From NCBI GenBank assembly GCA_004335835.1, contig RWJK01001982.1:1-64000 (forward strand): a stretch of DNA of 64,000 nucleotides, given 5' to 3'. The notes beneath the pieces were generated by a model. The model made no database searches. It saw nothing but the letters and a program-made list of their open reading frames with translations, and was not told where the DNA came from. Every line of letters starts with the position of its first letter. The stretch's first letter is position 1. Made by a program: the position numbers and the translations under genes. The stretch is from Scenedesmus sp. ARA3 (lineage: Eukaryota > Chlorophyta > Chlorophyceae > Sphaeropleales > Scenedesmaceae). This document shows positions 1 through 64,000 of the stretch, in pieces.

Positions 1-720
1 TGATGTGCCCGGGCAGTCTAAGATCCTGCCGGCGGGCAACCAGGCTGCAATACTTGCCTTTTAGTCCTGGTTGCAGCGCCAGCATCTTAGATGCTGCTAC
101 GGTGCTGCTGTGACGGCTGACGCTGTCAGGGCAGACACAGCAGCAGCGGGGCCTACAACTCTGCAACAGACAACTGTCGACTGTGATGTGGCCGGGCAGT
201 CTAAGATCCTGCCTGCTGGCAACAAGGCTGCAATAGGTGCCCTTTAGCCCTGGTTGCAGCGCCGGCATCTTAGATGATGCTATGGTGCTGCTGTGATGGC
301 TGATGCTGTTTGGGCAGGCACAGCAGCAGCGGGGCCTGCAGCTCTGCAGCAGACACTGTCGACTGTGATGTGCCCGGGCAGTCTAAGATCCTGCCTGCTG
401 GCAACAAGGCCGCAATAGGTGCCCTTTAGCCCTGGTTGCAGCGCCGGCATCTTAGATGCTGCTACGGTGCTGCTGTGACGGCTGACGCTGTCAGGGCAGG
501 CACAGCAGCAGCGGGGCCTACAGCTCTGCAACAGACAACTGTCGACTGTGATGTGCCCGGGCAGTCTAAGATCCTGCCTGCTGGCAACAAGGCCGCAATA
601 GGTGCCCTTTAGCCCTGGTTGCAGCGCCGGCATCTTAGATGCTGCTGTGACGGCTGATGCTGTTGGGTCAGGCACAGCGCAAGCCTTCAACTTGTCATAC
701 GATGCAGAAGCTACAGCAGC
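1..720. repeat. 183-bp satellite, about 3.5 copies, cut by the window edge
   Basis: Units start at about 1, 184, 366 and 549, so the period is 182-183 bp; the fourth copy decays after about 650. Units differ by a few substitutions. Because 183 is a multiple of three, a long open frame runs through the array on the minus strand, but it codes only for the repeated unit and has no recognisable domain. I read this as a non-coding satellite. Confidence 0.85.
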
Positions 721-1058
721 CCCCAACATGTTACCAATTACAGCAGCATGTGCTGCAGCTTTGCAATTTCCCGCAATGCAGCACGCAGGCACAGGTCAAT
801 AACGCTGCAAAAAATGGCAAGGTTTCAGCACACATGCTCCGCAAGCATATGGTCAAGATCTCTGTGCTCTGGTTGATCCTTACTATGCTGCCAGGCCGCA
901 TGCAGCACTGCTGAGGCCGTGCATACAACAACAAATGACACCATACCAGCGCTCGCTGTACAGCCACATTGCGCGAGTGTCTCCAGGGCTGCACGAACTC
1001 GCCAAAACAGGTCAAGCCGCCGCACTAGGCTTTCTGCACAAGCAACAATCGTGCTACT
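721..1058. other. 3' flank of the Kelch/BTB gene
   Basis: Non-coding as far as I can see. The minus strand has a TGTAA (738-742) about 320 bases past the stop codon of the Kelch/BTB gene, a possible poly(A) signal. Confidence 0.35.
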
Positions 1059-4000
1059 TTACTCGGTGCGGTGGCGCTTCACACCCCTCGCATGCTGACC
1101 AAGCGTGCCCTCCTCAGCAGCTGCTACGTCAACCTGTTGCAGCGGCGGCAGCAGGCAGCCAGCTGTGTCGTTGCCTGCTGCCCCTGCAGCTGCTGCGGGC
1201 AGCTGCTGCTTCATGCGGCTCAGTGCCTTCTGAGACAGGGCAACCACCTGCGCAGCGGCAGCAGCAGCGCCAGCAATGCCTCGTCAGTGTACATGACAGT
1301 GGTGACAGCAACTCTACTCTCATCAGAACCCTGGCTTGGCTTGGCAAAGTCACTGTAGCAAACAGATTTGGCTGCTGCAGCTGATGTGGCATGCTGAGTG
1401 CTCGGTAGTCTATGCACTGGCTAGGACAACCTGCGATCTGCAGCACGTCTGCAGCACATGCTGCCATAGAACCAAAACAACATCACTTACGACTTGCTTG
1501 CCACTCTGTGAGATGCTGCTGGGTGCAGGGTTGTGTACAGCATCATCATGATGGCCAGTGCAAGAAGCTGCCACCAACCCCACCTGTGAGGTGAAGGCCT
1601 GCGCTGTGGCTGGGCTGTCGCTCCACATGGCCGCGTATGCTGCGCTGTTGAACACCTGCAGCTGCACCTCCGGCGAGGCGGCGTAGGCTACACACACCTG
1701 CCACAGGTCCTGCAGCCTGCAGGCGGCAAGCAGGCCAGCAGCATGTGGCAACATCTTTAACATTACAGTAGCAACCACGCCATCGGCCGGCAGCATGCAG
1801 GGAGAGCAGCACATCATGCAGGCTGGTCAAGCCCTACACCAGTGTGCACTGGAAGGAGTTCACTCAACAGCATCAACTACAGGGCATATTCTCGTTACTT
1901 GCATGTTCTGTGCAGGAGCCTCTATCCTTCTAGGTCATAACCGCCACCCTCTTCTTCTCCTTACCTGTGTGTGCTTGCCAGGTCAGCCACAAGGCTCACA
2001 TTCTCTGCGCTCAGGCAGCCCAGCAGCTGCAGCACGCACTCCCCTGCTAGGCCAGGCAGCAGGAAGCGGTCCGCAGCAGAGAACAACGGCAGCACAAGCT
2101 CTCGAGGCACCCCGCCAGGCAGGCCTCCATACACGTAGCCTAACAAGGCCTCCAGTGCTGCACTGCTGATGTCTGGCAGGGCTACACAGCCGCTGGCAGC
2201 TTCTGACATGCCGCCAGGCTGCAGCATGGCTTCGAAGACAGGGCTTTGGGACGCCAGGATGAAGCGGTGTGCAGCAAAGGCGTCGCCGTCTGCTGAAGTG
2301 ATGGTCACATCAGTGAATGGCATGTTGCGGCTGAAGTGGAACGGAGCAGCGCTGCTGTTGCTGGGGTCGCTGAGGTCAACTGTGCTGCTGTTGGCTGCGG
2401 GGTCATCAATATGGTGGTTGTTACTGCTGCTGGGTCTGCCAGATGCAAAGCTGTTGCTGCTAGCTGTCTTGAGCAGCGCTGTGCGCAGCTCCGTGTTTAT
2501 GACCGGCCTGCTGCTGCTGCTTCTGCTCGCAGCGATGCCCTCAGGCTGCTGTATGCTGCCCTGCTGCTTGCGCATGTACCCCTGCTGCAGCACGAGGCTT
2601 GGTGCTGGCTGCGGCCACGCCTCGTGCCATCCACCTAGCAGGCAGATGCTGGCGCCACCAGGCATCGCTGCTGCAGCGTGGCATGCGCGCGCTGGCTTGC
2701 TGCTGGCTGGCAGCTGCAGGGCATGCCACTTCTTGCTAGGCAGGTGCAGGAATGCCAGGTCAGGCAGCAGCGCCTGCAGGAGCGATGTGGAATGGGCAGG
2801 GGGGTTGGGCATGGCAACAGATGCCACTGCATGGCCAGACACTGCTGTATCCGGTGCAGCCAGAAATCTGCTCTGCTTCCTGGTTGACACCATTGCACCA
2901 GCGCAACGTGGCAACAGAGGGCACTGCATGGCCGGCCATTGCTAGTTTACCATCAACTTGTAATATGGCAGTTTTAGGCATGGCTTGTGCAAGACAGTCC
3001 CACTTTTGTGTTTCCAGTGCAGGGCGCTGATGTAGATCAAGGTTCCTGCAAGCAAAGCCCACCAGCACCTCATTTAGCCTCACCTGCTCTGCGCCTGCAG
3101 TGCCAGGCCTCGCGCCGCCCGACACCAGCAGCAGATCATCAAGCAGCGCAATGCAGCTCTGGGTGCGGCTCACTGGAGCAGCACCATGCGTGGCCAGCTT
3201 GTGCCAGCGCAGCTCCCCCAGCGAAAGCGAGTACACGCTCAGGTGCTGCTGCTGCTGTTGTGGGGATGGGTGAGTGAGTGAGGCCGATGCTGCTGCTGCT
3301 GCTGGGTTGCAGGAGAAGACAGCTAGCAGGGAGCCCTGGCGGTGCAGCAGCTGCTCCAGCTGCAGCTGCTGGCAGTCAGGGATGTCGGGCCCAAAGCAGA
3401 CGCTGCAGCAAGCACATAGAAGGCAGGCAGGCGACAAACAACCAGGAACGAGGGTGAGCATAGCATTATCCACTGCCATGTAGCAACGCCTGCTGTCCTG
3501 CAAGGGGCAGACGTTGAGCTGCTTTCATTGAGCACAGCTGGCGGCTGCTGCTCGTTCCTGACGGACGACTGCCAACATGCTGCAAAGGGGTGCAGCGTGG
3601 AGCAGCAGCTTCAGCCAGCCTGTTTGCAACCTCATTCCTCAAGCTCACCGCATGCTCCAGCATCCGTTCTCCAAATCAAAGGAGTGCAACATGTTGTAGC
3701 CTTGGCTCGCCCCTGCCTGTGCAGCATGTGGTGCTGGCAGCACATACAAGGTTGGCCCCACAGCGGCGGCTGCGCGCTTGGCTTTGCAGCTGGGCCCGCA
3801 GCCTGCCTGTGCTGTCTCTGACCAGCTGCAGGTGCTGAAGCAGTAGCAGCTGAAGGCTGAGCAGGCCTCCCACTCTCCCCTTGCCTCATCCCAGGTTTGG
3901 CCGCCTGCAGGCAGTGTACAATGTGCCCTGCAGGTTGACCGTGTGCTTGCAGGACAGGCATTGTGTATATAATCGTATGTTCAGAAGCTGGCAGCTTGCA

Positions 4001-5178
4001 GGAATGGCGGGCGGCCCATGGTTTGTAGGGCAAGTGCTCTGCTTTGCTGGGTGTGGTGTCGCTGCTGATTGTCTGAGGCTTGCTGAACATGGGCTGCTGC
4101 CGCGCCCATGCACGCTGCTGACGCTTGCATGCTTGCAGGAAGCGCCTCATACAGCCAGCGCCTGGCCAGCACTACAGCTACAGCCCACGAGCTAGGGTGC
4201 ATATGGCCTGCATGCAGCTCACCGTAAATGTACATGCACTCGCCATGCACCACTGATGTGTGCCACCTGCAGCCATGCACACAACAACAGGACGGCAGCA
4301 AATGGGGTGACAGCAAGTCACCAGGGGCTGCAAAGCACACATGGGCCTTAGCGGACAGCACCCCTTCCCCTACATGTAAGGAGCTGCCACGGGTACTGTT
4401 AATGCCACACCTGGCTGCACATGCATGCTTGCAGGGCAGCAGAAGTAGGTGCGCTGCTTACTCAGCAGAACCTGCTTGCAGGAAGACTCACCTGCGTGGT
4501 GCTGGGGCGTGGTACTGCTTGACTGCCACCCACTTCTGCTGTACGGTGTCGTAGCAGTAGAGGTGGCTGCGCACACCACTGCTGGCTGTGTCGCTGCTTG
4601 ATCGGCCGCCGTAGCTGCAGGAAGCAGGGCAGGCACATGCAGCGCATATGCACACATCAAGTTGATTACGTTCATTGCTGTTGAGTGCATCATGCCAGGG
4701 TGTGACTGATATTCTTGTGATGCAAGTGTGAGACCTGACTCTATGGCTCACAACCAGAGCGCTTGATGCTGCGCTAGCCTGCGTGCGCACCACTGTTCAA
4801 CAGTGCAAAGTTTGCAGCGTGCGCTGTATCTCATTCAACATGCTCCACAACAGCAGCAGCAGCTTGGTTAAGCCAAGATGAAGAGATTGAAAACAGAATT
4901 CCTCGTGCAGGTGCTCACACATAGATGTTGTCATTATACACAGCTGCTGAGAAGCCAAACAATGCTGGCAGCTGCAGCTGTGGCAGCAGGCTAGGCTCCA
5001 GGGTCGGATCCAGCTCAGTCTGCTGCAACTGTTGCCGCAGCTGCACAAGCAAGGAGCTCCGACATGCATGCGCGTCAATGGCACCTTCGCCCCAGTGTGA
5101 TGCCAGCAAACTCAGAGCAGCATCAGGCAGCAAGTCCAAAGCTGCCAAGCAGTTTGTGCTGCTGCTAGCCTCAACCAT
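1059..5178 (-). CDS. Kelch-repeat protein with BTB and BACK-like region
   Basis: Eight exons: 5178-4919, 4614-4492, 4266-4223, 3712-3649, 3402-3084, 2773-1965, 1716-1584, 1247-1059; all phases match, giving 646 residues. The N-terminal 280 residues hold Kelch blades: VYGGRSS, MYIYG, a blade ending FDLENGCW, LLVSGGARPG, and WHALQLP...LLGGW. A low-complexity linker follows, then a BTB domain at about 415-539 (FTDVTI, AHRFILASQSPVFEAML, LLGYVYGG) and a short helical BACK-like tail. Kelch/BTB proteins commonly act as substrate adaptors of CUL3 ubiquitin ligases; that role is inferred here. The start is the first ATG in the frame; an upstream in-frame TTG was rejected. A TATAAAT lies 39 bases before it. 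The C-terminal exon (VVALSQKALSRMKQQ) continues a helix and ends in TGA. The last exon is the least certain. Confidence 0.8.
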
Positions 5179-5216
5179 GGCCTCGTGATGCCAAAGCACC
5201 TGTTGATGTTTCAAGG

Positions 5217-5223
5217 ATTTATA
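5217..5223 (-). promoter_or_regulatory. Possible TATA box of the Kelch/BTB gene
   Basis: TATAAAT on the minus strand, 39 bases upstream of the chosen ATG at 5178. The 5' leader would be very short. Confidence 0.35.
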
Positions 5224-5630
5224 GTCGAGGAACGGCGCAGGCAGCAGCAGGGACGACGAAGTTCCAAGTTTGAAAACACAGTCGGAGAGTTCGTATCATT
5301 CGATTACCTGAAAGACGGCTGTTGAATAAAGTGCATGCTTTTGTACTGATCAATTCAGCTTGTTTGTCAGACCGCACAAAGCATGTCTGTGGTCAGCGAT
5401 GTAAAACATAATAGAGTGATGATGACAACTGGTCAGCTGTTCGCACCAGCTGTCAAAATACTCAAATGGGTACAAACTGCTCGGCGTTGGCAAGCTGGCA
5501 GCAGGCGATCGCGGCAGACAGTGATCACGACACACCCACGGGACTTTAAGCACGGACCATGATTCTGGCCTTCAAAACAAGTATTTCTACCACATATCAC
5601 AATTATTGACGGCGAGGGACACTCGCAACT

Positions 5631-5637
5631 TATATAA
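5631..5637 (+). promoter_or_regulatory. TATA box of the LRR-cyclase gene
   Basis: TATATAA, 81 bases before the first ATG at 5718. This and the TATAAAT at 5217 lie in the 539-bp gap between two divergent genes. Confidence 0.5.
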
Positions 5638-5717
5638 TGCTACTGGCTGGCAGTCTCGGCTGGCTACAAATGCTGCACACCGGCCTTTGAGGGCCAGGCT
5701 GGCCCTATGACAGGTCT

Positions 5718-8700
5718 ATGATCATGCTTAAAGGCATTGGCAGGGTTGCCTGTCGTGGTGCGGCGGCATGGGGCGCCTGCTGGCTGCTGCTGCTGCTGCT
5801 GTGCCTGGGCAGCACGCAGCGTGCTGCTGGTGCCCCCAGGGCTGCTGCAGCAGCACCCAGCACATGCCCAGGGCTGCAGCAAGGCGTATGCACTGCTGCT
5901 TGCCAGCTGGCAACCTGCAGTGCGCTCGCTGCCTTCTACAACAGCACCTTCAACCCTGACAAGCCATGGTGAGAGGAATCTATGCATCCACCTTGTCTCT
6001 GCAGCAGCTTTGTGATGCCTCAGCACAGCAGCATGATGCCATGCAGCTGCACATGCTTTGTGCATGGCGCTGCCTGTGTTGTAGATGGCCTGGAGCTGCA
6101 GCAGCCTGCTCAGGTTGTACCTGTTGTATAACAATGCCGTTGCCGCTGCAGGGACACCAAGCCATGGGCAAACAAGCAGGGCTGGGAGCTGACAGCAACA
6201 CGCAGCTGCCAGCAGCTGCTGGCTGCGCCTGCGCGCGCGCCGAGCTACTGCTCGTGGAACGGCGTCAGCTGCTGCGACCCCACGGCCCTTGCAGGAAAGC
6301 AGTGCAGCGCCGTGCACAGTGTCAGCGAGCTGAAGGTGCAAGTAAACGGCCTGAATGGCACACTGGGCAGCCCTGGCATCATCAGCAACCTGCTGCGGCT
6401 GCATGCTTGTGGTTTGACGCGGCTAAACCTGCAGGGCAACGACCTGAGCGGCAGCATGACGCCAGAATGGGGCCTGATGACAAACCTGGTGGTGCTTGAC
6501 CTCTGTGAGTGCCCGGCGGCTGCAGCAGCAGCAGCAGCAGTAGCTGTAGCAGCGGCAGTAGCATCAGGGGCCTTTACTGCTGTTGCAGATGGCAGCCGTC
6601 TTAGCAGCAGAGGCCAGCATCGCGTGCCGCAGTGATGTTGCTGAGCTGTGCGAGCGCCCCTGCCAGCAACGCAGCGCGACGTTGCCAGCAACGGCTGTTG
6701 CAAGCATGCTGCGGCGCTTTGTGGCAGCGGCACCAGCAGCAAAGCAGTTCGAACCTACATCAAACCTACCGGCTTGTGTCAGCAGCAGAGCTGTTTCATC
6801 AGTTGCAGCACAAGCAATGTAACAGCAGCTGTGGGGTTTTTGTCATGCAGCAGCATTTGGTGTTGGTGTCAAGAAGGCTGATCCTGGTCAGAGGGCCGGC
6901 AAGCTGCTGTGAACTGCTGCACAAGCAGACCAGCAGCGGCAGCAGCAGCAGCAACATAACAGGACAGGGGGACGTATGGCGCAACGCCAACAGTGCCTTC
7001 ACGCCCGTACTAGCAACTGTGCTCTCAAACACTGCTGCAATAACCTTCACATGCGCCTGTTGCTGCGTGCTGCTGCTGCTCCGCCTATTTTTATGTCCTG
7101 CGCAGCCAACAACTGGCTCAACGGCACCATCCCAGCTGCGCTGCGCTCTCTCAAGCGCCTGCAAACCCTAGGCCTGGGCACCAACTTCCTGTCAGGGCCC
7201 ATCCCCAGCTGGCTAGGCGAGCTCACAGCTTTGCAGGTCTTAAACCTCGGGGCAAGTGCAGGCGATAATGAAGACGGCTCTCAGGGCCTGACTGGCACTC
7301 TGCCTGAGGCACTATCTCAGCTGCCGCAGCTGGCAGTGCTGAATGTGGAGACGAATGCGCTAACAGGCAGCATCCCAGAGCAGCTCTGCAGCCACAACAA
7401 GCTGAAGGTGCTGAAGCTGCGCAGCAACCGGCTGGGAGGTGTGCCGCAGTACCTCACGCAATGCACGGAGCTCACGCAGCTGGACATCAGCAACAACAGG
7501 TGAGCGGCAGCAGCAGCAGCGGCAGCATCTCAGATTACTGAAGGCGGGGATTTGCGGAGTGTAGCAAGCTGTCAGGAGGCTGATGTGCAATTTGGATCGT
7601 GTAGCGCGTCCATGCGGTCGGCAGCTGGACATCCGCAGCAGCTCATGTAGGCAAGATTGTCGCTGGTGGCTGCAGCTGTGCTGGTCCTTGCGCTGGGGCA
7701 CCAGCTTGCATCCAGCGTATGCCGCTGTCCATTGGATGGGCGGCTGCATTGTAGGCGGCAGCAACCGTGCAGAACTATGGCCTATTGCGTTGCGCTGCAA
7801 TGCCTTTGCACAGTTGCAGCTGGCGTGCATGCGGCATGCCGACCTTCTGCTGCCAAGCAACCAAAATGTCAGACACTGACAGTGCTGCCCTGAACCATCA
7901 AGGATCGAAGTTGCTGCTGCTGCCGCTGCTGCCGCCGCAGGTTCAGCGGCCCCATGCCCGCCAACATGAGCTGGCCGCAGCTGGCGGTGCTGGACGCCAG
8001 CAGCAACGACTTCCACGGGCCGCTCACGCCCGCGCTGTACAGCCTGCCCGTGCTGGGATACCTCAACCTGGCCAACAACAGGTGAGCGCACGCATGTGAC
8101 GGTTCCGAGCCTCAAAAATGCAGCTGCACCTGGCTGGGCGTCTGTGCGTGGGTGTGTGTGTAGGTCCGCACTGTACAGCCTGCCTGTGCTGGGATACCTC
8201 AACCTGGCCAACAACAGGTATGTGTTTCAGTGTATAAGTGCGGCTGGGCTGCTGTGGGTGGCGCCGGCGTGCTTGTGAGTGTGGGTGGGCTGCTGTGGTC
8301 GTGGCTGGGCTTGCATGCGTGGGTTGCTGTGTGCACGGTTGTACAGCCTGCCAGTGCTGGGCTACCTCAACCTGGCCAACAACAGGTGAGCACATGCACA
8401 TGCAGCAGCACAATGGTGCGTGCTTGATTGGTGTTGTACCCGCCATGCGGCAACAGCTGTACAGGCCTGGCCGTGCTGGGATACCTCAACCCGGCCAGCA
8501 TCAGGTGACTGTGTGTGTAGCAGCAGCGCCCTTGCCAGCAGGCAGCAGGTGTGCCAGATAACGCCACATGCGGCAGGTCGCAGGTGTGTTAGCCGCATCG
8601 CATGCAGCAGGCGGCACTTGCAACAACATGTGACTACACGCGTGTGGGTGGTTTGCTTTGGGTGTGGCTGGGCGTGCATGTGTGGCTGTATCGGTTTGGC

Positions 8701-11700
8701 TGTGCGTGCTTGTGTGTCTGGCTACCTCATCATGGCCAATGACCAATACCCTGAAACTCGTGCTGCTGCTGCTGCTGCCGAACACACCTGCTGCTGCTGC
8801 AGGTTCAGCGGCAGCATCGAGCGCGCTGTGACGCTGATGACTTTCCTGACTCAGCTCAACTTGGCCAACAACCGGCTGACAGGCATCATCGATGAGAACC
8901 TGTGGTTCCTGCCGCAGCTGCGCAGCCTGGATCTCAGTCGCAACAACTTGACTGGCAGCATCAGTTCGGCGATTGGGTAAGTATGGCTATGCTGCTGCTG
9001 CTGCTGCTGCTGCTTCTGCTACTGCTGGACCTCAGCTGCAGCACAATCAGCAACAGCATCAGCTCCGCTGAGTGGTGAGCAGCAAACTGCGGCAATTTCC
9101 TGTGCACAGACTTGGCTGCCACGCTTACTGTGCCAGCACACCTGCTGCTGCTGCTGCTGCTGCTGCTTGCAGGCTCACGTTTGGCCTGACTGACGTGCTG
9201 CTGGGCACCAACAGCCTCACAGGGGCCATCCCTCCGCAGATGGGCGTGCTGCAGAACCTGCACGAGGTGGACCTGCGCAACAGCAGCATGAGCTGCCTGG
9301 GCACACATGAAGATGCAGCAGCTGCGGCCGCACCACCCAGCAGCACAGCTGACGCTGCAGCCAACGCTACAGCCAACGCTACTGCAGTGGATTTGATGGC
9401 AAAGGCAGACCGGGATCCTCAGCAGTGTGATGACAGCATGCTGCTGCCATGCTTCCTGTTCTTCAGTAAGGTCACGCTGCCGCGCATCGACAACAGCAAC
9501 ATGGCCTGCCCCGTGATTCTGCGCCGGCCGCGGGATGAGGCTGTAGCGGCATGTGAGGGGGACAGTGCCAGCCAGCTGGGCGAGCAGGCGGGCAACATTG
9601 CTGAGGTGGCGGCTGCGCAGCAGACGTGGGACATTGACCCGAGCTACTACCAGTTCCGGCCCTGCAGGTGCCTGGAGGTGAGCACGCATTATGTTTCGTG
9701 AAGGCAAGGCAGGGCGGCGGAGCGGCGTGGTTTTCTGTTTTGGTATCTGTTTGAGTTTCTGATGTTTAGCAGAGCTTGAGGAGCGGCTTGCGGCGTGTGA
9801 GGGAAGCAGCAGCAGTGAGCTTGAGGAGCAGACGGCAGAAATTGCTGGGGTGACGGCTGCGCAGCAGACGTGGGACATCGACCCGAGCTACTACCAGTTC
9901 CGGCCCTGCAGGTGCCTGGAGGTGAGCACGCATGTGCTGTGAGGGCAAGGCAGGGGGAGATGGACACGCGCAAATTCTGTGAACAGGAGGGCAGGTTGCT
10001 CTGCAGCTATAATACGTCACAGCAGTACATTGGGAGTTGAGGGCAGGGGAGTGGACCAGTGTGGTGTCTGGTTCGCCACCTGTTTCAATGCCTGATGTGG
10101 AGCGCAGCTTGCTTGGTCCTGCAGCAAAGATAGATCTCAGGTACGCACCAGGCGCCTCGAGGTGAGGGCTGGACACCACAGGAAGAGAGACCAGGAGGTG
10201 AACAGGCGTTACGTTATTCCAATCTGGAGGGGCCCTTCGCTTTGTGGCTTAACAATGCTGCATCAACACCTGTAACATCTGTAACTGTGCGCCTGCTGCT
10301 CTGAAATCTCCTGTCTGCAGGGCTTCCGTGCAGTCTGGCTCAGCAATGGCACCCGCCTCACCTGCGAGGCCATGCCAGACGCACCAGCAGCCTGGGTGAC
10401 GCCTGTCACCACGCACAGCTGCATCATCACCTGCACACTGCGCTACTGCGGCTCTGCAGGGCTTCCGTGCAGCGTGGCTCAACAAGACGCCCGCCTCACT
10501 CTCGAGCCCCTGCCAAACGCACAAGCCTGACATTTCGCTGCTCATACACTGCTGCATATACATCCTGCAGGGCTTCCGCGCTGTGTGGCTCAGCAATGGC
10601 ACCCGCCTCACCTGCGAGGCCATGCCAGGCACCGCAGCAGCCTGGGTGACGCCTGTGACCGCGCTGCTGTGCGTGATCGGCGTGGCGCTGCTGGCGGCGG
10701 TGGGCCTGTTTGTGTGGCTGCGCATGACGGTGCAGCTGCGGCCGCGCTGGCAGCGCGAGAAGGAGCTCGCGGAAAACAGGAAGAAGGGCGTGCCTAGTGG
10801 GGGGCCCGCTACCATTGTTGTGACGGATATTGAGTGCTTCTCGGGTGAGTGAAGGCGGCCATAAATCTGCTGCAGCGGCGGCAGCATCATTCGTATGCTG
10901 CGGAGCTGGTCGTGGTTGTTGTGTTGGGGTGCTGGCGGCCAAGGGTTGTTTGTGTGGCTGCGCATGACGGTGCAGCTGCGGCCGCGCTGGCAGCGGGAGA
11001 AGGAGCTCGCGGAAAACAGGAAGAAGGGCGTGCCTAGCGGCGGGCCTGCTACCATTGTCGTGACCGACATCGAGTGCTTCTCTGGTGAGTGGCGGGTGTG
11101 CGTTGCAGGTGCTGGTGCAGTGATTGGTGTATGTCAATATCTTCCAGAGGTTTGTTGGCGCGCCCTGCTGGTGTTGTGGTGTGCTTGAGCTGCTGCGCTG
11201 GCTGTGGTCTGTTGGCAGTGTTTGGTGCAGCAGCGCGAGAAGGAGCTGGCAGAGAATAGGAACAAGGGCGTGCCCAGTGGGGGGCCTGCCACGATTGTTG
11301 TGACGGATATCGAGTGCTTCTCGGGTGAGTGAAGGCAGCCATATATCTGCTGCAGCGGCGGCGGCATCATTCGTATGCTGCAGTTTTGGTCGTGGTTGTT
11401 GTATTGGGGTGCTGGCAGCCGTGGGCCTGTTTGTGTGGCTGCGCATGACGGTGCAGCTGCGGCCGCGCTGGCAGCGCGAGAAGGAGCTCGCGGAGAACAG
11501 GAAGAAGGGCGTGCCTAGTGGGGGGCCTGCTATGATTGTGGTGACCGACATTGAGTGCTTCTCGGGTGAGTGAAGGCGGCCATATATCTGCTGCAGCGGC
11601 GGCAGCATCATTCGTATGCTGCGGTTTAGGTTGTGGTTGTTGTGTTGGGGTGCTGGCGGCGGTGGGGCTGTTTGTGTGGCTGCGCATGACGGTGCAGCTG

Positions 11701-12223
11701 CGGCCGCGCTGGCAGCGCGAGAAGGAGATGGCAGAAAACAGGAAGAAGGGCGTGCCCAGCGGCGGGCCTGCTACCATTGTTGTGACAGATATCGAGTGCT
11801 TCTCTGGTGAGTGGCGTATGTGCGTTGTAGGTGCTGGTGCAGTGGTTGATGTATGTCAATTTCTTCCAGAGGTTTGTCAATGACATCCAAAGGTGTTGGC
11901 GCATCCTGCTGGTGTTGTGGTGTGCTTGAGATGCTGCGCTGGCTGTGGTCTGTTGGCAGTGTTTGGTGCAGCAGCGCGAGAAGGAGTTTGCAGGAAACAG
12001 GAAGAAGGGCGTGCCCAATGGAGGGCCTGCTACCATTGTTGTGACGGATATCGGGTGCTTCTTGGGTGGGTCATGGGCATTCTGCCGCAGTGGCTGCGTC
12101 GGCAATGGGTGTGCTGCAGTTTCCGCCAGAACAGTCGTGGCTGTTGCGTCCTGTTGCGTCCTAGTGCTGGGTTTGGGCGAGGAGTGTCCTGGCAAGCTGC
12201 CAGTGATGGTGTGTGCACAACGC

Positions 12224-12254
<31 letters not shown>

Positions 12255-12318
12255 CCGCCAACAGAGCTGATGACGATTAACGCGCCCATAGCAACGCGCT
12301 TCCTGGGCATCCAACATG

Positions 12319-12355
<37 letters not shown>

Positions 12356-12423
12356 GCGGCCAACAGAGCTGACGACGATCAACGCACCCCTGGCCACGCG
12401 CTTCCTGGGCATCCAACATGCGC

Positions 12424-12517
<94 letters not shown>

Positions 12518-13990
12518 GCCAACAGAGCTGATGATGATCAATGCACCCCTGGCCACGCGCTTTCTGGGCATCCACAACGCGCTGCTGCCGCTGACGCTGC
12601 TGCTGCTGCTGATGCTGCTGCTGCTGCCAACAGAGCTGATGACGATCAACGCGCCCCTAGCAACGCGCTTCCTGGGCATCCACAATGCGCTGCTGCGGCG
12701 TGCTGCTGCTGCGCATGCGGGCCACGTGATTGAGCAGGAGGGTGACAGCTGGAGCGTGGCCTTCCACACGGCGGTTGATGCGGTGGCCTTCTGCCTGCAG
12801 GTGAGTGGTTTAGGGTTCCTGGGCTGCGTTTTATGCCGGTTGTTGTACTGTGGATGTGCCGGAAACACAGGTGGGTGACAGCTGGAGCGTGGTGTTTCGC
12901 TCGGCGGTAGACTCGGTGTCATTTTGCCTGCATGGCATTTTGCCTGCAGGTGAGCGATACAGGGGATTTGTGCTGCATGTTGTCCTGCATGTTATGCTGC
13001 ATGTTGTACTGCATATTGTAGTGCATGCTGTACTGCATGCCGTGCGGCATATGGTACCGCTTGCTGTACTGCATTTTCTCCACACGGCGATAGACCACCA
13101 GAGACACAATGGTCTCTGCGTGCCTGGCGGCCCTGCTGCAGGTGCAGCAATGCCTGGCCGGCGGCTGCAGCCGCTGCCCTTGGTTTCACAGTCCGGCATG
13201 AGGTAACACTGTCCTCGAAACCTTGATTGAATGCAGGTGCAGCAGTGCTTGGCCAAGACCAACTGGCCCAGCGTCGCCGGCTACAAGTGCAACTCAGGGT
13301 CACGCACCCTTCATGCTTGTTACAAAATATCCCTGCAACATGTGCTCACGTGCACTCTCACTGTGCTGCCGTGCTGCAGGTGCAGCAGTGCCTGGCCAAG
13401 ACCAACTGGCCGAGCGTCGCCGGCTACAGCCGCCGCCCATGGCTTCGCATTCAGGCATGATGTAACAGTGTGTCCCTGTGTAACACCCTGCAAATTAATG
13501 AGTGCAGGTGCAGCAGTGCCTGGCCTAGACCAACTGGCCCAGCGTGGCGGCTACAGCCGCCACCCATGGCTTCGCAGTCAGGCTTGATGTAACAGTGTGT
13601 CGCTGCATTTTCATGTGAATGCAGGTGCAGCAGTGCCTGGCCAAGACCAACTGGCCCAGCGTTGCCGGCTACAAGCGCAACTCCGGGTCACGCATCAACC
13701 TGCGCGACGGCGCCCCCGGAGACGTCCGCAGGACCTCCGGATCAAGCACAGCGCTTGGTGGTGATGGTCACAGGCGCAACAGCAGCAGCCAAGGCATGTC
13801 ATCCTGGATACACAGCATGTCTGCAGTAGTGCTGGGGTCCGGCGGATCCGGGGGATCTGTGCAGGCAGCAGCAGCGGCAGCAGCAGCAGCGGGCTCGGCG
13901 GCGTCGGCGCCAATCACCATGCTGCGGCGGGCGGCACGGGATGTGAAGTCCGCGAATCTGCCGCTGATGCACAGCGAAGGGCATCAGCAT

Positions 13991-14024
<34 letters not shown>

Positions 14025-17000
14025 CGGCGAGCTTGAGCAACCTCATGGTGCTGCGGGAGCAGAGTGACAGCAGCAGCATGTCAGCCGGCATGCTGGCCGT
14101 CGAGGGTCAGCGCAGCCCATCGTTTGACTTGCGCGGCAGGGCCGGCAATGCGTTTAGCATCTCGCGCGGGCAGCTGCTGCAGCAGCAGCAACTGATCAGC
14201 CAGGTCGCTGGCCAGACGCCGTCCTTCAGCGTAGCTAGCAGCCGCAGCAGCGCGCTCAGCATGCAAGGCGGCAACACCAGCGAGCCAAACAGCAGCATCC
14301 GCAGCTTCCTGGCAAGCTTGCGCAGCCGTATGCATTCTGGGGACAGCTTGACCGGCCTCGTGGTCCCTCAGCGCAGCTGCAACAGCTTCACAGGTGGCGC
14401 AGGCGGCGCTGCAGCAGTGTCTGCAAGTGAGATCCAGCAGCTCTCAGGGGCGAGTGATCCGGTCCAAGGCCGCAGCAGCAACTTGTCACTGTCTGTGCCG
14501 CGCAATCGGACAAGCGGCACGATGATTAGCGGGCTGACAGCAACTGGAGGGCCGCAAGCTGCTGTAGAGGGGCAGCAGCAGGGCTCTGCGAGTCGGTTCT
14601 GGTCTGCAATTGGGTTTGCGGCTAGCGGCGACAACAGCAAGAGCAGTAGGCTGGCGGATGGGAAGAGTATTCGCGGGCTGCGTGTGCGCATGGGTGTGGC
14701 TAGCGGCTACGTGCCGCGCAACACCAACATCGCGCGCTGCGCGCTGTTTGAGCTCGCAAAAGGTGAGCGCCAGGCGCGCCAAAAGAAGCACAGCAGCATG
14801 TAGAGGCTCTGCCTGCCTGAGCATCAGGCTCTGAGCACGCATGTGTGCTGTACAGCAGGCTGAGGTTGTCTGTCACACATGCTGTCTGCTTGCCTGCAAT
14901 CGGGTCATCGACAACACACTGCTGCTACTGCTGCTGCTGCTGTCCCCTGCAGCCGTGTCCGACATGGCCAACGGCGGCCAGGTGCTGCTGGACGCGTGCT
15001 GCTTTGCTGACGTGCGCAACCGGCTCACCGAGCTGGGCACCGTTGACCACAAGGGCTACAATGATAAGCTGCTGGCATCTGCTACCAAGGCAGCCATGCA
15101 GCAGCACACCAGCTGCCTGTTCAACCTGCTGGGGTGCGTGCGCGTGTCAGCGGAATGGCTGTGTACGTTGCTGCTATGTGTGTGCTTGCTGTTGCGGTTG
15201 GCTGCAGTGTAAAGGCACCTTTATTTCAGCACACCAGCTGCCCCACTGGAGATGGACACACAACTGCTTCGCCACCTAACCTGCCTTGCTGTGTGCTCTG
15301 CTACCTTCCTTCTGTTTCCGTTGCCTGCGCAGCTGCCTCAGAGGCATTGTGGGCAAGCCGCGTGAAGCTGCCCCGCTGGAGACGGATGCCCTCGTCCTAG
15401 ACATGGGCGAATACTACCAGCCTAGCCTCGGCCCTATCATCCCCTCAGCCAGCGGAGAGCTGGCCAATACAGCAGTGGACCTCAGCCCTTCAGCGCTAGA
15501 TGTGGATGACGCAGCAGTGGCAGCAGCCGCGGGCGCCATGGTGCGCAGCCCTGCGCCTGCCTTCCAGTTGCAGCTGTACAGCGTGCTGCCGCGCTGCCTG
15601 CAGGCGAATGCCAAGGTGTGGATGGGGCAGCTGACGTTCCGGGAGCCCACGCAGCAGACGCGCGTCGGCTACTTCTGCGCTCCAGGTGCGGCACATATCA
15701 TGTATCTATATGATTTAGATGCTTTCTAACTAGCTGACGTTGCGGGAGCCCATGCGGCAGACGTGCGTCGGCTACTTCTGTGCGCATGGTGCGGCATAAT
15801 GTGACAATCGTTTTGTGTTATAACATGTTTTGTGACAAGCTGTTTGCGCCTATTTGAGAAGGGACTGTGATGGTGGTGTGCATGCACGTGCACGTGGGCA
15901 AGACCACACATGCAGAAAGATATCTGCTAGAGAATGTTTGGCAGAAACGGTGTGAATGGAGGTGTGCAAACCTGGCTGCCGGCAAACCAGGGTAGAGCAG
16001 GGTTGTTGAAAGATGAAAGTGATGTGTCTTCTCCTGGAAACTGTGCCGTACTGCTTTATACTGCTGCTCAATGCTTGTACCGCGCTGCGCTGCTGCGGGC
16101 GCTGGCATGGCTGACCTGAGCAGCCAGCAGCAGTCCCTTGGGCTGGACATTATGCACCCTTCTTCCACTCGTATGTACTGCTTTGTACCGCGCTGTACTG
16201 CTGCAGGTGCTGGCGTGGCTGACCTCAGCAGCCAGCAGCAGTCCCTTGGGCTGGACATTGCGCTCACTTCTTTCACTTCACAGAGTTCACTGTCATATTG
16301 CTCTTTCAACGCTGCGCTGCTGCAGGCGCTGGCGTGGCTGACCTCAGCAGCCAGCAGCAGTCGCCTGAGCTGGAGCGGCCGCCGCTGCCACCCGTGACGA
16401 TGGTGTTTGCGGCCGTGGAGGGCGGCCGCGCGCTGCTGCGGCGGCGGCAGGACGCGGGCCTGCTGGTGCACGCTGTGATCGGGCGGCTGATGCAGGTGCG
16501 GGCTGGTTGGGTTTAGTTTGGGGTAGGAAGCAGCATGGCGTGTCACTTGTGTTACATGGCGGCAGGATGCGGGCCTGCTGGTGCACACGGTGATCGGGCG
16601 GCTGATGCAGGTGCGGGAAATAAGGTTAATTTTTAGTAGGAAGCAGCATGGTGTCGCTTGCGTTGCCTGGTGACGGGACACGGGGCTGCTGGTGCACACA
16701 GGCATCGGGCGACTGATGCAGGTGCCGGGTGGTTTGCTTGGGCTGCCGAGGTTGTGGCGGGCTGTTGTTGAGGTGTTGGCGCTGTTCCTGCAGCGTCATC
16801 CTGCGCACTGCCTGGTGCATTGTAATTTTACTACATGCATGGCTGCTAAACATCATGGCTGATTTTGCTGCTGCTGTCGGCTCGCAAACACCCTATGTAG
16901 GTGGCGCTGCCGTAGGCGGGATGGCTGGCCTGACGGCTAGTCGTACCACCGCATCTGCTGTAGTCATTGTTCCAACCGCTGCTGCTGCTGTTTGTTGTGC

Positions 17001-18130
17001 TGCAGGTGGCGCTGCTGGCGCTGCCGGAGCGTGACGCGCGGCCTGACGGCTACGTGTGCCGTGAGCAGGAGGGTGGGCTCAAGTTCATGGCCGCCTTCAG
17101 GGACAGCGCCCGGGCGGTGGAGTGGTGCTTGCTGGTGCAGGTGCGGGGTGGCGGTGGGGGCATATGAGCAGCAAGAGTTCTGTCTGTTGTTCAACTGCAG
17201 ACAGTACACTACACTTGACTGCAACATGCATGCCCTTTGATGGTGCAGCAACCACTTGATGCGGCCAATGCTAATACAACACTCGCCCGCTGCTGCCGCA
17301 GGAGCTGCTCTCTGCCAATCTCTGCAATCTGTGCGGTTCATGTGATCAAAAATGTTCATGCGTGCTGCTGCCACAGGAGCTGCTGTCTGCCGTGCCGTGG
17401 CCCAACGATGTGCTGGAGGACTACGCGCCAGTGGCAGCAGAGGCGCTGGGCAGCAGCAGCAGCAGCAGCAGCAGCAGGGGCCCTGTGCTGCGCATGGGGC
17501 TGGCTGAGGGCACGCCGCACTCCATCCTGCCCGATCACTTGGTGAGCATGCGACACATCGCAGCAGACATCCTTTGTGAAAGGGCTAGTTTGTTGTGGGC
17601 TTCCGTACCAGTCTGCAGCAGACAGCTTAGCGCACACCACACTCCATCCTGCCCGATCACTTGGTGAGTGGTTGCAGCACGGCGCGGCACGTGGCACGTG
17701 GCCTGTTGAGCCGAGCAGCGGCACGTGGCACGTGGCCTGTTGAGCCGAGCAGCGGCACGTGGCACGTGGCCTGTTGAGCCCAGCAGCGGCACGTGGCACG
17801 TGGCCTGTTGACCCGAGCAGCGGCACGTGGCACGTGGCCTGTTGAGCCGAGCAGCGGTGGCAACCGGGCAATCCTTTGAGTTGTCATTTGAGCTAGCTGC
17901 CGCCAGCGCCGTGCAGATGTGGAAATCACGAGAGCCAGCTGCTGTGAATGAGGCCGATTGCAGCCGATTACAGAGGTGTGTGCAAGTGACTGATGTGCTG
18001 CTGTTGTTGCAGGGCCGCGCGGACTACCACGGGCCGTCCGTCAACCTGGCGGCGCGCATGATGGATGCTGCTGCGCATGGCGGGCTCATCGTGACCAGCG
18101 CTGAGCTGGCCGACAGGATCTTCTGGTGGG

Positions 18131-18161
<31 letters not shown>

Positions 18162-20218
18162 ATTGGCACGCCGTGCTAGATGTTGTTGGCTACTCTGCAA
18201 TGGGGTTGCCTCTGGCTCCTTTGTTAATAGCATAACATAATCCTTGGTAGCTTTGAGGATTAAACACCGCGGCCCAGCCTGCGGCGTCATCCGCTGTTGG
18301 AATGCACTGCGCATGCGTGTGGCGGCGTGTATGTGTGTTTGTCTCTGAGCCTCCGGCACATGCAGCTGTTGCTGACAGGCTCGTGATGTTGCCCCTGCTG
18401 CTGCTGCTGCTGCTGCTTGTTGGCATGCTGCCATTGTTGCCTGTGCATTTGCCTGTGCAGCACGTGGCGCTTTGAGGCAGAGCTAGGGCTGTATGACCCC
18501 CCAGACCAGACAGCAGCAGCAGCAGCAGCAGCCGAAGGGCAGCAGCAGCCTGAGCAGCAGCAAGGGGAGGCTCATGCTGCAAGTGCTGCTGCTGACAGCA
18601 ATGTTGCAGCAGTGGCGTCTCTCGCTGATCAAGAAGTGGCAGGCATGCCGCAGCAGCAGCAGCAGCAGCAGCAGCACATGAGCGGTGACTTGCCGTCGTT
18701 TGATTCGCCGCTGGAGCAGCGCATGGAGCAGCTGCAGGGGCAGCTGCAGCTGCTGCAGCAGCAGCAGCAGCCGCCGGCTGCAGCAGACGGCAGCAGCTGC
18801 TCAGTCAGCTTCCTGCTACCTTCTGTAAGCGAAGGCATTGGCGCTGCGGGCGGCGCAGAGACGCCTCACATGGCTTCGCCTGTGGGGTCTGCAGTAGCAG
18901 CATCTGCTGGCGCGGCATCTGGGGGCTTGGCGTCTGCTGGTGTTGGCTCTGGTGTGATGCCAGCACTGGGCCCGCAGGGCAGCCATGGTGGCGGCATGAA
19001 GCCCTCAAGCTCGAGGAGGGATCTGCTCAAGGAGCTCATGCAGCGCAGTGAGTGCCTTTTGTGATGTTCGCTTTGCAGAGCTGTGGTGTGTTGCGGGCAG
19101 CTGCAGTTGGGAAGCGTCTGTGGATGACCAAGCAGAGCTGCAAGCATGTGTTGTGTGTGTGTGTGTGCGTGCGTGTGATCTTCATGGCCTGTTTTGTGTC
19201 AGCTGAGGCGTGGGAGGCGCTGGGCCCGCTGGGCAGCCATGGCGGCGGCATGACGCCCTCAAGCTCGAGGAGGGATCTGATCAAGGAGCTCATGCAGCGC
19301 AGTGAGTGCCGCTGCTGCTGCTGCTGCTGCTGCTTCTCAGCGTGTTGCGGAGTGCCGTAGCAGCCCAGCGTGTAGCAGCCCAGTCGCTGCAGAGCTGCAG
19401 TCGTGCTGTGCGTTGGTAGATGCACATTCTGTGTGTGCCATCCATCCAGCATGGCTTTGAAGTCTCGCGTTGCGTGTGACAGGGTATGTGCTTGATGCAA
19501 GTGTAAGGCACGCTTCTCGCAGCAGCACATCTACTGCCAATGCTTGTGGCTGAGACTGATTGCCTGACTGCCTGCCTGCCTGCCTGCCTTGCTGCTCCCC
19601 GCAGGCTTGAGGATGCGCCCAAGTACCAGCTGTGCCGCCAATACCTGTTGCTGACGCTGCTGCTCGCGCCCATTGCTGAATCCGATTGTCTGCCTGCCTG
19701 CCTTGCTGCGTGCTGCTCCCCGCAGGCATGATGCTGCAGGACGCGCCAGAGTACCAGCTGCGCCGCACCCTCGTCAGCTGCAGCCACATCGGCACCTACG
19801 CCTTCAAAGGCTGCGGCGCCCTCGACATGGTCGCATTCTCCACGGACGCGCCACATCATCAGCTGCTGCCGCAGCGCTCCCAGCTGCGCAGCAGCGGCAA
19901 GGGCGTGCTGCTGCTGCAGAAGGACGGCCCTGTAGTGGGCTTGCAAGACTGCCCCATACTGCTACCTCAGGTGCTGCCGGCACTGCGGCAGGCCTGGGCA
20001 GCAGTAGCGAAGAAGGCAGCACCTGTGGAGCATGCGCGCGTGCTGCGCAAGCAAGTCACCAGCCCGAGCTTTGACATGTTCCGGCTGCCGCCCGACATGC
20101 GGAGGAGTATAGGAGGAGGCTTAGGCAATGCAGCCGGGCTGGCCGGCAGTGGCAGCAGCAGCTTCCGGCGGCGGTCGATGAGCTTGATGCGCAGCAGCCT
20201 GGGCGGCAGCAATCACAA

Positions 20219-20257
<39 letters not shown>

Positions 20258-20921
20258 GGGAGGAGGAGGTATCAGCGGCAGCAGTGCACCGCTGCCGCTT
20301 GGCAGCAGCAGCGGCGGCACGCTGCCGCGGCCGGCATACCTGTACCGGGGTTCGCTTCCTGCCGGCAGCAGCGGGCTTGCGAGCCTTGAGCGAAGTAAGG
20401 CAGTAGATGGCTTGCGTAGCCTTGCGGAGGGCCTGCAGCAGCTGCTGCAGGGGCGCAGCAGCGGCAGTGGGGGCCAGGAGGGCTCCAACAGGGGCAGCAG
20501 CAGAGCAGAGGGCTCGCAGCCGCAGACGCCTGTTGCTGCGGCGCGCAGCGCGCCGCTGCCGGCTGTGGATGCTGCTGCTGCTGCTGCTGCTGCCAGGGGC
20601 GGCCGGCAGGCTGGCAGCCCGCAGCAGCAGCAGCAGCAGCAGCGGGATGTTGAGCTGGCAGATCAGCTGCAGCTACAGCAGCTGCTTGTTGTCGGCGAGC
20701 CTGCTGCTGCAGTAGCAGCTGCAAGACCCACATCAGTCAGGGCCAATGGTGCTGGCACGGGTGTGTTACGAGCAGGAGCGGGCCCAGCTGCTGCGCCAAA
20801 GCAGCAGCTGAAGCTGCAGCAGGAGCAACAGCAGCAGCAACAGCAGCAGCAGCAGCAGCAGCAGGGGTCGAATGGCGCCAGCCGCAATGATGCAGCAGGC
20901 GCTCATGATGTCAGTGGTTAG
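5718..20921 (+). CDS. LRR receptor-like protein with transmembrane helix and tandem class III cyclase domains
   Basis: Seventeen exons: 5718-5968, 6152-6504, 7106-7499, 7941-8081, 8803-8976, 9173-9677, 10571-10844, 12634-12800, 13625-14762, 14953-15133, 15333-15685, 16326-16495, 17006-17140, 17377-17541, 18013-18125, 18461-19047, 19726-20921. Phases match throughout: 2098 residues. Domains: signal peptide (about 1-40); Cys-rich LRR cap (YCSWNGVSC); about ten plant-type LRRs (about 175-480, LDLSNNWLNGTIP); juxtamembrane region; membrane helix 632-656; first cyclase domain from 686 (VTDIECFS, Asp692; EQEGDSW, Asp735), broken by a Ser/Gln/Ala-rich insert of about 330 residues and resuming at RVRMGVASG; second cyclase domain from about 1333 to 1505 (VNLAAR, Asn1478, Arg1482); a long low-complexity tail. 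It probably senses an extracellular ligand and makes cAMP inside. The ATG at 5724 is an equally good start. Most introns contain partial exon copies. Confidence 0.85.
8160..8510 (+). repeat. Three echoes of the 3' end of LRR-cyclase exon 4
   Basis: Copies of the segment encoding YSLPVLGYLNLANNR followed by a donor-like GT occur at about 8163-8218, 8335-8387 and 8455-8505, downstream of the real exon end at 8081. The last copy is the most diverged. Confidence 0.85.
9775..9945 (+). repeat. Echo of the 3' end of LRR-cyclase exon 6
   Basis: The block encoding QQTWDIDPSYYQFRPCRCLE plus its GTGAGCACGCAT donor is repeated almost exactly 244 bases downstream. A more degenerate third copy may lie at 10085-10170. 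Confidence 0.85.
10318..10540 (+). repeat. Two echoes of the 5' end of LRR-cyclase exon 7
   Basis: CTGCAG followed by the GFRAVWLSNGTRLTCEAMP coding block is found at 10315-10400 and, shorter and with AACAAG in place of AGCAAT, at 10453-10530. Both precede the full exon that starts at 10571. Each copy keeps an acceptor. Confidence 0.85.
10700..12065 (+). repeat. 240-bp tandem array: exon 7 3' part plus donor, about six copies
   Basis: The first copy belongs to exon 7 (membrane helix end, juxtamembrane, start of the cyclase domain). Donors after the TDIECFS block recur at 10845, 11085, 11325, 11566, 11807 and 12059, so the period is 240-252 bp. Copies 2, 4 and 5 are nearly identical to copy 1; copies 3 and 6 lack the FVWLRMTVQLRPRW block. 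All later copies lie in the intron before exon 8. Confidence 0.9.
12228..12633 (+). repeat. Echoes of exon 8 5' end, each preceded by a CTG tract
   Basis: Three upstream copies of the ELMTINAPLATRFLGIHNALL coding block lie at about 12266-12305, 12366-12420 and 12526-12585; the functional copy starts at 12634. Each copy is preceded by a CTG run and CCAACAG. The longest run, 12426-12515, is 30 uninterrupted CTG units. Confidence 0.88.
12870..12960 (+). repeat. Echo of exon 8 3' end
   Basis: A diverged copy of the GDSWSVAFHTAVDAVAFCLQ block ends in CTGCAG and GTGAGC, 140-150 bases after the real exon end at 12800. Confidence 0.7.
13130..13624 (+). repeat. Four echoes of exon 9 5' end
   Basis: GCAG followed by the VQQCLAKTNWPSVAGY block is seen at about 13140 (degenerate), 13236, 13380 and 13508, before the full exon at 13625. 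Spacing is about 95-145 bp. Acceptor AGs are kept. Confidence 0.85.
15725..15800 (+). repeat. Echo of exon 11 3' end
   Basis: A copy of the LTFREPTQQTRVGYFCAPG segment starts 40-50 bases after the real exon end at 15685. It carries several substitutions and its donor has decayed. Confidence 0.75.
16075..16325 (+). repeat. Two echoes of exon 12 5' end
   Basis: The GAGVADLSSQQQS block with its acceptor recurs at about 16090-16145 and 16206-16260; the real exon starts at 16326. Period about 118 bp. Confidence 0.85.
16555..16735 (+). repeat. Two echoes of exon 12 3' end
   Basis: The DAGLLVHAVIGRLMQ block plus donor is repeated at about 16563-16612 and 16677-16724, downstream of the exon end at 16495. 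Confidence 0.8.
17270..17670 (+). repeat. Short echoes on both sides of exon 14
   Basis: A copy of the exon 14 start (GCAG, then GAGCTGCTCTCTGCC) lies at about 17298-17316. A copy of its end (encoding HSILPDHL plus GTGAGT) lies at 17638-17670. The real exon is 17377-17541 between them. Confidence 0.7.
17686..17856 (+). repeat. 34-bp minisatellite, five copies, each with two CACGTG sites
   Basis: GCCTGTTGAGCC starts at 17701, 17735, 17769, 17803 (Gly-to-Cys-like base change in the last codon position, ACCC) and 17837, an exact 34-bp period. Every unit contains GGCACGTGGCACGTGG, so about ten palindromic CACGTG sites lie in one intron of the cyclase gene. Confidence 0.9.
19200..19650 (+). repeat. 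Echoes of exon 16 3' end and exon 17 5' end
   Basis: The LGPQGSHGGGMKPSSSRR block plus donor is copied at about 19205-19312, after the real end at 19047. A copy of the exon 17 start (CCCCGCAG, then LEDAPKYQLC) lies at about 19600-19640, before the real start at 19726. Confidence 0.82.
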
Positions 20922-22409
20922 GCAGTTGTGTGCTGCTGCTGCTGCTCCTGCTGCCCAGCTGTTGAGGGTGCTGAGGTGTCATCATTGCCACTGCCCGGTA
21001 GCCTGCCAGTGGTGCTGCATTGGCCATCCATGCAGCAGCACTTGGCTGGGCTGTTACTGCCAGCTGATGGCAGCAAAGGTTGGGTTGATTTGTACTGACA
21101 GTGCTGCAACAGTCAGTGCAACGCACGGGCATCAAGTGACATGGCTGCAATGCATGCGTGCCGCCACCCGGCTCGACTTGAGCTGCAGAGGCGATGCCGC
21201 GGTACAGTACTTGACTTCCTTCTTTCGTCTTCGTTGACTTTCTCCCTGCTTGTGGCGAGGCTGCAAAGAGTGCAGCTGCCTATGCTCAGCTGGCAGTGGC
21301 ACTGGTTGCAAGTTGTTCTGACTTTCTTTCTGCTTTGGCGAGGCTGCGGAGAGAGCAGCTTGTCATGCCAATGCCCAGCTGGCAATGGCTCTGCATGGTA
21401 GTTTGTTTGGTGGTCTGCTTTGCCGCCTGATGTGCTGCCTTGCCCCGTGCAGCAAGTGAAGCCGAACATGCGGTGCTGTAGCTGCTCCTCAGCACCAGGA
21501 GGCGCTACTGCTTTGTTACCCTGGTTGACACCAGTTTGAATGCGATGACACCAGTTTGGCTGTCACGCTTGCAGCTGTGTAGTGATCTAACCCAGTTAGG
21601 GCCACACATACACATGCTGCCTGCTTTTCGTACTTTGGCGTACAGATGGGTTATCCGTTGCAACGCACATGATAGTTGTACGTTGTGTTACTGTCACATA
21701 TGTGGCACATCAAATGCTGAACAGCTTGTGTGTTGCTGTCTGTGTTGTGCTGGGCGCTGCTTAGGTTTTGCAGTTGCAGAAACAGGGCTGGGGTTGCAGC
21801 CGTGCTTGAGGTTTGCAGTGTGGTGGCAATGATTCCGCATGCAGTCATTGTTCAAGCATTAGAGTTCAGGGGCGTGCTGCAGCTGCTGCGCAGCAATGCA
21901 TGAAGGATCAGCAGGGGATGCGTGATGCTGGGGTACTGCTAGGGTACTCTACCAGTACTGGTACCACTAAAACGCTGCTAGAGCACTATCAGAGACTGCT
22001 GCGGTGCTTGTGGTGTGCGGCAGGCTTGCCAACAACCTTGGCCTGCAAGCCTGCCAACAAGAACATGCGGGTGCACACAAGACACATGCAGGTGATCCGC
22101 ACTGAGCAGCTGCATGCATCAGCAGCTGCGTGCGTTATCAACACATGTCAAGGATTTGAGCGATGTGTTGGGCTGTAGCTGTGTGTGCTGAGAACACTGG
22201 TGGTGGCTGTGGGGGTTTAGGGTTTGATTATGTGGCGTTGTGTGAGCTGCTACGGCTCGACTTAATGACAGCTGAAGTTTCCCGACTTGCTGCTGGCGCA
22301 TGCTGTGCCGTGGTGTGTGCTGCGCCCTTGCACACGCATGTGTGTTGAGTCACCTTCCATACACAATGGTGCTGACTAGCAGCAGCGGCAGCATGCTGTA
22401 GTTGCGCTC

Positions 22410-22458
<49 letters not shown>

Positions 22459-23559
22459 AAGTCTACAAAGGCATACACAGTTTATGCAGTTCTGTTGCAG
22501 AAAGAACACCTGGGCTGAGGGCTGTCGGCGTGGAGTTTCCTGCAAGGTTGGAAAGGGTAGCGCATGCTAGGCGGCAGTAGACTTCTGTGTTTCGTGTCTT
22601 GGCGTGCTGACGACACGCACCGTACTACGTAGTATGTATCGCTGTCTTGCGCTTTTAGCACTAGTGTGTAGCATGCAGTATCGAGGTGCTTGCCTGGCTG
22701 CCAGTGGCTGCATGTACAGTGTGGCGTCACTCTCTAAATGGTTGTGGTTGAAGCAAGGTTGAAGCTTTCAGTTGTGGTCGCACTGCTGGGGTGGAGTCAG
22801 CTGCAGCTACTTAGGCTGCTGGGTTTCTGCCGCCAGAATCTCTGTCACAAATGAACGAGAGAGGTTCAGAGTATGCTACTCTGAATGAGGTGTGGTGGGT
22901 TGTGCAGCTGTTGTGTGGGCGGCGCCAGGTGCAGCGGTGCGCAGTGATGTTGCGCAGCCAACAGTTGTTTTGGATGAAAGCTTTGGGTGTCTAGAGGCTT
23001 TGGGTATCTGGACGGTATCTAGACGGTATCAGCAGCAATGGCAGGCATGGTGGTTGGGTTGGAAGCTATGGGTAAAGTGCCATGTTGTGCATGACAGCCA
23101 TGTCAGACTGCTGCTGCTGCCGCTGCTGCTGTTGCATCCAGACGCCAGGTGGGCTTTAGCACTGTTGTTTTAAGAGAAGTCCAGCACATGGTGGTGTCTG
23201 ATCTGCAGTGTCAAGTATGCTGTTGAGCCACTGGCGCTTGGGTGGTGGTATTTACCATGTTGGGTTAGTCATGCCAGGGTACAAGCACAGGTTCAGGCGG
23301 CATGCCTGCTGTGCAAGCTGTGATGACCGAAGTAAGCAGCAATGTGTATGTTGTCAACATTCATGTTCATTGCCAGTTGTAGTGCAACTCTGTACACGGA
23401 TTGAGCTACTTGGTTCCAGCACAGCAACAGCACTCGCCACCTGTCACAGAGTGCAGTTGCTTTTGCAGCCGTGTGCGTCCAAGCAGCAATTAGAGTGTCT
23501 TCTGCACTCTGATACAAACTCCGCACGTAATAGGTCCTTACCGGGCTTCAGGAGGGGCC
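20922..23559. other. Intergenic region and 3' flank of the cyclase gene
   Basis: I see no exon with coding character here. It contains a tandem-like pair at about 21215-21395 (a GACTTTCT...GGCGAGGCTGC block repeated once) and a (CTG)15 tract at 22413-22457. I did not find a TGTAA signal close to the stop at 20921. Confidence 0.4.
22413..22457 (+). repeat. (CTG)15 microsatellite
   Basis: Fifteen uninterrupted CTG units between two genes, not next to any splice site I can support. Confidence 0.9.
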
Positions 23560-28964
<5,405 letters not shown>

Positions 28965-29061
28965 CAGTAGGGCTGTGACGGTAGGGTGGGGAGCATGTAG
29001 GGCTGGGGTGGGAGTGTTTGGGGCTGCGTATTGCAGATGTGTGGTATGGGCATGTGCGGCT

Positions 29062-29066
29062 TGTAA
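29062..29066 (+). terminator. Poly(A) signal of CDP-DAG synthase
   Basis: TGTAA, the green-algal poly(A) signal, 98 bases after the stop codon. Confidence 0.6.
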
Positions 29067-30544
29067 ATGCTTGGCTGCTCAGCTGGACTTTGCAGCGAGC
29101 TAGCTAGATATCCAGATAAAATTGCCGGGTTTCTGGCTTGTGTAGCTTGGTGGGCCAGTGCCGCCTGGCTGGTTTGATTGTGACTGTTGTGCATGTGGTG
29201 AGCGATGCTGAACCCAGTACAGATCAGGCGCTGATCAGTTGCGGGCGGACTTGCCGGCTGTGTGTCGTAGTAAGGGTTTGAATGTGCGAATCGTTTGGCT
29301 GTGGGGCCTAAATGCCATCATGCTACCGCCAGCGGTTGTGTGTTGCAGTTGGAGATTTCGGCAGCTGTTGTTTGTGTGCACAGCTGTGGCAACCTCCCCG
29401 GCTCTGGTAGTGTTTTAAAAGTTGCGTGGCTGGGCCCAGCATGTGCATTTGCATGGCTACTGCTAACCACGGTTGGCGCCAATGCAGCAGATCAATGACC
29501 GTCTTGTTTTTGATGTGTTGACGTAGGCAGGGATGAGCGCATCGTGCATTCAGGCAGCAACGTGTAGCTGGTATACAGTGACAGCAGGTGTTGCATTCGC
29601 AAGTGTATGCGTGGTTGGAGGTTGCAGCTTCAGCCTCATGATGGAACTCAGCTGTTTGGCATGTACATGGCAGCCTCTTTCCTTTCCACTTGCTGCCATG
29701 CTGAGCAACAGCAGGCCTTGTTGCAATTCTTCTCTTCTTGCTGCATTTAGCGTCTAGCTTGGGTGTGCCTGTCACAATGTTTCATGCCCTGTTCAATGGG
29801 TGCGGATGATGATGGGTGCGCGTGATTCATTATGCATGCTATCATAGCAGCAGATGGATCTTCCATTGTGCCAAGCAGCCAGCAAATCGCTCGTCATGAC
29901 AAATCTGATCAAGTTGTTGTAGCCGTATTACTGCTGCTGCTCAGCACTGCCACTAGCAGTCTTGCGACTGCGCCAGGCTAACAGACGTGACGTGTTGGCT
30001 GGATTTAGTGCTTGTAGCTACCTGTGTGTGGGGCCGGCAGCGGCAGCGGAGGTGTTGTTGAGCATGCTGCCTGCAGCAGCAGCCACCTCCAATTGAGTGG
30101 CGCATTCTGCAGCTATAGCTAGTGTAACAACATTTGCTTGTTGCATAATAATCTGGAGGTCTCGTAAGCAGGAAGCAGGGTTGGAACTCTTGATAGCAGG
30201 ACGTGTGCTGCTGCCTCGAATGCGGTGCTGATCAGCCAGCGGTATGTTGACAACGCTGCACACCACGTGTAGCTCCAGTTGGCCTCGCAACCACCAACCA
30301 GGTCCGGTGCTTGATGCCGTCACGGGCACCAGGGTTTAGGCAACCTAGAGCAGTGACTGTTGTAGCTGGGCTGCCATGCCAGCATGTCTTGAAAAATTTT
30401 ACACACATACACCGTCGGACGTTGACATCAACTGTACCATTACCCTGTCATCATCATGTTACGAACGGCTTGAAGCCGCCAGCCTGCAACCACCACCCCA
30501 GACATCGTCAGAAACAAAACGCAACACCATGTCAGACGGTTCAG

Positions 30545-30694
30545 TCATGGCAAGTAAAATGCGCAGTTTTTCAGCGCAACCCGCAGCCTTCTTTGCTCTG
30601 CATACATAGCTTCCCTCAAATCAGAGCTGTCAGGACACTCCAAAACAAAGTGGGACAAAGTATCAGTAGCAGAGCTACACGCAGGCCCAATACC
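30545..30694 (-). mobile_element. Decayed non-LTR retrotransposon fragment (RT-associated zinc-finger tail)
   Basis: A 50-codon open segment reads ...ACSSATDTLSHFVLECPDSS... and then LREAMYAEQRRLR before a stop. The C...H...ECP...LRE layout resembles the zinc-finger tail found after reverse transcriptase in LINE proteins. The frame breaks at a TAG just upstream, and further upstream I find no reverse transcriptase motif, so this is a 5'-truncated, mutated copy. The assignment rests on motif resemblance only. Confidence 0.45.
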
Positions 30695-31774
30695 CTAAGT
30701 TCGATTGGTATCGCTGTAGCTCAATCCTGCAGCCTGGCCCCATGCTACTGCCATCTTCTACAGTCAGCATGCCGTTGCAGAGGATTAGTAGTAATCACGT
30801 CGGTCAAACCTGTCACCACGCTTGGTGTGGTTGCCACCCCTGTCAGCAGGGCCAGGCGCACGGGGGTCTGTCTTCTTCAAGCCATCCCTTTCTGGGTTCC
30901 AGGCATAATCAGGGTGGCTATTACCCGTTATCTCCCCGGTAGCCCTCCACACCTGGCCACTCATCTCAGTGCCGGGCTTGGGGTAAGGCGCCTGCAACAG
31001 TTGTTTAGACAGCAATAATGTTGGTGGTGCCTGCGGACTCGAGTGCCAATGTTACTAATGCTATGTATGCTGCCTGATGTCACCACATCACACGCTGAGT
31101 CACGCATATGTGTGCTCACTGTCAATGAAACCTGGTTGAGCCTTGCCACAGATATGCACCACTGGGCCCAATGAACATGACCATGAAATGTCAGCTGTCT
31201 TCTGTACAGCATGTGAACAGGGCTCGTATCAAGGCCAGCACAGGTGATGCACAGCTATAGCTGTAGCTACCAGCGTAGTAAGTTGATGATCACAGCAGCT
31301 GACTAGTAGGACCGCCTTGCATGTAAAGCATGACTTACATAAGATGACATCTTGAAGCCTGAATGTTCCACTGAGAGCACCCTGTTATTACCCTGGTGAG
31401 GATTGTTGAGCAGCCTGCGAGGCACACAAGCAATCGATGAGTACAGTCTCGCTGGGTCCACATGTACACTCTCTAATCATCTCACATATTGTCATGCAAC
31501 ACCATGGTGAACATAATGTATAGTGTCTAGCTAAAAATGGTCAGCCTGCCACAATAGAAGCTATCACTATACAACTGCACCAACTGGTTGCAACTTTACC
31601 TGCCGGCTGTCGTTGAGCTGCAATCAATACTGTGTGCTTGTTCTCGGCCTTGTAAATGTCTCAATAGTTGAAGGCACCTGATACTCACGGTTATAGGTTA
31701 TGCCCTGGTGTGAAGTAGACTTAGGGGAGACGAAGGCTCAGATGTTGGTTCGTTACAGTTGAAGACTGAGACAT

Positions 31775-31887
31775 GGACTTATATAGTCCGTCTAGGCCTC
31801 GGCTAGAGCCGGGATTATGCCCCCAAAGCTGCCATGAGCAGCTTCGCGCCAGATTAGCCGCCCCGGAGATTTGATCACTTCCGGGGC
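31775..31887. other. Run of four adjacent perfect hairpins
   Basis: GGACT/AGTCC (31775-31789, loop TATAT), CTCGGC/GCCGGG (31798-31813, loop TAGA), AAGCTGC/GCAGCTT (31826-31844, loop CATGA) and GCCCCGGA/TCCGGGGC (31860-31887, 12-base loop). It could be a structured RNA, or the terminal region of a mobile element. I recognise no family. Confidence 0.5.
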
Positions 31888-32331
31888 CTTTGATCATACT
31901 CAGAAAGAGACACAGTACGAACACATACACATGCAAAGCATTTAGGAAAAAAAACAGGCATTGTCATGAGTAAGCATATCGGACAGGCAGTGCTCAGGTC
32001 GAGCACTGCAGAGGTAACCTAGTTTCAGGTCAAACAACTCGACAGTTTCGTCAAGCTGTCTAGGAAAATACGGGCCAAACCAACACTGATTTATATCACT
32101 CGCTTTATCACAAGTCAGCCAGACTGAGCCAGCATATAAACTCTGAGCAACGAGGGCAGACGAAACGCCCGAGCAAGCAGTTGGACTGGGAACATAGGGT
32201 CTCAAATGAAAACCAATGTTACCAAAAAAGATAAAGAGTTCACAAGGATTCTTGTCATGCAGCTGTAGCTGCTATTACTAGCACTGCTGCAGCGGTAATG
32301 CTAGTCTTGCTGTTCCTGCAAGTCCTGCTAG

Positions 32332-34325
32332 CTAGTCCTCCTTTGTCGCTGGCGTGTGCTGCTGGCCAGCCAGTGCCTGCCGCAGCGTTGAGCGCCTCCT
32401 CACCAGCTGTGCAGCGCTGGGCGGCAGCTCTGCGCTGCCATCAGGTGCCAGGCTGCCACCAAGCACCTGGCTGTCACCCAGTACCTGTGCTGCATGCTCC
32501 CTCCAGGAGCCCCAGCTGGAGCCTTGCTGCTGCTGCTGCACAGCATGCAGCAGCCCCTTGTCAGCAGCAGGCACAGCATCACCTGCTGCAACACCTGAAC
32601 GGAAGCCGGCTCCAGGGGCCTTACGCTGCTGCTGCTGCTGCTGCTCAGGCAGCACCTGCTGAGGTTGCATTGGCATTTGTTCTGATCGCCTGCCTCCACT
32701 GAGCCGGTCAGTGTCCAAGGAGCGTCTGGTAGCTGTCAATCCTGTTGCCGCCTGAGCCTCCGCTGCTGCTGCAGGCGTACCACGGACTGCGGCAGCTGGC
32801 AGCCAATGTGCGCTCGTGTCAAGCTGATGAACTGTCCGCCACTGCTGCTGCTCTTGCACGGCATTGCTGTGCTCTGGTGCAGCCATAAGCCTCCAGGAGC
32901 TGTGCATGTGGGCGGCAGCCTCAGCATCCTGCTGACTGCAGCATGCACACTCTGCTGCTGCTGCTGGCGCCTGCCAGGCCTCCCTAGCTGCCAACTGCTG
33001 CTGCTCATACTGGCGTTCAGCTGCAAGCTGCTGCAGGGTGTGGCTGTCACTCTGGCTGGCATGTGCAGGGGCCCCTGCAGCCACCTGCTGGGGGCCTCGC
33101 ACTGACTGCCTGGCAGGCCTAGGGGCAGTCTGCCAGCGCTCAGGCAGTAGCTCGGCACTGGCCGATGCATCGTGCCGCTGATGCTGCTGCTGCTGCTGCT
33201 GGTGGTGGTAGTCACTCTGGTATTGGTGGGAATATTGCCGCCTGCTGCACTGCTGCTCCTGCTGCTGCTGGCTCCGCTGCTGCTCAGGGCAGCCGCCGCA
33301 ACAGTCCCAGCAGCTGCAATGCTGTGGATGATAGCCAGACATCAGCTGCCCTGCGGGTGCAGTTTGCCATAGCTGCTGCCTTCTGCTACTGCTAAACTTG
33401 TCAACTCCACTATGCTGCTCGTAGGCATCAATGCCATTGATTGCTGAGCATGCAGCAGTGCCAGTGCCCCTGCATCCTGCAGGAGCCCTGCATTGCAGCC
33501 TGGCTTTACTGCTGCTCGACACCCGAAGCTGTTTGAATTGCTCAACCACTTCAAACTGGTGTTGGCCTGCACTCTCTGCTTGGCTGCTGCTGTGCTCCAA
33601 CGCTGCCTGCCCCTGCTGCACCAGATTGTGGATCTGCTGCATTGCTGTTGTGAGGACTTTGATGGACTGCTTGGGGCTGGCTGCCTGTTGCAGTCCTGAT
33701 CCCTGTAGCACAGCAACTGACTGCTCCAAGGATGATATGGAGCGCCCCAGTAGCTGCATGCTGCTGCTGATGGGCAGCTGCTGCAGCTCACACTCCTGAT
33801 CCAGCAGCTGCAGCGCCTTGCGGTACCTGCAATACGTAAGGAACAATAAAGATTAATTATTTAATCAACACTTGCATGGTGTTTTGTGTTGTGCCTGTTG
33901 GTGTACACCACAGCGTATCTGTTGAATTGCCCACCTGTCTTGCAGCTTGTCCTGCAACCTTGTCATGTGCTGTTTCAGCTCGTTTGCAGCTGCGGCCTTG
34001 GCTGACTGCAGCTCCAGCTGTGCAGCTGACAGCTGCATCACAGCTGTCTGGTGAGCTTTCACCATCCGCTTTAGCTGGTCCTTGGCCCTGCATGAATTGC
34101 AGATGAGCAGAACAGCAACATGAGCACAGCAGGTCAGCATCAGCAGAGCGAGCAGAGCATGTCACATCAAACACGGTGTACTGCACCACGAGTGTGCCAG
34201 CAGCCCGCGAGGATGAACTTGTAGCTCAAACACAATTCAGCGTACCTGTGTCCTGTTTGCAGCAGCTGTGCATAGTGTTCCAGCTCCAGCAGGTCCATGT
34301 CAAATGTTCTTGTGCACAGCAGCAT
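32332..34325 (-). CDS. Coiled-coil, Gln-rich protein of unknown function
   Basis: Three exons: 34325-34246, 34087-33935 and 33826-32332. Phases match and give 575 residues ending in TAG. I do not recognise the family. The first 200 residues are heptad-like helix (LLELEHYAQLL, AAQLELQSAKAAAANELKQHM, LQDKLQDRYRKALQLLDQE) and should form a coiled coil. The rest is Gln/Ser/Ala-rich and probably disordered, with a basic patch near the end (VRRRSTLRQALAGQQ). The first exon could instead start at the ATG at 34298. The gene shares a 467-bp upstream region with the divergent gene at 34793, so the two may be co-regulated. Confidence 0.6.
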
Positions 34326-34792
34326 TGCTGAGCCCTCGCAGCAGCGCAGCCCTTGACAGCAGCGTATGTTAACAAACAAGCCAACAATACAGCCACGGGT
34401 ACGTCTACACGTATGTAGCGTTGTGCTGTGCAACCCGTCTCGTCTGAGAGTTTCGAAACCGACAACAGCTGCGTGTGTGATGCTTCCCGCCTGAAAGAGT
34501 CAGCAGCAAGCTAACCAACGCATGTAATAGTTTATTATAAACAAAACATCTGCGTCAGCTCAGCACAGCTGCGTTGGGTTCGTATGCATCGTCACATGTC
34601 ATGTGTCAGGCGGGCTTTTTGCAATATGCGTGCCAGATGATTGTATTGCATGCATATCGCATTATGGAGGCAGATTTATAGTACTTTTCACCTCCAGGCC
34701 AATGATAACAGGGTACGTCTTGTAGCAATGAGCTCCTGCTGCAGCAGACAGCAACCTGTGCAAGCATACTGTACTGTGAGCAGCAACACCTC
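34326..34792. promoter_or_regulatory. Divergent promoter region
   Basis: 467 bp between two head-to-head start codons. It is AT-richer than its surroundings and includes a TTATTATAAAC stretch near 34533. No defined factor site is recognised. Confidence 0.4.
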
Positions 34793-37700
34793 ATGGACTC
34801 CCATCAACACCTGGAGTTCATCAGGGGTCAGGGCAACAAGCTGCTCACCAGCTTGCCTGCAGCTGTGCGCAGCAGGCTACGCCACTATGAAGTCGCAGCA
34901 GTAATGCCCTTCCAGCCCTGCCCTCCGTTGCGGGGTTGCAGCGTGCCGCGCTGCTTTGCTTACGTGGTTGTCAGTGACTGGTCGCTGTTAGTGGTTGCTC
35001 TGTCAGCAATTCAGGAAGCCAGAATCCTGCTGGAGCTGCCGCTGCTGCTCATTGATGATGTGGTGAGTTGCATCAAAGGCAGCAGAGGGTGCAATGGCGC
35101 AGTAGAGCAGCAGTCGTGTTGCATGATACAAAGCATGCACACGTTGCGAGCTGTGACAGTGCCTGTAACCTGCATCCTGAACCAGCAGAGCTTGCTGCCC
35201 ATGCCTACCAGTGTGTTTTCACGTACATATCTTGTCCCTGCTTGCAGGATGTGGATGCTCTTGATGTGGGAGACTTTGCAAATGACTCCAGAGGCACAGT
35301 GCGCTCAGCCTGCATCAGCCTCTACCCACAGCAGCAGCGGAACCCTTCACCTAACTGGCAGCAGCAGAACACAAATTGGCCACGTGAGCTTGACCAGTCG
35401 TCGCTGCAGTTGTCACAACCTCCAGCGCAACAGCTGCCACAAGAGCAGCATGCGTGCCAGCCACGGGCACTTGCAGGACAACAGACTGAAGCTTACCAGT
35501 TAACACAGCAGCAGCAACTGCAGCAACAGCAGCAGTCACCAACCAGATCCTGGGCCTTGCTACAAGGCATCAAGCAGCTGGTTCAATGCAGCAGCCCAAG
35601 TGTTTGCAGACCATCTCACCAACAGCAACAGCAAGAGCAGCTACGGCCAAGCTCAGCCGTCAGCAGCAGAGCATCGCCAATAGACCAGGCAACTGCTTCA
35701 AGCGATGTGCGCCAGCAGCTGACGCCTGCTCAGAAGAAAGAGCAGCAGCAGCTCACACGGCATATCATGCAGCGCTTGCAGACACCTGTCAAGCAACTAC
35801 ACGCACAGCCGCAGTTGCAGCAGCAGGAGCAGCACCAGCAACATCAGCAGCAGCAGCTCAGGCGGCTCAGGCCTCTGGCAGAGGCTGTTGAGGAAGCACA
35901 GGCACCAGCTGTGGCAGCAGGAGCCATGCTTGCTCATGCTGACGACAGCAAAAGCAGCAGCTGTACTGCAACCAGCAGCAGGCGGGTGCAGCTCAAGGGC
36001 CGCTTGACAGTGGAAACAACACCTCCTGCAGCAGTGCAGCAGCTGCTGGGCAGCTGCCCTGCAGGCCGAGCTCCTTGGCAGTCCCAAGACACACAGCAGG
36101 AGGACACCCGGCAAGTTAATCGCCCCCAGGTGCAGCATGTCCTGTGCATGCAGCAGCATGGGCAGCAGCAGCAGCAGCAGCAGCAGTGGGGCCATGAGCA
36201 GGATGAGTTGCTGGCACAGCACAGTGAGGCAGCTGCAGCCGCGCCTGATGCTGGCTACAGCGTGAGGCTGGTTACTGTGGAGCGAGCAAGCAGGCTGTTC
36301 TTCCACATCCACAAAGCTTGGGTCAGCGCCCACATCAGGGCAGCCCTGGCACAGTCCAACACACCTGGTGAGCTGAGAGTCACTTATGCTGCTTTGGGTA
36401 GACTTCAAGTCCAATTGTTGGGGAGGGCAGGACACCTTAGCCAGCGCCTGGCTCCTTGCTGTATGCTGGTTGAAAGGATGCCAAAACACCTTGCAAAGCT
36501 GCAGTCGTGTACAACACCCTTGATGGTAACTGTTTAGTAACAAGAGTATGCAGGCGGCGTGCTGACCTAGGCAGGTTAAACACATTGTATGTTGCATCCT
36601 GCAGGGCTGCCGGCATGGCTGCCGCCACCAGCCAACCTCTTCTTAGCAGAGCAAGACCAGCAGCAAACCGCAGGCCCTGATCATCATCAGCAGCAGTCTT
36701 CCATGTCACTGCCGCAGCAGCACAGCAGGCCAGCATCACCTTGCGGCTTGCGTGGGCTGTTTGGTGGCTTCGCCACCCCATGGGCAACAGCAGCAGCTGG
36801 CGCTGCAGCTGGTGACAGCAGGGCCTGCCTGTCTGGCCAGCAGACTTGCAGCTTGACTGGCAGCGGCTGCTCATCGCTGTCGAGTGAGGCACAGGCAGTG
36901 CTGCAGGCGGAGATGGTAAAGTTCTTTGGCCTCAACAGGTACGGACAGCAGTGTGAGCAGCAGCACACTGCTGCTACGGAAGCGAGCATGCGCGATTGTG
37001 GATGTCTGCAACCTGCGGTCTGCGCTCCTCGTTAGGCGGCGCTGCATGTTTTTGTATGTCTTTGTCGCCTTTACGCGCCTTTAACCTTAAGGTCATGCAT
37101 ACGTAATTAAGGTCATGTTGGTATGTGTTTCCCACTGGTGTGTGTTTCGCAGGGAGCACCCTGCAGCCAAACAGCTAGCAGGACCCTTTCCAGGTGACGG
37201 GCCTGTCTGGCAGCAGCAGCAGCAGCAGCATTACAGCACTAAGCAGCTTGGCCACGGTCCAGGCAGCTGGACTGCTCTAGCGCCAGCAGCAGCACAGCCA
37301 TCACCCACAGCAGCAGCAGCAGCAGCATCTGAGCAGCACGTGGCGCCCTCTGCATCTCCTGGCCGCGTGCGCAGCAGCATGTGGGAGAATGACCCCTTGC
37401 TGGATGAGCGGATAAGGTGGGGGAGGGCAGGCAGCAGCATCCTGTTCCGTGCATCCTCTTCCATACATTTGCATTGCTGCTGACAACGTTTGATCCGAGT
37501 AGGACACAGCCTTTCAGCGCCAGGGCCAGCTTCAGCCCTGCTTACATGTTGTAACTAGACATTCTCCCTTTACAACAGCTACAACCGCGTAGCTGCGTTC
37601 AGTGTGTCGCTGCGCAGCAATCAATGACACCGCTTGAGATACCATTACACTGTGCGTGAGCTGTAGCTGTTGCCCGTTGTGAATGGACCTGACCTTGCGT

Positions 37701-38127
37701 TTCAACCTGTATCCTGCAGCACTGCTCAACGCCTGAGGCAGCAGCAGGTCTGCAGCAGCAGCCCATTGGCGCTCATCCCCCTGTCTGCCTTCACACCAGC
37801 CGGCTCTGCCATAAGCCCTTCATGTAAGTGTGCGTGTGTATCTAGCGCACATTGGCGGCACGCAGGCTACTACTGCCAGCAGCAGTGTTGCATGACACAC
37901 AGAGACGAAATTTGGACGCAAAAGCACCAGCACCAGTGCAGAGTGCACTGCCACAGCCGGCATTTGGTGGCTTGTCGGTTGAACACTGCTGCGTCCTGCC
38001 TTCCACCCTGTGCAGATGCTGCCGACTGCAGCAAGCTGATGTCCCGCTGCAGTGCGGCGCAGCGCGTCTCGCGCGTGGTAGCACCCGGCCCCCTGGGTAC
38101 TGGCTGCAAGGCGCTCGAGCAGCAGCT

Positions 38128-38166
<39 letters not shown>

Positions 38167-41100
38167 GGAGAAGCATGCTGCAGGGCAGCGGGTCATGCTG
38201 CACAGATACATGCAGGTGGGTCTGCTGCATTGTGTCATGTCAGGTGCAGTGTCTGTTCCTTGCTCAGCTGCACAGGCTTGACTAAAGTGGGGCCTGTTTG
38301 ATCAACATCAGCACCGACAACATAGTGATTTACCATTTCCACATGCAATTGTGCTGCACGTCATGTGCAGGTGGGTGCTGGCGTCTATGCGCAGCATGCA
38401 GCCAGTGCCACCCGCGAGCTGTTCTGGGGCCTGGCACGGCAGCTGCTGGCGCCCTGCAGCCTGTTTGACGAGGGCGACGCCCACTGCATCAAGCAGCTGG
38501 TGCTGGAGCTGGCCTTCTGCAGGCAGCAGCAGCTGGGGGCGCTGCAGCAGGCTTTTTTCAACTCCTCCGACGTGAGCTGAGCTGTGGGACCATTAGCGTC
38601 ATGTTGCGCTGCTGCTGGTCATGATGTGTTCTGCATCTTCTGTGCATCAGTCATCCAACAAGCAGCTGCCGACGCACACAACCCATGCATGTGTTGTTTG
38701 TGGCGATCCTGACCAGCTACACACATAAGCTGAACCATTACATTACATTACATTACATTACATTACATTACATTACATTACATTACATTACATTACATTA
38801 CATTACATTACATTACATTACATTACATTACATTACATTACATTACATGCTCCACTCAACGAGGAGTGGGAACCCCAGAACCACTGCAAGACCCTGCAAA
38901 CAACCTTAGGTCCTCACCACCCGTCATGTACTCAATCCCTGCAGGTGATGTCCTTCCTGATGGAGCGCCTCACCTCCTGGGGCGCTGCTGCTGCTTCCGC
39001 ACTTGCTGCTCCGTAACAAAACCTAGCGTTCCGTTATCGCGCTGCAGGTGATGTCCTTCCTGCTGGCGTGCCTCACCGCCTGGGGCACATGCCCGTGTGG
39101 TTTTGTAGGGATTGTGGCTGCAAAGTGCTGGCCAGCGCAAATATTGCACTCACATCAGATCCCTGAGTGCCTGACGGCGTGCCGTCATGCCAATCATGCT
39201 GCAGGTGATGTCCTTCCTGCTGGCGCGCCTCACCTCATGGGGTGCGCTGCTGGCGCTGTTCCCGCCGGGCCTGCCGCCCATCCACAACCCGGCGCAGCCA
39301 GGCAAGCTGGAGGCGTGGCGCGGCAAGCGCGTGCTGTGGGCGGGGCTGCTGATGTACCCGGGGCGGCCGCGGCGGCTGCTGCGGCGGCTGGGGCTGACCG
39401 GCTCCAGCAGGGTCTGCTTCAGGTGTGTGGCCTTGCAATCTTCATTCGGTAGAGTGTAGACACAGGCGTGGTGGCAGATTGTAGCAGAGGCAGCTGCAGT
39501 GAATGCAGAGTGTGGCAGAGCCCGGCTGCTGCGGCGGCTGGGGCTCACTGGCTACAGCAGGGTCTGTGTCAGGTAGGTGGTAGGTTTGCAGAGGCTGCAT
39601 CTTGAGCCTTTCAACGATACGACTGCTGCATTTGCCACACAGTCAGCTTTTAGGAAGTTGGAACAAGCTTACACAGTGCAGCAGGGAATGGGGGATGTAT
39701 CAGGAGCAGCGGGGCTCACAGTGACATCAACAATAACATTAATTTTGGTTACGTACCGCTCGCGGTGTTGCTTGTAGGTCTGCGCTCAACACAGCTGTAT
39801 GGATCCACGAGCGGCACAGCCAAGCATCAGCACAAGCAGGCAGCAGCAGCAGCAGCAAGGCCTTGCAGGATGCGTCAATGGGCCTGACATACCATGCAGA
39901 CCCGCTGCACCTGTCACCCTTGGCAGACCTGGCCCAGGTGTACCCATCCATAGGCAGTGCGAGGAGGATGCTGCAGGACGGCAGCAGGGGCAGCGTCTGC
40001 GACAAGGTGAGCATGCATACAATTGAATTTTTCACTGCTATGATATGCATTCCTTTCAGTCACAGCGCAATGCAAAACAAGTCGCTTGAAAGAACTGTGT
40101 TGACACCTGTTGCGGCTTTTGCCTGGTGCATGGTTGCAGGGCCCGTCAAACCACCTGCTAGGCACAGGGCGCTCCCCAGGTGCTGACGATGACGAAGCAT
40201 CTGACAGCGGCGATGACTCAGATGGCGGCAGCAGCAGCAGCAGCACCATGGCTGAGGCCACTGTGGTGCTGCGTTGGGAGCGGCTGGCTGGGCGGCTGGC
40301 TGCTGAGCTGGCGGGGCGCAAGCTGCAGCTGCTGCTGTACTGGCTGCAGCTGCAGCTGAGCTTCACAGAGGGCTGCAGCAGCAGGAGCAACTGGCTGTCA
40401 GGCAAGGTGAGGGGGCATCAGCATGCGCTGTATCGGCGGTGGTTGATTGGCTGGCGCCAAACTGCTGTGCAAATGCGGCGGTGCAAGAGTGGGTTTTAGC
40501 GACTTGGTGACGTGGCAGCTGCAGTCGTGAGGGAGTGTGGTGGCCTGCAGATGATGCCTTGCAGCAGCTGCAGCTGGCAAGGCAGTTTGTCAATTGGCTT
40601 GGCCACCTAAGGACGGTGTTCAACGCACGCTGTCGCTAAATCACAGCAGCAGCTGCATGTCAAAACGCCTGCCACCCACCGCCTGTGCTTCCTCTTCTTC
40701 TTCATGGCCATGCATCTCACCCTTGTTGACGGCTTTTCGCTCTGCGGCATTGCGCCGGCCGTCCCTACAGGCGCTGGAGCCCGGGCCCTGCCCAGCTGCC
40801 ATGGCCCTTCCCAGCCCCTTGAGATTCCGCTTCCGTTTGCGTCCCACTCTGCCATAAGCTGCTGTGTGTGCTGCCACCGCTGCGGCCAGGCGCTGGAGCC
40901 CGGGTCCTGCCCAGCCAGCGTGGCCATTTACCTCACCCTTTGCTCTTGTTGACGGGTGTTCGCTCTGCCATGCTCTGCTGTGCTGCCGCCACTGCCGCCA
41001 GGCGCTGCAGCCTGACCCTTGCTTCATGGCCATGCACGTCACCCTATGCGCTTGTTGACAGCTGTTCACTCTGCCGCACTGCGCCGGCCATTCCTTCAGG

Positions 41101-42686
41101 CGCTGGAGCCCGGGCCCTGCCCAGCCAGCCTGGCCCTGCCCAGCCCCTGGAGCTTCCTTCTTTTCCTCATGGCCATGCATGTCACACTTTACTCTTGTCT
41201 TCTCCTCTGCCGCACTGTGCCGTCTACCCTTGCAGGCGCTGGAGCCCGGGCCCTGCCCAGCCAGCCTAGTTGTCGCCAGCCCCTGGAGCTTTCGCGCCGC
41301 CACGCAGCAGCTGCTGGCCACACTCCTCACCCTGCGCCTGCCAGGCTGCAGCCAGCAGCAGCAGCAGGGGCAGCAGTGTGGACTCATCCCAGGTGGTGTG
41401 GAGGACCTGCTGTGGTGGGCGCAGGCAGGGGCTGACAGCTGGCTGTTGGATCATTTGGTGGGCGTGCTGCTGGAGCTGAGCAGCATGTGTGAGCAGGAGG
41501 AGGCGGCGGGCGGCGCGGCAGCGGCAGCAGCAGCGGGCGGCGGCTTGGTGATGGAGGTGATACGGCAGGTGAGGCTTCTGGTACGGCACAGCTGTTTACG
41601 GCAGCCATCGCCATCGCTTTCCAGACCAATGTGCATAGCAGCTGCTTCTGCTGCTCATGAGCTGCCAGAAGGCGTGATCACACAGTAGCACCTAACAGCA
41701 TCACTAAGCCATCACCGTCACCCGACCATCACCATCATGATGATGAGGATGATCATCATCATCATCACCATCACACAGCACGCACCCTCTCTGGATCTGC
41801 CCTGCATGCCACCACCCCTCCCTGCAGGTGCCCACGCCGCAGCTGCATGGCCTGCTGCGCTGGATGTTTGTGCGGCTGGTGTGCATCATGGGCGGCAGCG
41901 CCGGCAGCCGCGAGTGGACCACACTACCCCCACCTGCTGCTGCCGTGCTGGCCTACAAGTATGGCAGCGTGCTGCTGGAGGTGCTGGAGGGTGTGCGGGG
42001 TGCTGCTGCAGCGCTGGCGGCGGCGTTTGGTGCGGAGGTGCAGGCCATCTTGAGTGTGCCGCAGGTGAGCTGATAAGTAAACAGTAATGGCCTGCAGGCT
42101 GAGATTGTTGCGGGCTGTTCAGATGGATGAGGTGCAACTGCAGCCAAATGGAGGTGCAGGCCATCTTGAGCGTGCCGCAGGTGGGCTTTCATTTATTTCA
42201 TCACCTGGCCTTCAGGCATGGCTCCATGCAGGCTGGCAGTAACAAGGAGCTGTACATGTGTCAGGTTCAGTCCAAGAGAGAAGCATTGCACTCTTAGGAG
42301 TGCAGGCTAGTCCGCCTTTGGCAGCAGAAGCTGATGAACAAGATCAGTTGTGCAACCTCAGCCTTGGTTGCATGAGTGTCTCAGCCAAGTGCTATGCCCA
42401 GTGCCTTCTCCTCCAGCAACTGCATTTAGCAGCTGTTCTCACTCGCCACTGCTGCTGTGGCTGCCCTGTGCATGCACATGTGTAGGTGCGTGACCAGATG
42501 GCTGCTGCAGTGGGCCGTGCCGGCAGTTGCATGCTGGGCCGCAGCAGCCTGCTGCTGCTGGAGGAGGTGCTGGCTGCTGTGGGCGCTGCTGTGCCATTGG
42601 AGCGGCAGCAGCAGCAGGGCGAGGATGGCGGGCTGACGGTGGCGGCGCTGGGCCATGCCAGCAGCGCCATGAAGGTGCAGAATTGA
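34793..42686 (+). CDS. Large Gln-rich protein of unknown function
   Basis: Thirteen exons: 34793-35062, 35248-36367, 36605-36938, 37153-37416, 37720-37823, 38016-38215, 38371-38571, 39205-39422, 39778-40006, 40140-40406, 41236-41568, 41828-42064, 42486-42686. Phases match, giving 1325 residues. The N-terminal 90 residues look folded (LPAAVRSRLRHYEV, then FAYVVVSDWSLLVV and LLELPLLLIDDV). That pattern is like the start of the uncharacterised C12orf56 family, but the likeness is from memory and weak. Residues about 95-430 are Gln-rich and disordered. From about 440 on there are helical blocks (FHIHKAWVSAHIRAAL, ATRELFWGLARQLL, LRWMFVRLVCIM). I cannot assign a function. Several introns hold exon echoes, and intron 7 carries a (CATTA)22 retroelement tail. 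Confidence 0.75.
38736..38878 (-). mobile_element. (CATTA)22 plus 33-bp tag: tail of a non-LTR element
   Basis: Twenty-two CATTA units (38736-38845) are followed by a 33-base tag that contains CTCCACTCAACGAGGAGTGG. The same tag, with only three CATTA units, recurs at 53213-53260. On the minus strand both copies end in a (TAATG)n tail, as expected for heavily 5'-truncated LINE or SINE copies. It lies in intron 7 of the Gln-rich gene. Confidence 0.6.
38935..39095 (+). repeat. Two echoes of Gln-rich gene exon 8 5' end
   Basis: GCAG followed by the VMSFLLARLTSWG block lies at about 38941-38990 and 39044-39085. The real exon starts at 39205. Confidence 0.88.
39515..39575 (+). repeat. Echo of Gln-rich gene exon 8 3' end
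   Basis: The RLLRRLGLTGSSRVCFR block plus a GTAGGT donor is repeated about 150 bases after the real exon end at 39422. Confidence 0.85.
40765..41235 (+). repeat. Four echoes of Gln-rich gene exon 11 5' end
   Basis: CAG followed by the ALEPGPCPAS coding block begins at about 40771, 40891, 41002 and 41099, before the real exon start at 41236. Spacing is 97-137 bp. The stretch between copies (GCCATGCA..., TTGACGG, CTCTGC) is also repeated, so whole units of acceptor, exon start and intron were copied. Confidence 0.88.
42145..42185 (+). repeat. Echo of Gln-rich gene exon 12 3' end
   Basis: The EVQAILSVPQ block plus GTGGGC is repeated 116 bases after the exon end at 42064. Confidence 0.85.
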
Positions 42687-42724
42687 GCAGCCGCACTGAG
42701 CGCTGAGGCGCTGAGTTTGTTGCG

Positions 42725-42729
42725 TGTAA
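42725..42729 (+). terminator. Poly(A) signal of the Gln-rich gene
   Basis: TGTAA 39 bases after the stop at 42686. Confidence 0.6.
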
Positions 42730-43118
42730 CAAGCACCGGCTGTTGCACTGGCACGGTGGCTGCATTTTGCACTTTGAGCACGTCCTCGCGCTCGGTATAA
42801 AGAAAGTTGCCGATTGCATTCTTGATGCTTGGTGTGCAACAGTGCACTGCCCTAGGTGGAGCTGGCACCCTTCCCTGATTGAGTGCGCCCCTAGTCAGAT
42901 AGAACTTCTGTCGTAACAAGGCAGGGCAAGCATGTCACTTTTTAGACGTCTGTGCCAAAGCCAGACCAACATGTAACCTAACCTGACAACTGCCAGTGAC
43001 TAGCAGCATCACCACAGATGAGCCGATCCTGCGTGCGCCACAGTAGAATGCAGTGTGGCAGCAGCATTGAACAAGACACAGCCTCAGAGGAGGACTACTT
43101 CTGTCATTCCGGTAATGA

Positions 43119-43123
43119 TTACA
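43119..43123 (-). terminator. Poly(A) signal of the methyltransferase gene
   Basis: TGTAA on the minus strand 69 bases past the stop at 43192. It faces the convergent gene's signal at 42725. Confidence 0.6.
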
Positions 43124-43191
43124 AACATGCCTGGCCCCGGGCTCAGCTAAGGCCCCACTGCAGAAGGTAGGCCCGCAGTAACACGATGCTA

Positions 43192-43452
43192 TTATGCTCT
43201 CAATACTGCTGCTGTGAACAGCAGGCCCTGTCCCATCAGCTGCTTGCTGCAGGCATGGAAGCCAGCAGCCACTGCACCACCACAGCCGCCACTGCTGCCG
43301 CCGCCACCAGTTGCTACCATCCTGCTAGCTGGTGCAGCTCCAGCAGAACCTCCTGCTGCTGCTGCTGCTGCTGCTGTTGTGGTGGCTGCCGTTGCTGTGC
43401 TGGCTGCTGCTGCTGCTTCTGCTACTGTGCTGGCTGGCTCAGCTCCAACACG

Positions 43453-43483
<31 letters not shown>

Positions 43484-43909
43484 GTGGGCAGGCCCACCAG
43501 CAGGTCGTTCTTTGCCATGCTGTCAGCGCCCAGCACCTTGAACAGGCCCACAGCGTAGCCGGCCTCTGCTGCTGCTGCACAGCGGTCCAGCTCAACAAAC
43601 CTGAGCAGCGGCAGCGAAAGCGGAAACACCAGCAAAGCGTCTTTTTGTTGCCACAGACATGCGCCAGAGTGCGAATTCAGGTGTGCTGATGTGTGCATTG
43701 TGCAGCATGCAGGCAGCGAAGGTAGATTGCAAGAGCCATGCAACAGGACTGTGTAAGGTTGACTGCTGAGCACTTTGCTGTGGTGCTAACAGGCTGGTGT
43801 CTCACCGTTTGCAGCTGTCCGCCACTGCTGCGCGCTGGGCCAGCGCCTCACCCAGCAGCGCCTGATCAGCTGGCGCATGTGCAATGTCGGCAACCTGCAG
43901 CAGCGGCAG

Positions 43910-43992
<83 letters not shown>

Positions 43993-44422
43993 CCAGCAGC
44001 AGCATGAGGAGACGCAGATAAAGGTATCCTTACTTACACAGGCAGCATTCACACATGAAACTGCTTCAAAGCTGTGTCCCCAGTTGCTGCTGTTTGAACA
44101 CCAACTGCCTGTATGTAGCTGCATACCAATGCAGCTGTCACTCACCCGCGCCATGACCCGGAACTGCTTCTCAGGTTGGGGCAGCTGCCGTCGCAGCCAG
44201 GCGGAGCGTGGATGCTGCAGCGGCGGCAGTGCACCTGCTGCTGCTGCTGCTGTTGCGCCTTCATGCTGCACTTCCAGCTGCTGTAGCTGCTGCTCTGTTT
44301 GCTGCTGGTCAGCTTGAGAAGCACTTGCCTGCTGCTGCTGCTGTTGTCGCTGCTGCTGCCCCTCATGTTCTTGCTGCTGCCATTGCTGCTGCTGCTGCTC
44401 CTCACGGTGTTGCTGCTCAAGA

Positions 44423-44479
<57 letters not shown>

Positions 44480-45139
44480 GCCTGCTGCTGCTCGCGTGCT
44501 CTGCGTGCTGGCGGCTTGTCACCAGGCTGAGAGGGTGTCCAGCTGATGGCGCTGCTGCTGTGGAAGGAGCTGCCGCCAGCCATGGAGAACTTCAGCTTGC
44601 CTGGCGGCAGCAGCAGCAGCAGCAAGGTGATTGCAGCAGCAGCATAGAGTAGAATGTCACCATTTCAGCTCCAGCATCGACCTAGTATGTATGGGTGTGC
44701 AGCTGTAGTTTCCATGGTACAATGTGCGCTGCAAACCACCCAGTCGGCGTGCAAGCAGTTAAGCGGGGGAGCATGCCAAACGTGCATGACTACGTTACTG
44801 ACCAAGGCACACAGCCCACTAGCCATGCCTTCTCACCTACGCAACAAGGGCTCACAACAAACGCCGCGCCCCTGTGCACTGCCATCTGCAGCACATGGTC
44901 AGTTGCGTTGCCGCACGCATGCAGCGCCAGAGCCACATCAAACGGCTGCGTGTACTGCTCAATCATGCCCGCAAACACCGCAACATTGGACAGCCCTGCT
45001 GCTGCTGCCCGCTGCTGCAGCAGCTGCAGTGCTGCTGGCTTCATGTCGACTCCAGTGAAGTGGCAGCAGGGGAACAGGGCCGCAAGGGGCAGCAGCAGGT
45101 TGCCGGTGCCACACCCAAAATCCACAATGTGCAGCCTGC

Positions 45140-45183
<44 letters not shown>

Positions 45184-45262
45184 GCCTGTGGTAGCACTTC
45201 TAGCTCACTATCATCTGCTTGCTGCAGTGCCCTGCAGCTATTTGAAGTGGGATTGCTGCTGC

Positions 45263-45293
<31 letters not shown>

Positions 45294-45923
45294 AATGATG
45301 GGCTGCAGCACAGCAAAGAAGCTTTCCACCTGCAGCAAGCAGCAAGCAGCATGCGCCAGTTACAGCGAAAACTGCAGGGCCTGCGGCACAACCGCCCATG
45401 CACGCTACAGATATGCAGCAGCTGCTGTGCCATGCCATCAACAAGCCCCCCGGGCTCTTCATGCTGATGCTGACACGTTGGCTGCTGCTGCAAACATTGC
45501 TGTAGCTGGACTCCACAGAAGCATCACAGAAGTCCTGCAGCAGCACCCGCTTGCTCAACTGGCCCCAGCACTCACCTGCTGCCGCTTCCGAAGCACCCTT
45601 GCGTTGACCTTGTCCAAATCAAATCTGAGCAGCTTCTTGGCGCGCTTTTTGTCGGACTTGGCTGTGCTAAGGCCCATGGCAGTGCTGCCACTGTCTACTG
45701 CTGCTGGCACTGCAGTCCAATTCAAGCCGCGGCTGCCCGAAGCGGAAGCATTGCAGGTATCAATCCAACCTTGTACAGAAGGTGTGACCTGTATGTTCGA
45801 GTCCAGCTGCTGGTTGATGCGCTGCAGGACGCCTTCTATTTGGTCGACCAGGGATGGCTGCACTTTCGGGCAGGCTGGTTCAGCAGACGATGCTGTCTGG
45901 CTGAACTTGATGACTCTTGGCAT
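43192..45923 (-). CDS. GSTCD-like S-adenosylmethionine-dependent methyltransferase
   Basis: Five exons: 45923-45576, 45329-44837, 44600-44146, 43894-43806 and 43600-43192; phases match, 597 residues. The N-terminal exon has a basic block (KSDKKRAKKLLRFDLDK). Exon 2 carries a methyltransferase fold: motif I VDFGCGTGN near residue 182, an acidic end of strand 2 (FTGVDMKP), then LALHACGNATDHVL and VVSPCCVGK. The HACG and PCC blocks are characteristic of the GSTCD family, whose substrate is not well defined. After a Gln-rich insert the family's C-terminal blocks follow: LQHPRSAWLR, then EAGYAVGLFKVLG and KNDLLVGLP. The last 90 residues are Ala/Gly-rich. PolyQ in exon 2 (CTG run at 45140-45181 on the plus strand) and a (CAG)26 tract in intron 3 interrupt the gene. 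No GST domain is present. Confidence 0.88.
43913..43990 (-). repeat. (CTG)26 just before an acceptor of the methyltransferase gene
   Basis: Read on the minus strand this is 26 CTG units, separated by 18 bases of the same composition from the acceptor of exon 4 at 43894. It repeats the arrangement seen at 28658-28756. Confidence 0.9.
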
Positions 45924-46553
45924 AATGACGTTGTTGTGAAGTTCGGCTTATTTTAGGCGCGCGATGATCATCAGCCATTAACTGCAGTGATGATCACAGC
46001 TCAAACACGACCAGAAGAAGCTGGGTGTCCCTTGCCGGCTGAAACAAAGCATATCAGAACTGTTCCACATATAGCATGTTTGTATGCCTGATTGCCTGCC
46101 GGAATGCGTCAGCCTTGCTTGGCGAACTCAACTCAAAACCCCAGATACGGTCTGACACAATATGCTTCACTGCCCAATGCCATGCCCACCAGCAACGGTT
46201 CATACCCTGCCTGAACTCGAAACAATACAAAAATGTGAAGCAATTGAGGCGTCAAAACATGCAACAGTGTGAGCATCTTGTCACAGTCTGCAGCTGCAGG
46301 GCAGCAGCAGGTAGCTTTGTGTGCTCAAAACCCGCTTCACGGCGGCATTTGGCAGGTGTTCAGGTCGTTCACCATGAAACTAGCCTTTCCAATTCATCTT
46401 TTTTGGCTCAAGGATACCTGTTTGCAAGTAGCAGCTGCAACATGTGCCGTCCTGCAATGCTGACGTGGCGCATGTTATTGATGGCGGGCTGTTCCGCCTG
46501 TTGAGTTCCGCCCGACGAGGTAGCCACACCCCGCGGAGCTGCCGTACCTCTTC
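45924..46553. promoter_or_regulatory. Divergent region between methyltransferase gene and U1 gene
   Basis: No coding signal. It should hold the promoters of both transcripts. I see no TATA box at -30 of U1 and no plant-type upstream sequence element. Confidence 0.3.
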
Positions 46554-46716
46554 ATACTTACCTGAACGGGGTGTGGGGGTGATCACGTAGGCCCCCCGCC
46601 CATTCGCGACTGCTCGCATTGCACTAAGCCTGCGGCGCGGATGGGAAGGCACTACGGTGTTTTCCACGTTTGAATATTTGGCAGGCTGAGGTACCTACTA
46701 GTTAGGCCTCGGCTCC
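46554..46716 (+). ncRNA. U1: U1 spliceosomal snRNA
   Basis: The RNA starts with AUACUUACCUG, the sequence that pairs with 5' splice sites. Stem-loop I has the U1-70K loop GAUCACGUAG (consensus GAUCAYGAAG, one change) closed by a G/C stem. Stem-loop II exposes AUUGCAC, the U1A site. Stem-loop III is a 9-bp stem with a UACG tetraloop (GGCAC-UACG-GUGUU). The Sm site is AAUAUUUGG. The last stem pairs GGCUGAGG (46684-46691) with CCUCGGCU (46707-46714). The length of about 163 nt matches U1. It recognises the 5' splice sites of genes such as those around it. The 3' end is placed just after the last stem. Confidence 0.93.
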
Positions 46717-48196
46717 TATACCAATGAATCGTTTGTCGTGAATCAACTGTTCTTGTGAGCAGAGACAGCATGCAGGTTGTACTGTCAGCATGCTTGTTGT
46801 GCAACCACACCCTGCTGCCTTGCTCCTGTCTCTGACGCAGTCACATTCACCACCAGGTCCACACTCTGCACACATCAGCCTGCGTGCCTGTTCTCTTCTT
46901 CCTCGGCTTGCCAGAAGAGCACATGGATGATGGCAGCAGCTTCATTGTCTGTCAGCTGCCATCACTTTTGGCGGGGGGTTGCTGATGATTTACGCATTGT
47001 CTCTGACAGCCAATCAATGAGTGCAAGCCATGCAATCACAGGCACACTACTTTTCATTATGAACCGCAAGAGGTCCAATGTGCTGGACGCAGCTGCCAGC
47101 ACTGCTGGGCAGTTGGACCTGCAAGCAGCCGCGGTGCACGCTGCATGGCTTGCACGCTCCGGCCAATGATCTGCTACCACGTTTAGACCAGGAAGTTTCA
47201 CTTACCTTGTCGCAAAGGCAATGTATATGAAGCAAGTTGCTGCCAGCAGATCTGCAGTAAGGCAGACCCTGATGCAGTGCTGCAACGCTGCGCAGGCATG
47301 CCTCACCTACAGCTCACTGCATCTCAGCCAAAACAGGACGGGCACGTGGTCACACAGCTGTCCTTCGCTGCAGTTCGCTTGGGCAACCTGTGACAAGGCG
47401 TGAGGCTGAGTATGCCACCCATAACTGTTTGCAAGCAGACTCACATGCTGAAGATCGTGTTGAACATCGTGACTGCCGCAGCGGTGCTCGCGTTCATCCA
47501 GATAAAGACGTTTCTTGTGTTATCAAAACTTGAAACTGATGAACGAGCAGAGCGAACTCCCGCTCATGCTCGTGCTCATCATGTCACTGTCACGCAGCCA
47601 AACTTCTGCTGCATGCTCAGCTGGTTGGTAGCACCACATAGTCGACAAACGATTTCAGCCACGTGTTTCGCCTTACAAGTATCTCATCACCGAATCTAGA
47701 CTTTGCCCTGTAGTGTTCCGGCACCCGGGCCATTCCCGTTAGCTTCATACACTTGTAACAAGTGACTTGTTCACAGCTGCCGCTCCAGCTGTCACATCAC
47801 TCATCACTATCTGGATAACACCATCTACCCAAGAGTACGCACAGAGGTGAGTCTAACGGTTTCGGAGGTCGCTGTAGAGCAGCAGCTGGTGAAAAAGGGC
47901 AGCAGCAGCAGCACACCGTGCCTAGGGCTAGCTCGATGCTGATGTACAGAGCAAGAACAAGAGTCTCTGAGCCGTAGTAAGATGCAGCAGCAAGCAGCAA
48001 CCTTCAAGATCTTGTGCGTCGCGTAGTCAGCGGCATGATGCCTTGCAGGCAGCCTGCAGATGATCTGACATAAGCACTCACAGTTCAGCCACGCCTAAAA
48101 TGATGGTGGCAGCCTCGCACAATGCACCAGCCCTGAATAACGCATGTAATTTCTTGTTACAGACGATCGGCCAACAAGACACCCTAAGGAAGTCCC
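46717..48196. other. Intergenic region with a possible decayed coding segment
   Basis: Apart from the pseudogene candidate at 46886-47201 (minus), I find nothing coding. It includes the promoter of the secreted lectin-like gene. Confidence 0.35.
46886..47201 (-). pseudogene. Possible decayed ORF, unknown family
   Basis: A protein-like frame (LLRFIMKSSVPVIAWLALIDW...) continues past an in-frame TGA into WQLTDNEAAAIIHVLFWQAEEE and ends at another stop. Helix-like composition across the stop suggests a broken gene, or an exon with a misplaced boundary. No family is recognised. Confidence 0.22.
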
Positions 48197-48888
48197 ATGA
48201 GGAGCAGCAAACGTCTACCTGCCGGCCTGCTGTGCCTGTGCCTGCTGCTGCTGTTGGTGCAGCAGCAGAGCTACACTGCAGCTGCTGCTGCTGTGGAATC
48301 CTTCAGCCATGTCAAACCAGCACAGCAAGCTGAGTGTTCCTCACCCCCGGGGGCTGGCACCACCAGGGCATGCGGCACTGGCTGCTACGTGTGCAATGAG
48401 ATCAGCAAAGACACCCCGAAGGAAGACAGGCCATGCATCTGCTGCAAGCCAGGATATGCACTCAACGACACAAGCGATGTAGCAACATGCGACGCATGCG
48501 ACGTCGGCACGTATGCTCCCAGCCTGGGGAGCATCAAGTGCACAGCCTGCATGCGCGGCACGACAACAACAGGGAAGGGTGCACGCGGCTGCACTGGTGC
48601 GTGGCTCTGGTTGTGGCCTGCTTGTAGGGGCAAACCCTACTCGCAGCCTGCAACATCAGCTGCATATGCATCAGCAATGGTGATGACATGATCAATTGGC
48701 TGTGCTCAGTGCATTGACCTTGAGGTATCTATCTGTCCGCTATGCCAAAGTAATGCCGCAGGAAGGCTGCATGCATGCATTGCCACACTGCAACAAACTG
48801 CATAAAGCCATGCCGCACGACTCCTAGTGCATTCAAACCAATAGACATTCGCGTACCACACCTCAGCCATAACCTCCACTGGCTGCTC

Positions 48889-48968
<80 letters not shown>

Positions 48969-51900
48969 CGCTGCTGCTGCTGCTGCTGCCATCAGCCTGC
49001 CCACGCGGCACTGAGCTTTTCAACATCACCCAGGGAAACCTAGTGGCTCCATCCTGCAGGCCCTGCGCCGCAGACACCTTCCAGCCATCTGTGGTGCTGC
49101 TGTCTGACAACCCTGAGTGCCTGCCCTGCGCTGAGGGGTTTAGGACGGCTGGCGCTAGCACGCCTGGCAACAGGAGCCGCTGCGCACGTGAGTTGTCGGC
49201 ATTTCGCGGCGTGAAGAAAGACAAGATGGTTGCTGCTATATAACAGATAATTCAACCTGCTGCAGCCAATCCGGTTGATAACACTGGCAGTTGCACTGTT
49301 TGCTTGCCAGAATCCAGCCATCACGTGTGATGCCTGCACCACACATGTGCTGCATGCATCATTGGTACGTTTGGACTACCAGTAAGTCAGAACCAGGCAG
49401 TCGGCGGCTTCTACTCGTTTGTTTGCTTGGCAGCATACACAACGACTCGCATGCACTTTAGATGATGCGTCCCTTCACAGCTACGCAACGAAGAGGCGTT
49501 ACATGCCAGCCAGCCCCCTGCAATATGGCTTTTTATTATGTCCTACCTGTGCCACCACTGCAGGCTGCAAGCCTGGCCGTGCCGGGGCAAAGTGCCTGCA
49601 GTGTGGCGAGAACAGCTGGGCTGCTGGCTGGGCCGCCAGCAACAACAAGAACCTGCAATGCAGGACATGCACAGAAGGCACAGAGGCACCCGCAGGCTCT
49701 ACCAGCAAGGCCGCGTGCCAGGCAGGTGCGTTGGTGTGTGGCCTGTACGGAGCGTGCGCTGCGTTGCAGCACGCGCTGCTGCAGGTTGTGTTACGATACG
49801 TTTTGTTACCTGCTGTAATGTATCAAAGGTTGCGCGGCTGCGATGAGGCAAGCAATGCTCATCATTGCTGCCTTAAAATAATGTTTTGTTTGTGTCAACA
49901 GTTCTTGCAGCTTGCGCGTTACAGTAATGACAGCCTGGCATTCACCAGGTGCATGCAGCTGCAAGTGCGTAAGGGGCAGGCTGAGCAGCTGCTCTGTTGC
50001 TGCTGCTACTTGCTGCGTTCCTGCTGTTGCTGTTGCCAGTGACCTCTTCAAGCCCAACCCCTGACTCAAGCCCTGACCCCAGCCCAAGCCCGACACCCTC
50101 GTGAGCTGGCAGCCTCGTTTGTTTCATCAGCACAGCATACTTGGAGCCGCTGTTTACGTGCACACCTGCAAAACAGCATGCACATATTTGACGTTGAAGC
50201 CGGCCGAGCAGCACACAAACTTGGCGTGCTGCAGTTGAACTGCATCGTATCATGGGCTTCTTGCACGTTGCTGCAAAGCAGCATCATTCAAGCAACCAAT
50301 GCTGCTGCTGCTGCTGCTGCTGCTTGCGCCTCCTGCAGGCCCTCTCCCTCTTCCTCGCCCTCTGTGAAGCCATCACCCTCACCCTCACCTGCACCACCAG
50401 CAACACAAAGCCCCAGCCCCAGCCCAAGCCTTAACCCGGACCCTAGCCCAAGCCCCAGCCCACAACCCAGCCCCAGCCCCAGCCCCAGTCCTGACAATGG
50501 TGCGTGCATGGTGGTGTTGTGCGTGCAGTGGACATCCAGACCAAGAATGTTCAAATTATTTTCATCAATTTTGAACTGTTGCATTTTGCCTGCCATCATC
50601 GTGGCTTTGCTTGGCCACTGTGAAGTGCTACAACCATTCATTACAAAGTTGTTTGAAGTTACTACCAGTAGTACTGGCGACGGGCCGCATGCGTGTTTCA
50701 GCTTGTGCGCCGGCTCTGCCTGCAGACTACACGGTTGTGGAGCTGACTGTTTGCGCATGTTCAGTTGTAGTGTTGCTGCCGTTGCCTTGTTACTCTGCAG
50801 GAAACCGGCACAAGCCGTTCATCCACCTCACAGTGTCATCACTCGCTGAAGCTTGCCCATCCACTTACCAGGAAGATGCCCCAACTGCGTGTCTGATTCA
50901 CACTGTCGTATCTTGCTGAAACTGCCTGCCTGCTTTATAGGAGACCGCCCCTAACCCTGCATCCACCTCAGCGTGTCCACACTGTCTGCCCGAGGAGTCC
51001 TGGCAGGCGACAACGTGGCACAGTGGCCAAACATCGGAAGCGCAGCAGACAAAGTACCACAGGCGACAGCAGGCGACACTGGCATTCCTGTTCTGCGCAA
51101 GACGGCATGCGGAGCGCCCTGGGTGTCGCTGGGTGCTAGCGATGGCATTGACAACGCCGGCTCTATCAGCCTTGGCTCAGTTGACTGGCATGGCGCGAGT
51201 GCAGCCAACCCAGGTTTTGCGTTTGTTGGGTATGTCAAGTTCCGTGGGCCTCATCGGCGGTGGGAGCGCCTTTTCGACTTCAATGAACAGACCGGGCAGC
51301 CATACAGCAAACACGTCTTGGCCTTCATGCGCACAAGCAGCACAGAGCGGATGTACCCAAGCAACTACGGCTGGCAGTGGAATGCATACACTCAGGCTGG
51401 CGTGAACCTCGAAGGCCTGAATGGCACCTGGCACATCATTGCGCTGTCTACCAATGCCACAGCATTAACAAGCTACACCAGCGCAGTCAACACCTACAAC
51501 AAGCAGTATGGGGGCTGGCTGACCACGCCTATCCCCACCAGCCCTGCTGACTACAAAACCCCATACAGCTACATCGGAAAAGCCACTTGGGGTGACGCTG
51601 AGCTGGCAAACATTGATTTGAGGGAAATGAAGTGGTGGAATGAGGCGCTCACAACAGCTCAGCTGCAGGCAGAGATTGCTGCACTGAAGGCAGCTTACCC
51701 AGGGCCGTGTTACGGCTACGATTGTGGGCCGCATGGAGGCTGCTTTGAAGACCCTGCTAACGGCTGCGCTGCTGCGTGCGCCTGCAGCCAGGTGAGCGCA
51801 GCATGCTGATTCGAAGGAGTGATCTGGTGGTTTTGGATAAAAGCGGGTGCTTTGCTACCTAAGCAGTTTTGTGTGAGTGTACGTTGGGTGAGCGTGCTTG

Positions 51901-52147
51901 CTGTGAGACATTGGCTTCATGTCATATGGCACACCTGCAGCTGACAGTGGGCCGCCGCATGGCAGCTGCTTTGAAGATCCGGCTAACGGCTGCGCAGCCG
52001 CATTTGCCTGCAGTGAGCTGAGCGCAGCTGTTGTTTGAAACGATGGTCTGTTGGTCTGAGGTGCGGGCTCGGCTACCTACAGCTGGGCATGGTGTCCTTC
52101 GGTCAAGCGTGCTTGCTGTGACACATCAGATCAAGTCATATGATACA

Positions 52148-52182
<35 letters not shown>

Positions 52183-52220
52183 GCCCCTTTGCGTAGGGCT
52201 ACTATGGGACCAAGTGCTAA
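48197..52220 (+). CDS. Secreted Cys-rich, Ser-Pro-rich protein with ConA-like lectin domain and EGF-like tail
   Basis: Exons 48197-48596, 48996-49187, 49564-49725, 50040-50100, 50339-50499, a large exon ending 51791, and 52197-52220. A signal peptide (LLCLCLLLLLVQQQ) leads into GCC2/GCC3 or TNFR-like Cys repeats (CDACDVGTYAPS, CRPCAADTFQPS, CGENSWAAGW, CRTCTEGTEAPAGS) over about residues 45-250. A Ser-Pro spacer typical of hydroxyproline-rich algal wall proteins follows, then a lectin/LamG-like domain (NVAQWPNIG, FVGYVKFRG, DLREMKWWNEALT) and an EGF-like end (CGPHGGC...CSQGYYGTKC). It is probably exported to the cell wall or surface. The start of the large exon is unclear: the best-looking acceptor (50941) puts a TAA in frame at 50952. 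Acceptors at 50972 (phase 2) or 51007 (phase 1) avoid it; with 51007 the protein is 594 residues. Confidence 0.75.
50803..50900 (+). repeat. Echo of the lectin exon 5' end, in frame and without the stop
   Basis: GCAG followed by a block encoding GNRHKPFIHLTVSSLAEA corresponds to the GDRP-stop-PCIHLSVSTLSA region of the main exon 140 bases downstream. The echo has a Lys codon where the main exon has TAA. Confidence 0.75.
51935..52030 (+). repeat. Echo of the lectin exon 3' end (EGF-like part)
   Basis: The CGPHGGCFEDPANGCAA segment is repeated with changes about 235 bases after the exon end at 51791. Its donor has decayed to CAGTGAGC. Confidence 0.8.
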
Positions 52221-52583
52221 ATTGGAAGGAGCAACAGCCCCTGGCGCCGCCTGCTGCGCTGGTGACCTTTCCAGGGCCATTAGCTGCAGACAACAAGGAT
52301 GCAGTCCCCTTGGGAACAGGCTTTGTGAAGCAACCTGTTCTGCAGTCAAGGAGTTCAGCTAGCCCCTGCCACACTTGGCATGAATCGCACTGGCAGCACT
52401 GCACTGCTGTCACTGCACAGCACTACTAGAACCAACCATGCTGCGCCGCGTTCACGCAGCACCACTGCTGCGCTGCTGCATGTGCAGCGCCACTGCTGTG
52501 TCTGGCTGCCGCCTTCGCGGCTATGCCGTGCCATCCTTACTGAACACTGCGTGCATCGAGCAACGAGTTCATCATAAAACCTT

Positions 52584-52588
52584 TGTAA
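52584..52588 (+). terminator. Possible poly(A) signal of the lectin-like gene
   Basis: TGTAA 364 bases after the stop at 52220, the first one on this strand. Confidence 0.4.
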
Positions 52589-53212
52589 GCTGTTTCACTG
52601 CTGCATGCAGTGCTTGTCTGCACTGTGCAATATACATGTCGATGGAAGACTGCATGAGACTGTCTCCCTGCATCAGCATCATACGTGCATCGTGCATGCG
52701 CATCGGTCATTGGGTTGGGTACAACCCTATGATCCATATATATACACCACAGGTGTATGCAGTTCTCGGAGCAAGCATATGCTGCTGCTTCTACTTGCCC
52801 CATGATTAGCAAAGCTGCTGCTGCTCAAGGCAGCCAGCAAGCGTCTTCATACTCTGCAAGTTGCCATCCTGCTGTGTGAGCAAAGGCAGCAGAATTGACT
52901 GCAGTGCATTTTGACTTTGTACATGTGAGCTGGAGTTTGGGTGGTGCAGCTGCACAGTGATCGCCATATCTTGCAGTAACGCAGGAATATTGTTGGTGCC
53001 CTGTGTGTGCGGCCATCACATAAGGCCAAGGGATGAAGCACTACAGTTGGCGCTGTGCTTTTAGGACTATGGACTGGTAAAGTCATGCTGCTTATAGGTG
53101 TGAACAGCCGTGCATCACTGCTCATTTTCTTAGAAGACACATGGTGCCGAGTCAACATCCAGAACACCAGTCACACCTGATCATATGTAGGCTGGACTGC
53201 ACGATTTATTTG

Positions 53213-53310
53213 CATTACATTACATTACATGCTCCACTCAACGAGGAGTGGGAACCCCAGTCAGGAGCCAACGAGAGGCTCATAGGGGGAACGAGAGGCT
53301 CATAGGGGGA
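53213..53310 (-). mobile_element. Second copy of the (CATTA)n-tailed element tag, next to a 20-bp direct repeat
   Basis: (CATTA)3 and the same 33-base tag as at 38846-38878 end at 53260. Immediately beside it, a 20-base unit beginning ACGAGAGGCTCATAG is present twice in tandem (53271-53310). Confidence 0.6.
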
Positions 53311-53852
53311 TTTGCCTTGCCTTCTCTTTGACAGGCAAGGCTGTCAGCCGCGGGCCTACTGTTTAGTCTTGTGGTTTCAAGGAATTTGTTTGGTGGGCAG
53401 AGCTTTTATCCTGACACATTGCGCCTGTGCTGAGTTCTATGAGGTGCTTGGTGGCTTATCTTTGAGCTGTATACAAGCAGTCACTTATACTGTGTCACAA
53501 CTATGTGATGCTTGTGCAGCTGACGCTGCAATTTCTTGGAGAACCATGCTTACCTGATAGGAAGGCCACAGAGATGGATTGAGTTGTGTGGATTCCACCA
53601 AGCAGGTTTTCTCTGCTTCAGGTGAATTCCACAGCTGCTATTGGCTGTACCCTGTGCTGTTACTGCCCAGGCGGCAGCAGCACGTTAGGCAAGCATCAGG
53701 TTGCAGCTGCAGCATTTCTGCATGGCAACGTGCAGTTGTTTCTGAATGAAACATACGATTGCCACTTTTGGTGTTGTGTACCTGCATGCTACATGTGATG
53801 GCAATTCCAGTGTTGCTTGCTTTAAGGTATGTGCCAGTACCTATATATACTC

Positions 53853-53875
53853 ATATATATATATATATATATATA
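53853..53875. repeat. (AT)n microsatellite
   Basis: About eleven AT units in an otherwise GC-rich region. Confidence 0.9.
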
Positions 53876-53955
53876 CGCGTACACTGCCCCGTACCAGCGT
53901 AGCGCGTGATTATTTGTAAAAATCAGCGCCGAGACATGTCCAAATGCCCAACATG

Positions 53956-53960
53956 TTACA
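53956..53960 (-). terminator. Poly(A) signal of the LRR gene
   Basis: TGTAA on the minus strand 69 bases past the stop at 54029. Confidence 0.6.
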
Positions 53961-54028
53961 TCACTGGACCCCAACTTGGGGTTGACAACACCAGAGGTCT
54001 GGTACGCAGACAGCCACGTGGTTATCAC

Positions 54029-55491
54029 TCACTGCTTGGGCAGACCGCAGCTGCTCAGGCCCTGCACAGCCTCCTGCAGCTCTGCAACAGCCTGCTGCCC
54101 GCCCACCAGCCTGCCCACAACATGCAAGCTCTGCAGCAGAGGCAGCTGCCGCAGGCATGCCGCCAGCGCTGCTGCGTGATACACTGGCAGCTGTGACTCC
54201 TTATCACCATCGGCAGAGGAATCTGATCCCTCATCGGGCGCAGCAAATGCAAAAATACGAAGAGATGTGAGGCCTGTCAGCTGAGCCAACTGTTCCAGCA
54301 TCACACCACTCGCGCTGTCAACCCTTTCACAGCAAACCGCATCCTCCTCATGGCTTGAGTAACATTGCAGCCCAAAGCTTAAAGACACAAGCGGCAGCAG
54401 CGCCCATGCTGCTGCTGCCTCCACCAACTCATCACTCCCTACACCAAATGCACTGCAGGCTGCAGCAGTGTATGCCAGCTGCACCTGTGTGAGCCCTGTC
54501 AATGCATTGCTGACCTCTGCAATAGCATCAGCAGTCAAGCTGCACTCCTCAAGCGACAGCTGCTGCAGCCTGGTTAAACCTAACAGAGCGCACGAGCTGC
54601 TGCTGCTGCTGCTGCCAGCTGCTGCACTGCCTGCGCTGCTGTAGCCGATGTTTGGTGCAGTCAGTGCTGTGAGGCTAGAAGGAAGCCTGCTGCTAGCTGC
54701 CAAGGTGAGGTGATGATACTCTGCCTGCAGGTTCAAACTGCACAGCTCTGACAGATGTAACATGTCAAATGACACTTCTAACGCCTCATCCTCATCATCC
54801 CATGGAACGTAGCTCAGCGACAGCTGCTGCAGCCGGCTGGGTAAGTGCTGCAGCAGCTGATCCTGCCTCAGGCAGTCAAGCTGCAGGCAGGTGAGGCAGG
54901 TGAGGCCTGCGAGGGCTGGCAGGCAGCTGTCTAAGGCACCGTAGCAGGTGGTGATGCGCAGCGATTGAAGCCCTGCAGTCAGGAAGGCAAGACAGGCAGC
55001 AGTAAGCCTAAGTACGTTACTTGGTTAGACGTAGCATGTTAACAAGGAGTTTGCAGCGTTCTTAGCATGCAAAGCAGGTGGAAACATTCAACCGCAGTGG
55101 GCGCCAAATGTTGAGCAGCAGCAGCAGCGGCAACAGTTCGGCAGTTGATGCCTAGTCATATGTGTGCTCGGGCCTCTGTTGCAGTCATTGAGCTGGAGCC
55201 TTGCAGCCTGGCTGGCACGCACAAATAGGCCGGGGAGACAACAGTGAGCCACACAAAGACGTTTTCTACTCTTCTGCACTCTTCAACATGTGGGTGCCCA
55301 ATCACCTGTGAGCCTCCTCAGTGCAGCAGCCACGGGCTGTAGCTCTGCTGCCTCATCCTCCGCAATGTCCAGCGCCAGCAGCTGCAGGCTGGTAAGGCTG
55401 GCGGCTGGTAGCTGCTGCAGCAGCGGGCCCCCGGTGCGGGTGGTGCTGCTGAAGGAGCGCAGCTGCAGGCCTGCAGGGCACGCAGCCAGGC

Positions 55492-55529
<38 letters not shown>

Positions 55530-56722
55530 CTGTGCAAACTGGTTGCAAACTGGTTGAAAGCATGCCGGTGCGTGTAGTGCTGCTGAGCGAGCGCAGGTGC
55601 AGCCCTGCAGGGCACGCAGGCAGGCAGGCGGCAGCAGCAGCAGCACCAGCAGCAACAGCTTTGCAGACTGGTTGAAGCATGCTGTTGCCTGGCATTTGAC
55701 TCGTGCCATTGCTGTGTGCGGTGACATGTACAGCACGGCTTAGCGGCGATCATGTGCAGAGCAGAATGAAGTGCTTGCTCGCGCCTCTCCCTCCATTGCA
55801 TGCCAGTAATCCCTTCCTCACCTTGCTCCCCTTGTGCTGCCTGCCTCTGCAGGCTGCCGAATCTGCAGCTGCCTGCTGCAGCGCCTCTTCCTCCTTTCTG
55901 TTTTGACAAAAATCGGCCAATCATGTTGCCATTAGGAACCAATTCTACTGACACATCCAAGCGCACACAATTGCCTGCCGGGCACTGCTCCCTCAGTTGC
56001 CTGCAAAGAAGCACGCCTCACCTTGTGCTGCTTCAGCAGCGGCCTGCTGCAGCGCCTCCGCCAGCATCTCCTCTGCTGCTGCTGCTGCCGCCTCAATGCT
56101 GCCAGCCCGCAGGCCCCCAGACAGGTCAGCAGCACAGGCCCTGAAGTCAATGCACAGCCCTGCTAGCTTGGAGCCATGCTGCGCGATGAGGCTGCTCAGC
56201 AGCTCAGCAACTTGCATGTTGTGCCACAGCTCAAAACTCAGGTCGAGGCTGCTGACTGCGGTGCTGTGCTCGTCCAGCAAGGTTGCTAGCTGCAGCAGCT
56301 GGTGCAGCTCACTGCAGGGCAGGGGCAGCAAAGAGTACGGAGTTAATGGTTTGCAGCCATAAATTCCCAGAGGGGTGGATGGTTGAGGGTGTGACCTCGC
56401 AGCAGCTAGTGCAGCAGTGCAGCTCACGGCAGGTTGTAATGCAGCTAGTTTATGAGGCAGCATTATGACATGCTCTTCACCAAACTTCACCAAACTGGCC
56501 ATAGCACCCTCTGCTGTGCTACTGGACGCTGAGGCATAGGATGAGCATATACAGAGCTGCCCTGTGAATATTCAACACAGTCAACTGCTTGTTCAACAAC
56601 ACCACCAAGGCCAGCACCAGCAAAGCAACTGTTAGGCTCTAAAAGGACCCTGTCGTGCTACACCACATCCTGCACGATGCGTCAGACGCATGGAGCACCA
56701 GCTGCTGGCAGCACCCCCTACG

Positions 56723-56764
<42 letters not shown>

Positions 56765-56857
56765 CCCAAACTCCCGCACTCCACTCCTCAACCTCAATTG
56801 CAGGCGCAGGCAGCACACATGCATGTTCATGCACGCATCCTCCTGGTCTGCATGCGT

Positions 56858-56891
<34 letters not shown>

Positions 56892-57254
56892 CCAGCTCCC
56901 TCGCTCCACCCTTCAGCCTCACCTGCAGGTGCAGCTGATGTCCAGTGACCGCACCATGCCTGAATTCCTATACAGCCACAGCTCTAGGCACTCTGTGAGC
57001 TGCGAGTGTGCAGCAGCATACTGCAGGCACAGCTGACCTGCCAGGTGTGTTGCTACTGCAGCAGCGACTGCCTTGGTAGTGCACAGCAGCCTGCAGACCG
57101 ATGCTGCATCGGAGAATATACATGGGTGGTGCAGGAAGGCGGAGCAGTCCAGCAGGGCTGGTGGCTGTACAGCATCCTGCTGCTCTCCTTGCTGCTGCTG
57201 CTGCTGCTGCTCCTCTGCTGCACAGCATCCGTGCTGCGCGCTCTGCTCGGACAT
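54029..57254 (-). CDS. Leucine-rich-repeat protein with F-box-like N-terminus
   Basis: Four exons: 57254-56923, 56311-56022, 55470-55306 and 54972-54029. Phases match, 576 residues. After a Gln-rich start, residues about 30-75 (ALLDCSAFLHH, then DAASVCRLLCTTKAVAAAV) have the spacing of a degenerate F-box. LRR-like segments follow: SLDLSFELWHNMQVAELLSSL, SLTSLQLLALDIAED, LQSLRITTC, LTCLQLDCLRQ, RLQQLSLSYVPWDD, LTRLQQLSLEEC and LTSLRIFAFA. No signal peptide or membrane helix is visible, so the protein is probably intracellular. It could be a substrate receptor of an SCF-type ubiquitin ligase, but the F-box is too weak to be sure. The ATG at 57254 was chosen; an upstream in-frame TTG was rejected. 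Intron 2 contains a partial copy of exon 3. Confidence 0.8.
55560..55625 (-). repeat. Echo of LRR gene exon 3 5' end
   Basis: Read on the minus strand, CCCTGCAG is followed by a block encoding GLHLRSLSSTTRTG, a copy of the GLQLRSFSSTTRTG start of the real exon at 55470. The tandem-echo pattern therefore also occurs in minus-strand genes. Confidence 0.85.
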
Positions 57255-59301
57255 ATTCAAGTGTAATTGACGAAGCGTAAAAGTACAATAGTCACAGCAT
57301 CAGAATCGAATTACTGTGGGTGGCTCAGATGACGACATGTGTCGTGATTACATAGCCTGCACAGGCCATGGCATCGTCGCGATCAACCCGACCAATATGC
57401 GTGTTACAGCTAGCATGGCATCTCAACCTGTACTCTGCCACATATAGTGTGAGCTCCTGCCACTTTGCAGCTCACAACCCTTGTTGCACATGGTCTGTGT
57501 TGACCACTGTTATGGCAGAACCACCAGTGTCAGTAACTCATTACTGATCAGTCTGACATCCTCCCACATGTGAAATGTACATTTGCTGTTGCTTTTTTGG
57601 CCCTGTGCGTACGTTAGATCCTGCCCAGACCATGCACACTACATGAAAACTGAATGTAAAAGGACAAAGTCAAACGGCACCGTGCCGTCCAGGGCCTGGA
57701 ATAAAATGTCTTGCACCGCCCTCACTGGTGTCAGTGCCCCTGGCCGCCTGCAATGAGGCTGCGCGCGTGTGTCGAGTGGTTAATCAGCCGGTGGACTATG
57801 GCCAAGCTAGTAACTCGCTGTTTCCTTTATCCTAGGGTACAGCTACTATGCTGCAGCTTCAACATTCTAGTGAACTTGCATCAATCTGTCACAACTTGAG
57901 GCGCCACACATGTATTGGTTCCACTTGGCTGCTCAGCATGTGTTTTTTCTAACCGGGCTGCCAAAGCAGTCTATTCAAACCTGCATTATAAATGTAATAA
58001 CATGTGACAGCAAAGTTGCCCTTTTGTGAGGCCCAATGTTACAAAAGGACAGCGGTCCTGGCACTGTGGTTCAACCGTAACCTGGGGCCTGCGGGGGCAG
58101 ACTCAGCATGCATGCTGCCGCTACTTTACTGGATTTAAAGTGCCGTGCCAAGCTGGCAGGTTTTGCATATGCAGGGCCCTGCTTAGCAACACGCCCGGCG
58201 GTCAACCTCCACAGTTGTTTTCTGTTACACCAGGGGGGGCAAAACCCTACTGGCTGGACACACACAGTTTTCAACTCAACTTGATGCCACACTTTAAAAA
58301 GGGACAAGCACAGCTGGCAGAAACTGTAGGGGCCAGCACAGCTGGCTGTAGGAGCTCCGCATGGGAGCTTTAATGCTGCTTGAGTAGCCCAAGTAACTGC
58401 ACAGGCCGATGAACATGTGCTGTCAGCACGGATGTTACACAGCCAGCAACTTTCAGGCAACATGTGGAGCTGCATCTTTCCTCAAACCTCATGCTGACGA
58501 CTGCAGAAACGTGCCACAGATCAGCGGAACCCTCACGTCTACTCAAGTCCGCACTTGTTTTCGTCTTTGTTGTGGGTGTGCCACACATGACGTTACTGCA
58601 ACACATGCAGGCTTTGAGGTTTTGCCCAGAAATGTAATACGCCATAACATCACACCCACTTCTAAGCCATGAAGGGCTCACTGGACCTGAAACAACTCTT
58701 AAACAGAGCAGCAGCAAACGAAGCAGGAGGCTATCCACTCTCGTGCACTGGCAAGCGGCACTATGGCAAGCACCCCTGAGCCAGCTGGCTCTGCAGACTA
58801 CACGTACAGCAGCACGCTCAACAAGACCAACAGCCGCACTTGGAACCATGCACGACACTGCATCTACTCAGCTTGGATGTATTGTGATGCATCCCCAGTC
58901 AGTAGGAGGCTATCTCAAGCAAGCTCAGTGATTCACTTTACTAGCACACTGATTGAAAGACTTCTGTGAGTGCACGGTATACTGCTAGGCAGTGAAACAC
59001 ACCAAGGCATATCGTGAAAGAACTGTGCATGACACACAGTAGGGGAACTGTGGCAGCTAGCATGGCGCGTCAAAAAGCCAAGCAGGCATGATGGTTTGTG
59101 GAGATTTACGTCCATAGTATGTGCATCCTCCTCACAAAAATCTTATGACACCTGTGCGGGCAATGTCGTGAAACAGCTGTAAATGCGCTGAACCAAACCC
59201 TGCACTGCACTTGTAACTCGGGTACAGCCCTGCCCAGCAGGCAGGCTATCAAAAGGCATGCACTTGTCTGTTTGTGTCAGCGATGCCAAAAGCTCAACAC
59301 C
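57255..59301. other. Intergenic region
   Basis: No convincing exon. Short frames exist (for example one at about 58743-58970) but lack splice-linked partners or domain character. The LRR gene promoter should lie near 57255-57500. Confidence 0.35.
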
Positions 59302-59994
59302 CTAGCACCTCCACCACCTCTTATAAGCGGTACACCAAGCGGACAGCTTGCGAGCAGAGCGCGAATCAGCTGTGGTGATAGCCTGATTCAGCAGCTGGCG
59401 CTTACCCTCACCAACATCAGTCACACCCGTCGCAGGCGTAGACAGCAGTGCCTTTGTTGCGCCACCCGTCACACCCTCAGCACTGGGCAGGGTGAGCATG
59501 CGGCGACCCGAACACCAATACCACTTTCCTCTGTAGCTACACCAGTAGCCCAACAGCTTGCGAGCAGAGCCCGAGTCAGCTGGGGTGACAGCCGCATTCA
59601 GCAGCTGACGCTTGCCCTCACCAACAACAGCAGCACCCGTCACAGGCGTGGACAGCAGTGCTTTTGTTGCGCCAACCATCATACCATCAGCACCAACAGC
59701 CTCCAGAGGCACAGCAGACAGGCGGCGGCCGCGACACCAATACCAATGCCCGCCATGGCTACACCAATAGCCCAACAGCTTGCGAGAAGGACCCGAGTCA
59801 GCTGTGGTGGACGCCTCGATCAGCAGCTGGCGCGCGCCCTCACCACCAACATCAGCAGCAGCACCTGATGACAGGGGTAGGGCCAGCAGGCGGCGCAGCT
59901 CGGTTTTCTCAGCTGGCTCGGGCAGGCTGGCCACGCCGTGGATGAGCAGCAGGGCCAGCAGCGCCACGGCAAGTGTAGCAGCGGGGCGCGGCAT
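59302..59994 (-). CDS. Secreted multi-peptide precursor with three Cys-x8-Cys units and dibasic sites
   Basis: A single exon of 230 residues starts at ATG 59994 with a clear signal peptide (residues 1-23, TLAVALLALLLIHG). The rest is three tandem units of about 70 residues. Each unit has an acidic or neutral spacer (GEGKRQLL...ADSG), a dibasic site (Arg-Lys at 71-72, 145-146, 215-216) and a short Trp/Tyr/Cys-rich peptide: LLGYWCSHGGHWYWC, LLGYWCSYRGKWYWC and LSAWCTAYKRWWRC. The Cys pairs (78/87, 152/161, 221/230) keep exactly eight residues between them. The first two peptides end in Gly followed by Arg-Arg (89-91, 163-165), the usual signal for C-terminal amidation; the third ends at the last Cys and the stop. 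I know no family with this pattern. A prohormone-like or antimicrobial-peptide precursor is the best reading. Confidence 0.85.
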   Translation of the reverse strand: MPRPAATLAVALLALLLIHGVASLPEPAEKTELRRLLALPLSSGAAADVGGEGARQLLIEASTTADSGPSRKLLGYWCSHGGHWYWCRGRRLSAVPLEAVGADGMMVGATKALLSTPVTGAAVVGEGKRQLLNAAVTPADSGSARKLLGYWCSYRGKWYWCSGRRMLTLPSAEGVTGGATKALLSTPATGVTDVGEGKRQLLNQAITTADSRSARKLSAWCTAYKRWWRC

Positions 59995-60062
59995 GGTGGG
60001 AGTTGGTGGCTTGCAGGAAGAGGTCAGCTTGGTGTGGGTCTTCTGCAGATGGTAATGGAGGG

Positions 60063-60093
<31 letters not shown>

Positions 60094-60460
60094 TTCTGTC
60101 GGCTTGGCGGCAGCAAGTGTTGGAAAGGTGCGGCATGTGCAGGGAGCGCATGGTATGTTTCTGTGCCTGTAACAACAAAAGGCCAACTTGGCAAGGGCCT
60201 TGAAGGCAACGCTTGGAGGCTCAATTGCAAGCGCCTGCAAGCCGGGTAGCTGCAAGCTGATGCCCCATGGTGCTTGTATTGAGCACTAGAGCATTAGATC
60301 AGATCACATCACATGGGCGAAGCGTCTGCATTGGGCTGCTGCAAGCTGCCAATCCATGGCCTAAGGTTGCTGCATGATGGTGCACTGGCCATATGGCATA
60401 TGATGAATCGAGCAACGCATGCATATGTGCATAGGCTCAGCAGCGATGCTCCAGGGTCAC
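59995..60460. promoter_or_regulatory. Upstream region of the peptide precursor gene
   Basis: Contains a short CAG run at about 60065-60090. The segment resembles 60500-60620 (GGAGGGGCAG, CAG runs, then GGCCAACTTGG or GGCCAGCTTGG), which suggests an old duplication in this cluster. No TATA box is obvious. Confidence 0.3.
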
Positions 60461-60911
60461 TCACATGAGTTTGCAGAGGCGATAAATCAGGGTGGGTTGT
60501 ACAAGGCACTTGGCTGCTTTTGGGTCTCTGCAGAGGGTGGTGGAGGGGCAGGCGGCAGCGGCAGCGGCAGCAGCAGCAGCAGCAGAGGAGCTCATCCTGC
60601 GCAGATCAACGGCCAGCTTGGAGCATGAGCAAACGCTTTGCACATCTGATCTGATGTGATCTGATGCTATATGATCAGTAATGCGTATCAAGTCATCAGC
60701 TTGCAGCTAAATGCCTTCGATAGTCCAGACAGACAGAGTCACAATGCAACCCATTTGTCAAGCTGCAGCACTCCGACAACACTCACTTGAGTGTCACAGT
60801 GCTGATCAGATCAGCAGGCGTGACAGTGCAGCTGCTTAAAAGCGGAGCTAGCATCATCAACAGCGGCAGCGCTAGTAAAACACTGAGCAGAGACGCAAGT
60901 ATATGTACCAT
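60461..60911 (-). CDS. Candidate small secreted peptide (two exons)
   Basis: Exon 60911-60787 begins with ATG and encodes a strong signal peptide (MVHILASLLSVLLALPLLMM) ending at a GTGAGT donor. Exon 60527-60461 joins in phase and ends in TGA: 63 residues with three Cys (SSC, AKC, RLC). An alternative acceptor near 60602 keeps the frame and adds an Ala-rich stretch with another Cys. There is no homology to support it; the signal peptide and matching phases are the only evidence. Confidence 0.3.
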
Positions 60912-62003
60912 CCCTCTGGTGTTCCCTCGGTGTTCCCTCGGTGTTCGCGAAACGGACGCTCGACATGCGTGCGACCGAGGTTCAGAGCAGGTCGCAGGTA
61001 CGCCGGTGCGATGCAGGCCCAAACGCAACAAAGACCAACTGCTGGCGTAACATACACCACGTCGACTGGATATGGGCTAAAACAGACTGCAAAACGTACG
61101 TTCGGCCAACTCTGCTAAAAGAACCACGGCAGCATCTGCAACAGCACAAAGGCGCCTGACTTCAACACATCTGTAAGCCGAAAGCATCTGTAAGCTGCGG
61201 AAGCGTCTTGCGACGAGACTGTCCTGCCGGAAGCGTTCGACCTTCTTGCGACGCACCCGCCCTTCCAGCAGCCCGGGTCAAGGCGTGAGCATCCAATGTT
61301 TAGAACCTTGGAGATCTCCTGCGATGGGCTCTACAAAAGCGGCAGCGCTTGCATCGCAGCTGTACACCGGCGCATTGTCGTTGGCAACATATATAGTCTG
61401 CATATCGTTCCATCATCAGCACACCAGGTGCGACTGCGTCTCAGCGCAGTGCATGTGTCGATGCAGCACCCGGAACCGCGCTTGGCCAGAACTGTCGCTA
61501 ACCTACGACTTTGTGTGCTTTTTTGTTTTTTGCTGGGTTGTGCCGTCCTGTGCGCGATCACACGCGCAGGCTCGCAGAGTTGCTCATCACATCCTGCTGT
61601 ATACAGCAATGGCAAAGGTGAGCTGGGGATGCGCCTTGTCGCAAACAGTTGCATGCAACGTCATGCTATGCAGGTGCATTGATTCATGTAGACAAAATCT
61701 GTGCACAGCACTACGCAGTCTGACGAGTTCTGGCACATGGGACCAGCTGGCGCGCTGCCGCTGCACTGGCTGCATCAGTACTGTTCTGCTCAGCTATCAG
61801 CAGCCCTTGTCTGCTGCTGAACATTGCAGCAGACTCTGTAATCATTACACATCACAGAAAGTCTGGCTGGTCACTCATTCGCATGTACCGCTCATTTTAG
61901 TGCTTCACCTGTATGATGACGCGTCACCTGCGTACGCAGGTCCAGACAATGCAGGCTGCTCACTCATTGGCATGCACCGCTGCTTGCTACTTGCTTCACT
62001 TGT
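60912..62003. other. Intergenic region between small secreted-peptide genes
   Basis: Contains short direct repeats (GGTGTTCCCTC at 60918-60945; a TGTATGATGACGC and CAGGTCCAG block at 61911-61945 repeated at 62001-62025). I see no supported exon. Confidence 0.3.
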
Positions 62004-63187
62004 ATGATGACGCAGGTCCAGGCAATGCAGGCTGTGGCGCTCCTTGCGCTGCTGGCCCTGGCTACTGCCCTCCCTGCGATGGCTGAACACCCACCGACCC
62101 GACTGCCGGTCATCATCGCACCCGAAGTTATGACGCTCGAGCGCGAAAGCCGCAAGCTGAAGGCCTCTTGCTGGAACTATGTAGGCAAGTGTTGCAGGGC
62201 TAAATCAGCCTGTACGTGCACATTGTATGTACTACAGATTGTGTGTACTATACATTATGCGTAGCACACACATTTAGGCTAGGGCGGAGGTGTGGCAGCT
62301 GTGCACTTGCATCCAACCCCAGGCACAGTTGTAAGCCTGCGTCAGAGCAGGTGAGTGAGTCATCAAGGCGTTTTCATCTGGCCTTGTGGTTACAACACGG
62401 GCGCAGGATGAACAGCCATTGTGATGGTGTTACACCTTGAGGAGCATGCGCGCTGCTTGTCGTTCTCTCTGCCTGAACCAGATGCAATTGTCCTATTGTA
62501 TTAAGCTGGGCCCTCGTTCAAACCAGTCAGCTGAACAGCATCAAGCACAACCTTGCAAACCTAATAGACATATACCGCTGCTTGTCTGCACTGCTTGCCT
62601 TGCCTGCAGGCAACAGTGCGCCCTGCCAGGGCGGCACGCCCTACTGCTGCAACAGCAACTCCAACCATGCAACCTGCCTGCAAGCCAACAACAAGTACAC
62701 TTGCACGTCTCAGGTGCGGCAAGAAGCAACCACACGACCTCCAAAACTTACAAAACCTGGTCATCCATCTGCACATTGAATGTGCCGGTGCTTTGCAGCA
62801 GCACTGATTTATAGTCACGGGCAACAGCGGCTGCCACCAACCATATGTGCATTGTCATGACATAATGCTCATGTGAAGACCGACATGGTGACCAGGCGTC
62901 GGAGTGTGTCACAGCGCGCCACTGTGTCACAATGCGTCACATATCACAGTGCCTTGACGGCATGACGTGCTTTGTTTGTCTGTATCACCACTGCAGCAGC
63001 TGTGAGGGTACTCAGCAGCCAAGTCTATGCCACAATGTATCCCAGTCCACGTGCACGCCAACCAAACAACATTGTACAGGCGTAATGTGCAGCATTACAT
63101 AACGCAATTTAAACGCAGCTGTGCCCTGTTGCCCACCTGCAGAAGGGCTCTGGGTACAGCTATGGCTGGTGCTACAAGAAGTGCTGA
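62004..63187 (+). CDS. Small secreted Cys-rich protein, cystine-knot-like spacing
   Basis: Exons 62004-62184, 62610-62713 and 63143-63187 give 109 residues. The first intron uses a GC donor (GGCAAGT) and a CCTGCAG acceptor; it is the only GC-AG intron in these models and is required to keep the frame. A signal peptide (ALLALLALATALPAMA) is followed by a short propeptide ending RESRK (about 47-51). The mature part has eight Cys at 56, 66, 73, 74, 83, 92, 105 and 109. The first six follow the C...C...CC...C...C order of inhibitor cystine knots; the last two (GWCYKKC) form an extra pair. It may be a defence, signalling or inhibitor peptide. The Ser-Arg-Lys-Leu boundary is the same as in the precursor at 59302-59994. 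A start at 62007 is also possible. Confidence 0.72.
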
Positions 63188-64000
63188 CCTGTCTCAAGGC
63201 AATCCACAAGGCGCATCAACATGGTGGCAGTTCATCACAATCTGGCGAAGATGAGTGGCAATGGTTGGAAGTGGGTGTGATGTCAGCGTGCGAGAGTCAC
63301 TGGCCTCGTGCTGTGACTGTTGGTTGGCAGAGGTGGCTGCCCTGTGAGCCTCTTATAGCTGGGAAGTGCGTGTGTTGTTATGGCGTGTTACATTACTGAG
63401 CACAACGTCAAAGCCTGCATGTGTTGCAGTGTCGTCATGAGGCCCACCCACGAGGAATAACACCAAACAAAGGTGGCCTTGAGTAAAACGCGGCGGACTT
63501 CTGCTGCTCTGATCGAGTTGGAAGCTGGTTCAGGCTCAGTGAGCCTTGTCATGGATTTGGAATTCGTGTGGTGTTCAACACAGTGCAGTGCAGCAGCACC
63601 AGGCTGGCGTGTTGCTTGAACACTTAATTTTGCCGTGACATCACACATACGTATGGGTGTACGTATGCATGAAGTGTCATCATGATGGTGCTGGTGTACA
63701 CCAACACCATCAACATGTTGCTGCGGCTGATGGTACAGTTGAGTTGCTGATCATGCAGTTGAGTTGCTGGCTGGTAAGGTGATGGCGTTGATGGCACTTG
63801 CATTTGGTGGATGTAGTGGTTGCCCAATGAACCTGTCATTGGCTTTCCAAGTGGGCATCTGTTGTGTAACATCCATCCATTACATGATGGTGATGATTGT
63901 GCATAAACATTCAAACAGCCGCTGAAAGCAGATAGCCCAGGTCTGTGGTTAGTGCGGAGACAGTAGCCCCCCAAACACTTCACACCCAGGGTGTTGCGTA
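63188..64000. other. 3' flank, no feature seen
   Basis: No coding or RNA gene supported. Short CATCATGATGG-type direct repeats occur near 63670-63900. Confidence 0.3.

Follow-up and report, generated by a model that had tools for sequence, protein, structure and literature searches.

Introduction

Few peptide signals are known from green algae. Chlamydomonas makes amidated peptides from a few precursors, one of the products being a gamete chemotactic modulator, and has an extended family of precursor-like genes that includes an 11-member cluster (PMC6919629). The amidating enzyme PAM is found in chlorophytes and, in the excerpt concerned, is given as missing from land plants (PMC6529398). The motif R-x-x-L / R-x-L-x is the site of the subtilases AtS1P/SBT6.1 and SBT3.5, and site-1-type sites, with a slash at the cut, include INRRIL/ATRRY in RALF23, AARRLR/SHKHHH in CLEL6 and TGRRLM/GSGASG in PROSCOOP12 (excerpt of a 2026 review, PMC13082318); a SKI-1-like subtilase group is reported throughout the Archaeplastida (PMC6713707). 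Plant TPST needs an Asp before the Tyr, and CLEL precursors need both SBT6.1 cleavage and an N-terminal Asp (PMC7162652). According to the excerpt of a 2026 study, TPST was present in chlorophytes before its known peptide substrates, and most chlorophyte TPST-like proteins are without the canonical sulfotransferase domain (PMC13074997).

Here we analyse a gene of Scenedesmus sp. ARA3 in which a first-pass annotation had seen a prohormone-like precursor of the animal neuropeptide type. We propose, with moderate confidence and from sequence comparison, that it encodes a secreted multi-peptide precursor that would be cut at R-x-L-x sites, that peptides 1 and 2 would be amidated, and that the products would likely serve as cell-to-cell signals. 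Together with its relatives, which have other short peptides behind the same leader, it probably represents a new family of algal peptides that serve in signalling or defence.

Results

The window (the whole stretch that was analysed, 64,000 nucleotides of contig RWJK01001982.1 from an 87-Mb draft assembly) contains on its minus strand, at 59302..59994, a single-exon reading frame for a putative secreted three-unit peptide precursor of 230 residues, hereafter P0001, all of whose features given below lie on that strand. The start codon ATG is at 59994 and the stop codon TAG, at 59304-59302, directly follows a C-terminal Cys. The frame agrees with the Tetradesmus obliquus protein A0A383V665 (P0002), a separate gene model of equal length and 98% identity; none of the 4 substitutions between the two falls in the peptide cores, although so few changes give this no significance by itself. 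The first 23 residues, MPRPAATLAVALLALLLIHGVAS (59926..59994), are called as a signal peptide from the V-A-S before the proposed cut, hydropathy and conservation in the family: the 19-residue hydropathy maximum is 2.28, at residues 6-24, and the value after residue 23 is at most 1.28. By these measures P0001 is a protein with an N-terminal signal peptide and without a membrane anchor.

Just upstream of the start codon lies an element made of (CTG)n plus CTGCCCCTCCA (60035-60093, minus strand), of which a second copy is found 0.5 kb upstream (60521-60585, minus strand; the copies agree at 79% over 66 columns). The repetition may stem from a duplication within the 5' UTR or from a 5'-UTR intron, and similar CTG runs also precede two paralogs, g1 and g2 (see below). 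The window further contains a U1 spliceosomal RNA gene at 46554-46713 on the plus strand (full-length Rfam match, 79.9 bits).

Behind the leader, P0001 repeats the same order three times: RQLL, some 12 residues, RKL(L/S) and a payload with a Cys-x8-Cys pair (Cys 78/87, 152/161 and 221/230). An R-x-L-x site precedes each payload and Gly-Arg-Arg follows two of them, the payloads and their ends reading GYWCSHGGHWYWC-RGRR, GYWCSYRGKWYWC-SGRR and AWCTAYKRWWRC-stop. Ahead of the units stands a further R-x-L-x site, RRLL (residues 34-37; 59884..59895), at a position where 6 of the 12 rows of family alignment A3 have ARRL. In unit 1, RQLL (residues 55-58; 59821..59832; from the motif count) is followed by the payload-proximal RKLL (residues 71-74; 59773..59784), predicted peptide 1, GYWCSHGGHWYWCR (residues 75-88; 59731..59772; Cys78-Cys87), and the amidation-type site Gly-Arg-Arg (residues 89-91; 59722..59730), the two flanking sites being identified by motif and by a survey of payload sites in the family. 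Unit 2 has RQLL (residues 129-132; 59599..59610), in which R129, L131 and L132 are invariant in a 17-row family alignment, A4; RKLL (residues 145-148; 59551..59562), in which R145 and L147 are likewise invariant; predicted peptide 2, GYWCSYRGKWYWCS (residues 149-162; 59509..59550; Cys152-Cys161); and a second Gly-Arg-Arg (residues 163-165; 59500..59508; motif and survey). Unit 3 consists of RQLL (residues 199-202; 59389..59400; motif count), RKLS (residues 215-218; 59341..59352; survey) and predicted peptide 3, AWCTAYKRWWRC (residues 219-230; 59305..59340; Cys221-Cys230), whose C-terminus is free at the stop codon, without a Gly. The signal peptide, the three Cys-x8-Cys peptides, the Arg-Lys before each payload (RKLL, RKLL and RKLS) and the Gly-Arg-Arg after two (RGRR and SGRR) had all been described in the first-pass annotation, and our reading of the sequence agrees with it in frame, coordinates and layout.

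Among the 207 post-signal residues, every one of the 9 Trp and 6 Cys sits within the 39 residues of the cores (for random placement, P = 1.3e-7 for Trp and 3.2e-5 for Cys). R-x-L occurs 10 times in P0001, whereas 20,000 shuffles had a mean of 2.06 and never more than 9, and dibasic pairs occur 9 times against 3.4 in shuffles (P = 0.002); the units are duplicates and thus not independent, so that the shuffles overstate the significance. The cassettes are absent from the output of Tandem Repeats Finder and are therefore not recent near-identical copies. When unit 1 is compared with unit 2, synonymous sites have changed at 14.3 of 48.4 and non-synonymous sites at 17.7 of 131.6 (Fisher P = 0.017), with a synonymous excess also in the core alone (P = 0.024), both on small numbers. 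The pro segments show no constraint between units 2 and 3, with dN (0.136) equal to dS (0.129), and the core of unit 3 has a dN near 0.8 against those of units 1 and 2. The earlier view that the peptide cores and processing sites are conserved among units is thus borne out for units 1 and 2, but not for unit 3, which has only the W-C-x8-C skeleton and is without Gly-Arg-Arg.

Protein searches, each of which scored the roughly 8000 candidates sharing most words (statements on relatives outside Tetradesmus/Scenedesmus are limited accordingly), returned at least 16 database relatives, P0002 and 15 further proteins (P0003-P0017). Two paralogs are encoded about 3 kb apart on the minus strand of contig C1258 of the same genome: g1 (C1258:57398-57024), with the payload DYDYDYRK, and g2 (C1258:54371-54102), with the C-terminal end GYWHHHKVWWWWHYKG. 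With P0001, the family in hand numbers 19 proteins. Its database members come from T. obliquus (P0002, P0003, P0011-P0013) and Scenedesmus sp. NREL 46B-D3 (P0015, P0016), the remaining nine being JGI proteins; among the matches listed, the family is known by name only from Scenedesmaceae. Weak matches in P0001's own genome on C1342 and C1363 were rejected as low-complexity, and others (C1236, C1552, C470, C86 and C1557:149607; E 0.88 to 2.8) were kept outside the count. The gene for GYWRRWVTPWRYHRG of T. obliquus P0003 and P0011 was not found in P0001's assembly, and no relative was found in viral and prokaryote collections with P0008 as the sole query.

As judged from these sequences, the members of the family have the leader and the order of modules in common and differ in the C-terminal payload. 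A leader of the type MARPAA..AVALLALLLIHGVASLP, with substitutions, is present in 17 of the 19 proteins; the gene models P0011 and P0012 are without it and P0005 is without its first residues. The payloads are of the kind GYW...G, or are DYDYDYRK / DYSYSYSYR, and in the single-payload relatives the C-terminal segment is only 8-16 residues long. Within the family, a payload with Cys-x8-Cys is found only in P0001 and P0002; in P0010 the payload contains two Cys that lie five residues apart, and a Cys-x8-Cys in the unrelated tail of P0011 was taken as a chance product of a faulty gene model. The earlier statement that no family with this core was known is right as regards the Cys-x8-Cys payload, which nevertheless belongs to a wider family.

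Several relatives have unusual gene models. P0003 (OEZ86_013766) looks like two neighbouring precursor genes fused, since it has a second leader inside the protein. P0011 (A0A383W8U9) looks faulty, its second payload being lost to an apparent other frame. P0017, a JGI protein, has the family leader and the first R-x-L site and then a quite different tail, Ala/Pro-rich, then Asp-rich, with the end KRRRMMKK, as though a different payload had been put behind the leader.

Three Pfam matches to P0001 were sub-threshold (the best, PF01639, at 16.9 bits for a cut-off of 25) and were rejected as chance, and P0008, P0016, g1 and g2 gave no match at E <= 1; no match over cut-off was thus found in the 5 of the 19 proteins that were scanned, and none is precomputed for the other database members. 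Open-licence literature contained, among the matches listed, no title on the family and no paper joining Tetradesmus obliquus with peptidylglycine; within that literature the family appears to be undescribed.

In 7 pairs of family members that were of our choosing and overlap (g1 was used three times and P0016 twice), the terminal site and payload are identical at 98 of 103 columns and the pro-region at 430 of 596. Taken singly, 3 of the 7 pairwise tests gave P < 0.01 and the other 4 gave P values of 0.16 to 0.79. The last 20 residues of g2 and P0013 show no differences, which is not significant (P = 0.12). These alignments suggest that conservation is no lower in the payloads than in the pro-region, and probably higher.

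A site pattern that includes the Arg gave 23 payload sites; 17 of the 19 proteins have at least one, and P0014 and P0017 have none. The residue at +1 after this Arg is Lys in 15 sites, Ala in 6, Ser in 1 and Val in 1; at +2 it is Leu in all 23, and the fourth residue is Ala, Thr, Leu, Ser or Arg. If the nearly identical P0002 is excluded, 20 sites are left, with Lys at +1 in 12 and Leu at +2 in 20; the invariance of R145 and L147 comes separately, from alignment A4. As the Leu is constant and 8 of the 23 sites are without a second basic residue, the conserved signal is R-x-L-x and not a dibasic pair. The proposal that Arg-Lys is the N-terminal cleavage signal is accordingly not supported, 8 of the 23 sites having Ala, Ser or Val for the Lys.

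A genome-wide search identified two neighbouring translated stretches on C162 that match the S1P structure 8uwc with E = 5.7e-46, the best other subtilisin being at 1e-11; we presume these to be site-1-protease exons (a PF23001 piece is below cut-off, at 22.3 of 27 bits), and a site-1 protease thus appears to be encoded in the genome. No candidate was found for the proprotein-convertase P-domain (PF01483) in a six-frame exon search, which can miss such domains and recovered the control in 1 of 14 genomes. N-terminal processing of P0001 therefore fits plant site-1 cleavage better than animal dibasic cleavage, as far as motif and gene content indicate. It is unlikely, in our estimate, that a furin/PC-type enzyme alone cuts after both Arg-Lys and Gly-Arg-Arg, which would yield amides beginning LLGYWC. 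This would suit the RK before all three payloads of P0001 and the GRR after two, and Chlamydomonas is reported to have furin/PC-like subtilases (PMC6313938, section 3.2); it would leave the 8 non-dibasic family sites and the invariant Leu unexplained, and the P-domain has no match in the six-frame search. This alternative concerns the cut and fits several functions of the peptides, and its probability overlaps with those of the other readings.

Site-1 cleavage alone is not sufficient at the C-terminal side, since a cut after GRRL-S or GRRM-L leaves extra residues, and a second, basic-specific cut would be needed. No enzyme for this second cut was identified in the genome, the search for P-domain convertases having given no match. 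The M14 carboxypeptidase family (PF00246) has matches to predicted genes on four contigs (best 1.3e-35).

Amidation-type ends recur in the family. Gly-Arg-Arg/Lys comes directly after six internal GYW units, of which P0001 and P0002 have two each and P0003 and P0011 one each, and the terminal GYW units of P0003, P0013 and g2 have Gly as the last residue before the stop; unit 3 of P0001 has neither. Internal Gly plus basic residues and terminal Gly-stop are what a glycine-extended peptide needs, if the units are indeed processed. By itself the motif is weak evidence, since G-[KR][KR] is common in Chlamydomonas secreted proteins (331 of 771, with 49 of 771 ending in Gly; PMC6313938, section 3.1).

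Contig C926 encodes what looks like a bifunctional PAM (PHM + PAL): PHM-N (PF01082), PHM-C (PF03712) and NHL/PAL pieces follow each other in order on one strand; of the six pieces, one PF01082 and two NHL pieces are below cut-off. The PHM piece that contains HTH matches PHM structures weakly (E 0.0086, against 0.9 for dopamine hydroxylase), and an NHL piece matches the PAL structure 3fvz with 4.4e-19, ranking below five designed propellers. The translation also contains HH, QVHY and EMC, which we take to be further copper-ligand motifs as in rat PHM. PHM-N (PF01082) and NHL pieces also lie on the same strand at C758:12815-15772, which may point to another PAM-type enzyme in this alga. Other PF03712 matches (C591, C1206, C1258 and C1482) form no part of the PAM claim, and that on C1482 presumably belongs, from its look by eye, to a dopamine-hydroxylase-type enzyme. 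The apparent PAM gene on C926 and the Gly-basic and Gly-stop ends of the relatives strengthen the earlier suggestion that an amidated secreted peptide is plausible here, and two of the three peptides, 1 and 2, are probably amidated.

The payloads of P0001 start with GYW or AWC, without Asp-Tyr, and 10 of the 23 family sites are directly followed by DY, namely those of nine single-payload relatives and of the first payload of P0003. The DY payloads of these sister genes are candidate substrates of chlorophyte TPST. Sulfotransfer_2 has three matches in the genome; that on C1250 scores 23.6 bits for a Pfam cut-off of 22 and has no PDB match, and the protein may resemble plant TPST. BURP cyclases are linked to the cross-linked Trp/Tyr peptides of plants; BURP (PF03181) has no match in this genome and likewise none in any control genome, so that the miss carries no weight against such a cyclase.

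An AlphaFold model made with the 17-row family alignment has a mean pLDDT of 38 and no single domain. With low confidence it places strand pairs at 76-87 (strands 76-80 and 83-87) and 150-162 (strands 150-154 and 157-162), and a helix, not a hairpin, at unit 3. The case that the repeats form one folded domain, which the first-pass annotation had raised against its own proposal, gains no support from this model, itself weak. We also think it distinctly unlikely that P0001 acts as an intact protein, with the Cys-x8-Cys segments as three small linker repeats that bind metal or carbohydrate and R-x-L as a habit of composition. Proteolysis is indeed deduced here from sequence, and copper binding is conceivable for the payload of g2, which is rich in His, Trp and Tyr (HHH...WWWWH); yet such a protein would hardly be expected to have five times the R-x-L of shuffled sequences, Leu at +2 in every payload site, neither a Pfam domain nor a confident fold, and relatives in which only an 8-16-residue segment follows the last site.

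Discussion

We propose that a site-1-like subtilase of the secretory pathway cuts P0001 after its R-x-L-x sites (RKLL/GYWC and RKLS/AWC), and that a disulfide staples each peptide into a small loop or hairpin, between Cys4 and Cys13 in peptides 1 and 2 and between Cys3 and Cys12 in peptide 3. The Gly-Arg-Arg sites would be cut and their basic residues trimmed, exposing a Gly on peptides 1 and 2 that PAM would convert to an amide; peptide 3 would retain a free acid. Once released, the peptides would have their effect in the extracellular space, where signalling between cells is their most likely role.

Signalling seems likelier than an antimicrobial or wall function, which we judge by sequence criteria. 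Conserved leaders with variable payloads are known from amphibian skin peptides, and the same arrangement here would suit a precursor of Trp-rich, cationic, disulfide-stapled and amidated peptides directed against bacteria or grazers. The five GYW/AWC payloads for which we computed properties have a net charge of +1 to +4, and 31-47% of the residues are aromatic in all eight payloads computed. We nevertheless consider an antimicrobial role fairly unlikely, since the three DY payloads in this set carry no net charge or are acidic, and since conservation is no lower in the payloads than in the pro-regions, the reverse of an arms race; the same two observations favour signalling.

The aromatic content and the secretion signal would also suit Tyr/Trp/Cys-rich peptides that are not ligands and become cross-linked oxidatively, by dityrosine or isodityrosine, in the wall or matrix. 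The YxY motifs of extensins are cross-linked in this way, and DYDYDY and YSYSYSY are repeated YxY motifs. A structural role of this kind is likewise distinctly unlikely in our view: the payloads have just 8-16 residues and stand behind R-x-L sites, and neither these sites nor the Gly ends would have a role in it. We retain a signalling precursor as the preferred reading. Being compact, with one type of leader, a constant cleavage motif and payloads that can be exchanged, the family would provide testable ligands in another algal lineage.

Among known systems, the Chlamydomonas GATI-amide precursor Cre03.g204500 is likewise a green-algal secreted precursor with a Gly amidation site in an alga that has PAM (PMC6919629). 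The GATI precursor, in contrast, is a 94-kDa protein, P0001 having 230 residues, and the R-x-L-x sites, Cys-x8-Cys and DY payloads of P0001's family are absent from the excerpted description of it (PMC6919629). The 16 database members of the family, among the matches listed in the protein searches, include no protein named from Chlamydomonas and none from a land plant.

The layout is also like that of animal multi-copy amidated neuropeptide precursors, with a repeated payload whose internal copies are followed by Gly-Arg-Arg/Lys, PAM in the genome and, in some relatives of P0001, a last copy ending in Gly-stop. The neuropeptide-type layout proposed at first is thus kept in so far as the product would be secreted, multi-peptide and amidation-ended, but not in its animal-type Arg-Lys site: the N-terminal site is R-x-L-x and not dibasic, and the six-frame search found no P-domain convertase. 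No homology of the family to animal neuropeptide precursors was found.

With RALF, RGF/GLV/CLEL and PROSCOOP, the family shares a short payload behind R-x-L-x / RRxL, a site cut in those precursors by S1P/SBT6.1 or SBT3.5 (PMC13082318), and the DY at the payload start in P0001's sister genes is like that of sulfated plant peptides (PMC7162652). The 16 database members from the protein searches and the Pfam scan of 5 family proteins showed no sequence homology to RALF/CLEL/PROSCOOP, PSK, PSY or CIF. Unlike RALF/CLEL/PROSCOOP, P0001 has three payloads and Gly-Arg-Arg amidation-type ends, and land plants are described as being without PAM in the excerpt of PMC6529398. It is conceivable, if rather improbable, that the family is the chlorophyte counterpart of the S1P-processed, sulfated plant hormones, and that the Tetradesmus branch that includes P0001 switched to Trp-rich, amidation-type payloads. 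DYDYDYRK and DYSYSYSYR would then be natural substrates of chlorophyte tyrosylprotein sulfotransferase, and plant-type cleavage and animal-type amidation would meet in one precursor, with a disulfide in P0001. The family also offers candidate substrates for the gap left by a TPST that predates its known peptide substrates (as set out in the excerpt of PMC13074997), and would join plant-type site-1 protease cleavage with peptide amidation, which is absent in land plants.
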